Source: Treponema sp. (GTDB lineage: Bacteria > Spirochaetota > Spirochaetia > Treponematales > Breznakiellaceae). Taken from it: a DNA stretch of 39,965 bases. Below the pieces are notes generated by a model that worked only from the letters and a program-made list of their open reading frames with translations, was not told where the DNA came from and made no database searches. The stretch spans positions 1 to 39,965 of the forward strand of contig JAISQJ010000112.1 in NCBI GenBank assembly GCA_031274285.1. The letters run 5' to 3'. Position numbers and translations under genes: made by a program. This document shows positions 1 through 39,965 of this stretch, in pieces. Position 1 is the first letter of the stretch. Every line of letters starts with the position of its first letter.

Positions 1-32
1 GTCCTAAAATCTCTTACAGAAATAAATTTCAT
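1..32 (-). CDS. Phd/YefM-type antitoxin, N-terminus only
   Basis: The minus strand opens at an ATG (complement of 30-32) and reads MKFISVRDFRT before running off the window. This opening matches the usual start of Phd/YefM family antitoxins (MKFISVRDFR..), which bind DNA as dimers, repress their own operon and neutralise a partner toxin. A strong ribosome binding site (AGAGGT, complement of 40-45) sits 7 bases before the ATG, and a near-consensus promoter lies just upstream. Only 11 residues are visible, so the family call rests on the opening motif plus the clean expression signals. The partner toxin would lie to the left, outside the window. Confidence 0.6.
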   Translation of the reverse strand, partial: MKFISVRDFR

Positions 33-53
33 ATCTTTTACCTCTTACGATAT

Positions 54-82
54 ATAGTACATGATTGTCGCTCATTTGTCAA
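54..82 (-). promoter_or_regulatory. Leftward promoter for the antitoxin-like gene
   Basis: On the minus strand TTGACA (complement of 77-82) is followed after exactly 17 bases by TACTAT (complement of 54-59). The predicted start of transcription is near 47, almost on top of the ribosome binding site, so the leader would be very short. Confidence 0.55.
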
Positions 83-119
83 CGAATGATTCCGTTTACC
101 CTAACCAAGGCATTGCCAC

Positions 120-149
120 AAAAAAAGCCCGGCTGGATACCAGCCGGGC
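120..149 (-). terminator. Rho-independent terminator of the lipoprotein gene
   Basis: A perfect 10-bp stem (127-136 with 140-149, loop 137-139) is followed on the minus strand by a run of seven T (complement of 120-126). It lies about 40 bases past the stop of the lipoprotein gene. A second, smaller stem (159-164 with 173-178) precedes it. Confidence 0.85.
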
Positions 150-190
150 CGGACAAGGGCCCGCCCATGACTGCGGGCCTGCCTTTTAGG

Positions 191-1309
191 TTACGAACAG
201 GATGTTGAGGAGCTTATCGCGACATTACCGCCGCCGCTGTTTTTCGGACCCGAGATCCAGGGGTTGGTTCCCTCATTGTATGTGATGGAGTCCAATTGGC
301 CGCTACCGCCTGTGATGGTAAGGCCGCTAAAGGAGGAGACGGGTATCTTATCTACTGCCGTGTTATTGCTTGTCACCAAGAGACCGCCTGCTCCGACAAT
401 AGGCGAACCGCCCGAAGCCGAGGTGACGAGGGTGGCCCCGGAGCCGGCAAAGACGATCTTGCCGGGGGTGGACGCGTGCCTGGTCAGCGTTATTTTAGTG
501 CTGCCGTCAAGGGTAAGGTTGACCCCTGCGGTGATGGTGAGGGTCTCGTTAGCGCCAACGACAAAATCGCTGGAAAGGGTAACGTCCTGGACGCCCAGGG
601 CCAGCACCGCGTTAAAGGCGGCCGGGCCTGGGCCAGCGGGGGCATTGTTAAGGCTGATTGCGGTAACATCGTCGCCGGTTATCGCGAAGGTATCGTCAAG
701 CTGGAGGGCGTTGAACACGGCGATAAGCTGCGCGTCAATCTCGGGATCCAGGGGAACGGGATCATCTTGACCAGTACCATTTCCTTCCAGTACCGCGCCA
801 TTGGTGTACCACACCTCATTGGCGTCGGCGGAAAGGGCGGTTTTCTTGGTGTAGGTATTGTTCCCAAGAGTCGCAGCCCCCGGTAACTTGCTCAGGGTTT
901 TGATGCTATAAACCCGGCTGGCCTGGGCCTTCGCATCCAGGGTTACCGGAATCTGCGGGTCCGGCTTCAGGTTGCCTGCGCCTCCGTTTACATCCGCCCG
1001 GGCAAGGCCCTTCACGACGATGGTATTCCCGACCAATGTGCGTGATCTTTGCGTATAGTCCTCCGGGGTGTCGCCCGTGCTGATGAGGATCGCGGAACCA
1101 TTATCTGCGATGAAAACCTTGAGGTTCGGGTTCAGCGTACCGCTATCGGCCTTTACCTTAAAGGCTGTGGCGCCCTGCACTACCTCAAGATACCCCGTTA
1201 CCGTCTCCGGCGTGTCGTCCGGGGCTGAGGCATCGCCCCCGCTGCCGCAGGCCGCAAGCAGGAAGAGCGCCGCTGCGGCTATGCTTCCAAAAAGTAGACT
1301 CTTTTTCAT
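191..1309 (-). CDS. Lipoprotein of unknown function
   Basis: The 372-residue product begins with a typical lipoprotein signal peptide: MKKS, a hydrophobic stretch and the lipobox LLAAC with Cys21 as the lipidated residue. A Gly/Ser/Asp-rich linker follows. The remainder is rich in Thr, Val, Gly and Asn with repeated short hydrophobic strands, and residues from about 240 onward (TLTITAGVNLTLDGSTKITL) look like a beta-helix or beta-sandwich surface domain. I do not recognise a named family. The start is supported by AAGGAGG eight bases upstream. The gene is monocistronic, with its own promoter, a leader of about 150 bases and a strong terminator. It is probably anchored at the cell surface or in the periplasm. 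Confidence 0.8.
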   Translation of the reverse strand: MKKSLLFGSIAAAALFLLAACGSGGDASAPDDTPETVTGYLEVVQGATAFKVKADSGTLNPNLKVFIADNGSAILISTGDTPEDYTQRSRTLVGNTIVVKGLARADVNGGAGNLKPDPQIPVTLDAKAQASRVYSIKTLSKLPGAATLGNNTYTKKTALSADANEVWYTNGAVLEGNGTGQDDPVPLDPEIDAQLIAVFNALQLDDTFAITGDDVTAISLNNAPAGPGPAAFNAVLALGVQDVTLSSDFVVGANETLTITAGVNLTLDGSTKITLTRHASTPGKIVFAGSGATLVTSASGGSPIVGAGGLLVTSNNTAVDKIPVSSFSGLTITGGSGQLDSITYNEGTNPWISGPKNSGGGNVAISSSTSCS

Positions 1310-1354
1310 GATGAGTCCTCCTTAAGACGTATCCGTCCGGGCCAGGCCCTGACG

Positions 1355-1373
1355 CCCCCGCTCCGGGCGGGGG
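1355..1373 (-). promoter_or_regulatory. GC-rich hairpin in the lipoprotein leader
   Basis: A 7-bp all-GC stem (1355-1361 with 1367-1373) lies in the 5' leader between the predicted transcription start (about 1462) and the lipoprotein start at 1309. There is no T-run, so a terminator is unlikely. It could affect mRNA stability or translation. Confidence 0.35.
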
Positions 1374-1468
1374 TAAAGAGGAAGACATCTAGTGAGGAAA
1401 ACCCCCGGTAGACCCTGGCTGCTTTCTCATCATTCGTCATTTTGACTGCCAATTCCTCACTTAGCTGT

Positions 1469-1497
1469 ATATTACACAGAAAAGCGAAGTAGGTCAA
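1469..1497 (-). promoter_or_regulatory. Promoter of the lipoprotein gene
   Basis: On the minus strand TTGACC (complement of 1492-1497) and TAATAT (complement of 1469-1474) are separated by 17 bases. The predicted transcription start is near 1462, giving a leader of about 150 bases. Confidence 0.6.
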
Positions 1498-1519
1498 CCT
1501 TTTTTTGCGAATATTTGCC

Positions 1520-1549
1520 TTGCTTAGCGAGCGTCTTTTGTGCTAGTTT
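1520..1549 (+). promoter_or_regulatory. Possible promoter of the XRE gene, leaderless configuration
   Basis: TTGCTT (1520-1525) and TAGTTT (1544-1549) are separated by 18 bases. Transcription would begin at about 1555-1556, which coincides with the preferred ATG of the XRE gene, and no ribosome binding site is visible there. The match to consensus is weak. Confidence 0.3.
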
Positions 1550-1554
1550 ACCGT

Positions 1555-1884
1555 ATGCATGTGGGTGAGCGGATTCGGCAGGTCCGGAAGACCCTTAAAT
1601 TGTCCCAGGCTGAGTTCGCCAGGGCTATCTTCATCAGTAACGGCTATATTGCGGAGCTGGAAGGCGGGCTTAAGCGGGTGAACGACCGTATCATCTACCT
1701 TATCGCCATGACCTTTGGCGTCAGCGAGGAGTGGCTGCGGGAGGGCGTGGGGGATATGTTTCACAAGCCCCCCAGCGAAAAACTTCAGCGTATGATACGG
1801 ATCTTTACCGCCCTGCCCCCCAAATTCCAGGACTATGTGATAACCCAGATTGAGGCCCTGCTAGAGGCCGCCCATGGGGAGTGA
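1555..1884 (+). CDS. Small XRE-family helix-turn-helix regulator
   Basis: The 109-residue protein has a Cro/CI-type helix-turn-helix at residues 5-60 (GERIRQVRKTLKLSQAEFAR, then ISNGYIAELEGG). The helices after it (SEEWLREGVGDMF) are typical of phage-repressor-like proteins that dimerise through a short C-terminal region. ATG 1555 is preferred because the domain starts right behind it. An in-frame GTG at 1540 would add five residues (MLVYR). Neither start has a clear ribosome binding site. The stop abuts a decayed gene on the other strand, so this is an accessory patch. The target operator is unknown. Confidence 0.75.
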   Translation: MHVGERIRQVRKTLKLSQAEFARAIFISNGYIAELEGGLKRVNDRIIYLIAMTFGVSEEWLREGVGDMFHKPPSEKLQRMIRIFTALPPKFQDYVITQIEALLEAAHGE

Positions 1885-2412
1885 GAGCGCCCTGACCGTC
1901 TGGTAATACTTCTCCTGCTTCAGTTACAGGTCATAGGGTATCGACGCCAAAAACGGTATCAGCGCCCCCATCACCCCCTCTACGTCGCCGTCTTCAAGCG
2001 CCCTGGATAGCTTCACCGCCAGCGTCTGCTGCTCCCCCTCCGGCGCCTTGATATACGTCCCCAGCAGCGCGCCGGCAAAAGAAGAGCGCACCTCGTCATT
2101 CGGGTAGTCAAGCGAATACTGCTGCAGCTTTTCGTTATACCCGCTCACCGTCAGATACCCGCTCTGGTACAGTACCGCTACGGCGCTCATGTTCTCCGCG
2201 TCATAGCGGCGGAAATCGTCACTTACCACCGTCAGATTTTCCAGATTGGCTATGTCTATATGTTGGTTTTTAATCAGGGTGATAAGAAAGGTGGGGGTAC
2301 CGGTCTCAAACCAGTAGGACTGGAATTCTCCGCCGTTGTCAAAATGTTTGAGCAGTCCGAAGGGATTGTAGACGGTTAAGGGCTTACGGGAGAAACGGTA
2401 GCCGTTATACAT
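1885..2412 (-). pseudogene. Remnant of an AAA-ATPase-like / PD-(D/E)XK nuclease-family gene
   Basis: The longest open stretch (1924-2412, 162 codons) reads YNGYRFS..TVYNPFGLLKHFDNGG..YWFETGTPTFLITLIK and ends SIPYDL. This is the middle of a family of roughly 500-residue proteins with an N-terminal AAA-like ATPase and a C-terminal PD-(D/E)XK nuclease domain. It stops at TAA (complement of 1924-1926). Reading on in the same frame gives LKQEKYYQTV, which is the conserved continuation of this family after IPYDL. The stop is therefore a nonsense mutation inside a once longer gene. The ATPase half upstream is missing (an in-frame TAG lies two codons before the first ATG), and the nuclease half is lost after about 1890. 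Confidence 0.75.
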
Positions 2413-2541
2413 GCGCCTAAGCCTTGCAAGGTAAGTATCCCGATGGGTAATTTACGCCTCATAGGACCAGTTTAAGGGGATTCCCGGTTTTTTACTACAC
2501 CGGCCCCTCAACCTGCCAGGCGCCGATGTTCCGCTTGGCCC

Positions 2542-3333
2542 TTACACACCAAAGGCGATCAGGTTAGTAATGCTCGTGGTAAGGCTCTCCAGGGGCCCGG
2601 CGGCACAGTAGTCCTGTTCCACCACCGCGTACTCCACACCGGTCTCCCTGCAGGCGGCAATGATAGACGGCCAGTTGAGGTTCCCTTCGCCCACTTCGGC
2701 AAACTGTTTATGCACCTCTTCCACCTTATCAACTGCGGCCTTAACGATGGCGTAATCTTTAACGTGAATCACCGGCATCCGTCCCCTTACCAGGCGGATG
2801 TATTCGATGACGCTTACTCCGGCGCAGGCAAGCCAATGGGTATCCAGGCAGAACAGTACCGCCTCATGGTCTGTCTCATTGATCATAATGTCCAGCCCCT
2901 TTAGGCCGCCGCCCAGGGAGAAGCACTCAATGGCGTGGGGATGGTAGATGATCTTAAGGCCCTCGCTTTTTAATGCTTCGGCAATTCTGTTTATCTCCGC
3001 AGCGTAACGCCGGTACCCTTCTTCGCTCTCGCGGTACGCTTTGGGCAGGGTGCCCACGCCCACCAGGGAAGTTCCCAGGAACTTCGCATCCGCCACAGCC
3101 TGCTTTATCGCCGCGGTCCCGTCGCGCATGGCTTCAAAATCGCCGCCGGAGGTAATATTTTCCAGCCCCGCCTCCCTGGTCATCTCCTTGTACTCTGCCA
3201 GCGTAAAGATGGGCAGGGTGTAGCCGTGGATGGAATCGTAGCCCAAAGATCTTAGCTTCTTGAATACCGACAGGGTTTCCGCCTTACTGGTGAGTAAGTC
3301 CCGGACCGTGAACTGCTGAAATCCTTTCTTCAT
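2542..3333 (-). CDS. Sugar phosphate isomerase/epimerase (TIM barrel)
   Basis: The 263-residue protein belongs to the xylose-isomerase-like TIM-barrel family (AP endonuclease family 2 fold), which isomerises or epimerises sugars and sugar derivatives at a divalent metal site. Family-like segments are LGYDSIHGY near residue 31, KIIYHPHAIE mid-protein, FCLDTHWLACAG (metal-ligand Asp and His), VIHVKDYA and, near the C-terminus, YAVVEQDYCAAG. There is no signal peptide, so it is cytoplasmic. The start has AAGGAG upstream, and the gene lies 21 bases after the aldo/keto reductase as the last gene of the leftward operon. The substrate cannot be read from the sequence. The neighbouring split transketolase suggests a ketose or sugar acid. 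Confidence 0.8.
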   Translation of the reverse strand: MKKGFQQFTVRDLLTSKAETLSVFKKLRSLGYDSIHGYTLPIFTLAEYKEMTREAGLENITSGGDFEAMRDGTAAIKQAVADAKFLGTSLVGVGTLPKAYRESEEGYRRYAAEINRIAEALKSEGLKIIYHPHAIECFSLGGGLKGLDIMINETDHEAVLFCLDTHWLACAGVSVIEYIRLVRGRMPVIHVKDYAIVKAAVDKVEEVHKQFAEVGEGNLNWPSIIAACRETGVEYAVVEQDYCAAGPLESLTTSITNLIAFGV

Positions 3334-3354
3334 GGTTTGCTCCTTGGAAGTTCC

Positions 3355-4368
3355 TTAACTTGCCAGCAGCTTCTTGTAGTCTTCCCAGTTTTTCGCCAGG
3401 AGGCTTGGGGTGTCCAGGTTGTAGGGGCAGCGGCTTACGCAGTGGTTACAGTGCTTGCAGTCCCCGATTTTGGCCATCTCCTTTTGCCATTCCTCCCCCA
3501 AAAGCCGGGCGCTGGGGGCCCGGTGGATCATCAGGGACATGCGGGCGCAGGTGTGGATGATGATCCCCGCGGGGCAGGGCATACAGTAGCCGCAGCCCCG
3601 GCAGAAGGTGCCGGCAAGCTCCCGGCGGTCATGGTCGATGAGCCGCTGTTCCTCCGGGCTGAGTTCCGCGCCCCGGTCCATGACCGCAAAGAGGCTGTCC
3701 AGTTCGCTCTCCCGCTGGATGCCCCAGATGGGGACCACGCCGGGGAACTGGGCAAGCCAGCCGCGGCACGCGCCGATATTGGTCAAGAGGCCGCCGGATA
3801 GGGCTTTCATGGCTACAAAGCCCACCTTTTTTTCCTGGCACAGCCTTGCCAGTTCAATTTCCCTTTCGTCGGAAAGGTAGCAGAAGGGGAACTGCAGGGT
3901 GTCGTAGAGTCCGCTCTCCACCGCCTCTCTGGCCACGGTGAGCCGGTGGTTGGTGATGCCGATAAAACGGATCTTCCCCTGTTCCCTGGCCTTGAGCATG
4001 GCGTCGTAGATTCCCGAAGAATCCCCGGGGCGGGGCACAAAATCGGGGTTATGGAACTGGTAGACATCAATGTAGCTTGTTTTTAGGACCTTTAGGCTTG
4101 TCTCCAGGTCCTTCCAGAAGCCTTCCACGGTCTTGGATGGGGTCTTGGTGGCCAGGATAAACTGGTCCCGCCGATCCGCCAGCGCGGCGCCGATCTTTTC
4201 CTCGCTGTCCGTGTAGCCCCTGGCGGAATCGATGTAATCCAGGCCCCCGTCCAGGGCCTTCCGCAGAATACGCTGGGCCGTGGGCAGGTCCACCCGCTGT
4301 ACCGGAAGCGCCCCAAAGCCGTCTTTGTTCACCGTAAGGCCCGTGCGGCCTAAAACTGCTTTTAGCAT
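3355..4368 (-). CDS. Aldo/keto reductase with C-terminal 4Fe-4S clusters
   Basis: The 337-residue protein has an aldo/keto reductase barrel (residues 1 to about 230: DYIDSARGYTDSEEKIG with the catalytic Asp and Tyr, ILATKTPSKT with the catalytic Lys, VYQFHNPD with the His). A ferredoxin-like tail carries two cysteine groups, CRGCGYCMPCPAG and CKHCNHCVSRCP. This is the COG1453-type family in which a sugar or carbonyl reductase is coupled to Fe-S centres. It probably reduces or oxidises a sugar intermediate and may exchange electrons with ferredoxin as well as NAD(P)H, which would suit an anaerobe. It is the fifth gene of the leftward operon. Confidence 0.88.
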   Translation of the reverse strand: MLKAVLGRTGLTVNKDGFGALPVQRVDLPTAQRILRKALDGGLDYIDSARGYTDSEEKIGAALADRRDQFILATKTPSKTVEGFWKDLETSLKVLKTSYIDVYQFHNPDFVPRPGDSSGIYDAMLKAREQGKIRFIGITNHRLTVAREAVESGLYDTLQFPFCYLSDEREIELARLCQEKKVGFVAMKALSGGLLTNIGACRGWLAQFPGVVPIWGIQRESELDSLFAVMDRGAELSPEEQRLIDHDRRELAGTFCRGCGYCMPCPAGIIIHTCARMSLMIHRAPSARLLGEEWQKEMAKIGDCKHCNHCVSRCPYNLDTPSLLAKNWEDYKKLLAS

Positions 4369-4400
4369 GATAACCTCTCTAGGGTCATCATAACCCGCGT

Positions 4401-4426
4401 CCCCCGGCGTTTTCTATAGCCGGGGG
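4401..4426 (-). promoter_or_regulatory. Hairpin between transketolase and aldo/keto reductase genes
   Basis: An 8-bp perfect GC stem (4401-4408 with 4419-4426, loop 10) lies in the 81-base gap of the operon. There is no T-run on the minus strand, so it is more likely an mRNA processing or stability element than a terminator. Confidence 0.4.
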
Positions 4427-4449
4427 CCTTTTAGAGAGGCCCTGCGTTT

Positions 4450-5394
4450 TTAGCCCAGGGCCTTCCTTGCGGCGCGGTACACCTGTTCCGAAGTAAGTCC
4501 GTATTTTTCAAGCAGTTCTTCGTAGCTGTGCGATGACAGGCCAAAGGCATCGTCAATGGCAATTTGCCGGAAACCGGGCAGGCTGCCCTGGGCCGATTCC
4601 AGCAAAATGCCGGCTATGGCCTGCCCCAGGCCCCCGGTTTTAACCGACTCCTCGGCGCTTATGACGGCCCGCGCGCCGGCGGCATGTTTAAGAATTTCAC
4701 CGGGCGGCAGGGGCTTGAGGGTACTTATGTTAATTACCTGGGCGGTAATGCCTTCCCCGGTAAGCCGCTGTGCCGCTTCAACCGCTTTACCCACCATTAC
4801 GCCGGTGGCAAAGATGCATACATCCCCGGCCTTTCCATAGACCGGATACATTTTGCCTATTTCGTAGGCCCCGTCGGGACTGGTATATACCGGCAGGTCA
4901 TTCCGGTTGATCCGTATGTACACCGGCCCCCGGTATTTCAGCAGCGCCTTGAGCATTTTTTTTACCTCGTTGGCGTCACAGGGGTTAAGGACCGTCATAT
5001 TCGGCATGGCCCGGATAATGTTGGCGTCTTCCACGGACTGGTGGGTTTTACCGTCTCCAAAATCGGAAAGGCCGCAGCTTGAACCGCAGATTTTGACATT
5101 GGCCTGGGGTATGGCGATGGAACAACGAATCTGATCGTAGGCCCGGCCTGCGGCAAAGACGGCGAAGGTGCCGGTAATGGGCAGCTTCCCCGCCAGGGCG
5201 AAACCCGCGGCGGTGGAAGCCATGTCCTGCTCGGCAATGCCCATTTCAAAATAACGATCCGGAAAGGCCTCCTTAAAAAGCGACGACATGGTCGATTTTC
5301 CCAGGTCGGCCTCCAGCACCACGATATCTTTATTTATTTTTCCTTCGGCGGTTAGGGCTTCGCCCCAGGCTTTTCTAAGATTTGCCTTTTCCAT
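4450..5394 (-). CDS. Split transketolase, C-terminal subunit
   Basis: The 314-residue protein carries the pyrimidine-binding and C-terminal domains of transketolase. EADLGKSTM is near the N-terminus, GIAEQDMASTAAGFALAG contains the glutamate that activates thiamine diphosphate, and SDFGDGKTHQSVEDANIIRA follows. It pairs with the preceding gene to form an active heteromer that moves two-carbon units between sugars in the cytoplasm. The start codon overlaps the stop of the N-terminal subunit (TAATG), so the two are translationally coupled. It is not 1-deoxyxylulose-5-phosphate synthase, which is a single chain about 620 residues long. Confidence 0.9.
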   Translation of the reverse strand: MEKANLRKAWGEALTAEGKINKDIVVLEADLGKSTMSSLFKEAFPDRYFEMGIAEQDMASTAAGFALAGKLPITGTFAVFAAGRAYDQIRCSIAIPQANVKICGSSCGLSDFGDGKTHQSVEDANIIRAMPNMTVLNPCDANEVKKMLKALLKYRGPVYIRINRNDLPVYTSPDGAYEIGKMYPVYGKAGDVCIFATGVMVGKAVEAAQRLTGEGITAQVINISTLKPLPPGEILKHAAGARAVISAEESVKTGGLGQAIAGILLESAQGSLPGFRQIAIDDAFGLSSHSYEELLEKYGLTSEQVYRAARKALG

Positions 5395-6248
5395 TAGTGA
5401 CCTCCCATGGCGGCTAGTTCCGCTTCCCGTGCGTCAAGCTCCTTGAGAGCCTGGGCGTAGATCTCCTCGGTGAAAATTCCGTTGTGATAAGCGGCGTTTC
5501 CTTCGGCAAAGGAAAATCCCCTGCCCTTGATCGTATCCAGTATGATAAGGGCGGGCCGGTCCTTTACCTCCGCGGCTGCTTCAACCGCCTCGATTATTTT
5601 TTGCGGATCGTGGCCGGGTATGATGCGGACATCCCAGCCAAAGGCCCGCCACTTTTTATCCAGATCGGGGATGGAGAATATCTCCCCGGTGGGCCCGGTG
5701 GCCTGAACCTTGTTCCAGTCCAGGAAGGCGGTTATATTGCTGGCCTTATAATTTGAAGCCGCCATGGCCGCTTCCCAGAGCTGGCCTTCGGACTGCTCCC
5801 CGTCTCCCATGACCACATACACCCGTGCGGGGTTGTTGTCCAGCCGCAGGGCCAGGGCCATGCCCAGACCGATAGAGAGACCCTGCCCCAGGGAGCCGGT
5901 GACGCCCTCGATTCCGGGTATGGAAAGATCGGGATGCCCCTGGAGGAGGCCGTTAATTTTTTTCACCCGTTTTAATTCTTCACGGGGGAAACAGCCCAGT
6001 TCACAGAGGGCCGCATACTGGATCAGGGCGGCATGGCCCTTGGAAAGGAGCAGCCGGTCCCGGCGCGGGTCCTGCAGTTTGTCCTTTCCAAAATGCATGG
6101 TGTGAAAGTAGAGCACCGCCATGAGTTCCGCCAGGGAAGCGGAGCCGCCCAGATGCCCCGCCGCGCCAGTGCCGATCATTTCTACCACATCCCGGCGGAG
6201 TTTCAACGCGATGGTATGCAGTTTCAAAATCACAGCTTCGTCGATCAT
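5394..6248 (-). CDS. Split transketolase, N-terminal subunit
   Basis: The 284-residue protein is the thiamine-diphosphate-binding half of transketolase: GTGAAGHLGGSASLAELMAV near residue 27, SKGHAALIQYAAL, and the cofactor motif beginning GDGEQSEGQLWEAA and ending with N in FLDWNKVQATG. The chosen start (ATG, complement of 6246-6248) gives MIDEAVILKLH, which is where family members begin, and a GGGGG stretch precedes it. The open frame runs further upstream but only into the neighbouring gene. Split transketolases are often found in dedicated catabolic operons, and here the pair sits between two TIM-barrel isomerases. Confidence 0.9.
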   Translation of the reverse strand: MIDEAVILKLHTIALKLRRDVVEMIGTGAAGHLGGSASLAELMAVLYFHTMHFGKDKLQDPRRDRLLLSKGHAALIQYAALCELGCFPREELKRVKKINGLLQGHPDLSIPGIEGVTGSLGQGLSIGLGMALALRLDNNPARVYVVMGDGEQSEGQLWEAAMAASNYKASNITAFLDWNKVQATGPTGEIFSIPDLDKKWRAFGWDVRIIPGHDPQKIIEAVEAAAEVKDRPALIILDTIKGRGFSFAEGNAAYHNGIFTEEIYAQALKELDAREAELAAMGGH

Positions 6249-6279
6249 AATAACCCCCAACTCGCTTGTTCGATTACCG

Positions 6280-7080
6280 TTAATTGGCCAGGGGACGCAG
6301 CAGTGACAGCGCTGCGGGCCCATCGGCCTGTAAATCCTTACTGAATGCTTCCACACTGACCCGCCCCTGGTAGCCGGCGGCCTTGAGCAGACCGAAAAAG
6401 AGCGCATAGTTTTCTCCGTCCCCCGGCCTGGGGAACAGCCTTCCCTCCCGGGAAGCGATGTGGATATGACGCAGATCCTCCCCCGCCTCCCGGATAACCG
6501 CGGGGTCTTCGTTTTCCATCCGCAGATGGTAGTAATCCACCAGCAGCTTGATATGGTCCAGGGAAAGTTCCCGAACCAGGGCCAGGGCTTCGGCCGCGGT
6601 GGTAATAAAATTACTCTCCTTGGTATTAAGGGGCTCCAGGGTCACGGTAATGCCCAGGGGTTCCACCAGGGCCTGGAGTTTTACCAGCAGCCCCTTAAAC
6701 TGTTCCCGGGCCCGGTCATGGGGAAAGCCTGGGGGAATGTTCTTGGCCCCCGAACTTCCCAGGACGATGATCGCGGCCCCCATGGCCGCGGCCCGCTCCG
6801 CGGCCGCCCCCGCGTATTCCAGCGCCGCCGCGGGGTTTGCATCCTCCCCGGTAAGGCGGATGCCTGCGGGGAAAAAATTGTTGCAGGCCTCCAGGGGCAG
6901 GCCCCCGGAGCGGATTTTGCCAACAAGGTCCCTGAACGCGTCAGGGGGAAGCTCCATAACCTGGGCCAGGGGTAATTCGATGTAATCGAAACCCAGCTTT
7001 GCGGCCAGGGGTATTGCCTCAGCGCCGATTTTAGGCTGCCCGGCGGCGTTCATGTTTAGGCAGCAGCCGAACCGTATCAT
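6280..7080 (-). CDS. Sugar phosphate isomerase/epimerase (TIM barrel)
   Basis: The 266-residue protein is another xylose-isomerase-like TIM barrel. Visible family elements are LGFDYIELPLAQV near residue 30, ITVTLEPLNTKESN with a metal-ligand Glu, KLLVDYYHLRMEN with Asp and His, LRHIHIASREGR and RVSVEAFSKD with the last Glu. It resembles hydroxypyruvate-isomerase or tagatose-3-epimerase-type enzymes, but the substrate is not readable. It differs clearly from the TIM-barrel protein at 2542-3333, so the operon encodes two distinct isomerase steps. Its ATG directly abuts the stop of the racemase-like gene, so they are co-transcribed. Confidence 0.82.
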   Translation of the reverse strand: MIRFGCCLNMNAAGQPKIGAEAIPLAAKLGFDYIELPLAQVMELPPDAFRDLVGKIRSGGLPLEACNNFFPAGIRLTGEDANPAAALEYAGAAAERAAAMGAAIIVLGSSGAKNIPPGFPHDRAREQFKGLLVKLQALVEPLGITVTLEPLNTKESNFITTAAEALALVRELSLDHIKLLVDYYHLRMENEDPAVIREAGEDLRHIHIASREGRLFPRPGDGENYALFFGLLKAAGYQGRVSVEAFSKDLQADGPAALSLLRPLAN

Positions 7081-7761
7081 CTACAGCGCTTCCAGCATGG
7101 TCCGGGCCCGCTGGAAGGCCAGCCGGGGGGAAGTATACACCGGCACGCTGTTGGCGGCCGTCTCCTTTTCAAGGACCGCCATGGAACCCTGGGCCAGGAC
7201 AATACAGTCCACATCCGCACTTATCCGTTTGATGTCCTCCAGCACCATGGCGTTGTGGGCCGCCGGGTCCCCGGCCCGCAGGATCTTAAAGGCCTTGTCG
7301 TTCAGCACCGAAACAACCTCGATCTCCTTGCCCGCATCCGCCGCACACTGCCGCAGCAGCCGTTCCGAGGAGGGCATGGTGGAAGCCAGGGTACCGATAA
7401 GCCCGATGCGGCGGCCCGTAGCCACCGCCTTTTCCATCATGGGCCGGTCGATTTGCAGCATAGGTACCCGAATCATGGGCCGGGCGAATTCCACCGCCTG
7501 GTTAAAGGTGGAGCAGGCAAGCACGATAAGATCGATGCCGGCATCCTCAAAGAACCGGGCAAAGGTGGCAAACTTGTAAAAATTCACCTTGGGTATGGTC
7601 CCCACCGGCGCCGCCAGGTTGTCCCGCTGGACCGTGTCGTCCCCCGCATGCATGATGGAAACCTCGGGCATCACCTCCCGGGCGATAGGTTCCAGCGAAA
7701 CAGCGGTAAACACCGCCGCATGGATAATCCCCAGGGTCTTTCCGGTCAAATCTTTACTCAT
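7081..7761 (-). CDS. Asp/Glu racemase-superfamily protein
   Basis: The 226-residue protein has the two-domain Asp/Glu/hydantoin racemase fold. The start at 7761 is preferred over one further upstream because AGGAGG lies seven bases before it and the fold begins at KTLGIIHAA. The first catalytic cysteine is present (VLACSTFNQA, Cys83). At the position of the second cysteine the sequence reads VLAQGSM (189-194) without Cys, so a two-base racemase mechanism is unlikely. A one-cysteine lyase, isomerase or decarboxylase mechanism, as in arylmalonate decarboxylase-type members, is possible. It is the first gene of the leftward operon. Confidence 0.8.
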   Translation of the reverse strand: MSKDLTGKTLGIIHAAVFTAVSLEPIAREVMPEVSIMHAGDDTVQRDNLAAPVGTIPKVNFYKFATFARFFEDAGIDLIVLACSTFNQAVEFARPMIRVPMLQIDRPMMEKAVATGRRIGLIGTLASTMPSSERLLRQCAADAGKEIEVVSVLNDKAFKILRAGDPAAHNAMVLEDIKRISADVDCIVLAQGSMAVLEKETAANSVPVYTSPRLAFQRARTMLEAL

Positions 7762-7792
7762 CGGTAGCCTCCTCCGCCCATTACGGTACGCT

Positions 7793-7821
7793 ATTATCAT
7801 TCAACTAAGTTGAATTGTCAA
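7793..7821 (-). promoter_or_regulatory. Leftward promoter with operator palindrome in its spacer
   Basis: On the minus strand TTGACA (complement of 7816-7821) and GATAAT (complement of 7793-7798) are 17 bases apart. The whole spacer (7799-7815) is the near-perfect palindrome ATTCAACTTAGTTGAAT. A repressor bound there would block polymerase directly. It drives the racemase-isomerase-transketolase operon. Confidence 0.85.
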
Positions 7822-7865
7822 GGAAACGCGGGTAAAAAACATGAAAATTTTCTTGAAAGTTTCTG

Positions 7866-7894
7866 TTGACAGTTCAACAAAGTTGAATGACAAT
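7866..7894 (+). promoter_or_regulatory. Rightward promoter with the same operator in its spacer
   Basis: TTGACA (7866-7871) and GACAAT (7889-7894) are 17 bases apart, and TTCAACAAAGTTGAA (7873-7887) fills the spacer. The half-sites TTCAAC and GTTGAA and the 3-base centre are the same design as in the leftward promoter about 70 bases away. It drives the XRE-cupin gene, the GH39 gene and the transporter, so the regulator probably controls itself. Confidence 0.85.
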
Positions 7895-7961
7895 GGGATG
7901 AGCTTCGGGACTTCCCCGCCAAGGCGCGGCCCCGGCAAGCTGCCAAGGGGGTATCCCGCCA

Positions 7962-8504
7962 ATGGGTCAGAGGGAATGGGTAGGCGTTCATATCAGGAAG
8001 CTCAGGAAGATTCAGGCCATGACCCTGCAGAATGTGGCGGACAAGTGCGGCTTTACCAAAAGCCTCCTTTCCAAGATTGAGGGGGGTAAGGTAGTTCCCC
8101 CCATGTCCACCCTGGTCAAGATCGCCGGGGCGCTGAACACCAACATCGCGGACCTGATGGCGGAGGGGGATAACCTGGACAGCGTGTTCATCCCCGCCAA
8201 GGCGGAGACTCAGCCGGTTCCCACGGAAAGCGGCTATGCGGTGATACCCCTGGCGGTGGAGTTCAAGCAGAAGAAGATGCAGCCCTTTATCTTCAGCATC
8301 CGCCCCGAGGATCTGAATGATAAGGTAAACAGCCACCTGGGGGAGGAGTTCATTCTGGTTTTAGAAGGGTCCATGGAATTCCGGGTAGGGGAACAGGTGT
8401 ACACCTTACATTCCCGTGACAGCGTTTTTTTCAGTTCCATCAGAGATCACTATGTGTCCAAAGTGCTTTCGGATCAGGTTGTGTACCTGAATATTTTTAA
8501 TTAG
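7962..8504 (+). CDS. XRE-cupin transcriptional regulator
   Basis: The 180-residue protein joins an XRE helix-turn-helix (residues 9-65: LRKIQAMTLQNVADKCGFTK, LLSKIEGGKVVPPMSTLVKI) to a C-terminal cupin domain (about 100-180: HLGEEFILVLEGSMEFRVGE). The cupin would bind a small ligand such as a sugar or sugar acid. AAGGGGG lies 10 bases before the ATG. It is the first gene of the rightward arm and sits beside two matching palindromic operators, so it is the natural candidate to bind them. A paralogue about 80% identical by eye is encoded at 16464-17009. Confidence 0.88.
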   Translation: MGQREWVGVHIRKLRKIQAMTLQNVADKCGFTKSLLSKIEGGKVVPPMSTLVKIAGALNTNIADLMAEGDNLDSVFIPAKAETQPVPTESGYAVIPLAVEFKQKKMQPFIFSIRPEDLNDKVNSHLGEEFILVLEGSMEFRVGEQVYTLHSRDSVFFSSIRDHYVSKVLSDQVVYLNIFN

Positions 8505-8529
8505 AAGCAATGCTGCAAGGAGAAAAGAC

Positions 8530-10182
8530 ATGGTGAACAAAACGGTGCAGGTAAAGGTTGACGCATCCAAATGGGCCGGTACGCTGCCCCACAATTGGAA
8601 CTATGTGGGATACGATGAGTGTAACTATACCCATTCCCCCGGCGGAATCGAGCTGATCAAAAAATTCGGGAACCTGGAAAAGCCCTACTACATGCGGACC
8701 CATCATCTTTTGTGCACCGGAACCTGCCATGGGGTCTACAAGTGGGGTTCCACCAACGTGTATACCGAGGATGTAAACGGCAAGCCGGTCTACAACTTTG
8801 AGGTGATCGACAAGATGTGCGACATCTGGCTGAACAACAACTGTAAGCCCTTCTTTGAAATCGGTTTTATGCCCATGGATATGGTGGATCTGAGCGATCT
8901 CAAGGTGGGGGCCTGGCATCTCTACAACGAGTACAAGCGAATAGGCTGGAACCGGCCGCCCAAGGATTATGACAAGTGGTACGGCCTTATCCATACCCTT
9001 ATTAACCACCTGCTGGATCGTTACGGACAGCGGGAGCTGGACTCCTGGTATTTTGAAATGTGGAACGAGCCGGATATTTTTTACTGGTCAGGGACCACCG
9101 CGGAATTCTGCAAGCTCTACGATTACACCGAGGCGGCGATCCATGATGTATGCCCCTCCCTGCGTTTCGGCGGGCCGGCAACCTGCGGCGACCTTAGCCC
9201 TGACGGCAGGGCTGCGGTTTTCCTTAGGGATTTTTTGAAGCACACTAAGTCGGGGAAAAATTTTAAATCCGGCGCAGCCGGAACCAGGCTGGACTTTACC
9301 ACCTTCCACACCAAGGGCGGCGGTTATGCTTTTACCACGAAAAAAGAGCTGGAAAAAACTCCTTCGGTAAAGAGGCTGCTGGATCAGATTAGGGTCTGCG
9401 GAACCATTATCAAGGAATGTGGTTACGGCGATCTGGAATGTATCCTCTCCGAGGCGGACCCCGACGGCTGGGCCGCGGGCGGACGTTTTGATAACCCCGC
9501 CTTTGATTTCCGCAACACCGAATACTACGCGTCATACGCGGCCTCCACCTACAAGAATATCCACGATCTGGCGGCGGAACTTAACATGGATATACGCCCC
9601 CTGGCCTGGGCATTTATGTTCGAGGGGGAACGGTGCTTTGAAGGGACCCGGACCTTCTCCACCCAGGGGATCGACAAGGCGGTGATGAACGTCTTTAAGC
9701 TGTTTGCCAAACTCGGTTCCCAGTTGGTGGATTTAAGCTCCACCGGAGCCAAGGCGCCGGAGAAGTATGGGGATTTCTGGGGGGCCGGCGAGGGGGCGGA
9801 GCTTAACGGCTGGGCCACCCTTACGGGGACCAAATCCCTGGAGGCCCTGCTTTACTGCCATGAAGACACCTGGGAAACGGAGGGCCGCCATGCGGTGGAA
9901 TTCGCCGTGGAGAATCTTCCCTTCAAGGGGCCCTACACGGTTACCCATTACCGGATAGACAAGGACCACTCCAACGCCTATGCCGAATGGGTGCGCCAGG
10001 GCCGGCCGGATTACCCTGCGGGGCTGCAGTACGAGGCGATAGCGAAAAAGGCGGGATTGGAACTTGCGGAACCGGTGCGGACCGTGGTTCCCCTGGACGG
10101 CAAGGTAAAACTTTCGTTCGATATGCCGGTAAAGAGTGTATCCCTGTTTGTCATTGAAGAGGCCGTTGGCCGCAATGGATAA
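8530..10182 (+). CDS. GH39 beta-xylosidase, intracellular
   Basis: The 550-residue protein is a glycoside hydrolase family 39 enzyme, which releases xylose from the non-reducing end of xylo-oligosaccharides with retention of configuration. The acid/base glutamate is in WYFEMWNEPDIFYW (Glu180), and the likely nucleophile is in CILSEADPDGW (Glu308). The barrel is followed by a C-terminal beta domain (VEFAVENLPFKGPYTVTHYR). There is no signal peptide, so it acts in the cytoplasm on imported oligosaccharides. AAGGAG precedes the ATG by eight bases. It lies 25 bases after the regulator and 57 bases before the binding-protein gene of an ABC importer, consistent with one operon. Confidence 0.9.
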   Translation: MVNKTVQVKVDASKWAGTLPHNWNYVGYDECNYTHSPGGIELIKKFGNLEKPYYMRTHHLLCTGTCHGVYKWGSTNVYTEDVNGKPVYNFEVIDKMCDIWLNNNCKPFFEIGFMPMDMVDLSDLKVGAWHLYNEYKRIGWNRPPKDYDKWYGLIHTLINHLLDRYGQRELDSWYFEMWNEPDIFYWSGTTAEFCKLYDYTEAAIHDVCPSLRFGGPATCGDLSPDGRAAVFLRDFLKHTKSGKNFKSGAAGTRLDFTTFHTKGGGYAFTTKKELEKTPSVKRLLDQIRVCGTIIKECGYGDLECILSEADPDGWAAGGRFDNPAFDFRNTEYYASYAASTYKNIHDLAAELNMDIRPLAWAFMFEGERCFEGTRTFSTQGIDKAVMNVFKLFAKLGSQLVDLSSTGAKAPEKYGDFWGAGEGAELNGWATLTGTKSLEALLYCHEDTWETEGRHAVEFAVENLPFKGPYTVTHYRIDKDHSNAYAEWVRQGRPDYPAGLQYEAIAKKAGLELAEPVRTVVPLDGKVKLSFDMPVKSVSLFVIEEAVGRNG

Positions 10183-10239
10183 GGTATTTTCAGATCGGGC
10201 CGTGTGCCCGAATATCTTTGAGAGTGTAGGGGGAAAAAA

Positions 10240-12171
10240 ATGAAGAAGCTTACTGTTTTATTCGCAGTGTGCAGTGTGGCGGCGATCTTGCTTTCCGGCT
10301 GCGGCCGGGGAAGCGCTTCGGGGGGGAGTAGTACCTCCACTGGTTCCGGGGGCTCGAAAGAGTCGCCGCTCCTGGCTGATAAAGTTGCCAAGGGAGAGCT
10401 GCCTCCCCTGGAACAGCGGCTTCCCGAGGAACCCTTTGTAAGTTCCGCGGAAGAAATTGGAAAATACGGCGGCATCTACCGGGGGGGTAGTTTTGGTCCT
10501 GCCCATGGACAGGTTGATACCGCGGGGCTCCGTTATACGGGTTTACTTCGGGTTGAAACAGATTTTAGCACTCTAACCCCATTCATCCTTAAAAGTTATA
10601 CGGCCAATGATGATTTTACCGTTTGGACCTTGACCCTGCGGAAGGGGATGAAATGGTCGGACGGCGCACCCTTCACCAGCGATGCTTTTAAATTCTGGTA
10701 CGAGGATGTACTTCTCAATTCTGATGTGACTCCCGCCGTGGTGGATGCATGGATGTCCGATGGCAAGGTTATGACATTGGAAACCCCTGACGAAGTAACG
10801 GTGAAGGTAACCTTTAGCGCGCCGTATCCGTCTTTTGACATTGTTATGATGCAGAGCTGCGAAACCGGTAGAAAAATGTGGGAACCCCGTCACTATCTTG
10901 AGAAATGGCACAAAAAGTACAATGCCCAGGCTGATGACCTTGCCAAGTCCGAAGGTTATGAAAGCTGGGTTCAGGCTTTTAATCAGCACAAAGATAAGAC
11001 TGATGCCCAAACCGATGTGAACACCCCTGATATTACCCCTTGGGTGCTTTCTCAAGTTGACGCCCAGGGTAACAAGTACTTTGACCGGAACCCCTATTAT
11101 TTTGTGGTGGACAAGGCGGGGAATCAGCTCCCCTACATCGACCAGCAGATTGGGGTTATCGTGGCCGACGCCCAGGTGCGGACCCTCAAGCTGGCTTCCG
11201 GAGAACTCCACGCCGCGGCGGAAAATCCCCTGCCGGTGAAAGACTATACCCTCTACGTGCAGGGTGAACAAACGGGGGATTATACAACCTACCTTTTCGA
11301 TAATAGCCGCGGTTCGGATTGTTCTTTTACTTTTAATATCACCCACAAGGACCCGGTACTCCGCCAAATTTTCAACAACGTTAAATTCAGGGAAGCCATG
11401 TCCCTGGCCATTAACCGGCAGCAGGTCAATGATGTACTTTACTTTGGCAAGGCGGCCATCCGTCAGGCGGTTCCCCCTTCCACTACCAGTTTCATGGAAG
11501 ACTGGATGAACGACTACATGGCCCAGTACGATGTGGCCGGGGCTAACCAGCGGCTTGATGAGATTGGCCTTAGATGGAATGCCGACCATACCCAGCGGCT
11601 TAGGCCCGACGGCAGGCCCCTCCAGATCGTGCTGGAAAGCACCGAAGAATTTACCCCTATGGGTGAAATGGTTGCCGAAATGTGGACCGCGGTGGGGGTA
11701 AAGACCGATTATAAACAAAACGAGCGGACCTTTGCCCGTGAACGGTATCAGACCAATGAGCGGGACGCCCAGTTATTTACTTTTGACGGGGCTGCGGAAT
11801 TCGCCCTGCGGGCTGATCCCTCCAAAATACGGCCTGCTTTTGTGCGGGATGAATTGGGCTTTGCTACCCAATACCGCCAGTGGTATGACACCAACGGCGC
11901 CCAGGGCGAGGAACCGCCCCAGGAATTAAAGGATCTCCGGGCTCTGGTGGATGAGTGGATTGTTTTGTCACCTTCAAATCCGCTGTACATGGAGAAGGGG
12001 AAAGAAATGTTGACCATCTTTACCAAGAACGTCTGGTACATTGGTCTGACTGTGGCTCCCCGGGTGGTAATGATTTCCAACAAACTGGGGAATATTCCCA
12101 AAGAAGGAACTTTTGCCTACGACTATCGGTTCTGGTATCCTTTCCGGGGCGATGCCTGGTATTTTAAGTAG
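10240..12171 (+). CDS. ABC importer substrate-binding lipoprotein (SBP family 5)
   Basis: The 643-residue protein has a lipoprotein signal peptide (MKKLTVLF, lipobox LLSGC, Cys21), a Gly/Ser-rich linker and the family 5 binding-protein fold (VWTLTLRKGMKWSDGAPFTS, about 125-145; FREAMSLAINRQQVNDVLYFG, around 385). Family 5 proteins are usually called peptide-binding, but members in Thermotoga bind xylo-oligosaccharides and other oligosaccharides. The position right after a GH39 xylosidase and the large size favour a sugar ligand here. AGGGGG precedes the ATG. A strong hairpin after the stop could raise its mRNA level above that of the permease genes. Confidence 0.9.
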   Translation: MKKLTVLFAVCSVAAILLSGCGRGSASGGSSTSTGSGGSKESPLLADKVAKGELPPLEQRLPEEPFVSSAEEIGKYGGIYRGGSFGPAHGQVDTAGLRYTGLLRVETDFSTLTPFILKSYTANDDFTVWTLTLRKGMKWSDGAPFTSDAFKFWYEDVLLNSDVTPAVVDAWMSDGKVMTLETPDEVTVKVTFSAPYPSFDIVMMQSCETGRKMWEPRHYLEKWHKKYNAQADDLAKSEGYESWVQAFNQHKDKTDAQTDVNTPDITPWVLSQVDAQGNKYFDRNPYYFVVDKAGNQLPYIDQQIGVIVADAQVRTLKLASGELHAAAENPLPVKDYTLYVQGEQTGDYTTYLFDNSRGSDCSFTFNITHKDPVLRQIFNNVKFREAMSLAINRQQVNDVLYFGKAAIRQAVPPSTTSFMEDWMNDYMAQYDVAGANQRLDEIGLRWNADHTQRLRPDGRPLQIVLESTEEFTPMGEMVAEMWTAVGVKTDYKQNERTFARERYQTNERDAQLFTFDGAAEFALRADPSKIRPAFVRDELGFATQYRQWYDTNGAQGEEPPQELKDLRALVDEWIVLSPSNPLYMEKGKEMLTIFTKNVWYIGLTVAPRVVMISNKLGNIPKEGTFAYDYRFWYPFRGDAWYFK

Positions 12172-12180
12172 TTTTGATAA

Positions 12181-12206
12181 TGCCGTCGGGAAATGTCCCG
12201 GCGGCA
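12181..12206 (+). promoter_or_regulatory. Intra-operon hairpin after the binding-protein gene
   Basis: An 11-bp stem (12181-12191 with 12196-12206, one G-U pair, 4-base loop) lies 10 bases after the stop. There is no T-run. Similar elements after binding-protein genes protect the upstream mRNA and give excess binding protein over membrane components. Confidence 0.55.
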
Positions 12207-12242
12207 CTTTGATCCCGGCAAACAGGGGAGGATAGGTGCATA

Positions 12243-13229
12243 ATGAAGAAATATATTATTAGCCGGATCCTGCTGGTGTTTCTTCTCCTGGCCATGGTGT
12301 CGGTTTTTTCTTTTATCGTAATACAATTACCGCCGGGCGATTTTGTCACCAAATATATGGCATCCTTGGAACGTGAGATGGGCGGTACTTTAGGACCGGA
12401 ATATGAAACGGCCCTGCGGAGACAGCTTGGCCTGGACAGATCCATGGTGGAACAATATTTCTACTGGATGCGGAATTTCCTCCGGGGCGACATGGGCCGT
12501 TCTATGGAGTGGCGGGTTTCGGTTAATACTCTTATAAAAGACCGGCTTCCCCTGACCATGGCTCTTTCCATTATCACTCTGGCCCTTACTTACCTTATCG
12601 CCATACCGATAGGGATTTTTTCCGCCCGGCACCAATATTCTGCGTTGGATTATATTCTTACCTTCATCGGTTTTATCGGCATCGCCACCCCAAGTTTTTT
12701 TCTTGCCCTAGTTTTAATGTACGTGCTGAGCAAATATTTCGGGCTAAGCGTAGGGGGAATCCAATCCATCGAATTCCTTAATGCGCCGGCGAGTTTTGCC
12801 AAATTTATCGACCTTTGTAAACATCTGCCCCTTCCCATTTTTATTATTATGCTTCAGGGGATGGCAAGTATTATCCGGGTCATGCGGGGCCAGCTTTTGG
12901 ATGAGATCAAACGGCCCTACGTGGTGGCCGCCCGGGCCCGGGGTCTGGAAGAAAATTCCCTTATCTACCGCTATCCGGTACGGGTCGCCCTTAATCCCAT
13001 TGTTTCTTCCGCGGGGAACATGCTCGCCGCCATTGTGTCGGGGATGACCATAACCGCCATTGTGCTGAATGTGCCTACCATTGGTTCCCTCCTCTACAAC
13101 GCCCTGCTTTCCCAGGACATGTACCTGGCGGGTTCCTGTATCATGATTCTTTCCGCCCTAACGGTAATTGGTATGTTCCTTTCGGACATTCTTCTTGTGT
13201 TGGTAGACCCGCGAATCCGGTTTGATTAG
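12243..13229 (+). CDS. ABC importer permease, DppB/OppB type
   Basis: The 328-residue membrane protein begins with a hydrophobic segment (residues 5-27) and then an extracytoplasmic stretch (SLEREMGGTLGPEYETALRR). Several further membrane segments follow. The coupling motif that contacts the ATPase is at RPYVVAARARGLEENSLIYR. It ends with VDPRIRFD, the typical C-terminus of this family. It forms the transport channel with the next gene and probably imports oligosaccharides delivered by the preceding lipoprotein. The gap to the next start is nine bases. Confidence 0.92.
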   Translation: MKKYIISRILLVFLLLAMVSVFSFIVIQLPPGDFVTKYMASLEREMGGTLGPEYETALRRQLGLDRSMVEQYFYWMRNFLRGDMGRSMEWRVSVNTLIKDRLPLTMALSIITLALTYLIAIPIGIFSARHQYSALDYILTFIGFIGIATPSFFLALVLMYVLSKYFGLSVGGIQSIEFLNAPASFAKFIDLCKHLPLPIFIIMLQGMASIIRVMRGQLLDEIKRPYVVAARARGLEENSLIYRYPVRVALNPIVSSAGNMLAAIVSGMTITAIVLNVPTIGSLLYNALLSQDMYLAGSCIMILSALTVIGMFLSDILLVLVDPRIRFD

Positions 13230-13238
13230 GGGGGCGGC

Positions 13239-14357
13239 ATGAAGTTTTTTACGAAGAAACCAAAAGAAAGCACAGGCAGTGAAAGTTACTATGTGGCCAC
13301 CCAGTGGCAGCTCATTCTTAGGAAATTCAAAAAACACCGGCTTGCCATGGTGGGATTTTATATCCTGGCGGTCTTGTATTTTATTGCTGTTTTTTGCGAA
13401 TTCTTTTCCCCCTGGGACATGGCGAAGCGGGATACCAATTATATTCTGGCCCCCCCTTCAAAGGTCCATGTTTTTGACCGGGGAAAATTTATCGGCCCCT
13501 TTGTATACGGCCTTGGTTTTACCGAGGATGCCCGGACCTGGCAGAAAATCTATGTGGAAAATAAAGACGAAGTCCACCGGCTGGGCCTGTTTGTCAGAGG
13601 CGATCCCTATACCCTTTGGGGCTTTATCAAGGGGGACCGGCATTTCTTTGGTACAAAAGATCAGGCGCCCCTTTTTATATTCGGCACCGATCAGTCGGGC
13701 CGGGATCTCTTTTCTCGGGTAATGTCCGGCCTCAGGGTTTCCCTAACCGTGGGACTGGTGGGAGTATTTTTTACCTTCATGCTGGGTTGTATCTTTGGCG
13801 GCATCGCGGGGTACTACGGCGGGATTCCTGACCTGGTAATATCCCGGCTGGTGGAATTTCTCCAGTCCATGCCCTCTATTCCGCTTTGGATGGCCCTGGC
13901 CGCCGCCCTGCCTAAAGAATGGTCCACCATGTATGTCTATTTCATGATAACCATCATCCTTTCCGTCATGGGCTGGACCGGCCTGGCCCGGATAGTCCGG
14001 GGCAAGCTCTTGCAACTGCGGAACGAGGATTATGTAATGGCGGCCCGTCTTTCCGGGGGAAAGGATTCCTACCTTATCCGCAAGCATCTGCTCCCCGGTT
14101 TTATGAGTTACCTTATTGTCAATATCACCCTGGCGGTACCCCAGATGATCCTGGGGGAAACATCCCTTTCGTTTTTGGGAATTGGACTGCGGCCCCCGGT
14201 GGTAAGCCTTGGGGTACTGTTGAAGGATGCCCAGAATGTCAATGCCATTGCGTTGAGTCCCTGGTTTATGATTCCCGGGGCCTTTATCATTGTCATCGTC
14301 CTCGCCTTTAACTTCCTTGGCGATGGTCTGCGGGATGCGGCGGATCCGTATAAATAG
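13239..14357 (+). CDS. ABC importer permease, DppC/OppC type, with enlarged loop
   Basis: The 372-residue protein has a cytoplasmic N-terminus, one membrane segment (about 35-55), a long extracytoplasmic loop and then the usual five-segment domain (VSLTVGLVGVFFTFMLG onward). The coupling motif is at NEDYVMAARLSGGKDSYLIR and the terminus is FNFLGDGLRDAADPYK. Most OppC proteins have about 300 residues. The extra roughly 60 lie in the loop between the first and second segments (about 70-140: VHVFDRGKFIGPFVYG to GDRHFFGTKDQAPLF). This loop may help dock the unusually large binding protein. Confidence 0.92.
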   Translation: MKFFTKKPKESTGSESYYVATQWQLILRKFKKHRLAMVGFYILAVLYFIAVFCEFFSPWDMAKRDTNYILAPPSKVHVFDRGKFIGPFVYGLGFTEDARTWQKIYVENKDEVHRLGLFVRGDPYTLWGFIKGDRHFFGTKDQAPLFIFGTDQSGRDLFSRVMSGLRVSLTVGLVGVFFTFMLGCIFGGIAGYYGGIPDLVISRLVEFLQSMPSIPLWMALAAALPKEWSTMYVYFMITIILSVMGWTGLARIVRGKLLQLRNEDYVMAARLSGGKDSYLIRKHLLPGFMSYLIVNITLAVPQMILGETSLSFLGIGLRPPVVSLGVLLKDAQNVNAIALSPWFMIPGAFIIVIVLAFNFLGDGLRDAADPYK

Positions 14358-14362
14358 GGGGC

Positions 14363-15391
14363 ATGGTGGACTCGAATAATATTTTGGAAGTAAGGAATCT
14401 TAAAACCTACTTCAATCTTGACGAGGGGATATTGAAAGCGGTGGACGATGTGGATTTTTCAATAAAGAAGGGCAAGACCCTGGGTATCATCGGGGAGTCC
14501 GGCTGCGGGAAAAGCGTTACCGCCCATTCAATTTTGAATACCGTCCAGACGCCGGGGAAAATCTACGCCGGAACCGTACATTACCGGACCCAGGCGGGAA
14601 ATGAACTTGAGATTATCGGCGAGAAACCGAACGGGGAAGTTATGCGATCCCTCCGGGGAAGGGAAATATCCATGATCTTCCAGGAGCCCATGACCAGCAT
14701 GTCCCCGGTGTACAGTATCGGCCACCAGATGACCGAGGCGATCCTGGTACATGAAAAAAAGCGGGACAAGGCGGCGGTGAAGGCCGCGAAGGATAAGGCG
14801 CTTGAAATGCTCAACCTGGTGGGTATGCCCTTTGCGGTCCAGCGTTTCAACGATTACCCCCACCAGCTTTCCGGCGGCATGTGCCAGCGGGCCATGATCG
14901 CCATGGCCCTTTCCCTAAACCCCAGCATCCTGATTGCCGATGAGCCGACCACCGCCCTGGATGTTACCGTCCAGGCGCAAATTGTGGATCTGATGTTGAA
15001 ACTCCAGGCGGAACGGGGCATGTCGATTCTTTACATTACCCACGACATGGGGGTCATCGCCGAGACTGCCACGGATATCTGCGTCATGTACCTTGGCCGG
15101 GTGGTGGAGCAGGGGCCGGTAGAAACCCTGTTCCATAATCCCCAGCACCCCTATACCATTCGGCTCCTCCGTTCCATCCCCAAGCTGGGCCGGAAGATAC
15201 CCGGAGCGCGGCTGGATGCGATCAAGGGCAATGTGCCGATGCCCCTGAACCTGCCCGCGGAATGCGGCTTTATGTCCCGTTGTCTTGAGGTGGATAAGGA
15301 AAAATGCGGGGCCGGAATCCCCCCCATGGTTGAGGTGGAGAAGGACCATTTGGTTCGTTGTTTTCTCCATAACGGGAAGGAGGGCTCCTGA
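14363..15391 (+). CDS. ABC importer ATPase, DppD/OppD type
   Basis: The 342-residue ATPase has a Walker A motif (GESGCGKSVT, about residues 45-54), Q-loop (FQEPMTSMSP), signature LSGGMCQRAMIAMAL and Walker B with D-loop (ILIADEPTTALD). The signature has Met where most members have Gln. The C-terminal oligopeptide/dipeptide region (HPYTIRLLRSIPKLGRKIPG, then the cysteines in CGFMSRCLEVDKEKCG) resembles the Fe-S-binding tail reported for Dpp-type ATPases. It powers the importer together with the next gene. AGGGGG precedes the ATG. Confidence 0.92.
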   Translation: MVDSNNILEVRNLKTYFNLDEGILKAVDDVDFSIKKGKTLGIIGESGCGKSVTAHSILNTVQTPGKIYAGTVHYRTQAGNELEIIGEKPNGEVMRSLRGREISMIFQEPMTSMSPVYSIGHQMTEAILVHEKKRDKAAVKAAKDKALEMLNLVGMPFAVQRFNDYPHQLSGGMCQRAMIAMALSLNPSILIADEPTTALDVTVQAQIVDLMLKLQAERGMSILYITHDMGVIAETATDICVMYLGRVVEQGPVETLFHNPQHPYTIRLLRSIPKLGRKIPGARLDAIKGNVPMPLNLPAECGFMSRCLEVDKEKCGAGIPPMVEVEKDHLVRCFLHNGKEGS

Positions 15392-15393
15392 TC

Positions 15394-16440
15394 ATGGCTG
15401 AAAAAGAAACTACCCACTTTACCAATACCGGCGAGGTATTGCTGGAAGTAAAAAATCTTAAAAAGTATTTCCCCATTGAGCAGGGGTTTATGCATAAAAA
15501 GATCGGCGAGGTTAAGGCGGTGGATGATGTGAGCATCTATATCAACCGCAACGAAACCCTGGGGCTTGTGGGGGAATCGGGCTGCGGCAAGACCACCCTG
15601 GGCCGCTGTATCATGCGGGCCGTTGAATCGACTTCCGGGGAGATACTCTTTCATCTGGATGCGAAAAAACCGCCGGTAAATATTCTTGGGCTGGATAAAA
15701 AGGAACTCCTGGATATCCGCCGGAACATGGCGATTATTTTTCAGAATCCCTATTCTTCCCTGGATCCCCGGATGACCATCCTTGATATTGTGGGGGAACC
15801 CCTTTACCTCAACGGCTATTCGCGGGATCAGATTACGGACAGGGTAAAAGAATTAATGTCCATGGTGGGGCTCGAATCCAAATTCCTTAACCGTTATCCC
15901 CATGCCTTTTCAGGCGGACAGCGCCAGCGTATCGGCATCGCCCGGGCCTTGGCCCTGAAGCCCCGATTCATCGTTTCCGACGAGGCGGTGTCCGCCCTGG
16001 ATGTGTCTGTCCAGGCCCAGATTCTTAACCTCCTGCAGGATCTCAAGGAGACCATGCAGCCTACCTTTCTCTTTATCGCCCACGATCTTTCGGTGATCGA
16101 GCATGTGTCCGACAGGGTGGGGGTCATGTATGTGGGACGGCTTATGGAACTTGCCCCCACGGAGGAAATCTACCTCAAGCCCCGCCACCCCTACACCGAG
16201 GCCCTGTTGTCCGCAATCCCCCGGCCTGAACCGGGGCCGAAGAAAGACCGCATCCTCCTCCCCGGCGAGGTTGCCAACGCCGCCGATTTACCGCCGGGTT
16301 GCTGCTTCCACCCCCGCTGCAGATACTGCCAGGATCGGTGTAAAACGGAAGTCCCCCCGTGGCAGGAAGTTTCCTTTGGCCATTATGTTTCCTGCCACCG
16401 GGCCGATGATCTTGAATTGCAGGGGGTAATTGAACGATAG
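15394..16440 (+). CDS. ABC importer ATPase, DppF/OppF type
   Basis: The 348-residue ATPase has Walker A ([11 protein letters not shown]), Q-loop ([12 protein letters not shown]), signature [15 protein letters not shown] and Walker B ([12 protein letters not shown], with Ala where Pro is usual). The C-terminal oligopeptide/dipeptide extension contains four cysteines ([17 protein letters not shown]). It pairs with the preceding ATPase, and the ribosome binding site AAGGAGG lies at the end of that gene. It is the last gene of the rightward arm. No clear terminator is visible in the 23 bases before the convergent regulator gene. Confidence 0.92.
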
Positions 16441-16463
16441 GACGAACAAAGTCCCCCCTCCCC

Positions 16464-17009
16464 CTAATTGAAAATATCCAGGTACACCACTTGGTCAGAA
16501 AGTACCTTGGAAATATAATGATCCTGGACGGAATTGAAAAAAATGCTGTCCCGGGAACGCATGATATAAACCTGGTCCCCTACCCGGAATTCCATAGCCC
16601 CTTCCAGCACAAAGATGAATTCCTCCCCAAGGTGGCTGTTTACCTTGTCCTTTAGGTCTTCGGGCCGGACGGTAAAGATAAAGGGCTGCATTTTCTTCTG
16701 CGTGAATTCCACCGCCAGGGGCAGTACCGCATAACCGCTCTCCGTGGGGAACGGTTTGATCTTCTGGTGGGCGGGGATGAACACACTGTCCACATTGTCC
16801 CCTTCCGCCATCAGGGCGGCGATGTTGGTGTTCAGCGCCCCGGCGATCTTGACCAGGGTGGACATGGCGGGAACTATCTTGCCCCCCTCAATCTTGGAAA
16901 GGAGGCTCTTGGTAAAGCCGCACTTATCCGCCACATTCTGCAGGGTCAGTTCCTGGAACCTCCTGAGCTTTCGTATGTGAAGTCCTATCCGTCCCTTCTG
17001 AGCCGCCAT
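16464..17009 (-). CDS. XRE-cupin transcriptional regulator, paralogue
   Basis: The 181-residue protein has the same layout as the regulator at 7962-8504: XRE helix-turn-helix (LTLQNVADKCGFTKSLLSKI) and C-terminal cupin (LGEEFIFVLEGAMEFRVGD). By eye the two are about 80% identical, and the recognition-helix region is identical. The start at 17009 (MAAQKGRIGLHIRK) fits the paralogue better than the longer frame upstream, which only reads through the uxuA 3' end. It is the last gene of the xylB-xylA-uxuA operon, 34 bases after uxuA. It probably senses a different ligand while binding the same operator, because the cupin halves differ more than the DNA-binding halves. Confidence 0.87.
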   Translation of the reverse strand: MAAQKGRIGLHIRKLRRFQELTLQNVADKCGFTKSLLSKIEGGKIVPAMSTLVKIAGALNTNIAALMAEGDNVDSVFIPAHQKIKPFPTESGYAVLPLAVEFTQKKMQPFIFTVRPEDLKDKVNSHLGEEFIFVLEGAMEFRVGDQVYIMRSRDSIFFNSVQDHYISKVLSDQVVYLDIFN

Positions 17010-17043
17010 TAAACCACTCCGTCCATCTAATCGGAAAGCGGTT

Positions 17044-18123
17044 TTATAAAGCGGCGGGCTTAGCCATCTTCCCAATGGCTTCCCATAGACCGTTGAGGTA
17101 GGCAATGCCCAGGGCCCGGTCATAGAGACCGTAGCCGGGGCGGGCGCTCTCCCCCCAGATCATGCGGCCGTGGTCGGGGCGGATGTAGCCCTCAAAGCCC
17201 ACGTCGTAGTAGGCCTTCATAATCGCAAAGAGGTCCAGGCTTCCATCGCAGGACAGGTGGCTGGATTCGTGGAAGTTGCCGGGGCCGGTAATCTTGATGT
17301 TCCGCACATGGGCAAAGTGGATGCGTTTGCCAAAACGCCGGATAATGGCGGGGATGTCGTTATCGGGACTGGCGCCCATACAGCCTGAACAGAGGGTGAT
17401 GCCGTTATAGGGGCTGTCCACCAGGCCCAGGAGCCGGTCCAGGTCCTGGGCGTGCCGGACGATCCGGGGCAGGCCGAAGATCCCCCAGGGGGGGTCGTCG
17501 GGGTGGATGGCCATTTTGACGCCGCTTTCCTCGCAGACCGGGATGATCCGCTCCAGGAAGTATTTGAGATTTGCCGCCAGCTTGTCCTCGCTTACCTCCC
17601 GGTAACTGGCAAAAAGTTCCTTGAGCCGGGCCATGCGCTCCGGCTCCCAGCCGGGAAGGGAGTAGCCCTGGCTGCCCTGGGCGATGGTCTCGGCGATGCG
17701 CTGGGGGTCGATCTGGTCTACCTTGGACTGCTCGTAGGCCAGGGCCGTGGAGCCATCGGAAAGGGGCAGGGCCAGATCGCTGCGGGTCCAGTCGAAGACG
17801 GGCATAAAGTTGTAGCAGATCACCTTAATGCCGTAGGCCCCCAGGTTCCTGATGGTGGTCTTGTAGTTTTCGATGTAGCGGTCCCGGCCGGGGGCGCCGG
17901 TCTTAATATCGTCATGGATATTGACGCTTTCGATGACCTCCAACTCCAGGCCGGCGCCGTTGACCTCTTTCCTAAGGGCGGCGATCCGTTCCTTGGGCCA
18001 CACTTCCCCCACAGGTATGTCCGCCATCATGGCCACCACCCCGGATACGCCGGGAATCTGCCGGATCTGACTCAGGGTTACGGAGTCGTCCTGCGATCCG
18101 AACCAGCGGAATGTCATCTTCAT
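17044..18123 (-). CDS. uxuA: Mannonate dehydratase
   Basis: The 359-residue protein is UxuA, which dehydrates D-mannonate to 2-keto-3-deoxygluconate in glucuronate breakdown. Recognisable parts are [20 protein letters not shown] at the start, [53 protein letters not shown] (metal-binding His and Asp region), [22 protein letters not shown] and [13 protein letters not shown]. The length is close to the usual 360-400. Its presence with xylA and xylB suggests that methylglucuronic acid side chains of glucuronoxylan are used together with xylose. No uxaC, uxaB or kdgK is seen in the window. Confidence 0.95.
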
Positions 18124-18148
18124 GCGCTGCCTCCCGGAACTATGGCCG

Positions 18149-19495
18149 CTACAGGCCCAGCAGATACTGGTTGAGTATATTTTCCAGGTATTCCTGCCTG
18201 CCGCTGGTGATGCCGGACTTGCCGTAGTCGGCCTGTCCGATGGCGGCCAGATCGGTCAGGGAAAGTAAGCCCTTCTCGAATTTGGCGCCGTCCCCGGAGT
18301 TAAAGGAGCTGTACCGCTTCTTCACAAAGCCGGGAATCTTGCCGTCGGCGATGATCCGCTGGGCAATCTCCAGGCCCACGGCAAAGGTGTCCATGCCGCC
18401 GATATGGGCGGCAAAGAGGTCCGTGGGATCAACGGAGTTACGGCGGATCTTGGCGTCAAAATTGAGGCCCCCGGTGCTAAAGCCTCCGGCCTTCAGGACG
18501 GCGTACATGGCCATGGCGGTTTCATAGTAACTGGTGGGGAACTGGTCCGTATCCCAGCCGTTCCGGGGTTCCCCCCGGTTGGCGTCCACGGAGCCCAACA
18601 TTCCTGCGGCCGCGGCGGTTTCCAGCTCGTGGGCAAAGTCGTGGCCCGCCAGCTCCGCATGGTTGGCTTCGATGTTCAGCCGGAAGTCCTTGTCCAGGCC
18701 GTTGGCCTTGAGGAAGCCGATCACCGTTTCGGTATCGTAATCGTACTGGTGCTTGGTAGGCTCCATGGGCTTGGGTTCGATGTAAAAGGCCCCCTTAAAG
18801 CCCTGGCTGCGGGCGTAGTCCCGGGCCAGTGAAAGGAAGCGGGCCAGATGTTCCTTTTCCCGCTTAAGGTCGGTGTTGAGGAGGCTCATGTAGCCCTCGC
18901 GGCCGCCCCAGAAGGTGTAACCCTGGCCCCCCAGTATGATGGTGGCGTCGATGGCCGCTTTGACCTGGGCCGCGGCCAGGGCCAGCACGGTGAATTCCGG
19001 GTTGGTGGCCGCGCCGTTCATGAAGCGGGGATGGGTAAAGAGGTTTGCCGTACCCCACAGAAGCTTTACCCCCGTGGCCTTCTGCAGTTTCTTGGCTCGT
19101 TCCACCAGGGTAAAGAGGTTTTTCTCGCTTTCCGAGGGGCTTACCCCCTCGGGCGCCATGTCCCGGTCATGGAAGCAGTAGAATTCCGCGCCCAGCTTGG
19201 TGATGAATTCAAAGGCCGCATCCATCTTATGCCGGGCCGCCTCCATGGGGGTCTTGGCGTCGGCGATCCAGGGGTGGGCATGGGTGGCGGATCCAAAGGG
19301 ATCGGTACCGTCGGCGCAGAAGCTGTGCCAGTAGGCCACCGCAAAGCGCAGGTGGTCCTTCATCTTCTTCTTGCCCACCTTTTTTTCAGGATCGTAGAAC
19401 TTAAAGGCCAGGGGGTTGTCGCTTTCCGGTCCCTCGTAACGGACCTTGCCGATCTTGGGGAAGTACTCTTTGTCTCCAACATAGAAATCTGTCAT
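18149..19495 (-). CDS. xylA: Xylose isomerase
   Basis: The 448-residue protein converts D-xylose to D-xylulose with two divalent metal ions. Family motifs are [34 protein letters not shown] (catalytic His), [31 protein letters not shown] (metal-ligand Glu), [17 protein letters not shown] and [15 protein letters not shown]. The start at 19495 has AAGGAG upstream and gives [22 protein letters not shown]. The longer open frame (to 19690) runs into xylB. It is 20 bases downstream of xylB. This is the long class II form. Confidence 0.97.
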
Positions 19496-19515
19496 CACGG
19501 TCTCCTTAGGTTGAT

Positions 19516-21003
19516 TTAGCGATACAGGGGGCTCAGGGCCCCCAGGTATTTCTCGTATTCGGCGTAGGCCTTGTCGTAGGAGGCCACCGAGGCGCTGTCC
19601 GGCCGGATGGTCCGGCCCCCCTCGATGCCCACATGCTCGGCGGCAAGGGTCTCGATAGAACTGTTCCGGCCCTCCTGGTTTTCCAGGCACCAGAGGGCCT
19701 GGATGGCCCCGCCCATGGCCGCAGCCTCATCCCCGGCGGGGAGCACCACCGGCAGGTTCATCACATCTGCGGCTATCTGCTGCCACAGGGGGCTCTTGGC
19801 CCCGCCGCCGGTAAGCCGGATCTCCCTGGCGGTAAAGCCCAGGTCCCGGAAACCGGCCAGCCCGATCCTCATGCCGAAGATCGCCGCCTCCAGGCTGGCC
19901 CGGGCGATGTTGGCCTTGCTGAAGTTGGCGGCGGTAATGCCGTTGATGCTGGCCCGGCCAAAGGGCAGGTTGGGGGTCCGCTCGCCGTTGAAGAAGGGCA
20001 GCACCACCAGGCCCTCCGCGCCGATGGGGGCTTTGGCCGCTTCCCCGTCAAAGGCCCGGACCTCCATGCCAAAGAGGGTCCGCAGTTCCTCGCTGGCCAC
20101 GGTGCAGTTCATGGTGCAGAGCAGGGGAAGCCAGCCCCCGGTGGAGGAGCAGAAGGCCGCCAGGTTCCCCGTGGGATCTATGACGGGCCTCCCGGAAAAA
20201 CCAAAGAGGGTGCCGCTGGTCCCCAGGCTCATGGCCAGGGTACCGTCGCTGACCGTGCCGGTACCGATGGCCCCCATCATGTTGTCCCCGCCCCCTGCGG
20301 CCACCACCGCGCCCTGGGGGATTCCGTAGCGGGCGGCCGCGGCCGCGGACACCCGTCCCGCGGCGCCGCCGGGGGGAATCAGGCCGGGCAGGGCCTTCAG
20401 GACCTGGGGGCCGATAAGGGCGCAGACCTTCTCCGACCAGACCCGCTGGCGCACGTCAAGCAGGGCGATACCGGAGGCATCCCCGTACTCAGCGGTATAG
20501 TCCCCGGTAAGGAGCCAGTTGATGTAGTCGTGGGGGAGGAGGATATGGGCAAGTTTGGCAAAGGCTTCGGGTTTGTGGTTCTTGAGCCACTGAATCTTCG
20601 GGGCCGTGTAGCCCGGCCGCATGGGAAGCCCCGCCAGCCGTATCAGGGTAGTCTCGCCCCCCGCGGCCTGGGTAAGTTCATCACATTCGGCCTGGGTGGA
20701 GGTATCGCACCAGAGTTTAACGTTGTAGAGGGGCTTCCCCTCCGCATCCAGGGGCACCAGGCTGTGCTGGTGGCCGGAAACCCCCAGGGCGGCGATGGTC
20801 TTTTTTAAGGTTCCATCCAGCTTACCAAAACAGGCGGTCAGGGCTTCCCCGTACCACTCGGCCTTTTGCTCGCGGGTACCATCGTTCCCGCTTATCATGT
20901 CTACCGGGGTCTGGGCCTTGGCCAGGATCGTTTTATGTTCCCAATCGTAGAGGATCACCTTGCAGCTTTGGGTTCCGAGATCGATTCCGCAGAGAGTTTT
21001 CAT
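19516..21003 (-). CDS. xylB: Xylulokinase
   Basis: The 495-residue FGGY-family kinase phosphorylates D-xylulose to xylulose 5-phosphate. Motifs are [15 protein letters not shown] at the N-terminus (phosphate loop), [14 protein letters not shown], the proton-abstracting Asp in [26 protein letters not shown], and [20 protein letters not shown] near the C-terminus. The length is typical. It is the first gene of the xylBA-uxuA-regulator operon, with GGGAGG before the ATG and a good promoter immediately upstream. Confidence 0.95.
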
Positions 21004-21023
21004 CGGCGGCCTCCCTTTCGAGC

Positions 21024-21052
21024 ATGATAAACCTGGATGGCCCGCTTGTCCA
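21024..21052 (-). promoter_or_regulatory. Promoter of the xylB-xylA-uxuA-regulator operon
   Basis: On the minus strand TGGACA (complement of 21047-21052) and TATCAT (complement of 21024-21029) are 17 bases apart. Transcription would begin near 21017, giving a leader of about 14 bases. The spacer does not contain the TTCAAC-N3-GTTGAA palindrome. Confidence 0.55.
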
Positions 21053-21090
21053 TTGCGTAACGTGGGGCCCTATCGTCGTCGGCGGTATCC

Positions 21091-21873
21091 TCAGCTTTCC
21101 CAGATGAGGCTGGCCTCCAAAAGGGGCCTCAGCCGCTCATGGGATCCGGGTCTATGGGCCGGGGGAGGAACCGGAGGGGGAGGAGTCTTGCCGGTTTTAG
21201 GCCGGATGCTGTTCAGGATGCTGTCGGCCAGGTATGACCTGTTGTGGATACCGGTCTTATGCATCAACAGGGAAATGCAATTACGGACCGTTCCTATTTT
21301 CAAATTAAGGATTTCGGCAATTTCCTTGGTGCTCTTGCCCTGCCCAAGGAATTCAAGAATTTGCCATTCGGTTCGGGACAGGGAGCTGTAATCGGGAGGT
21401 TCCTGGGAAGCCCTTCTAAGGGAAAGAGTCTTTCGGCTGGATTCCCAGTTGTGAAATTTCCGCAGGGAGCGGAAAACCTGATTCACAATCCGGTGGGAAA
21501 CAAAATAACCCCCGGTATGGACCATGTAAACGGTGCTCACCAGTATATCCATATCGGCCTTCCGCAGCAGGTAGCCCGATGCTCCCATGATCATCGCATC
21601 GCGGGCGTGGCCCATGTCATCGTAGGGGGACACGACGATAACCCCCGTGCCGGGGGATTTACGCTTGACCACATGAATAATATCCAGGCCGCATCCATTG
21701 TCCAGATAATAATCAATAACCGCCACGTCCGGCTGTTCGGATTCCGCCAACTTTAAGGCGCCGTAGCGGTCAGTTCCAATCCCGACGATCCTAAGTTCCG
21801 CATGGGAATCAAGCTCCGCCGTGATACGGCTTAAATCCTGTTCCCGGTTCATAATAACGATGAGTCGTATCAT
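21091..21873 (-). CDS. NarL/FixJ-family response regulator, orphan
   Basis: The 260-residue protein has a receiver domain (residues 1-120: MIRLIVIMNREQ, phosphoacceptor Asp in VAVIDYYLDNG, VVSPYDD, GYLLRKAD with the conserved Lys). Its LuxR-type helix-turn-helix (about 170-230) reads LSRTEWQILEFLGQGKSTKE, IAEILNLKIGTVRNCISLLM. A proline-rich tail (PPPPVPPPAH) follows and is unusual for the family. The start at 21873 matches the usual receiver N-terminus, and the upstream frame adds only hydrophobic residues. No sensor kinase is nearby. It is divergent from the kor operon and could regulate it. Confidence 0.88.
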   Translation of the reverse strand: MIRLIVIMNREQDLSRITAELDSHAELRIVGIGTDRYGALKLAESEQPDVAVIDYYLDNGCGLDIIHVVKRKSPGTGVIVVSPYDDMGHARDAMIMGASGYLLRKADMDILVSTVYMVHTGGYFVSHRIVNQVFRSLRKFHNWESSRKTLSLRRASQEPPDYSSLSRTEWQILEFLGQGKSTKEIAEILNLKIGTVRNCISLLMHKTGIHNRSYLADSILNSIRPKTGKTPPPPVPPPAHRPGSHERLRPLLEASLIWES

Positions 21874-22177
21874 GGTTTTGCCTTTTTTCGGAGCTAAAAG
21901 AATCGTCGGGAGGTGGAGAAAAAAAAGCAATAAAAATGACAATTGTCATAAACCAGGGGCGGTTAATCATCCGCCATTGGTTTTACCTTTTTATACTCAT
22001 TTCATTTGAAAGTAATACGGGTAATAATTGCTTTTGTTCGTAAGTTTTGTATCTGCCGGACGTTCCCGAAACGGTCTTAGGATTAGGCAGCCGTCGGCTG
22101 TGGCCGTCCCGCTTCCCACGCCGGCCCCGGACCATTAGAATAACAGGGACGTATTCTGTATAAGAGGGGAAGCCTTT
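21874..22177. promoter_or_regulatory. Divergent intergenic region between response regulator and kor operon
   Basis: This 304-base gap is A/T-rich in its left half. It holds a perfect 14-bp palindrome (21936-21949), a hairpin built from AACCA/TGGTT and GGCGG/CCGCC (21951-21982) and a short TTTCA-TT-TGAAA palindrome near 22000. TATACT at 21992-21997 could be a -10 element, but I see no well-spaced -35 partner on either strand. No gene is visible. Confidence 0.5.
21936..21949. promoter_or_regulatory. Perfect 14-bp palindrome, possible operator
   Basis: ATGACAATTGTCAT is self-complementary over all 14 bases. It lies about 65 bases upstream of the response regulator start and within its probable leader or promoter, so it is a candidate site for a dimeric regulator, possibly the response regulator itself. 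Confidence 0.45.
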
Positions 22178-22408
22178 ATGGCAAGAAAGGGGAAAGTAGT
22201 TATCGACCGGGAGCTGTGTAAGGGCTGCCTGCTCTGTATCCGGGCCTGCCCGGTTAAGGTATTGACCCCCGCTGCGGCGCCCAATACCTCGGGGTCCTAC
22301 CCCTCGGAGGCGGCCCACCCGGAAAAGTGTATCGCCTGCGGGAACTGTTACGAAGTGTGCCCCGATGTCTGTATCGTGGTGTACGAAGTATTGGAGAAGC
22401 CGGCATGA
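22178..22408 (+). CDS. korD: 2-oxoacid:ferredoxin oxidoreductase, delta (ferredoxin) subunit
   Basis: The 76-residue protein is a two-cluster ferredoxin with CKGCLLCIRACP and CIACGNCYEVCP, each binding a 4Fe-4S centre. It passes electrons from the thiamine-diphosphate site of the enzyme complex to free ferredoxin. AGAGGGGAAG lies upstream of the ATG. Its stop overlaps the start of the alpha-subunit gene (ATGA). The complex decarboxylates a 2-oxoacid with CoA. 2-Oxoglutarate is the most likely substrate, and branched-chain 2-oxoacids are the alternative. Confidence 0.9.
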   Translation: MARKGKVVIDRELCKGCLLCIRACPVKVLTPAAAPNTSGSYPSEAAHPEKCIACGNCYEVCPDVCIVVYEVLEKPA

Positions 22409-23568
22409 GTGAAAAAGTTTTGATGAAGGGAAATGACGCCATCGCGGAGGCGGCCCTGCGGGCGGGCTGCCGGGCCTATTTCGGCTACCCCATCACCCCC
22501 CAGAACGAACTTATCGCCTATATGGCCCGGCACATGATGAACCGGGGCGGGGTCTTTATCCAGGCGGAAAGCGAAACCGCGGCCATTAACATGGTTTACG
22601 GCGCCTCCTGCGCCGGGGCCCGGGCCATGACCAGTTCTTCCAGCCCCGGCATCAGCCTGAAGCAGGAGGGAATCTCCTACGCCGCCGGGGCGGATGTACC
22701 CCTGGTGCTGGTGAACGTGGTCCGGGGGGGTCCGGGGCTGGGCTCCATTGCCCCCAGCCAGGCCGATTACTTCCAGTCCACCCGGGGGGGCGGCCACGGG
22801 GACTACTACTGCATCGTCCTGGCCCCCAAAAGCGTGCAGGAGTGCGCGGACCTTACCTACCTGGCCTTTGACCTGGCGGACAAGTACCGCCTTCCCGTCA
22901 TCGTCCAGGCCGACGGCATGATCGGTCAGATGATGGAGGGGGTGGAACTGCCCCCCCAAAAGAGCCCGGCGGAACTGCCCCCCCGGGATTGGGTGGTGGG
23001 GCGCCTGTCCCGGCGGGGAAAGGCCGGGGTCCCGCAGGGCCAGGCGGCCTCCTCCGGGGCCTCGCAGGAGGCCGCTATCCCGGCCCGCCACATCACCTCG
23101 ATAAACCTGGTACCCCAGGAGCTTGAGGCCATCACTAAGGCCCGGTACCAGCGCTACGAGCGGATAAAAAAGGACGAGCTCCGTTTTGAAGCGGTGGGCT
23201 ACCGTACCGCCTGCGGGGAATTTTCCGGCGAAGGGCCGGACCTGAGCCTCGTGGCCTACGGCACCTCCGCCCGGGTGGCCCTGGGGGCCAAGAAGCTGGC
23301 CGAGCAGGAGGGCATCAAGCTGGGCCTGTTCCGGCCCATTACCCTGTGGCCCTTTCCCTACCAGGCCTTGGGAAAAATCGCCGCCACGGGCAAGCCCATT
23401 CTCACCGTGGAGATGAGCCTGGGGCAGTTGGTGGAGGACGTAAAACTGGCCACCCTGGAGGCCCCTGGCCCGGCCAGGGCCCCGGTTCATCTTTTGGGCC
23501 ACTGCGGCGGGGTTATCCCCACGGAGGAAGAGGTCTTTGCGGAGGTAAAGAGGATTCTGGGGAGATAG
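22405..23568 (+). CDS. korA: 2-oxoacid:ferredoxin oxidoreductase, alpha subunit
   Basis: The 387-residue protein has the typical opening MKGNDAIAEAALRAGCRAYF with GYPITPQNE, then MTSSSSPGISLKQEGISYAAG and VLVNVVRGGPGLGSIAPSQADY. The C-terminal part (YGTSARVALGAKKLAEQEGI, VEMSLGQLVEDVK) is also typical. A low-complexity Ala/Gly/Ser stretch (about 205-225: GKAGVPQGQAASSGASQEAA) separates the two domains and is not usual. The start overlaps the korD stop. The stop at 23566-23568 is followed by a foreign-looking 540-base insert before korB. Confidence 0.92.
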   Translation: MSEKVLMKGNDAIAEAALRAGCRAYFGYPITPQNELIAYMARHMMNRGGVFIQAESETAAINMVYGASCAGARAMTSSSSPGISLKQEGISYAAGADVPLVLVNVVRGGPGLGSIAPSQADYFQSTRGGGHGDYYCIVLAPKSVQECADLTYLAFDLADKYRLPVIVQADGMIGQMMEGVELPPQKSPAELPPRDWVVGRLSRRGKAGVPQGQAASSGASQEAAIPARHITSINLVPQELEAITKARYQRYERIKKDELRFEAVGYRTACGEFSGEGPDLSLVAYGTSARVALGAKKLAEQEGIKLGLFRPITLWPFPYQALGKIAATGKPILTVEMSLGQLVEDVKLATLEAPGPARAPVHLLGHCGGVIPTEEEVFAEVKRILGR

Positions 23569-23680
23569 AACGACGGAAGGGCTTAACCGGTTACAAAATA
23601 ACATTCGTACGGTAATTGAGGCTATCGGTGAAATAGCGGGCGGGGCTGAGACAGCTACCGCCAGGGGAATTAGGCCGAAT

Positions 23681-24067
23681 TTGGCACAGTACGGCGGTAA
23701 CGGAGATGTTACCTTCATCTGGGGTGATGAAAAAAAGGGCCTTTACCATATCGGTTATCGCAGGGGGCCGGAAATCGTGGCTCAGGTGATTAAAGCGGTA
23801 TTGGTGGGGGATGTTTCCCGCTATGTGGAATCGGCAAAAACCCTTACCCTGTCCTATAAGGGGTACGACGCTTTCCTTTCGCTTGATTTACATGGGGAAC
23901 CACATACGTGGCTTTTAACCGGATGGAAGAAAAATGCACCCGGTGCGGTTAGGGAGCCTTTGTCCAGCCCTAACGCTACGCAAACCAGCCTTACGTTTTC
24001 GCGGACTGATCTGGGAGCGAGCACATTTCAAGTATTAGCCGAAATGCTGAGAGATGTCAAGGAATGA
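23681..24067 (+). CDS. PBECR-like nuclease-domain fragment inside the kor operon
   Basis: The 128-codon frame reads NGDVTFIWGDEKKGLYHIGY, later YDAFLSLDLHGEPHTWLLTG, and ends near SSPNATQTSLTFS. This layout matches the phage-type Barnase-EndoU-ColicinE5/D-RelE-like (PBECR) domains found at the ends of large phage polyvalent proteins. The usual HI..RH motif is changed to HIGYRR, so activity is doubtful. The only normal start in this frame is TTG 23681 with a poor ribosome binding site. The frame is open back to 23549 with protein-like sequence (IRTVIEAIGEIAGG), so this is probably a 5'-truncated remnant. Its base composition is less GC-rich than that of its neighbours. Confidence 0.5.
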   Translation: MAQYGGNGDVTFIWGDEKKGLYHIGYRRGPEIVAQVIKAVLVGDVSRYVESAKTLTLSYKGYDAFLSLDLHGEPHTWLLTGWKKNAPGAVREPLSSPNATQTSLTFSRTDLGASTFQVLAEMLRDVKE

Positions 24068-24106
24068 CGCGAAGCGCTTCCTGAAAAAAAGGAGAGAGGA
24101 GCAAGC

Positions 24107-24940
24107 ATGAGCGAAAAAAAACTGTACGGACATCCGGCAAGCCTTTACGATGTCCCCACCAAATACTGCGGCGGCTGCGGCCACGGGGTCATCCACCGGA
24201 TCATCACCAGCCTGATAGACGAGATGGGCCTGCGGGGCCGGACGGTTATCACCAACCCCGTGGGCTGCGCTATCTGGGCGGACCTGTACTTCGATTTTGA
24301 TTCGGTGCAGCCCGCCCACGGCAGGACCCCCGCGGCGGCCACGGGTATCAAGCGGATCCTCCCGGATCACCTGGTGATATGCTACCAGGGGGACGGGGAC
24401 ATGGCGGCTATCGGCACCGCGGAGATGATCCACGCCGCCAACCGGGGGGAAAAATTCACCACGATTTTTGTCAACAACGCCATTTACGGCATGACCGGCG
24501 GGCAGATGGCCCCCACCACCCTGGTGGGCCAAAGGGCCTCCACCGCGCCGGAGGGCCGGGACCCGGCGGAGGCGGGCATGGGCTACCCTATCCGGGTTTC
24601 GGAACTCCTGGCCACCCTGGAGGGGACCCGCTACATCGCCCGGGGGGCGGTAAACAACCCCGCCAACATCCGCAAGCTCCGGGGCTATATCAAAAAGGCC
24701 TTTGAGGCCCAACTGGCGGGCACCGGCTTTACCATGGTCGAGGTCCTCTCCCCCTGCCCCACCAACTGGGGCATGGAGCCGGTGCAGTCCGTGGAATGGC
24801 TGGAACAAAACATGATCCCCGTGTTCCCCCTGGGGGAAATAAAAAACACCCTGGCGGGGACCGCCGCCACCCAGGGGGCTGTAAGCGCCACCACCGCTAC
24901 AACGCCCGCCGCCGCAAGCGCCCAGGAGGCCGCCCGATGA
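24107..24940 (+). CDS. korB: 2-oxoacid:ferredoxin oxidoreductase, beta subunit
   Basis: The 277-residue protein binds thiamine diphosphate. CGGCGHGVIHRII is near residue 17, NPVGCAIWADLYFDFD follows, and the cofactor motif begins GDGDMAAIGTAEMIHAA and ends NNAIYGMTGGQMAPTT. The C-terminal 25 residues are an Ala/Thr-rich low-complexity tail (AATQGAVSATTATTPAAASA), an odd addition. GGAGAGAGGA precedes the ATG, so it has its own ribosome binding site despite the insert upstream. The stop overlaps the start of the gamma-subunit gene. Confidence 0.92.
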   Translation: MSEKKLYGHPASLYDVPTKYCGGCGHGVIHRIITSLIDEMGLRGRTVITNPVGCAIWADLYFDFDSVQPAHGRTPAAATGIKRILPDHLVICYQGDGDMAAIGTAEMIHAANRGEKFTTIFVNNAIYGMTGGQMAPTTLVGQRASTAPEGRDPAEAGMGYPIRVSELLATLEGTRYIARGAVNNPANIRKLRGYIKKAFEAQLAGTGFTMVEVLSPCPTNWGMEPVQSVEWLEQNMIPVFPLGEIKNTLAGTAATQGAVSATTATTPAAASAQEAAR

Positions 24941-25470
24941 CGGAAAAATCGTTTTTCGCCGGATTCGGCGGCCAGGGCATCGTGTCCCTGGGACAGATCT
25001 GGGTCTACTGCGCCATGAAAGAGGGCAAAAACGTCACCTTCTTCCCCTTTTACGGCGCGGAGAAGCGGGGGGGCGTGGCCCGGGCTTCGGTCATCGTCTC
25101 CGATGAGGAAATCGCCAGCCCCCTGGTCACGGTTCCCGATTCGGCGCTGGTGATGAACAGCGACTCCCTCCCCATCTGCGAGGACATCCTCAAGGCCGGC
25201 GGTATATTGCTGGTCAACTCCACCCTGGTCAAGGAAGCGCCCCGGCGGACCGACATCAGGGTGGTCAGGATTGAGGCCACCGGCCTGGCGGAGAAAATCG
25301 GCAGCCCCCGCTTTGCCAACATGGTGGCCCTGGGAGCCATGGCCCGCCTTACCGGCGCCCTGGCCCTGCCGGAAATTGAAGGGGTCCTCAAGGATTTCTT
25401 TAGCCCCGACAAGCACCGGTTCATCCCCAAGAACGTGGAGGCCATACGGGCAGGTTCCGGCGTCGTTTAG
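24937..25470 (+). CDS. korC: 2-oxoacid:ferredoxin oxidoreductase, gamma subunit
   Basis: The 177-residue protein begins MTEKSFFAGFGGQGIVSLGQ, the family signature, with YGAEKRGGVARASVIVSDEE further on. It completes the four-subunit complex. The start at 24937 is preferred over the open frame running upstream through the korB 3' end because the motif begins there and AGGAGG lies just before it. ATGA overlap with korB implies coupled translation. Confidence 0.92.
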   Translation: MTEKSFFAGFGGQGIVSLGQIWVYCAMKEGKNVTFFPFYGAEKRGGVARASVIVSDEEIASPLVTVPDSALVMNSDSLPICEDILKAGGILLVNSTLVKEAPRRTDIRVVRIEATGLAEKIGSPRFANMVALGAMARLTGALALPEIEGVLKDFFSPDKHRFIPKNVEAIRAGSGVV

Positions 25471-25471
25471 G

Positions 25472-25517
25472 CGTAAGGTTTCACAAATTTCAACCGTAAG
25501 GTTGACAGAATTTGAAG
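25472..25517 (+). repeat. Two adjacent imperfect 23-base direct repeats
   Basis: Units 25472-25494 and 25495-25517 both begin CGTAAGGTT and share AATTT at the same offset. About 16 of 23 positions match. They lie immediately after korC and overlap the -35 element of the next promoter, so they could be paired binding sites. Confidence 0.4.
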
Positions 25518-25531
25518 GGCTGGACTATACT
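25502..25531 (+). promoter_or_regulatory. Promoter of the M23 peptidase-bactofilin block
   Basis: TTGACA (25502-25507) and TATACT (25526-25531) are 18 bases apart. The predicted start is near 25538, about 45 bases before the GTG start of the peptidase gene. Confidence 0.65.
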
Positions 25532-25582
25532 TCGTATGACTATTTGGGTGAATTTTGCCGATAATGGCCTAAGAGGTAAGCG

Positions 25583-26620
25583 GTGTCCCGGGTTCATGAA
25601 TATAAAAGGTTGGAAAACAGCCTCGTCGAAAAGACCAAGGGTCTTGCCATTGCCCTTGCCCGGGCATTATGCGGCGGAATCGTGTCCTTTTTCAGGTTCC
25701 TGGCCCGCCGGTACACCGTTGTCCTGGTTCCCCATTCGGAAAAAAGAGTCTACAACCTCCATATCACGATCTTTTCTGTCTGCTGCGTTGTCCTTTTTAT
25801 GGCGGGGATCATCGGGGCCTTTTTCTGGTACAGCGCCTCCTACAGCGGGGCCATGGGGGCCCTGGCCGGCAAGGATAGCCGCCTTAAGGATACCCAGGCC
25901 AGCCTTGATCAGCTGCGGGACGAGATAACCGGCCTGCTGCAGGAAGCCCGGAATTTTGAGACCGCCCTTTCCGGGACCCTGGCGGCCCTGGGCGCGGATG
26001 TCAAGCAGAAGAACAACCAGGGCGGTTCCGGCGACCTGTCCACCTTCTTCGACATCCGGGAAACCCCGGAGGGAATGCTTCAGGAGGTGGATGACGTACG
26101 CCGCCTTTCCGCCTACCTGGCCTCCGCCCAGGAGCCTATCCGGGAGATCGGGACCCTGCTGGATTCCCAGAGCGCCCTGCTCACGGAAATTCCCAGCGTT
26201 TGGCCCATCAGGGGCGGGATTGGACATATTTCCATGTTTTTTGGGCAGAACGAGAACCCCTTTACCGGCCAGTATTACATCCACAAGGGGATGGATATTT
26301 CTACCTACCGTTCCGGGGATCCCATTGTGGCAACCGCCGACGGGCAGGTGGTGACCATCGACTTTGACGCCGAAGGTTTCGGCAATTACATCATCATCAA
26401 GCATAAGCACGGTTACTACACCCGCTATGCCCATCTGCAGAAGACCGCGGCCAGGATTGGACAGCGGGTGCAGCAGGGCGAGGTTATCGGGTATATCGGC
26501 AATACGGGGCTTTCTACCGGCCCCCATCTCCATTATGAGGTGCACATCGGCAGTGATGTGGTGGACCCCTACAAGTACATCAACATCCGTTCTACTATAG
26601 CCCGTACCACTTCCCGGTAA
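25583..26620 (+). CDS. M23-family cell-wall endopeptidase, membrane-anchored
   Basis: The 345-residue protein has a basic cytoplasmic N-terminus, one membrane segment (about 65-92) and a coiled-coil-like stretch (about 100-140: RLKDTQASLDQLRDEITGLL). The C-terminal lysostaphin-like zinc peptidase domain (about 230-335) has ligands in HKGMDIS and HLHYEVH. Such enzymes cut peptidoglycan cross-links. The start is GTG with AGAGGT six bases upstream. Bactofilin follows after 10 bases, a pairing known from several bacteria in which the peptidase and the bactofilin scaffold shape the cell. Confidence 0.92.
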   Translation: MSRVHEYKRLENSLVEKTKGLAIALARALCGGIVSFFRFLARRYTVVLVPHSEKRVYNLHITIFSVCCVVLFMAGIIGAFFWYSASYSGAMGALAGKDSRLKDTQASLDQLRDEITGLLQEARNFETALSGTLAALGADVKQKNNQGGSGDLSTFFDIRETPEGMLQEVDDVRRLSAYLASAQEPIREIGTLLDSQSALLTEIPSVWPIRGGIGHISMFFGQNENPFTGQYYIHKGMDISTYRSGDPIVATADGQVVTIDFDAEGFGNYIIIKHKHGYYTRYAHLQKTAARIGQRVQQGEVIGYIGNTGLSTGPHLHYEVHIGSDVVDPYKYINIRSTIARTTSR

Positions 26621-26630
26621 ACGGTTTTCC

Positions 26631-27065
26631 ATGGCTTCACATTCGGAAGATTTCTCAATCAACACGTTTATCGGCCCCCACTCGGTACTGACCGGAGACC
26701 TGGAAACCGATGGCTTTACCCGGATAGACGGCGCCGTCCGGGGCAGCCTTACCGTAAGGGGCCGGGTGATAATTGGGGAAAGCGCCAGGCTGCGCAGCGC
26801 CGTCAGCGGAACAGCCGTGACCATCGGCGGGGTGATTCGGGGCAGCGTGCTTGCCAGCGAGCGGCTTACGGTGTTGTCCACCGCCATTGTGCTGGGGGAC
26901 ATTATCACCCGGCGTATTCAGGCCGATGAGGGCTGCCTTATCCACGGCCGGGTCCGGGTCTGCGCCACCGCAGAAGCCTGGGAACAGGCCGTTTCCGAGT
27001 ACCGGGATGCCCAGGGAGTCAAATCCGCCCTTTCCCAGTTTACCCGGCGTCCGCCCCTATCCTAG
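26631..27065 (+). CDS. Bactofilin (polymer-forming cytoskeletal protein)
   Basis: The 144-residue protein has the bactofilin right-handed beta-helix (about 15-110). It opens with NTFIGPHSVLTGDLETDGFT and continues with repeating strands such as RIDGAVRGSLTVRGRVIIGE. Bactofilins polymerise without nucleotide into membrane-associated filaments that position cell-wall enzymes. The unstructured C-terminus (after about 120) is usual. It directly follows an M23 endopeptidase, its likely partner. Confidence 0.93.
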   Translation: MASHSEDFSINTFIGPHSVLTGDLETDGFTRIDGAVRGSLTVRGRVIIGESARLRSAVSGTAVTIGGVIRGSVLASERLTVLSTAIVLGDIITRRIQADEGCLIHGRVRVCATAEAWEQAVSEYRDAQGVKSALSQFTRRPPLS

Positions 27066-27083
27066 TACCGCAAGGAGCGATTG

Positions 27084-27641
27084 ATGGCCAAGGTTGATTT
27101 TTCCCCGGACCCAACCGGGACCTTCCTTGATCCCGCCTCCTACCTGAATCCAAACATCCGGCCGAAGGGGAGAAGCACACCGCGCCGCGCCGCCAAGGCC
27201 GGAAGGCCCGATTTTACCTCCGTTCTGGAGCAGTCCCGCTCCGGCGAGAGCGCGGTCCAGGAAGCGCTGCCCATTTCCGAGGAAACGGTGGCCCGGCTTC
27301 TTGACGAGGTGCGGGCCGCCGGGGATACCTTGCGGGAGCGGCCCTTTCCCCAGGAGATTCTGGCCTATAAGACGGCGGTACGGAATTTCATGCGCTACGT
27401 GGTGGACAACGGCTACCAGGTGGAAGAGCAGGTGGGGATACCTAAGTACCTAAAGCCCAACTACAAAGGCAGCCGGGGCAGCCCCGATTCCCAGGATCGC
27501 GCCAGGCGTCATACTATCCGGGTGGTGGACCACCGGCTGGAGGAACTGGCCGCCACCCTCCTGAAGGGCCAGCTTTCCCGGCTTGAACTCCTGTCCCGCC
27601 TTGAGGAGATCAAGGGGCTTCTGGTAGACTTGGTTTCGTAA
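27084..27641 (+). CDS. YaaR/DUF327-family protein
   Basis: The 185-residue protein has a disordered basic N-terminus and a helical DUF327 domain (about 60-180: ISEETVARLLDEVRAAGD, then FPQEILAYKTAVRNFMRYVV). It ends with a second helical part (VVDHRLEELAATLLKGQL). The start is ATG 27084, six bases after AAGGAG; an in-frame TTG at 27081 is less likely. In Bacillus the homologous yaaR lies next to yaaT, as here. No biochemical role can be assigned from the sequence. Confidence 0.82.
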   Translation: MAKVDFSPDPTGTFLDPASYLNPNIRPKGRSTPRRAAKAGRPDFTSVLEQSRSGESAVQEALPISEETVARLLDEVRAAGDTLRERPFPQEILAYKTAVRNFMRYVVDNGYQVEEQVGIPKYLKPNYKGSRGSPDSQDRARRHTIRVVDHRLEELAATLLKGQLSRLELLSRLEEIKGLLVDLVS

Positions 27642-27642
27642 T

Positions 27643-28668
27643 ATGAGCGATCAAGACGGTTACGAAAATACCGAAGACCTTGAGGAGGACATCTCCTCCC
27701 TGGAAGATAATCCCGAAGACGATCTTATGCTTGAGGACCTGGAGAGCCCCGGCATCCAGGCCGAACCCATAGCCCCGGATACCCCCCTCTACCGGCTCCG
27801 CCTGAGTTATGCGAATGAAAATTTTGTGGCCGGTTACCGGGGCGATCCCCTGGGCTACGGCGATAAGGTGATGGTTGCCACCCCCTATGGCCGGGACCTG
27901 GCCATGGTGCAGGGCCCCCTGCGCTGCTCCTGTTCCTCCTCCAACCGGGGCGCTCAGGTCCCCTGGATCGAGCGGCCTGCCACCCAGGAAGAGCTGGACA
28001 GGGAGGTCCATAACCGCGAGCAGGAGCGCGAAGCCTTTCGGATCTGCCGGGAAAAGATAGACGACCGCGGGCTGGAAATGAAACTGGTGCTGGTTCACAG
28101 CATGGCGGGGGAATCCAAGATCTGGTTCTTCTACACCGCGGAAAGCCGGGTGGATTTTAGGGAACTGGTTAAGGACCTGGTGGGTATTTTTAAGTCCAGG
28201 ATTCAGATGCACCAGATCGGGGTCCGGGACGAGGCCCAGGTGGTGGGGGGGCTGGGAGTCTGCGGCCGCTGTTACTGCTGCCATGCGGCGGCCGGCAAAC
28301 TCAAGCCCGTATCCATCAAAATGGCTAAAGATCAAAATCTGTCCCTCAATTCCATGAAAATATCCGGCCCCTGCGGCCGCCTCCTCTGCTGCCTTGCCTA
28401 CGAGCATAACTTCTACAACGAACAGCGGCGGCAGATACCGCCGGAAGGTTCGCACCTCAGCTATGACGGAACCCAGTGGAAAGTGCTGGAGGCGAATCTG
28501 GTCCTGGGGCGGCTCAAACTTTCCGGCGATGACGGCCGGGTCCTGAATTTTCCATCCTCTGCTTTTGAAAGAATCGATGGCCGTTGGCAGCTTTCGGGGC
28601 TGCCCCTGGAAGCCGTTGGGAGCGGCTCCGGGCAAACTACGTTGCTCAGCAATCGGGAGAAGCGATAA
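27643..28668 (+). CDS. ricT: PSP1-domain protein, RicT/YaaT family
   Basis: The 341-residue protein has an acidic N-terminal tail (DLEEDISSLEDNPEDD), then the PSP1 domain (about 45-280). Cysteine groups lie at GVCGRCYCCHAAAGKL and GPCGRLLCCLAYEHNF. In Bacillus, RicT with RicA and RicF forms an Fe-S-containing complex that helps RNase Y process mRNAs and affects development. Here it follows the YaaR-like gene by one base and so belongs to the same operon. The acidic tail of about 40 residues is longer than usual. Confidence 0.88.
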   Translation: MSDQDGYENTEDLEEDISSLEDNPEDDLMLEDLESPGIQAEPIAPDTPLYRLRLSYANENFVAGYRGDPLGYGDKVMVATPYGRDLAMVQGPLRCSCSSSNRGAQVPWIERPATQEELDREVHNREQEREAFRICREKIDDRGLEMKLVLVHSMAGESKIWFFYTAESRVDFRELVKDLVGIFKSRIQMHQIGVRDEAQVVGGLGVCGRCYCCHAAAGKLKPVSIKMAKDQNLSLNSMKISGPCGRLLCCLAYEHNFYNEQRRQIPPEGSHLSYDGTQWKVLEANLVLGRLKLSGDDGRVLNFPSSAFERIDGRWQLSGLPLEAVGSGSGQTTLLSNREKR

Positions 28669-28709
28669 AGCCCGCCGGGGCCTATCCTGACCATTGCAAG
28701 GAGAAAGCT

Positions 28710-29786
28710 ATGTTGGGAACCATGAAAGGGGCGATCCTGCCCGGTAACAGTACCGCTGTTCTCAAGGATTATCCCATCCCCACGCCGGGATGGGGGCAGG
28801 TCCTGGTCAAAACCAAGGCGTCCACCATCTGCGGCAGCGATATCCGGGCCATTTACCGGGAACACCAGGGCAAGGGGCCGGAGGGCTACCAGGGCGTTAT
28901 CGCGGGCCATGAACCCAGCGGGCTGGTGGTGGAGGAAGGGCCGGGGATCAGGCGGTTTAAGCAGGGTTCCCGGGTAATCGTGTACCATATCTCCGGCTGC
29001 GGGGTCTGCCACGACTGCCGCAGAGGTTACATGATTTCCTGCTCTTCCCCCCTGCGGGCCGCCTACGGCTGGCAGCGGGACGGCGGCATGGCAGACTATA
29101 TCCTCTGCGATGAAAAGGACCTGGTGGAGCTTCCCGCCGCCCTAAGCTACGCCGACGGCGCCCAGGTTGCCTGCGGATTCGGCACCGTCTACGAGGCGAT
29201 ACAGAAAGTCGGGGTCAGCGGCAGCGATGCCGTGCTGGTGGTGGGCCTGGGGCCGGTGGGACTGGCGGCGCTGATGCTCTGCCGCGCCATGGGGGCCCGG
29301 CAGCTCTTTGGCATTGAAATGAATCCGGCCCGCGTTGAACTGGCGAAAAAGCTCAACCTGGCGGACAAGGTCTTAAGCCCGGCGGATACCAACGTCGAAG
29401 AAATTATCGCCCTTACCGGGGGCCGCGGGGTGGAACGGGCCTTTGATTGTTCCGCCAGCGACGCCGGTCGGGCTACGGCAATCCGTGCGGCCCGGCAGTG
29501 GGGCAAGATTGCCTTGGTGGGGGAGGGCGGGACCGTCAACTTTAACCCCAGCCCGGATATCATTCATCCGCAAAAAACCATCTACGGCAGTTGGGTTACC
29601 AGCATCTGGCTTATGGAAGACCTGGTAGAAGAACTGGTCCGCTGGAATATGCACCCGGAAGACCTTATTACCCACCGCTTCCCCCTGGACCGGGTGGGCG
29701 AGGCTTACCGGCTTATGGCCGGGGGGAACTGCGGCAAGGTGGCCGTTTGCTTCGACGAAGAATTGACCGGGGAATCTGCTGGTTAA
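28710..29786 (+). CDS. Zinc-dependent alcohol/sorbitol dehydrogenase (MDR family)
   Basis: The 358-residue protein is a medium-chain zinc dehydrogenase. The catalytic-zinc segment is TICGSDIRA with GHEPSG, structural-zinc cysteines lie in CGVCHDCRRGYMISC, and the NAD-binding glycines are in VLVVGLGPVGLAALM. Members oxidise polyols, threonine or secondary alcohols, and the substrate here is open. The ATG at 28710 has AAGGAG upstream. The last codons (GESAG, stop) lie in the first copy of a 23-base tandem repeat, so the C-terminus may have been reshaped by repeat insertion. Confidence 0.88.
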   Translation: MLGTMKGAILPGNSTAVLKDYPIPTPGWGQVLVKTKASTICGSDIRAIYREHQGKGPEGYQGVIAGHEPSGLVVEEGPGIRRFKQGSRVIVYHISGCGVCHDCRRGYMISCSSPLRAAYGWQRDGGMADYILCDEKDLVELPAALSYADGAQVACGFGTVYEAIQKVGVSGSDAVLVVGLGPVGLAALMLCRAMGARQLFGIEMNPARVELAKKLNLADKVLSPADTNVEEIIALTGGRGVERAFDCSASDAGRATAIRAARQWGKIALVGEGGTVNFNPSPDIIHPQKTIYGSWVTSIWLMEDLVEELVRWNMHPEDLITHRFPLDRVGEAYRLMAGGNCGKVAVCFDEELTGESAG

Positions 29787-29882
29787 AAATCGGGGAATTT
29801 GCTGGTTGAAAATCGGGGAATTTGCTGGTTGAAAACCGGGGAATTTGCCTATTGAAAACCGGGGAATTTGCATGGTATAAAG
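29768..29882 (+). repeat. Five tandem 23-bp repeats
   Basis: Units begin with CGGGGAAT at 29768, 29791, 29814, 29837 and 29860, an exact 23-base period. The third is almost identical to the second, and the last diverges after its tenth base. The array starts inside the 3' end of the dehydrogenase gene and runs up to the DUF4143 ATPase gene. The period is not a multiple of three and there are no spacers. Confidence 0.95.
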
Positions 29883-29921
29883 GACCTCGCCCGCAGCTAT
29901 TGGATGGGGATGGGGGTTGAC

Positions 29922-31202
29922 ATGGCGCTGACCGAGAAGGGCTATAAACCGCGGATCGTTGATAAAAAACTTGGAAATTTAATTTCCGAATTTGGGGCCG
30001 TATTGGTGGAGGGTCCCAAGTGGTGCGGGAAAACCTGGACCGCCTTGAATCATGCCGGCAGCGTGGTTTTTATCGCCGATCCGGCGGGGAATTTTAGAAA
30101 CCGGGAAACGGCGCTGCTTGATCCATCGCTGGTATTGGAAGGTGAGCCGCCGCTTTTAATTGACGAATGGCAGGAAGTTCCCGGATTGTGGGATGCCGTT
30201 AGATTCTCTGTGGACCGGCGCCGTAAAAAAGGGTTGTATATTTTAACAGGTTCCTCCATGCCGGGGCGGCATACCTATGTACACAGCGGCGCCGGGAGAA
30301 TTGCGCGGCTGCGCATGCGGACCATGTCGCTTTTTGAGTCCGGGGATTCTTTGGGGACCGTTTCTCTGGCCCATCTTTTTACCGGCAAAGATATTGATCC
30401 TCAAAAATCTTCCATGACCTTAAACAAGATTATCAACTTAACGATCAAGGGCGGCTGGCCGGTTTTTGCGGGGAAAAAGAAATATTCCCTGGATATTCCC
30501 CGGCAGTACCTTGAGCGTATTGCCGACAGCGAAGTGTCCTATGCCGGCGGCAGCCGCCGGGACGGATCAAAAATTACGGCGGTAATCCGATCCCTGGCGC
30601 GAAACAATGCCACCCTGGTCAGCACAAAAACAATACAGAAAGACATTGATGCCGAAGGGGATCGTGTAACGGCGGATCGTAATACCGTAAGCTTGTATCT
30701 GGAACTGCTTAAATCACTTTATGTTCTGGAGGAGATTCCCGGATGGGATCCCGCTCTCCGGTCCACAAAAAAACTGCGGGTAAGTCCCAAGCGTCTTTTA
30801 ACGGACCCATCCCTGGCGGCGGCGGCAATAGGCGCCACGGCGGACAGGTTAAAAAAAGACCTTAACACCTTTGGATTTCTTTTCGAGGGCCTGTGTATCC
30901 GGGACATCCTGGTCTACGGCGAATTAAACGGCGCCGCGGTATACCATTACCGGGATGAAGCCGGCCTTGAGGCCGATGTGATTCTGGAACTTCCCAATGG
31001 CCGCTGGGGGGCCCTGGAAATAAAACTGGGGGCCCATCAAACAGATGCGGCGGCGGCCGGCCTTTTAAAGCTTAAGGCTAAAATGAAAAAAGCCGGCTTG
31101 GACCCGCCCGCATTTTTGGCGGTGATAAGCGGCCTTGCCGGGTTTGCCTGCCGCCGGGACGATGGGGTATATGTGGTTCCCATTGACTGCCTGGGCGCGT
31201 AG
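29922..31202 (+). CDS. AAA_14/DUF4143 ATPase
   Basis: The 426-residue protein has a P-loop (EGPKWCGKTWTA, near residue 30), Walker B (LLIDEWQEVPGLWDAV) and sensor region (LYILTGSSMPG). The DUF4143 C-terminal part ends in a PD-(D/E)XK-like signature (EADVILELPNGRWGALEIKLG). These proteins are abundant accessory genes of unclear role, perhaps in stress or mobile-element defence. ATG 29922 follows GGGGG and is my choice; in-frame ATGs at 29904 and 29910 and a TTG at 29868 are alternatives. It stands alone between an array of repeats and purA, which suggests acquisition. Confidence 0.85.
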   Translation: MALTEKGYKPRIVDKKLGNLISEFGAVLVEGPKWCGKTWTALNHAGSVVFIADPAGNFRNRETALLDPSLVLEGEPPLLIDEWQEVPGLWDAVRFSVDRRRKKGLYILTGSSMPGRHTYVHSGAGRIARLRMRTMSLFESGDSLGTVSLAHLFTGKDIDPQKSSMTLNKIINLTIKGGWPVFAGKKKYSLDIPRQYLERIADSEVSYAGGSRRDGSKITAVIRSLARNNATLVSTKTIQKDIDAEGDRVTADRNTVSLYLELLKSLYVLEEIPGWDPALRSTKKLRVSPKRLLTDPSLAAAAIGATADRLKKDLNTFGFLFEGLCIRDILVYGELNGAAVYHYRDEAGLEADVILELPNGRWGALEIKLGAHQTDAAAAGLLKLKAKMKKAGLDPPAFLAVISGLAGFACRRDDGVYVVPIDCLGA

Positions 31203-31207
31203 GGGCC

Positions 31208-31228
31208 AAAAACGCGGCGCCGTTTTTT
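31208..31228 (+). terminator. Possible terminator of the DUF4143 gene
   Basis: AAAAACG (31208-31214) pairs with CGTTTTT (31221-31227) around a GC-rich six-base loop and continues into a T-run, five bases after the stop. The stem is mostly A-T, so it would be moderate in strength. The remaining bases up to purA are GC-rich and include a stem with a GTAA loop (31248-31263). Confidence 0.4.
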
Positions 31229-31397
31229 ACCGGGGGGTAGCGGAAGACTTGGCGTAAGCCAAGGCTGGAGCGCAGGGGGGGCGGAGGGGGCCCGCGGCGT
31301 ATACGGATCCCCCGTCCGGTAACAGCCCCCCCTCTTAAAACTTCTTCCGATTTTGGGTAGACTGGAGGCCTATGTTGTCTGGCGGCGGGGGGTATCT

Positions 31398-32624
31398 ATG
31401 AAAGTGGTCGTTATCGGCGCCCAGTGGGGGGATGAGGGAAAGGGTAAAATCGTTGATTATCTGGCTAACGAGGCCCAGATCATTGTCCGTTATTCCGGGG
31501 GCGCTAACGCGGGCCACACCATTGTTATTGGCAATGAGGAGTACGCCCTGCATCTTATTCCTTCGGGCATTTTGTATCCTGACAAGGTTGTTATTTTGGG
31601 GGCCGGTATGGTGATTGATCCGACGGCCCTGTTTAACGAGTTGAAGATGCTTAACGAGCGGGGGATTGATACGGGCGGCCGGGTGCTTATCTCCGACCGG
31701 GCCCATGTGGTGCTGCCCCGGTACATTCAGATTGACAAGGAGCGGGACCTGGCCCGGAAAAAGCCTATTGGCACGACGGGCCGGGGTATTGGGATTACCT
31801 ATTCAAAAAAAAGCGACCGGGACGGAATCCGCATTGCTGACCTTTCCTGGAAAGAGCGGTTGGATGAACTGGAAAGCGAGGACCGGGATTTCCTGGCCCC
31901 CTATACCGAGCGGCTGGAGGCTATGTCGGTGGACCTTTCCACCTATTTGGTGCATCACCGGAATTCCCAGACTCTTTTTGAGGGGGCCCAGGGGACTTTG
32001 CTGGACCTGGACTTGGGGACCTACCCCTATGTGTCCAGCGGTATGTCCGGCGCCGCGGGGGCCGCCATTGGGGGCTGTGTGGGGCCCCGGGCTCTGGACA
32101 AGGTGCTGGGGGTTTTTAAGGCCTACTCCACCCGGGTGGGCAACGGTCCCTTCCCCAGCGAATTTGATCCGGACTCGGAGGATGAGCTGTGCCGCTTTGT
32201 CCGGGATACGGGCAGGGAGTACGGGGTGACCACCGGCCGGCCCCGGCGTTGCGGGTATCTGGATCTGGTGGCCCTGCGCTACGCCTGTCTTACCAACTCG
32301 ATTGATTCCCTGGTGATGACTCATCTGGATGTTTACGACACCCTGGGGGAGATAAAGGCCTGTGTGGCCTACCGGATCAACGGCAAAATGGTGGAGAGTT
32401 TTCCCGCCTCCATTGAGGCGCTGAACAACGCGGAGCCGGTGCTGAGGGTTTTTTCGGGCTGGAAAAAACCTCTTGCCAACTGTCTGGTTTACGAGGAATT
32501 CCCCGTTCAGGCCATGGAGTATATCGAGTTTATCGAGCGTTTTTGTGAGACCCCCATCCATATTGTTTCCGTCGGTTACGACCGTAAGGCCACGATTATC
32601 CGCAAAAGTCCGTGGACGCGGTAA
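31398..32624 (+). CDS. purA: Adenylosuccinate synthetase
   Basis: The 408-residue protein joins IMP and aspartate using GTP, the first committed step to AMP. Motifs are VVVIGAQWGDEGKGKIVDYL at the N-terminus, GANAGHTIVIG, KPIGTTGRGIGITYSKK, LFEGAQGTLLDLDLGTYPYV and TTGRPRRCGYLDLVALRYA. The start at 31398, preceded by GGGGGGT, gives the usual N-terminus. The open frame extending upstream is not expected to be translated. The length is slightly below the usual 425-430. Its stop overlaps the guaA start (TAATG), linking AMP and GMP synthesis in one unit. Confidence 0.96.
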   Translation: MKVVVIGAQWGDEGKGKIVDYLANEAQIIVRYSGGANAGHTIVIGNEEYALHLIPSGILYPDKVVILGAGMVIDPTALFNELKMLNERGIDTGGRVLISDRAHVVLPRYIQIDKERDLARKKPIGTTGRGIGITYSKKSDRDGIRIADLSWKERLDELESEDRDFLAPYTERLEAMSVDLSTYLVHHRNSQTLFEGAQGTLLDLDLGTYPYVSSGMSGAAGAAIGGCVGPRALDKVLGVFKAYSTRVGNGPFPSEFDPDSEDELCRFVRDTGREYGVTTGRPRRCGYLDLVALRYACLTNSIDSLVMTHLDVYDTLGEIKACVAYRINGKMVESFPASIEALNNAEPVLRVFSGWKKPLANCLVYEEFPVQAMEYIEFIERFCETPIHIVSVGYDRKATIIRKSPWTR

Positions 32625-34300
32625 TGGATAAAATACTGATCCTTGATTTTGGAAGCCAGACCACCCAGCTTATCGGCCGCCGGATCCGGGATATGGGGGT
32701 CTACACGGAGATTGTCCCCGGTGATGCGCCGCTTTCCGGCGGCCTGCTTGAGGACGGGGCGGACCGGGTCCGGGGTATCATCCTTTCCGGTTCCCCCGAA
32801 TCGGTGTACGAGGCCGGGGCCGCCCCGGATAAGGCTATTTATGAGTGCGGCCTCCCCCTGCTGGGGATATGCTACGGTCTGCAGCGGATGAACTACGATC
32901 TGGGGGGCCTGGTGGAACCCCTGCCCCGGCGGGAGTACGGCCGCGTGGGGGTTACGGTTACCGGGTTTGAACCCGCCGGGGGCGGGAGCGGCCCCAGCGG
33001 GGGCAGCGGCGGCCCCGGCGAAGCGGTCCGGCGTTTTCTGGAGGGTTTTCCCTCCGGCTCCGGCGAAAACGGCACGCCGGGTTCCCGGTATTTTACTTCC
33101 TGGATGAGTCACGGGGATACCCTCACCCGTCTGGCCTCCGGCTTCCGGCAATATGGGCAGAGCGATAACGGGTACCCCGCGGTGGTGATTCACGAAAGCC
33201 GGCCCTGGTTTGGCCTGCAGTTCCACCCGGAGGTGACCCACTGCGAGGGGGGGCTTGAGATTCTCCGGGCCTTTGTTTTTGGGGTCTGCGGCGCCCTGGC
33301 GGCTTGGACCATGGAGCGTTATGTCGAGGAACTGCGGGCCTCCCTGACGGCCCGGGTGGGTGATAATCCGGCGCTGCTCCTTATTTCCGGCGGGGTGGAT
33401 TCCACCGTGGCCGGGGCCCTGCTCCTCAAGGCCCTGCCGGTGGACCAGGTTCACCTGATGTATATGGATACCGGCCTTATGCGGAAGGACGAGACAGAGA
33501 CCGTCCGGCGGGCTCTGGAAAAACTGGGGGCCCGGCATCTGCATATTGTCTACTGCCAGGAGGAGTTTCTTTCGGCCCTTCAGGGTTTAACCGAGCCGGA
33601 GGCTAAACGTAAGGTCATCGGGGACCTTTTTATCACTATCCAGGAGCGGGAGGTAAGGGCTCTGGGGCTGCCGGACAGCTACTTCCTGGCCCAGGGGACC
33701 CTATATACGGATCTGATTGAATCCGGCAAGGGGGTGGGGAAGAAGGCCCACCTTATCAAAAGTCATCACAATGTGGGGACCCCCCTGGTGGATGCCAAGC
33801 GTAAGGCCGGGCGGATTCTGGAACCCCTGGACCGGCTCTACAAAGACGAGGTCCGCCGCCTGGGCGCCCTTTTGGGGGTGGAGGGGGAGGTGCTGCGCCG
33901 GCATCCCTTCCCCGGTCCGGGGCTGGCGGTTCGTATCCTGGGAGAGGTGACGGCGGAGAAGTGTAATATTCTGCGGGAGGCGGACGCCATTTTTATCGAG
34001 GAGCTCAAGAGCCGCCGCTCCCCCGAAACGGGTAATTGTTTTTATGACGATATTTGGCAGGCCTTCGCCGTGCTATTGCCGATCCGTTCGGTGGGGGTGG
34101 CGGGGGACGTGCGGAAATACGGCTGGGTCCTGGCCCTGCGGGCTATTACCAGCGCGGACGGTATGACCGCCGATGTGTACCCCTTTCCCACCGGGGATCT
34201 GCTGGAAATTTCCACCCGCATTACCAACCTGGTTAAGGACATCGGCCGGGTAACCTACGATATTTCGAGCAAGCCCCCGGCCACTATCGAGTGGGAGTGA
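32624..34300 (+). CDS. guaA: GMP synthase (glutamine-hydrolysing) with an insertion
   Basis: The 558-residue protein aminates XMP to GMP. The N-terminal amidotransferase has ILDFGSQTTQLIGRRIRD, nucleophile Cys83 in LGICYGLQRM, and the His/Glu pair in LQFHPEVTHCEGG. The ATP-pyrophosphatase has LLISGGVDSTVAGALLL, and the dimerisation domain ends PPATIEWE. The usual length is 510-525. The surplus includes a Gly/Ser/Pro-rich stretch (about residues 119-135, GGGSGPSGGSGGPGE) just before YFTSWMSHGD. The active-site residues are intact, so it should work. Confidence 0.95.
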   Translation: MDKILILDFGSQTTQLIGRRIRDMGVYTEIVPGDAPLSGGLLEDGADRVRGIILSGSPESVYEAGAAPDKAIYECGLPLLGICYGLQRMNYDLGGLVEPLPRREYGRVGVTVTGFEPAGGGSGPSGGSGGPGEAVRRFLEGFPSGSGENGTPGSRYFTSWMSHGDTLTRLASGFRQYGQSDNGYPAVVIHESRPWFGLQFHPEVTHCEGGLEILRAFVFGVCGALAAWTMERYVEELRASLTARVGDNPALLLISGGVDSTVAGALLLKALPVDQVHLMYMDTGLMRKDETETVRRALEKLGARHLHIVYCQEEFLSALQGLTEPEAKRKVIGDLFITIQEREVRALGLPDSYFLAQGTLYTDLIESGKGVGKKAHLIKSHHNVGTPLVDAKRKAGRILEPLDRLYKDEVRRLGALLGVEGEVLRRHPFPGPGLAVRILGEVTAEKCNILREADAIFIEELKSRRSPETGNCFYDDIWQAFAVLLPIRSVGVAGDVRKYGWVLALRAITSADGMTADVYPFPTGDLLEISTRITNLVKDIGRVTYDISSKPPATIEWE

Positions 34301-34340
34301 ATGGGGCGGAGTACCCAGCTAGATAATTTATGCTATACCC

Positions 34341-34490
34341 ATGCGGGGAAATTCCGTATTTCTTTTTGAAAATTTTGACGCCCTAACCGGAACGGGTCTG
34401 CGGGCGCCCGGCTATACCTGGTCGGCAAGTGTTTACATGATTCTTTGCGAAGAGTATCCTGAAACAGACGGGGGAAATAACCTTGGATGA
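34341..34490 (+). pseudogene. C-terminal relic of a GH63/trehalase-like glycosidase
   Basis: A 49-codon frame reads FENFDALTGTGLRAPGYTWS and then ASVYMILCEEY before a stop. This is the typical C-terminal motif of (alpha/alpha)6 glycosidases of the GH63/trehalase-like type. The intact GH63-like gene at 35629-37479 ends with the equivalent HENFNGDTGEGCD..FYHWGGLLAYIALM. Nothing of the upstream catalytic domain remains, since an in-frame TAG lies at 34320-34322. It overlaps the TTG start of the GH172 gene by a few bases in another frame. Confidence 0.65.
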
Positions 34491-35619
34491 TCTGTTTTTC
34501 ATAGGGGATCGCAAACGTTTAGTCCGCTGGGCCAGTTTTGAAAACCCTCTGGGGGAAAAGGGCCGGGCGGGAATGGACAACAGGGGCGCTAAAGGAAGGG
34601 CCTTTGGGAGCCTTGATGCGGGAACTTCCCTGGTACTCATGCGGGCAGAAGGATCCGGCGTGGTGGAACGCATTTGGCTTACCCTGGAAGAACGGGATCC
34701 TGAAATGCTTAGATCCTTACGGCTTGATATGTTTTGGGACGGGTCCGAGAAACCGGCTGTTTCCGTACCGCTGGGGGATTTTTTTGGGGCAAATTTAGGT
34801 TTACCCGTCAGTTTTGAAAACGCCTTTTTTTCAAATCCCGAAGGCCGTTCATTTAATTCATTTATCAAGATGCCCTTTCTTAAAAGTGCAAGAATTGTAT
34901 TAACCAATGAATCTTCCCGGAAAATAAAACGCCTTTTTTATTGTATCCATTATGCCCTTTGTCCCCTGCCGGAACCGGCGCTTTATTTTCATGCCTGGTG
35001 GAATCGTGAAAACCCAAACAGGCTGGGCCATGACTATACCATTCTGCCAAAGATTGAGGGAAAGGGGAATTTTATCGGCGTAAACATGGGGGTTAGAACA
35101 AATTCGGGATACGAGGATAGCTGGTTTGGTGAAGGGGAGGTAAAAATATACTTAGACGGGGACGAATCGTACCCCACCCTTTGCGGTACAGGAACGGAGG
35201 ATTATATCGGAACTGCTTGGGGGCAGGGAACATTCATCAACAAAACCCAGGGCTGCCTTATCTCCAATTCAAAAAAAGGATTATTTTCGTTCTACAGGTT
35301 TCATGTATCGGATCCGGTATGTTTTTACTCGGATATAAAAGTGCAAATTCAGGTAATGGGCGGAGCGGATAAATATAAGATGCTGAAGATCGCCGACAAG
35401 GGCCTTCCCATTGAAATTGTAAGCTGTGACGGTGAAAAAATGGAGCATCTTTATGGGAATAGCTTTACCCTTGATCGTAATTCGCCTGATGGCTGGTATA
35501 ATTATTTTCGGGAAGATGATTTTTCTTCCACGGCATATTTCTACTATATGCGCCCGGCTGATGATCTTCCGCCCCTCCCTTCCATTGAAACAAGGGCGGC
35601 CGGTTTGATAAACGAATAG
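34483..35619 (+). CDS. GH172 (DUF2961) family glycoside hydrolase
   Basis: The 378-residue protein belongs to DUF2961, now GH172, which includes difructose-anhydride synthase/hydrolase and arabinofuranosidase-type enzymes. Segments include WASFENPLGEKGRAGMDNRG, LMRAEGSGVVERIWLTL, SVPLGDFFGANLG, VKIYLDGDESYPTLCGTGTE, DYIGTAWGQGTF, FYRFHVSDPVCFYSDIKVQI. The start is TTG at 34483, seven bases after GGGGGA. There is no signal peptide, so it is intracellular. The substrate is open; a fructoside or arabinoside is plausible. It is followed by a GH63-like gene after nine bases. Confidence 0.87.
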   Translation: MDDLFFIGDRKRLVRWASFENPLGEKGRAGMDNRGAKGRAFGSLDAGTSLVLMRAEGSGVVERIWLTLEERDPEMLRSLRLDMFWDGSEKPAVSVPLGDFFGANLGLPVSFENAFFSNPEGRSFNSFIKMPFLKSARIVLTNESSRKIKRLFYCIHYALCPLPEPALYFHAWWNRENPNRLGHDYTILPKIEGKGNFIGVNMGVRTNSGYEDSWFGEGEVKIYLDGDESYPTLCGTGTEDYIGTAWGQGTFINKTQGCLISNSKKGLFSFYRFHVSDPVCFYSDIKVQIQVMGGADKYKMLKIADKGLPIEIVSCDGEKMEHLYGNSFTLDRNSPDGWYNYFREDDFSSTAYFYYMRPADDLPPLPSIETRAAGLINE

Positions 35620-35628
35620 GAGTACACG

Positions 35629-37479
35629 GTGAAAGAATTTTCCGCATTAAAGCAGGATATGTTGAAGGGTTTTAATACCTGGTACAATAACAGCGTTCTT
35701 ACCCATGTGCTTTTACCAGAAGGTATTGCCATAAGCCTTGGATTTAAATTTTTTAACACCGGACAGGTTCTTAGGGAAAGCCTGATCGGCCGTTTTGGCG
35801 ACAGGGTTGAACAGATTCATCCGGGTCCCCGTTCTTATGACGGAACCTATACCGAGTTGAAATTAAGCTGTGCCGATCATGAGATGCTTGTCCAAAGCGC
35901 GGTGGTGGAGGATAACCAATACATCCTGGTTACGCCGGTGAAACAGGTGAAAAAACCTCCGGTGCTGTTAATTTCCGCCGCGGTACTTTGGAATAAAAGC
36001 GGCCACACCCTCCTTGACGGGGGGCGGCTTCTGGCCCGTACTCCGGGCCGGAACCTTGAAATTTTCAGCGACGGCGCGGCAGTCCGTCAGATGAACACGG
36101 GTCTTACTAATCCCTACCTCTCGGTTGAACTGTCAGGTCCCACGGCCGTTTCGACCGGCAGGCGGATCAGCGCCGAAGCCTTAAAAGAAATCATGGAAAA
36201 ACAAAAAAGGCTGGTCCTGGAAGACTGCGGAAAATTTGGGGACCTGGCGGAAGCATACAATGCCATGCGGACCTGTCTTGCCTGGGATACTATCTATGAG
36301 CCGGAAAAGGAACAGATATGTTCGCCGGTCTCCCGGCTTTGGAATATAAACTGGGGCGGCTATGTACTTTTTGATTGGGACACTTATTTTTCTGCCCTTA
36401 TTTCATCGATGGAGAATAGAGAACTTGCCTATGCCAACGCTATTGCCATCACCCATGAAAAGACCGAAGCCGGCTTTGTGCCTAATTTCGGCGCCGCCGA
36501 TGACGATAAAAGCCGGGATCGTTCACAGCCTCCGGTAGGTTCCATGACGGTTCGGGAACTTTACCGGAAGTATGGGGAAAAGTGGCTTGTTGAATATCTC
36601 TTTGATGATTTATTGGGGTGGAACCGCTGGTTTGCGGAACACCGGAGGATTCCCAATGGGCAGCTCTGCTGGGGTTCCGATCCCTTCGAAGGAAAATTAG
36701 GAAGGCGCTGGGAAACAGACGGCATCAATGATCGGTTTGGGGCGGCGCTGGAGTCGGGGCTGGATAATTCCCCCATGTACGATGATGTACCCTTTAACCA
36801 GGAAACCCATAGTATGGAATTGGCCGATGTGGGGCTTACGGGTCTGTATATTATGGACTGCGAATGTCTGGCGGATCTTGCCGATCTGATTGGCAGGAGC
36901 GAGGGAGCGGAACTGCGGGAACGGGCGGAAAAATCAAAGCAGGGCTTGGATGAGATGTGGGACGAGGAATTCGGCCTATACTGCAATAAACGCCTTGATA
37001 CCGGCCTTTTTAGCCGCAGAATTTCGGCAACCAATTTTTATGCCCTTTTTTCTGACAAGATCCCCGAAGACCGGATAAGGCGGATGATGGAGGAGCACTT
37101 TTTTAATCCAAATGAATTCTACGGTGAATATATGATCCCCATGATCGCCCGCTGTGATCCGGCCTATAAAGATCAGGATTACTGGCGGGGAAGGATTTGG
37201 GCGCCGACAAATTTTCTGGCCTATTTGGCTCTGCGCCGCCATGGGCTGGAAGAACCCTGTAAGGTCCTGGCGGAGAAAAGCCGGAATCTGCTCCTTAAGG
37301 AATGGCTTGAAAAAGGCCACGTCCACGAGAATTTCAACGGCGATACCGGGGAAGGATGCGATGTCCGAAACAGCGATAAATTCTACCATTGGGGAGGGCT
37401 TCTCGCCTATATCGCCCTGATGGATTCGGGCCATGCGGCAGGTCCTGAAAAGCCTTTGTTCGAAAAGCGCCCTTTATAA
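35629..37479 (+). CDS. GH63-like (MGH1-type) glycosidase
   Basis: The 616-residue protein has an N-terminal beta-rich domain (to about 190) and a C-terminal (alpha/alpha)6 barrel (about 200-605). Recognisable parts are LWNINWGGYVLFDWDTYFSA, FVPNFGAADDDKSRDRSQPP, WETDGINDRFGAALESGLDN (a likely catalytic acid near SGLDNSPMYDD) and YWRGRIWAPTNFLAYLALRR. The family cleaves alpha-glucosides or mannosylglycerate-type substrates. The start is GTG, preceded by AGGAG. There is no signal peptide. It is co-transcribed with the GH172 gene, which suggests a shared oligosaccharide substrate. Confidence 0.87.
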   Translation: MKEFSALKQDMLKGFNTWYNNSVLTHVLLPEGIAISLGFKFFNTGQVLRESLIGRFGDRVEQIHPGPRSYDGTYTELKLSCADHEMLVQSAVVEDNQYILVTPVKQVKKPPVLLISAAVLWNKSGHTLLDGGRLLARTPGRNLEIFSDGAAVRQMNTGLTNPYLSVELSGPTAVSTGRRISAEALKEIMEKQKRLVLEDCGKFGDLAEAYNAMRTCLAWDTIYEPEKEQICSPVSRLWNINWGGYVLFDWDTYFSALISSMENRELAYANAIAITHEKTEAGFVPNFGAADDDKSRDRSQPPVGSMTVRELYRKYGEKWLVEYLFDDLLGWNRWFAEHRRIPNGQLCWGSDPFEGKLGRRWETDGINDRFGAALESGLDNSPMYDDVPFNQETHSMELADVGLTGLYIMDCECLADLADLIGRSEGAELRERAEKSKQGLDEMWDEEFGLYCNKRLDTGLFSRRISATNFYALFSDKIPEDRIRRMMEEHFFNPNEFYGEYMIPMIARCDPAYKDQDYWRGRIWAPTNFLAYLALRRHGLEEPCKVLAEKSRNLLLKEWLEKGHVHENFNGDTGEGCDVRNSDKFYHWGGLLAYIALMDSGHAAGPEKPLFEKRPL

Positions 37480-37535
37480 CCGGGGTATAGACCGTCCGCC
37501 CTCTAATCAATAAAATCGCCTTAGGAGGACATACT

Positions 37536-37997
37536 ATGGCGGGAGTTATCGGAACTGACGTGATCACCCAGGTTGCCCTGGTGGTGAGGGACATCGAAAA
37601 GGTCAAAGCAAAATTTGCCGCTTTTCTGGGGGTTTCCGTCCCCAATACCGTGGACGGCGGCAAGTACGAAGTAACGGGTACCGTGGTGTACGGCAAGCCC
37701 GCGCCGGAGGCAAACTGCCTTATGGCCTTTTTCAACGTGGGTCCCGGGGTACAGTTGGAACTGATCCAGCCCAATGGGGTGGAAAGCTGCTGGCAGGATT
37801 TTCTGGACCAGCACGGCGAGGGCTTGCACCACATCGCCTTTGGCGTTAAGAACATGGACGAAAAGATCAGGGCATGCCAGGAATTCGGGCTGAACTGTGT
37901 GCAGCGCGGAAAATACGGCAGCGGCGGCGGGGAGTACGCCTACCTTGACGGGCAGAAGGACCTGAAGTGTTTCATTGAACTGCTGGAAAGTTATTAG
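37536..37997 (+). CDS. VOC-family protein (glyoxalase/epimerase-like)
   Basis: The 153-residue protein has two beta-alpha-beta-beta-beta units of the vicinal oxygen chelate fold: ITQVALVVRDIEKVKAKFAA at the N-terminus, VQLELIQPNGVESCWQDFLD mid-protein and GLHHIAFGVKNMDEKIRACQ. The metal ligands would be Gln (ITQVA), Glu (LELI), His (HHIAF) and Glu near the end (CFIELLE). It is closest in feel to methylmalonyl-CoA epimerase or lactoylglutathione lyase relatives, but the substrate is unknown. AGGAGG precedes the ATG. Its stop overlaps the GTG start of the MFS gene. Confidence 0.8.
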   Translation: MAGVIGTDVITQVALVVRDIEKVKAKFAAFLGVSVPNTVDGGKYEVTGTVVYGKPAPEANCLMAFFNVGPGVQLELIQPNGVESCWQDFLDQHGEGLHHIAFGVKNMDEKIRACQEFGLNCVQRGKYGSGGGEYAYLDGQKDLKCFIELLESY

Positions 37998-39265
37998 TGC
38001 CGCTGCCAGGAGAGGACGGCGGGAACCGGCCTCAAGCGGCCGGCCCATCAAAACCAGGGTCCCCCGGCGGTAAAAGGAACCGGCTGCTTTTTACCGCATC
38101 CTTTTTTTTCAGCCTTGCCAGCAACATCCTCAGCTTTTCCCTGGTTTACCTCCTAACGGACAGGTTTAACTTTAGTCCGGGTCAGGTGGGGACCTACCTG
38201 GCGGCCGGTTCCCTTTGCTACTTTTTGTGCTGCAACCTGTACCACCGTTTTGCCATCCGGCCCACCCTGCTTATCCCGTCGGCGGCGGCCCTTTCCCTGC
38301 TGTCCTCCGTGGTTCTGGGCCAAGCCGCTTTCCCCTGGCTGGCGGCCCTGGCCTACGCCCTTATCCAGGGGAGCGCGGGGTTTTTCTGGCCCCCCATCAT
38401 GGCCTGGTTTACCCAGGGCCTGGACGAGACGGCCCTTAACCGGGATATTTCTGTTTTTAACCGCAGTTGGATGAGCGGCAACCTGCTGGGCCCCCTGGTG
38501 AGCGGCGCCCTGTACCACCGGAGCAGTAACCTTTGCTTCCTGGCCCTTAACCTTAGCTATGCCCTGGTCCTGGTAATGCTGGCCATCCAGGTCCGCCGGG
38601 AGCTCCGGACGGAAGCCCGGCCCGCCGCCGAATACGGCCCTTCCCCGGACCCCCGAAAAGCAGCCCCTATCCGCGCTCCGGAGATTCCCCTGGCCGCGGT
38701 CCGGGAAAAGGCCATGGACTGGTTTCGCTACCGGGGCTGGATTGGGGGCTTTTGTACCAATTGCTTTGTTGGGGTCCTCATAAACATGGCGCCCCTGCAT
38801 ATTCGGGACGGCCTGGGCTATACGGAACGGATTGCGGGGATGGCGCTTTTTACCCGCTGTGTTTCCGGGCTTATCGGATTTACCATCCTTGCCAAGGCCG
38901 CCTTTTGGCATTTTAACCGCCGCTGGTTTCTCCTGACCCAGGCGGCCCTGGCGCTCTGCGCCTTTGCATTTGTCCCGGCGGGGAACAGGGTACCGCTTTA
39001 TTTTGGCATTATTTTTATCTACGGCTTTGTTCATGCCTGCTGTTACAACAACAGTATCTTTCACTCCAGCGCCACGGGGAAGAGCCCCAGAAAAAACCTG
39101 GCCCTCCATGAAATTTTTCTTTCCATCGGCAGCGCCGCCGGGGCGGCGGGCGGCGGTTTCTGCTACCAGCGTTTCGGCTTTGCCGGGACCTTTGCCGCCC
39201 TGGGCATCGTGATGACCCTGGGCATGGCCTTTTTCGTGCTGCTGGAATACCGCCGTCCTGGATGA
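37997..39265 (+). CDS. Major facilitator superfamily permease
   Basis: The 422-residue protein shows two blocks of membrane segments. The first spans about 30-195 and the second about 245-415. A hydrophilic central loop (RRELRTEARPAAEYGPSPDP) lies between them. The first half resembles sugar-phosphate or drug transporters (SLVYLLTDRFNFSPGQVGTY). The GTG start overlaps the stop of the VOC gene, so the two are coupled. A hydrophilic N-terminal tail of about 28 residues, rich in Pro and Gly, is unusual and leaves the start open. The cargo is unknown. Confidence 0.82.
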   Translation: MPLPGEDGGNRPQAAGPSKPGSPGGKRNRLLFTASFFFSLASNILSFSLVYLLTDRFNFSPGQVGTYLAAGSLCYFLCCNLYHRFAIRPTLLIPSAAALSLLSSVVLGQAAFPWLAALAYALIQGSAGFFWPPIMAWFTQGLDETALNRDISVFNRSWMSGNLLGPLVSGALYHRSSNLCFLALNLSYALVLVMLAIQVRRELRTEARPAAEYGPSPDPRKAAPIRAPEIPLAAVREKAMDWFRYRGWIGGFCTNCFVGVLINMAPLHIRDGLGYTERIAGMALFTRCVSGLIGFTILAKAAFWHFNRRWFLLTQAALALCAFAFVPAGNRVPLYFGIIFIYGFVHACCYNNSIFHSSATGKSPRKNLALHEIFLSIGSAAGAAGGGFCYQRFGFAGTFAALGIVMTLGMAFFVLLEYRRPG

Positions 39266-39272
39266 TGGCAGG

Positions 39273-39302
39273 GCTTTCCCAAAACTTCAGTTTTGGGAAA
39301 GC
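39273..39302 (+). promoter_or_regulatory. 13-bp perfect hairpin after the MFS gene
   Basis: GCTTTCCCAAAAC (39273-39285) pairs perfectly with 39290-39302 around a TTCA loop. It begins seven bases after the MFS stop and ends about 20 bases before the next start. There is no T-run on the plus strand, so it is a stability element, an attenuator or a bidirectional terminator without a tract. Confidence 0.6.
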
Positions 39303-39320
39303 AACCTTAAAATTGGGGAT

Positions 39321-39851
39321 ATGATGAAAAAGACAAGCCTGGCGGGGGACCGTGCGGAGGACCGCTTGGTATCCAAGACCGATCGGCGGATTCGTTTCCG
39401 GGGCCTTATCGATTCCCTGGAAGCGGAAACTATCGAGGCCCAGGTCCTGGCTTCCGGCCTGGGGGAACCGTATTACTGCGGCTGCCTGGGGGAACTGCTG
39501 GCGGCCCTGCGCGGCATCCTGGCTGCGGAGGTAAAAGAGACGTCTTTTACCCTGCCGGACCTGTTCGGTTTTTCCCCGGAGGAGCTGCACCGCCAGACCC
39601 ACAACCCGGCGGCCTCCTTCGGCCTTGCCGGCCACCCCCTGCCGGACTACCGCCAGGGCTCCCTGGCGGCCCGGCTTAACACCCTGCGCGCCCATGTGCG
39701 GGAGGCGGAACTTTACGCGGTGCGGGCCTTTTGCCCGGAGGCCGCGGCCGGGCCTGCGGAGGTCGCAGCCCGCCGAGAGGACCTGGCCCAGGCCCTTAAC
39801 CGCCTTTCCAGCGCCCTCTACTGGCTCTACTGCCGCCTCCTGTCCAGCTGA
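39321..39851 (+). CDS. Cobalamin adenosyltransferase-like protein (EutT/PduO family)
   Basis: The 176-residue protein has an N-terminal RIRFRGLIDSLEAETIEAQV segment that resembles cob(I)alamin adenosyltransferases of PF01923, followed by an all-helical body (CLGELLAALRGILAAEV, LAARLNTLRAHVREAELYAV, LNRLSSALYWLYCRLL). Such proteins add the adenosyl group to vitamin B12. The ATG at 39321 is followed by a second ATG at 39324, which has better spacing to GGGG. Cysteines lie at YYCGCLGE. The call rests on fold features and one motif, so an unassigned helical protein remains possible. Confidence 0.55.
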   Translation: MMKKTSLAGDRAEDRLVSKTDRRIRFRGLIDSLEAETIEAQVLASGLGEPYYCGCLGELLAALRGILAAEVKETSFTLPDLFGFSPEELHRQTHNPAASFGLAGHPLPDYRQGSLAARLNTLRAHVREAELYAVRAFCPEAAAGPAEVAARREDLAQALNRLSSALYWLYCRLLSS

Positions 39852-39877
39852 AACCCGCGGCCTGTGCGCTTCTTGAT

Positions 39878-39938
39878 CCATAATGTTTGTGGAGCCCGAG
39901 CCGCCGTCAGGCGGCGAAGCGTATACACTTTGTTATGT
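39878..39938 (-). other. Imperfect inverted repeat resembling a degenerate attC site
   Basis: A 61-base segment has near-complementary ends (CCATAAT at 39878-39884, GTTATGT at 39932-39938), inner matches with unpaired bases, and a central perfect stem GCCGCC-GTCA-GGCGGC (39900-39915). Integron attC sites have this size and architecture. Read on the minus strand, the left end ACATAAC fits, while the other end has ATT in place of the required GTT. No integrase gene is in the window. Confidence 0.25.
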
Positions 39939-39965
39939 GCAATTGGTGTTTAATTTCTTTTTGTG

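What the first reader, a model, noticed from the sequence alone, without database searches (positions are those of the whole stretch)
29768..29882. Five 23-bp tandem repeats that supply the end of a dehydrogenase gene
The exact 23-base period starts inside the last codons of the dehydrogenase, supplies its stop codon and runs to the next gene. Copy-number change would leave the stop intact but alter the spacing to the DUF4143 gene. Such arrays may vary between strains or mark an insertion hot spot.
Basis: seen in the sequence. Interest (0 to 1): 0.5.

Follow-up and report, generated by a model that had tools for sequence, protein, structure and literature searches.

The report
Repeat array before a nuclease gene
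The five 23-base repeats are the front end of an ATPase-nuclease gene whose relatives in several bacterial phyla carry repeats of exactly the same length but different sequence, most likely docking sites through which each protein controls its own gene.

Summary
In detail: five head-to-tail 23-bp units (29766-29876) overlap the last codons and stop of a zinc dehydrogenase and run up to the next gene. The unit occurs nowhere else in the genome, nor as an array in 194 other genomes of the family or 391 others sampled from the phylum. But the array belongs to the downstream gene, which encodes a DUF4143 protein (AAA ATPase, predicted winged helix, PD-(D/E)XK nuclease; PADLOC phage-defence candidate PDC-S01). 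In 97 of 98 loci of this subfamily (window included), from the window's unnamed phylum, Bacteroidota, Chlorobiota, Actinomycetota, Bacillota, plasmids and viral contigs, the best repeat period upstream is exactly 23, although unit sequences diverge to background; the exception also has a 23-bp array. Units track the protein clade, not the host genome. The protein stretch that best predicts unit similarity overlaps the predicted recognition helix (rank 1 of 414 windows; rank 4 in a narrower set). Best reading: an operator array bound by the gene's own product, controlling its promoter, probably by repression. Binding and regulation are inferred, not shown. The papers searched showed no description of it.

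The parts
29766..29876 (+). Array of five 23-bp direct-repeat units (unit approx. CGGGGAATTTGCTGGTTGAAAAY)
   Evidence: TRF; core positions; same 23-bp period is the best lag upstream in 97 of 98 loci of the subfamily, window included
29922..31202 (+). DUF4143 ATPase-nuclease gene (AAA_14 + DUF4143; PADLOC PDC-S01), ATG 29922
   Evidence: Pfam, PADLOC, alignment, model
29852..29857 (+). Putative -35 (TTGAAA), inside the fourth unit
   Evidence: Read by eye; the consensus scan did not list this pair (18-nt spacer, -10 without final T) and listed another, 29763-29790
29876..29881 (+). Putative -10 (TATAAA) at the end of the array
   Evidence: Read by eye; TATAAT-like boxes near the array end in 34 of 63 loci, against 16 of 63 in a shifted control
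28710..29786 (+). Zinc-type alcohol dehydrogenase; last residues and stop supplied by the first repeat unit
   Evidence: Pfam; orthologue ends
30012..30035 (+). Walker A of the DUF4143 protein (GPKWCGKT, residues 30-37 counted from codon 29925)
   Evidence: Invariant G30, G35, K36, T37 in 35 sequences
30162..30173 (+). Walker B-like DEWQ (residues 80-83)
   Evidence: Invariant in 35 sequences
30678..30716 (+). Third helix (putative recognition helix) of the predicted winged helix, model residues 252-264
   Evidence: Model; winged-helix matches; top window of the covariation scan is model residues 251-263
30969..31025 (+). PD-(D/E)XK-type motif E349, D351 ... E365-x-K367
   Evidence: Invariant in 35 sequences; nuclease-fold matches

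Best explanation
The array is the operator of the DUF4143 gene. Each 23-bp unit is a binding site for the gene's own product. Copies bind head to tail through the winged helix between the ATPase and nuclease domains, and the fixed 23-bp step (about 2.2 helical turns) is set by how neighbouring subunits touch. The last unit reaches the -35/-10 region, so occupancy would most likely block RNA polymerase and keep a potentially harmful ATPase-nuclease low until an event such as phage infection draws the protein off the array. Array and gene diverge together and, in some pairs, move together, so each lineage has its own private code. Shown by computation: the constant period, its confinement to one protein clade, co-divergence, lack of further sites in two genomes. 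Inferred: protein-DNA binding, repression, the trigger, the reason for 23.
For: Best period upstream (lags 10-45) is 23 in 63 of 63 loci, window included (39 of 39 non-redundant at 70% identity; 60 of 63 beat all 100 shuffles), in 9 of 9 further paralogues, in 22 of 23 Bacteroidota loci as an out-of-sample test and in 3 of 3 fetched last. Downstream control: 1 of 58 and 1 of 22. One clade, support 100/100, one change on the tree against 18 in shuffles. Unit similarity follows protein identity (67 loci, r 0.65, 0 of 2000 permutations). Paralogues in one genome with protein identity under 0.5 have unrelated units (13 pairs, mean 0.438; background 0.429), while genes of 60-95% identity in different genomes share them (166 pairs, mean 0.657). 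Of 414 windows of 13 residues, the one that best predicts unit similarity beyond overall identity overlaps the recognition helix; 5 of 5000 random column sets reach it. The unit occurs only in its own array in G000 and G240. In 5 of 11 pairs compared, homology stops at the array and at the gene end, e.g. L224/L225 from -111 to +17 with different annotated neighbours. Precedent: RptR represses a defence island from three direct repeats overlapping its -10 (PMC12255303; abstract and passages).
Against: No binding or expression data exist here. The promoter is weak by consensus and one search did not list it; -10-like boxes at array ends are enriched only about twofold (34 against 16 of 63). Sites at -35 can also activate. 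The helix signal is modest (r 0.28 for 0.5-0.9 identity, 313 pairs). For 0.6-0.9 identity it is rank 4 of 414, and windows at 18-30, 338-350 and 15-27 score higher. Over all pairs under 0.9 it is weak (0.10), and a first scan showed no clear peak. Two arrays are faint (L215, L230). In 5 of 11 pairs the two loci share longer flanks, so they say nothing about a cassette, and in L181/L182 only the gene aligned. The AAA part of the model has low confidence. Defence function rests on a candidate label only.
Confidence: 0.6

Rival explanations
1. The array is a working site rather than a switch: the ATPase assembles on it, as MuB, Orc or Rep proteins do on repeated sites, to cut, mobilise or copy the cassette, or to hold the nuclease inactive. 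Transcriptional effects would be secondary.
For: In 5 of 11 pairs homology is limited to array plus gene; relatives lie on plasmids and virus-labelled contigs; the ATPase model matches archaeal AAA ATPases and, more weakly, Orc/Cdc6 and MuB; direct repeats of about two helical turns recall plasmid iterons (recalled).
Against: Arrays lie on one side only (downstream best lag 23 in 1 of 58; no further unit in the window's genome); no replication-initiator or transposase domain by Pfam at E 0.001.
Confidence: 0.17
2. A host regulator, not the encoded protein, binds the units.
For: Units overlap a promoter-like site in part of the loci.
Against: Paralogues in one genome carry unrelated units (13 pairs at background), while same-clade genes in different genomes share units; no further copies in two genomes.
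Confidence: 0.06
3. The repeats act as RNA in the transcript (leader structure or small RNA).
For: The window array folds well (z -6.1) and one other does (z -3.7).
Against: Six of eight arrays folded have z from -1.5 to +1.5, and many arrays end before a -10-like box.
Confidence: 0.04
4. A chance minisatellite from slippage, without function.
For: The unit sequence itself is unique in the family and as an array in the phylum sample.
Against: An identical 23-bp period in 97 of 98 loci across phyla, with different sequences, and one-clade confinement.
Confidence: 0.01

Closest known systems
PDC-S01 / DUF4143 (PF13635) AAA_14 ATPases
   Same: The downstream protein matches PADLOC PDC-S01 (E 1.6e-56) and PF13635/PF13173; described as ATPase fused to PD-(D/E)XK, fourth most common defence across prokaryotes, not validated (PMC12988326, passages).
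   Different: I saw no mention of an upstream repeat array in the passages; the 23-bp array marks one subfamily only.
RptR operator (E. coli defence island)
   Same: Regulator represses its own promoter from a series of direct repeats overlapping the -10 (PMC12255303, abstract and passages).
   Different: RptR is a 9-kDa dimer on 9-bp repeats with a conserved TAGCTA core; here the presumed binder is the ATPase-nuclease itself, the step is 23 bp and the sequence changes from clade to clade.
Plasmid iterons and autoregulated Rep proteins
   Same: Direct repeats of about two helical turns next to the gene of a winged-helix binder (recalled; one search listed the review PMC4980987, which I did not read).
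   Different: No Rep domain; the contig also holds purA and guaA (recognised from the translations); I did not look for an origin.
SSO1545 (2fna) and PABY2304 (2qen) archaeal AAA ATPases; STAND ATPases of NLRs and apoptosomes
   Same: Best structural matches: 2qen Z 12.9 over 259 residues and 2fna Z 11.9 over 255; plant NLR RPP1 11.3, CED-4 10.7.
   Different: 8-15% identity; the nuclease part has separate matches (Can2/Card1 type, Z 7-8).

Membership tests
DUF4143 / PDC-S01 | Profile match above curated cut-off | tested here: met
   PF13635 101.7 bits (cut-off 28.1), PF13173 41.8 bits (cut-off 27); PDC-S01 E 1.6e-56, (no curated cut-off given)
DUF4143 / PDC-S01 | Intact ATPase and PD-(D/E)XK motifs | tested here: met
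   Invariant Walker residues and E349, D351, E365, K367 in 35 sequences
DUF4143 / PDC-S01 | Anti-phage activity | not testable with these tools
   Candidate label only; the 2026 paper calls PDCs unvalidated
Autoregulatory direct-repeat operator (RptR-like) | Repeats overlap the promoter of the regulated gene | tested here: inconclusive
   -35 and -10 read by eye in the window; 34 of 63 against 16 of 63 in the control; not listed
Autoregulatory direct-repeat operator (RptR-like) | The gene product binds the repeats | not testable with these tools
   Indirect only: clade tracking and recognition-helix covariation
Iteron plasmid origin | Replication initiator (Rep) domain | tested here: not met
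   Only AAA_14 and DUF4143 in Pfam at E 0.001
CRISPR array | Repeats separated by unique spacers | tested here: not met
   Units abut at period 23 without spacers
Insertion sequence with multiple terminal repeats (IS21/Tn7-like) | Binding-site repeats at both ends | tested here: not met
   Downstream best lag 23 in 1 of 58 loci; no further unit in the window's genome at 3 mismatches

The most novel reading that the evidence does not exclude
DUF4143 ATPase-nucleases as a superfamily each carry a private DNA address array in front of their own gene, with a step fixed per clade (23-bp direct repeats here; about 39-40 bp, often palindromic, in a second clade). The protein assembles on it as an ordered multi-subunit complex that both silences the gene and keeps the nuclease sequestered, so that invasion which strips or titrates the array releases an armed nuclease: a single-gene, self-addressed immune switch.
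Probability: 0.2. Interest if true: 0.88.

Novelty: new variant of a known kind. Interest (0 to 1): 0.72.

Why it matters
PDC-S01 genes are reported among the commonest candidate defence genes and as unvalidated. A built-in array would give, for every member, the probable DNA site of the protein without any experiment, make binding and regulation directly testable, and offer a large natural set of matched protein/DNA pairs for reading a winged-helix recognition code. It also shows how a feature can be invisible to sequence search yet nearly universal by its period.

Tried and rejected
1. I first supposed that the unit sequence itself recurs beside DUF4143 genes. My strict filter marked 73 of 116 (115 plus one viral contig) as carB coding sequence. 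By eye, further rows among the other 43 are also carB, and several are a Halobacillus-type coding sequence (DGEFGGLLPGEFVN). I listed neighbouring ORFs for 17 of the 43 and recognised no DUF4143 gene there by eye; no family search was run on them. The idea was dropped. 2. Searches of the array DNA in plasmids and phages gave only weak matches (E-limit 10). 3. Insertion into the dehydrogenase/purA interval could not be dated: the five same-genus stretches fetched hold neither DUF4143 nor purA by tblastn. 4. Windowed covariation over pairs under 0.75 identity showed no clear peak; the signal appears for pairs of 0.5-0.9 identity, so the range was chosen after a null result. 5. RNA structure: not shared. 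6. PDB by sequence: no match; PHROGs: none; NCBIfam: one match far under its cut-off. 7. Single-protein scan of viral contigs: none; the alignment found 8. 8. Row handling: L215 gave best lag 43 (260 nt, other anchor) and 23. L208 and L271 have no upstream DNA. L223, L243 and L267 repeat other loci. L252 is a truncated gene without lag 23 and was left out. The tree and covariation sets left out L184, L208, L210, L215, L223, L230, L242 and L243, and rows were admitted by a lag-23 score of 9 or more. In one search, G141's first copy was represented by L182, whose DNA is 97% identical. L284's best lag is 25, from another repeat. Of 20 other DUF4143 genes one (L151) has best lag 23, at the level of shuffles. 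10. Papers: the nine answered searches, DUF4143 (1 paper), PDC-S01 (3), COG1373 (7), guilt-by-embedding (4), '23-bp direct repeats' (0) and four word combinations (1; 15 shown of 77; 1; 12 shown of 39) showed nothing on the arrays in their listings. Only PMC12988326, PMC12255303 and PMC5294841 were opened (passages; for PMC12255303 also the abstract). Preprints are not held.

Full report
Observation. The array is real: TRF gives 29766-29876, period 23, 4.8 copies, score 164 against 60 for the next best row in the window. Five cores are spaced exactly 23 bp. The first unit supplies the last residues and stop of a zinc dehydrogenase; five same-genus orthologues end differently. The last unit runs into a TATAAA box 40 nt before the ATG (29922) of a DUF4143 gene.

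By sequence it looks like a one-off. The unit is found only in this array at up to 3 mismatches in the window's genome (83.5% complete), a two-unit pattern is absent from 194 other genomes of the family, and of 391 other genomes sampled from the phylum 11 have one isolated site each, at 2 mismatches.

The turn came from the downstream gene. At E 1e-25 the DUF4143 protein has no match in the six same-genus genomes but matches in 30 other genomes of the family. Upstream of those, TRF showed arrays of period 23 with quite different letters. Autocorrelation over lags 10-45 gave 23 as best lag in 29 of 29 family loci with upstream DNA, window included. Added were other genomes of the window's phylum (unnamed by the tools), 8 of 9 plasmid records found, from Collinsella, Bacteroides, Prosthecochloris, Actinomyces and Lentilactobacillus, four faecal phage-labelled contigs, viral contigs and three genes from 48 further genomes, two in a Lachnospiraceae and one in a Tannerellaceae genome by record title. 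A uniform test then gave 63 of 63 (56 of 56 non-redundant at 90% identity, 39 of 39 at 70%). The median score is 27.6 at lag 23, against 4.8 at lag 22, 5.0 at lag 24 and about 7.3 for the best lag of shuffles; 60 of 63 beat all 100 shuffles. Downstream, 1 of 58 had 23 as best lag. Nine further paralogues all gave 23. As an out-of-sample test, 395 genomes of the phylum of a Prevotella genome (Bacteroidota) were searched: 22 of 23 loci gave 23, and downstream 1 of 22. The exception has a stronger unrelated 25-bp repeat farther upstream besides a 23-bp array next to the gene. Two last matches and the ninth plasmid (nearly identical to another) also gave 23. Together 97 of 98 loci; the first 95 are 57 non-redundant at 70% identity. 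Arrays hold 1.4 to 7 units, median 3.4, in the 63 loci.

The trait marks one clade. In a tree of 58 array-bearing proteins and 20 other DUF4143 proteins, the array group is one side of a single branch with 100/100 support; rows of the array group had been admitted by a lag-23 score, so the faintest in-clade rows were not in it. The clade mixes plasmid, viral-contig and chromosomal genes from several phyla, as expected from horizontal transfer.

Units follow the protein. Over 67 loci unit similarity and protein identity correlate at 0.65 (0 of 2000 permutations). Below about 50% protein identity unit similarity is at or near background while the period stays 23. Paralogues in the same genome with under 50% identity have unrelated units (13 pairs, 0.438, background 0.429), whereas genes of 60-95% identity in different genomes share them (166 pairs, 0.657). 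This argues against a host-encoded binder. Of 11 pairs compared, 5 share only array plus gene (L220/L222, L224/L225, L186/L188, L193/L195, L198/L199; ends within -121 to +132), 5 share longer flanks, and in L181/L182 only the gene aligned.

The protein. Pfam gives AAA_14 and DUF4143, PADLOC gives PDC-S01. Walker motifs and an E-x-D...E-x-K motif are invariant in 35 sequences. The AlphaFold model (8 sequences, mean pLDDT 77.8, poorer in the AAA part) matches archaeal AAA ATPases 2qen and 2fna over residues 1-303 (Z 12.9 and 11.9), STAND ATPases of plant NLRs and CED-4 (Z 10-11), Fur-type winged helices over 188-294 (Z up to 9.4), and Can2/Card1-type nucleases over about 273-425 (Z 7-8, a level that can also arise without kinship). 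In a scan of 414 windows of 13 residues, the window best predicting unit similarity beyond overall identity (313 pairs of 0.5-0.9 identity) is position 252-264 of the ATG-numbered protein, i.e. 251-263 of the model, whose third winged-helix helix is 252-264 (r 0.284, rank 1); 5 of 5000 random sets of 13 variable columns do as well. For 0.6-0.9 identity (161 pairs) it is rank 4, behind windows at 18-30, 338-350 and 15-27. An earlier scan over pairs under 0.75 identity had shown no clear peak. So this is supporting, not decisive.

Promoter geometry. Array ends lie a median 29 nt before the start codon (range 0-117). TATAAT-like boxes within -8 to +16 of the array end occur in 34 of 63 loci, against 16 of 63 in a control span within the arrays. 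In the window I read TTGAAA (29852) and TATAAA (29876); the tool's consensus scan did not list that pair.

A second clade. Some other DUF4143 genes have repeats with other periods. Over lags 10-60, best lag is 39-40 in 6 of 20 genes examined: L145, L149, L153, L156 and L159 above 60 shuffles (L149 barely) and L158 within them, with palindromic units such as TTTTGCCCCTAAAGGGGCAAAA; these six fall in one 7-row group of the tree, whose seventh is L148. Of 11 plasmid relatives, chosen by me for diversity from 24 listed rows, 7 have best lag 39 or 40 (about 0.4 expected if all 51 lags were alike), though only 4 of those 7 exceed the 60 shuffles. L144 has 33-bp repeats. Clade-specific operator geometry may thus be general in DUF4143 proteins; this is a lead.

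Reading. The simplest account is an operator array bound by the encoded protein. RptR (PMC12255303, abstract and passages) shows that a defence locus can be repressed from direct repeats at its promoter. Why the step is 23 bp (2.2 turns) is unknown; I infer subunit contacts. PDC-S01 is reported as the fourth most common defence across prokaryotes and unvalidated (PMC12988326, passages). The nine answered paper searches showed no mention of these arrays in their listings, two of which were cut; preprints and most subscription papers are not held.

Noticed in passing
L145, L149, L153, L156, L159 (same-genus DUF4143 genes of another clade); plasmid loci L299-L309: Upstream repeats of period 39-40 with often palindromic units: 7 of 11 plasmid loci have best lag 39-40, 4 of these above shuffles. 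Operator arrays with clade-specific step may be general in DUF4143 genes.
   Followed up: partly
L144 upstream of its DUF4143 gene: A 33-bp tandem repeat, about 3.3 copies, before a DUF4143 gene of a third clade.
   Followed up: no
L252 (G571:C103:53491-54207): The match begins only at profile position 183; two CACCGCCAAACTA-like stretches stand directly before this C-terminal half, as if a deletion had fused array and gene.
   Followed up: no
L019-L133 (genome-contig loci): carB genes of many phyla hold two CGGGGAATTT cores 23 bp apart on the minus strand (KIPRFxFEKFPG), a coding look-alike of the array; 73 of 116 loci by a strict filter.
   Followed up: yes
L047 from 5479 and L063 from 7402: Unrelated tandem arrays built on GGGGAATTT: Sulfitobacter GGGGAATTTCTGCGTCATTAT (period 21) and Tahibacter GGGGAATTTCGGGACACCCAC; function unknown.
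   Followed up: no
window 28710-29786: In three of the five fetched same-genus neighbourhoods (G101, G105, G106) the dehydrogenase is followed by a HIT-family gene (MADCIFCKI / MDDCIFCKI, recognised by eye); in the window by the DUF4143 gene and then purA and guaA (recognised from translations).
   Followed up: partly
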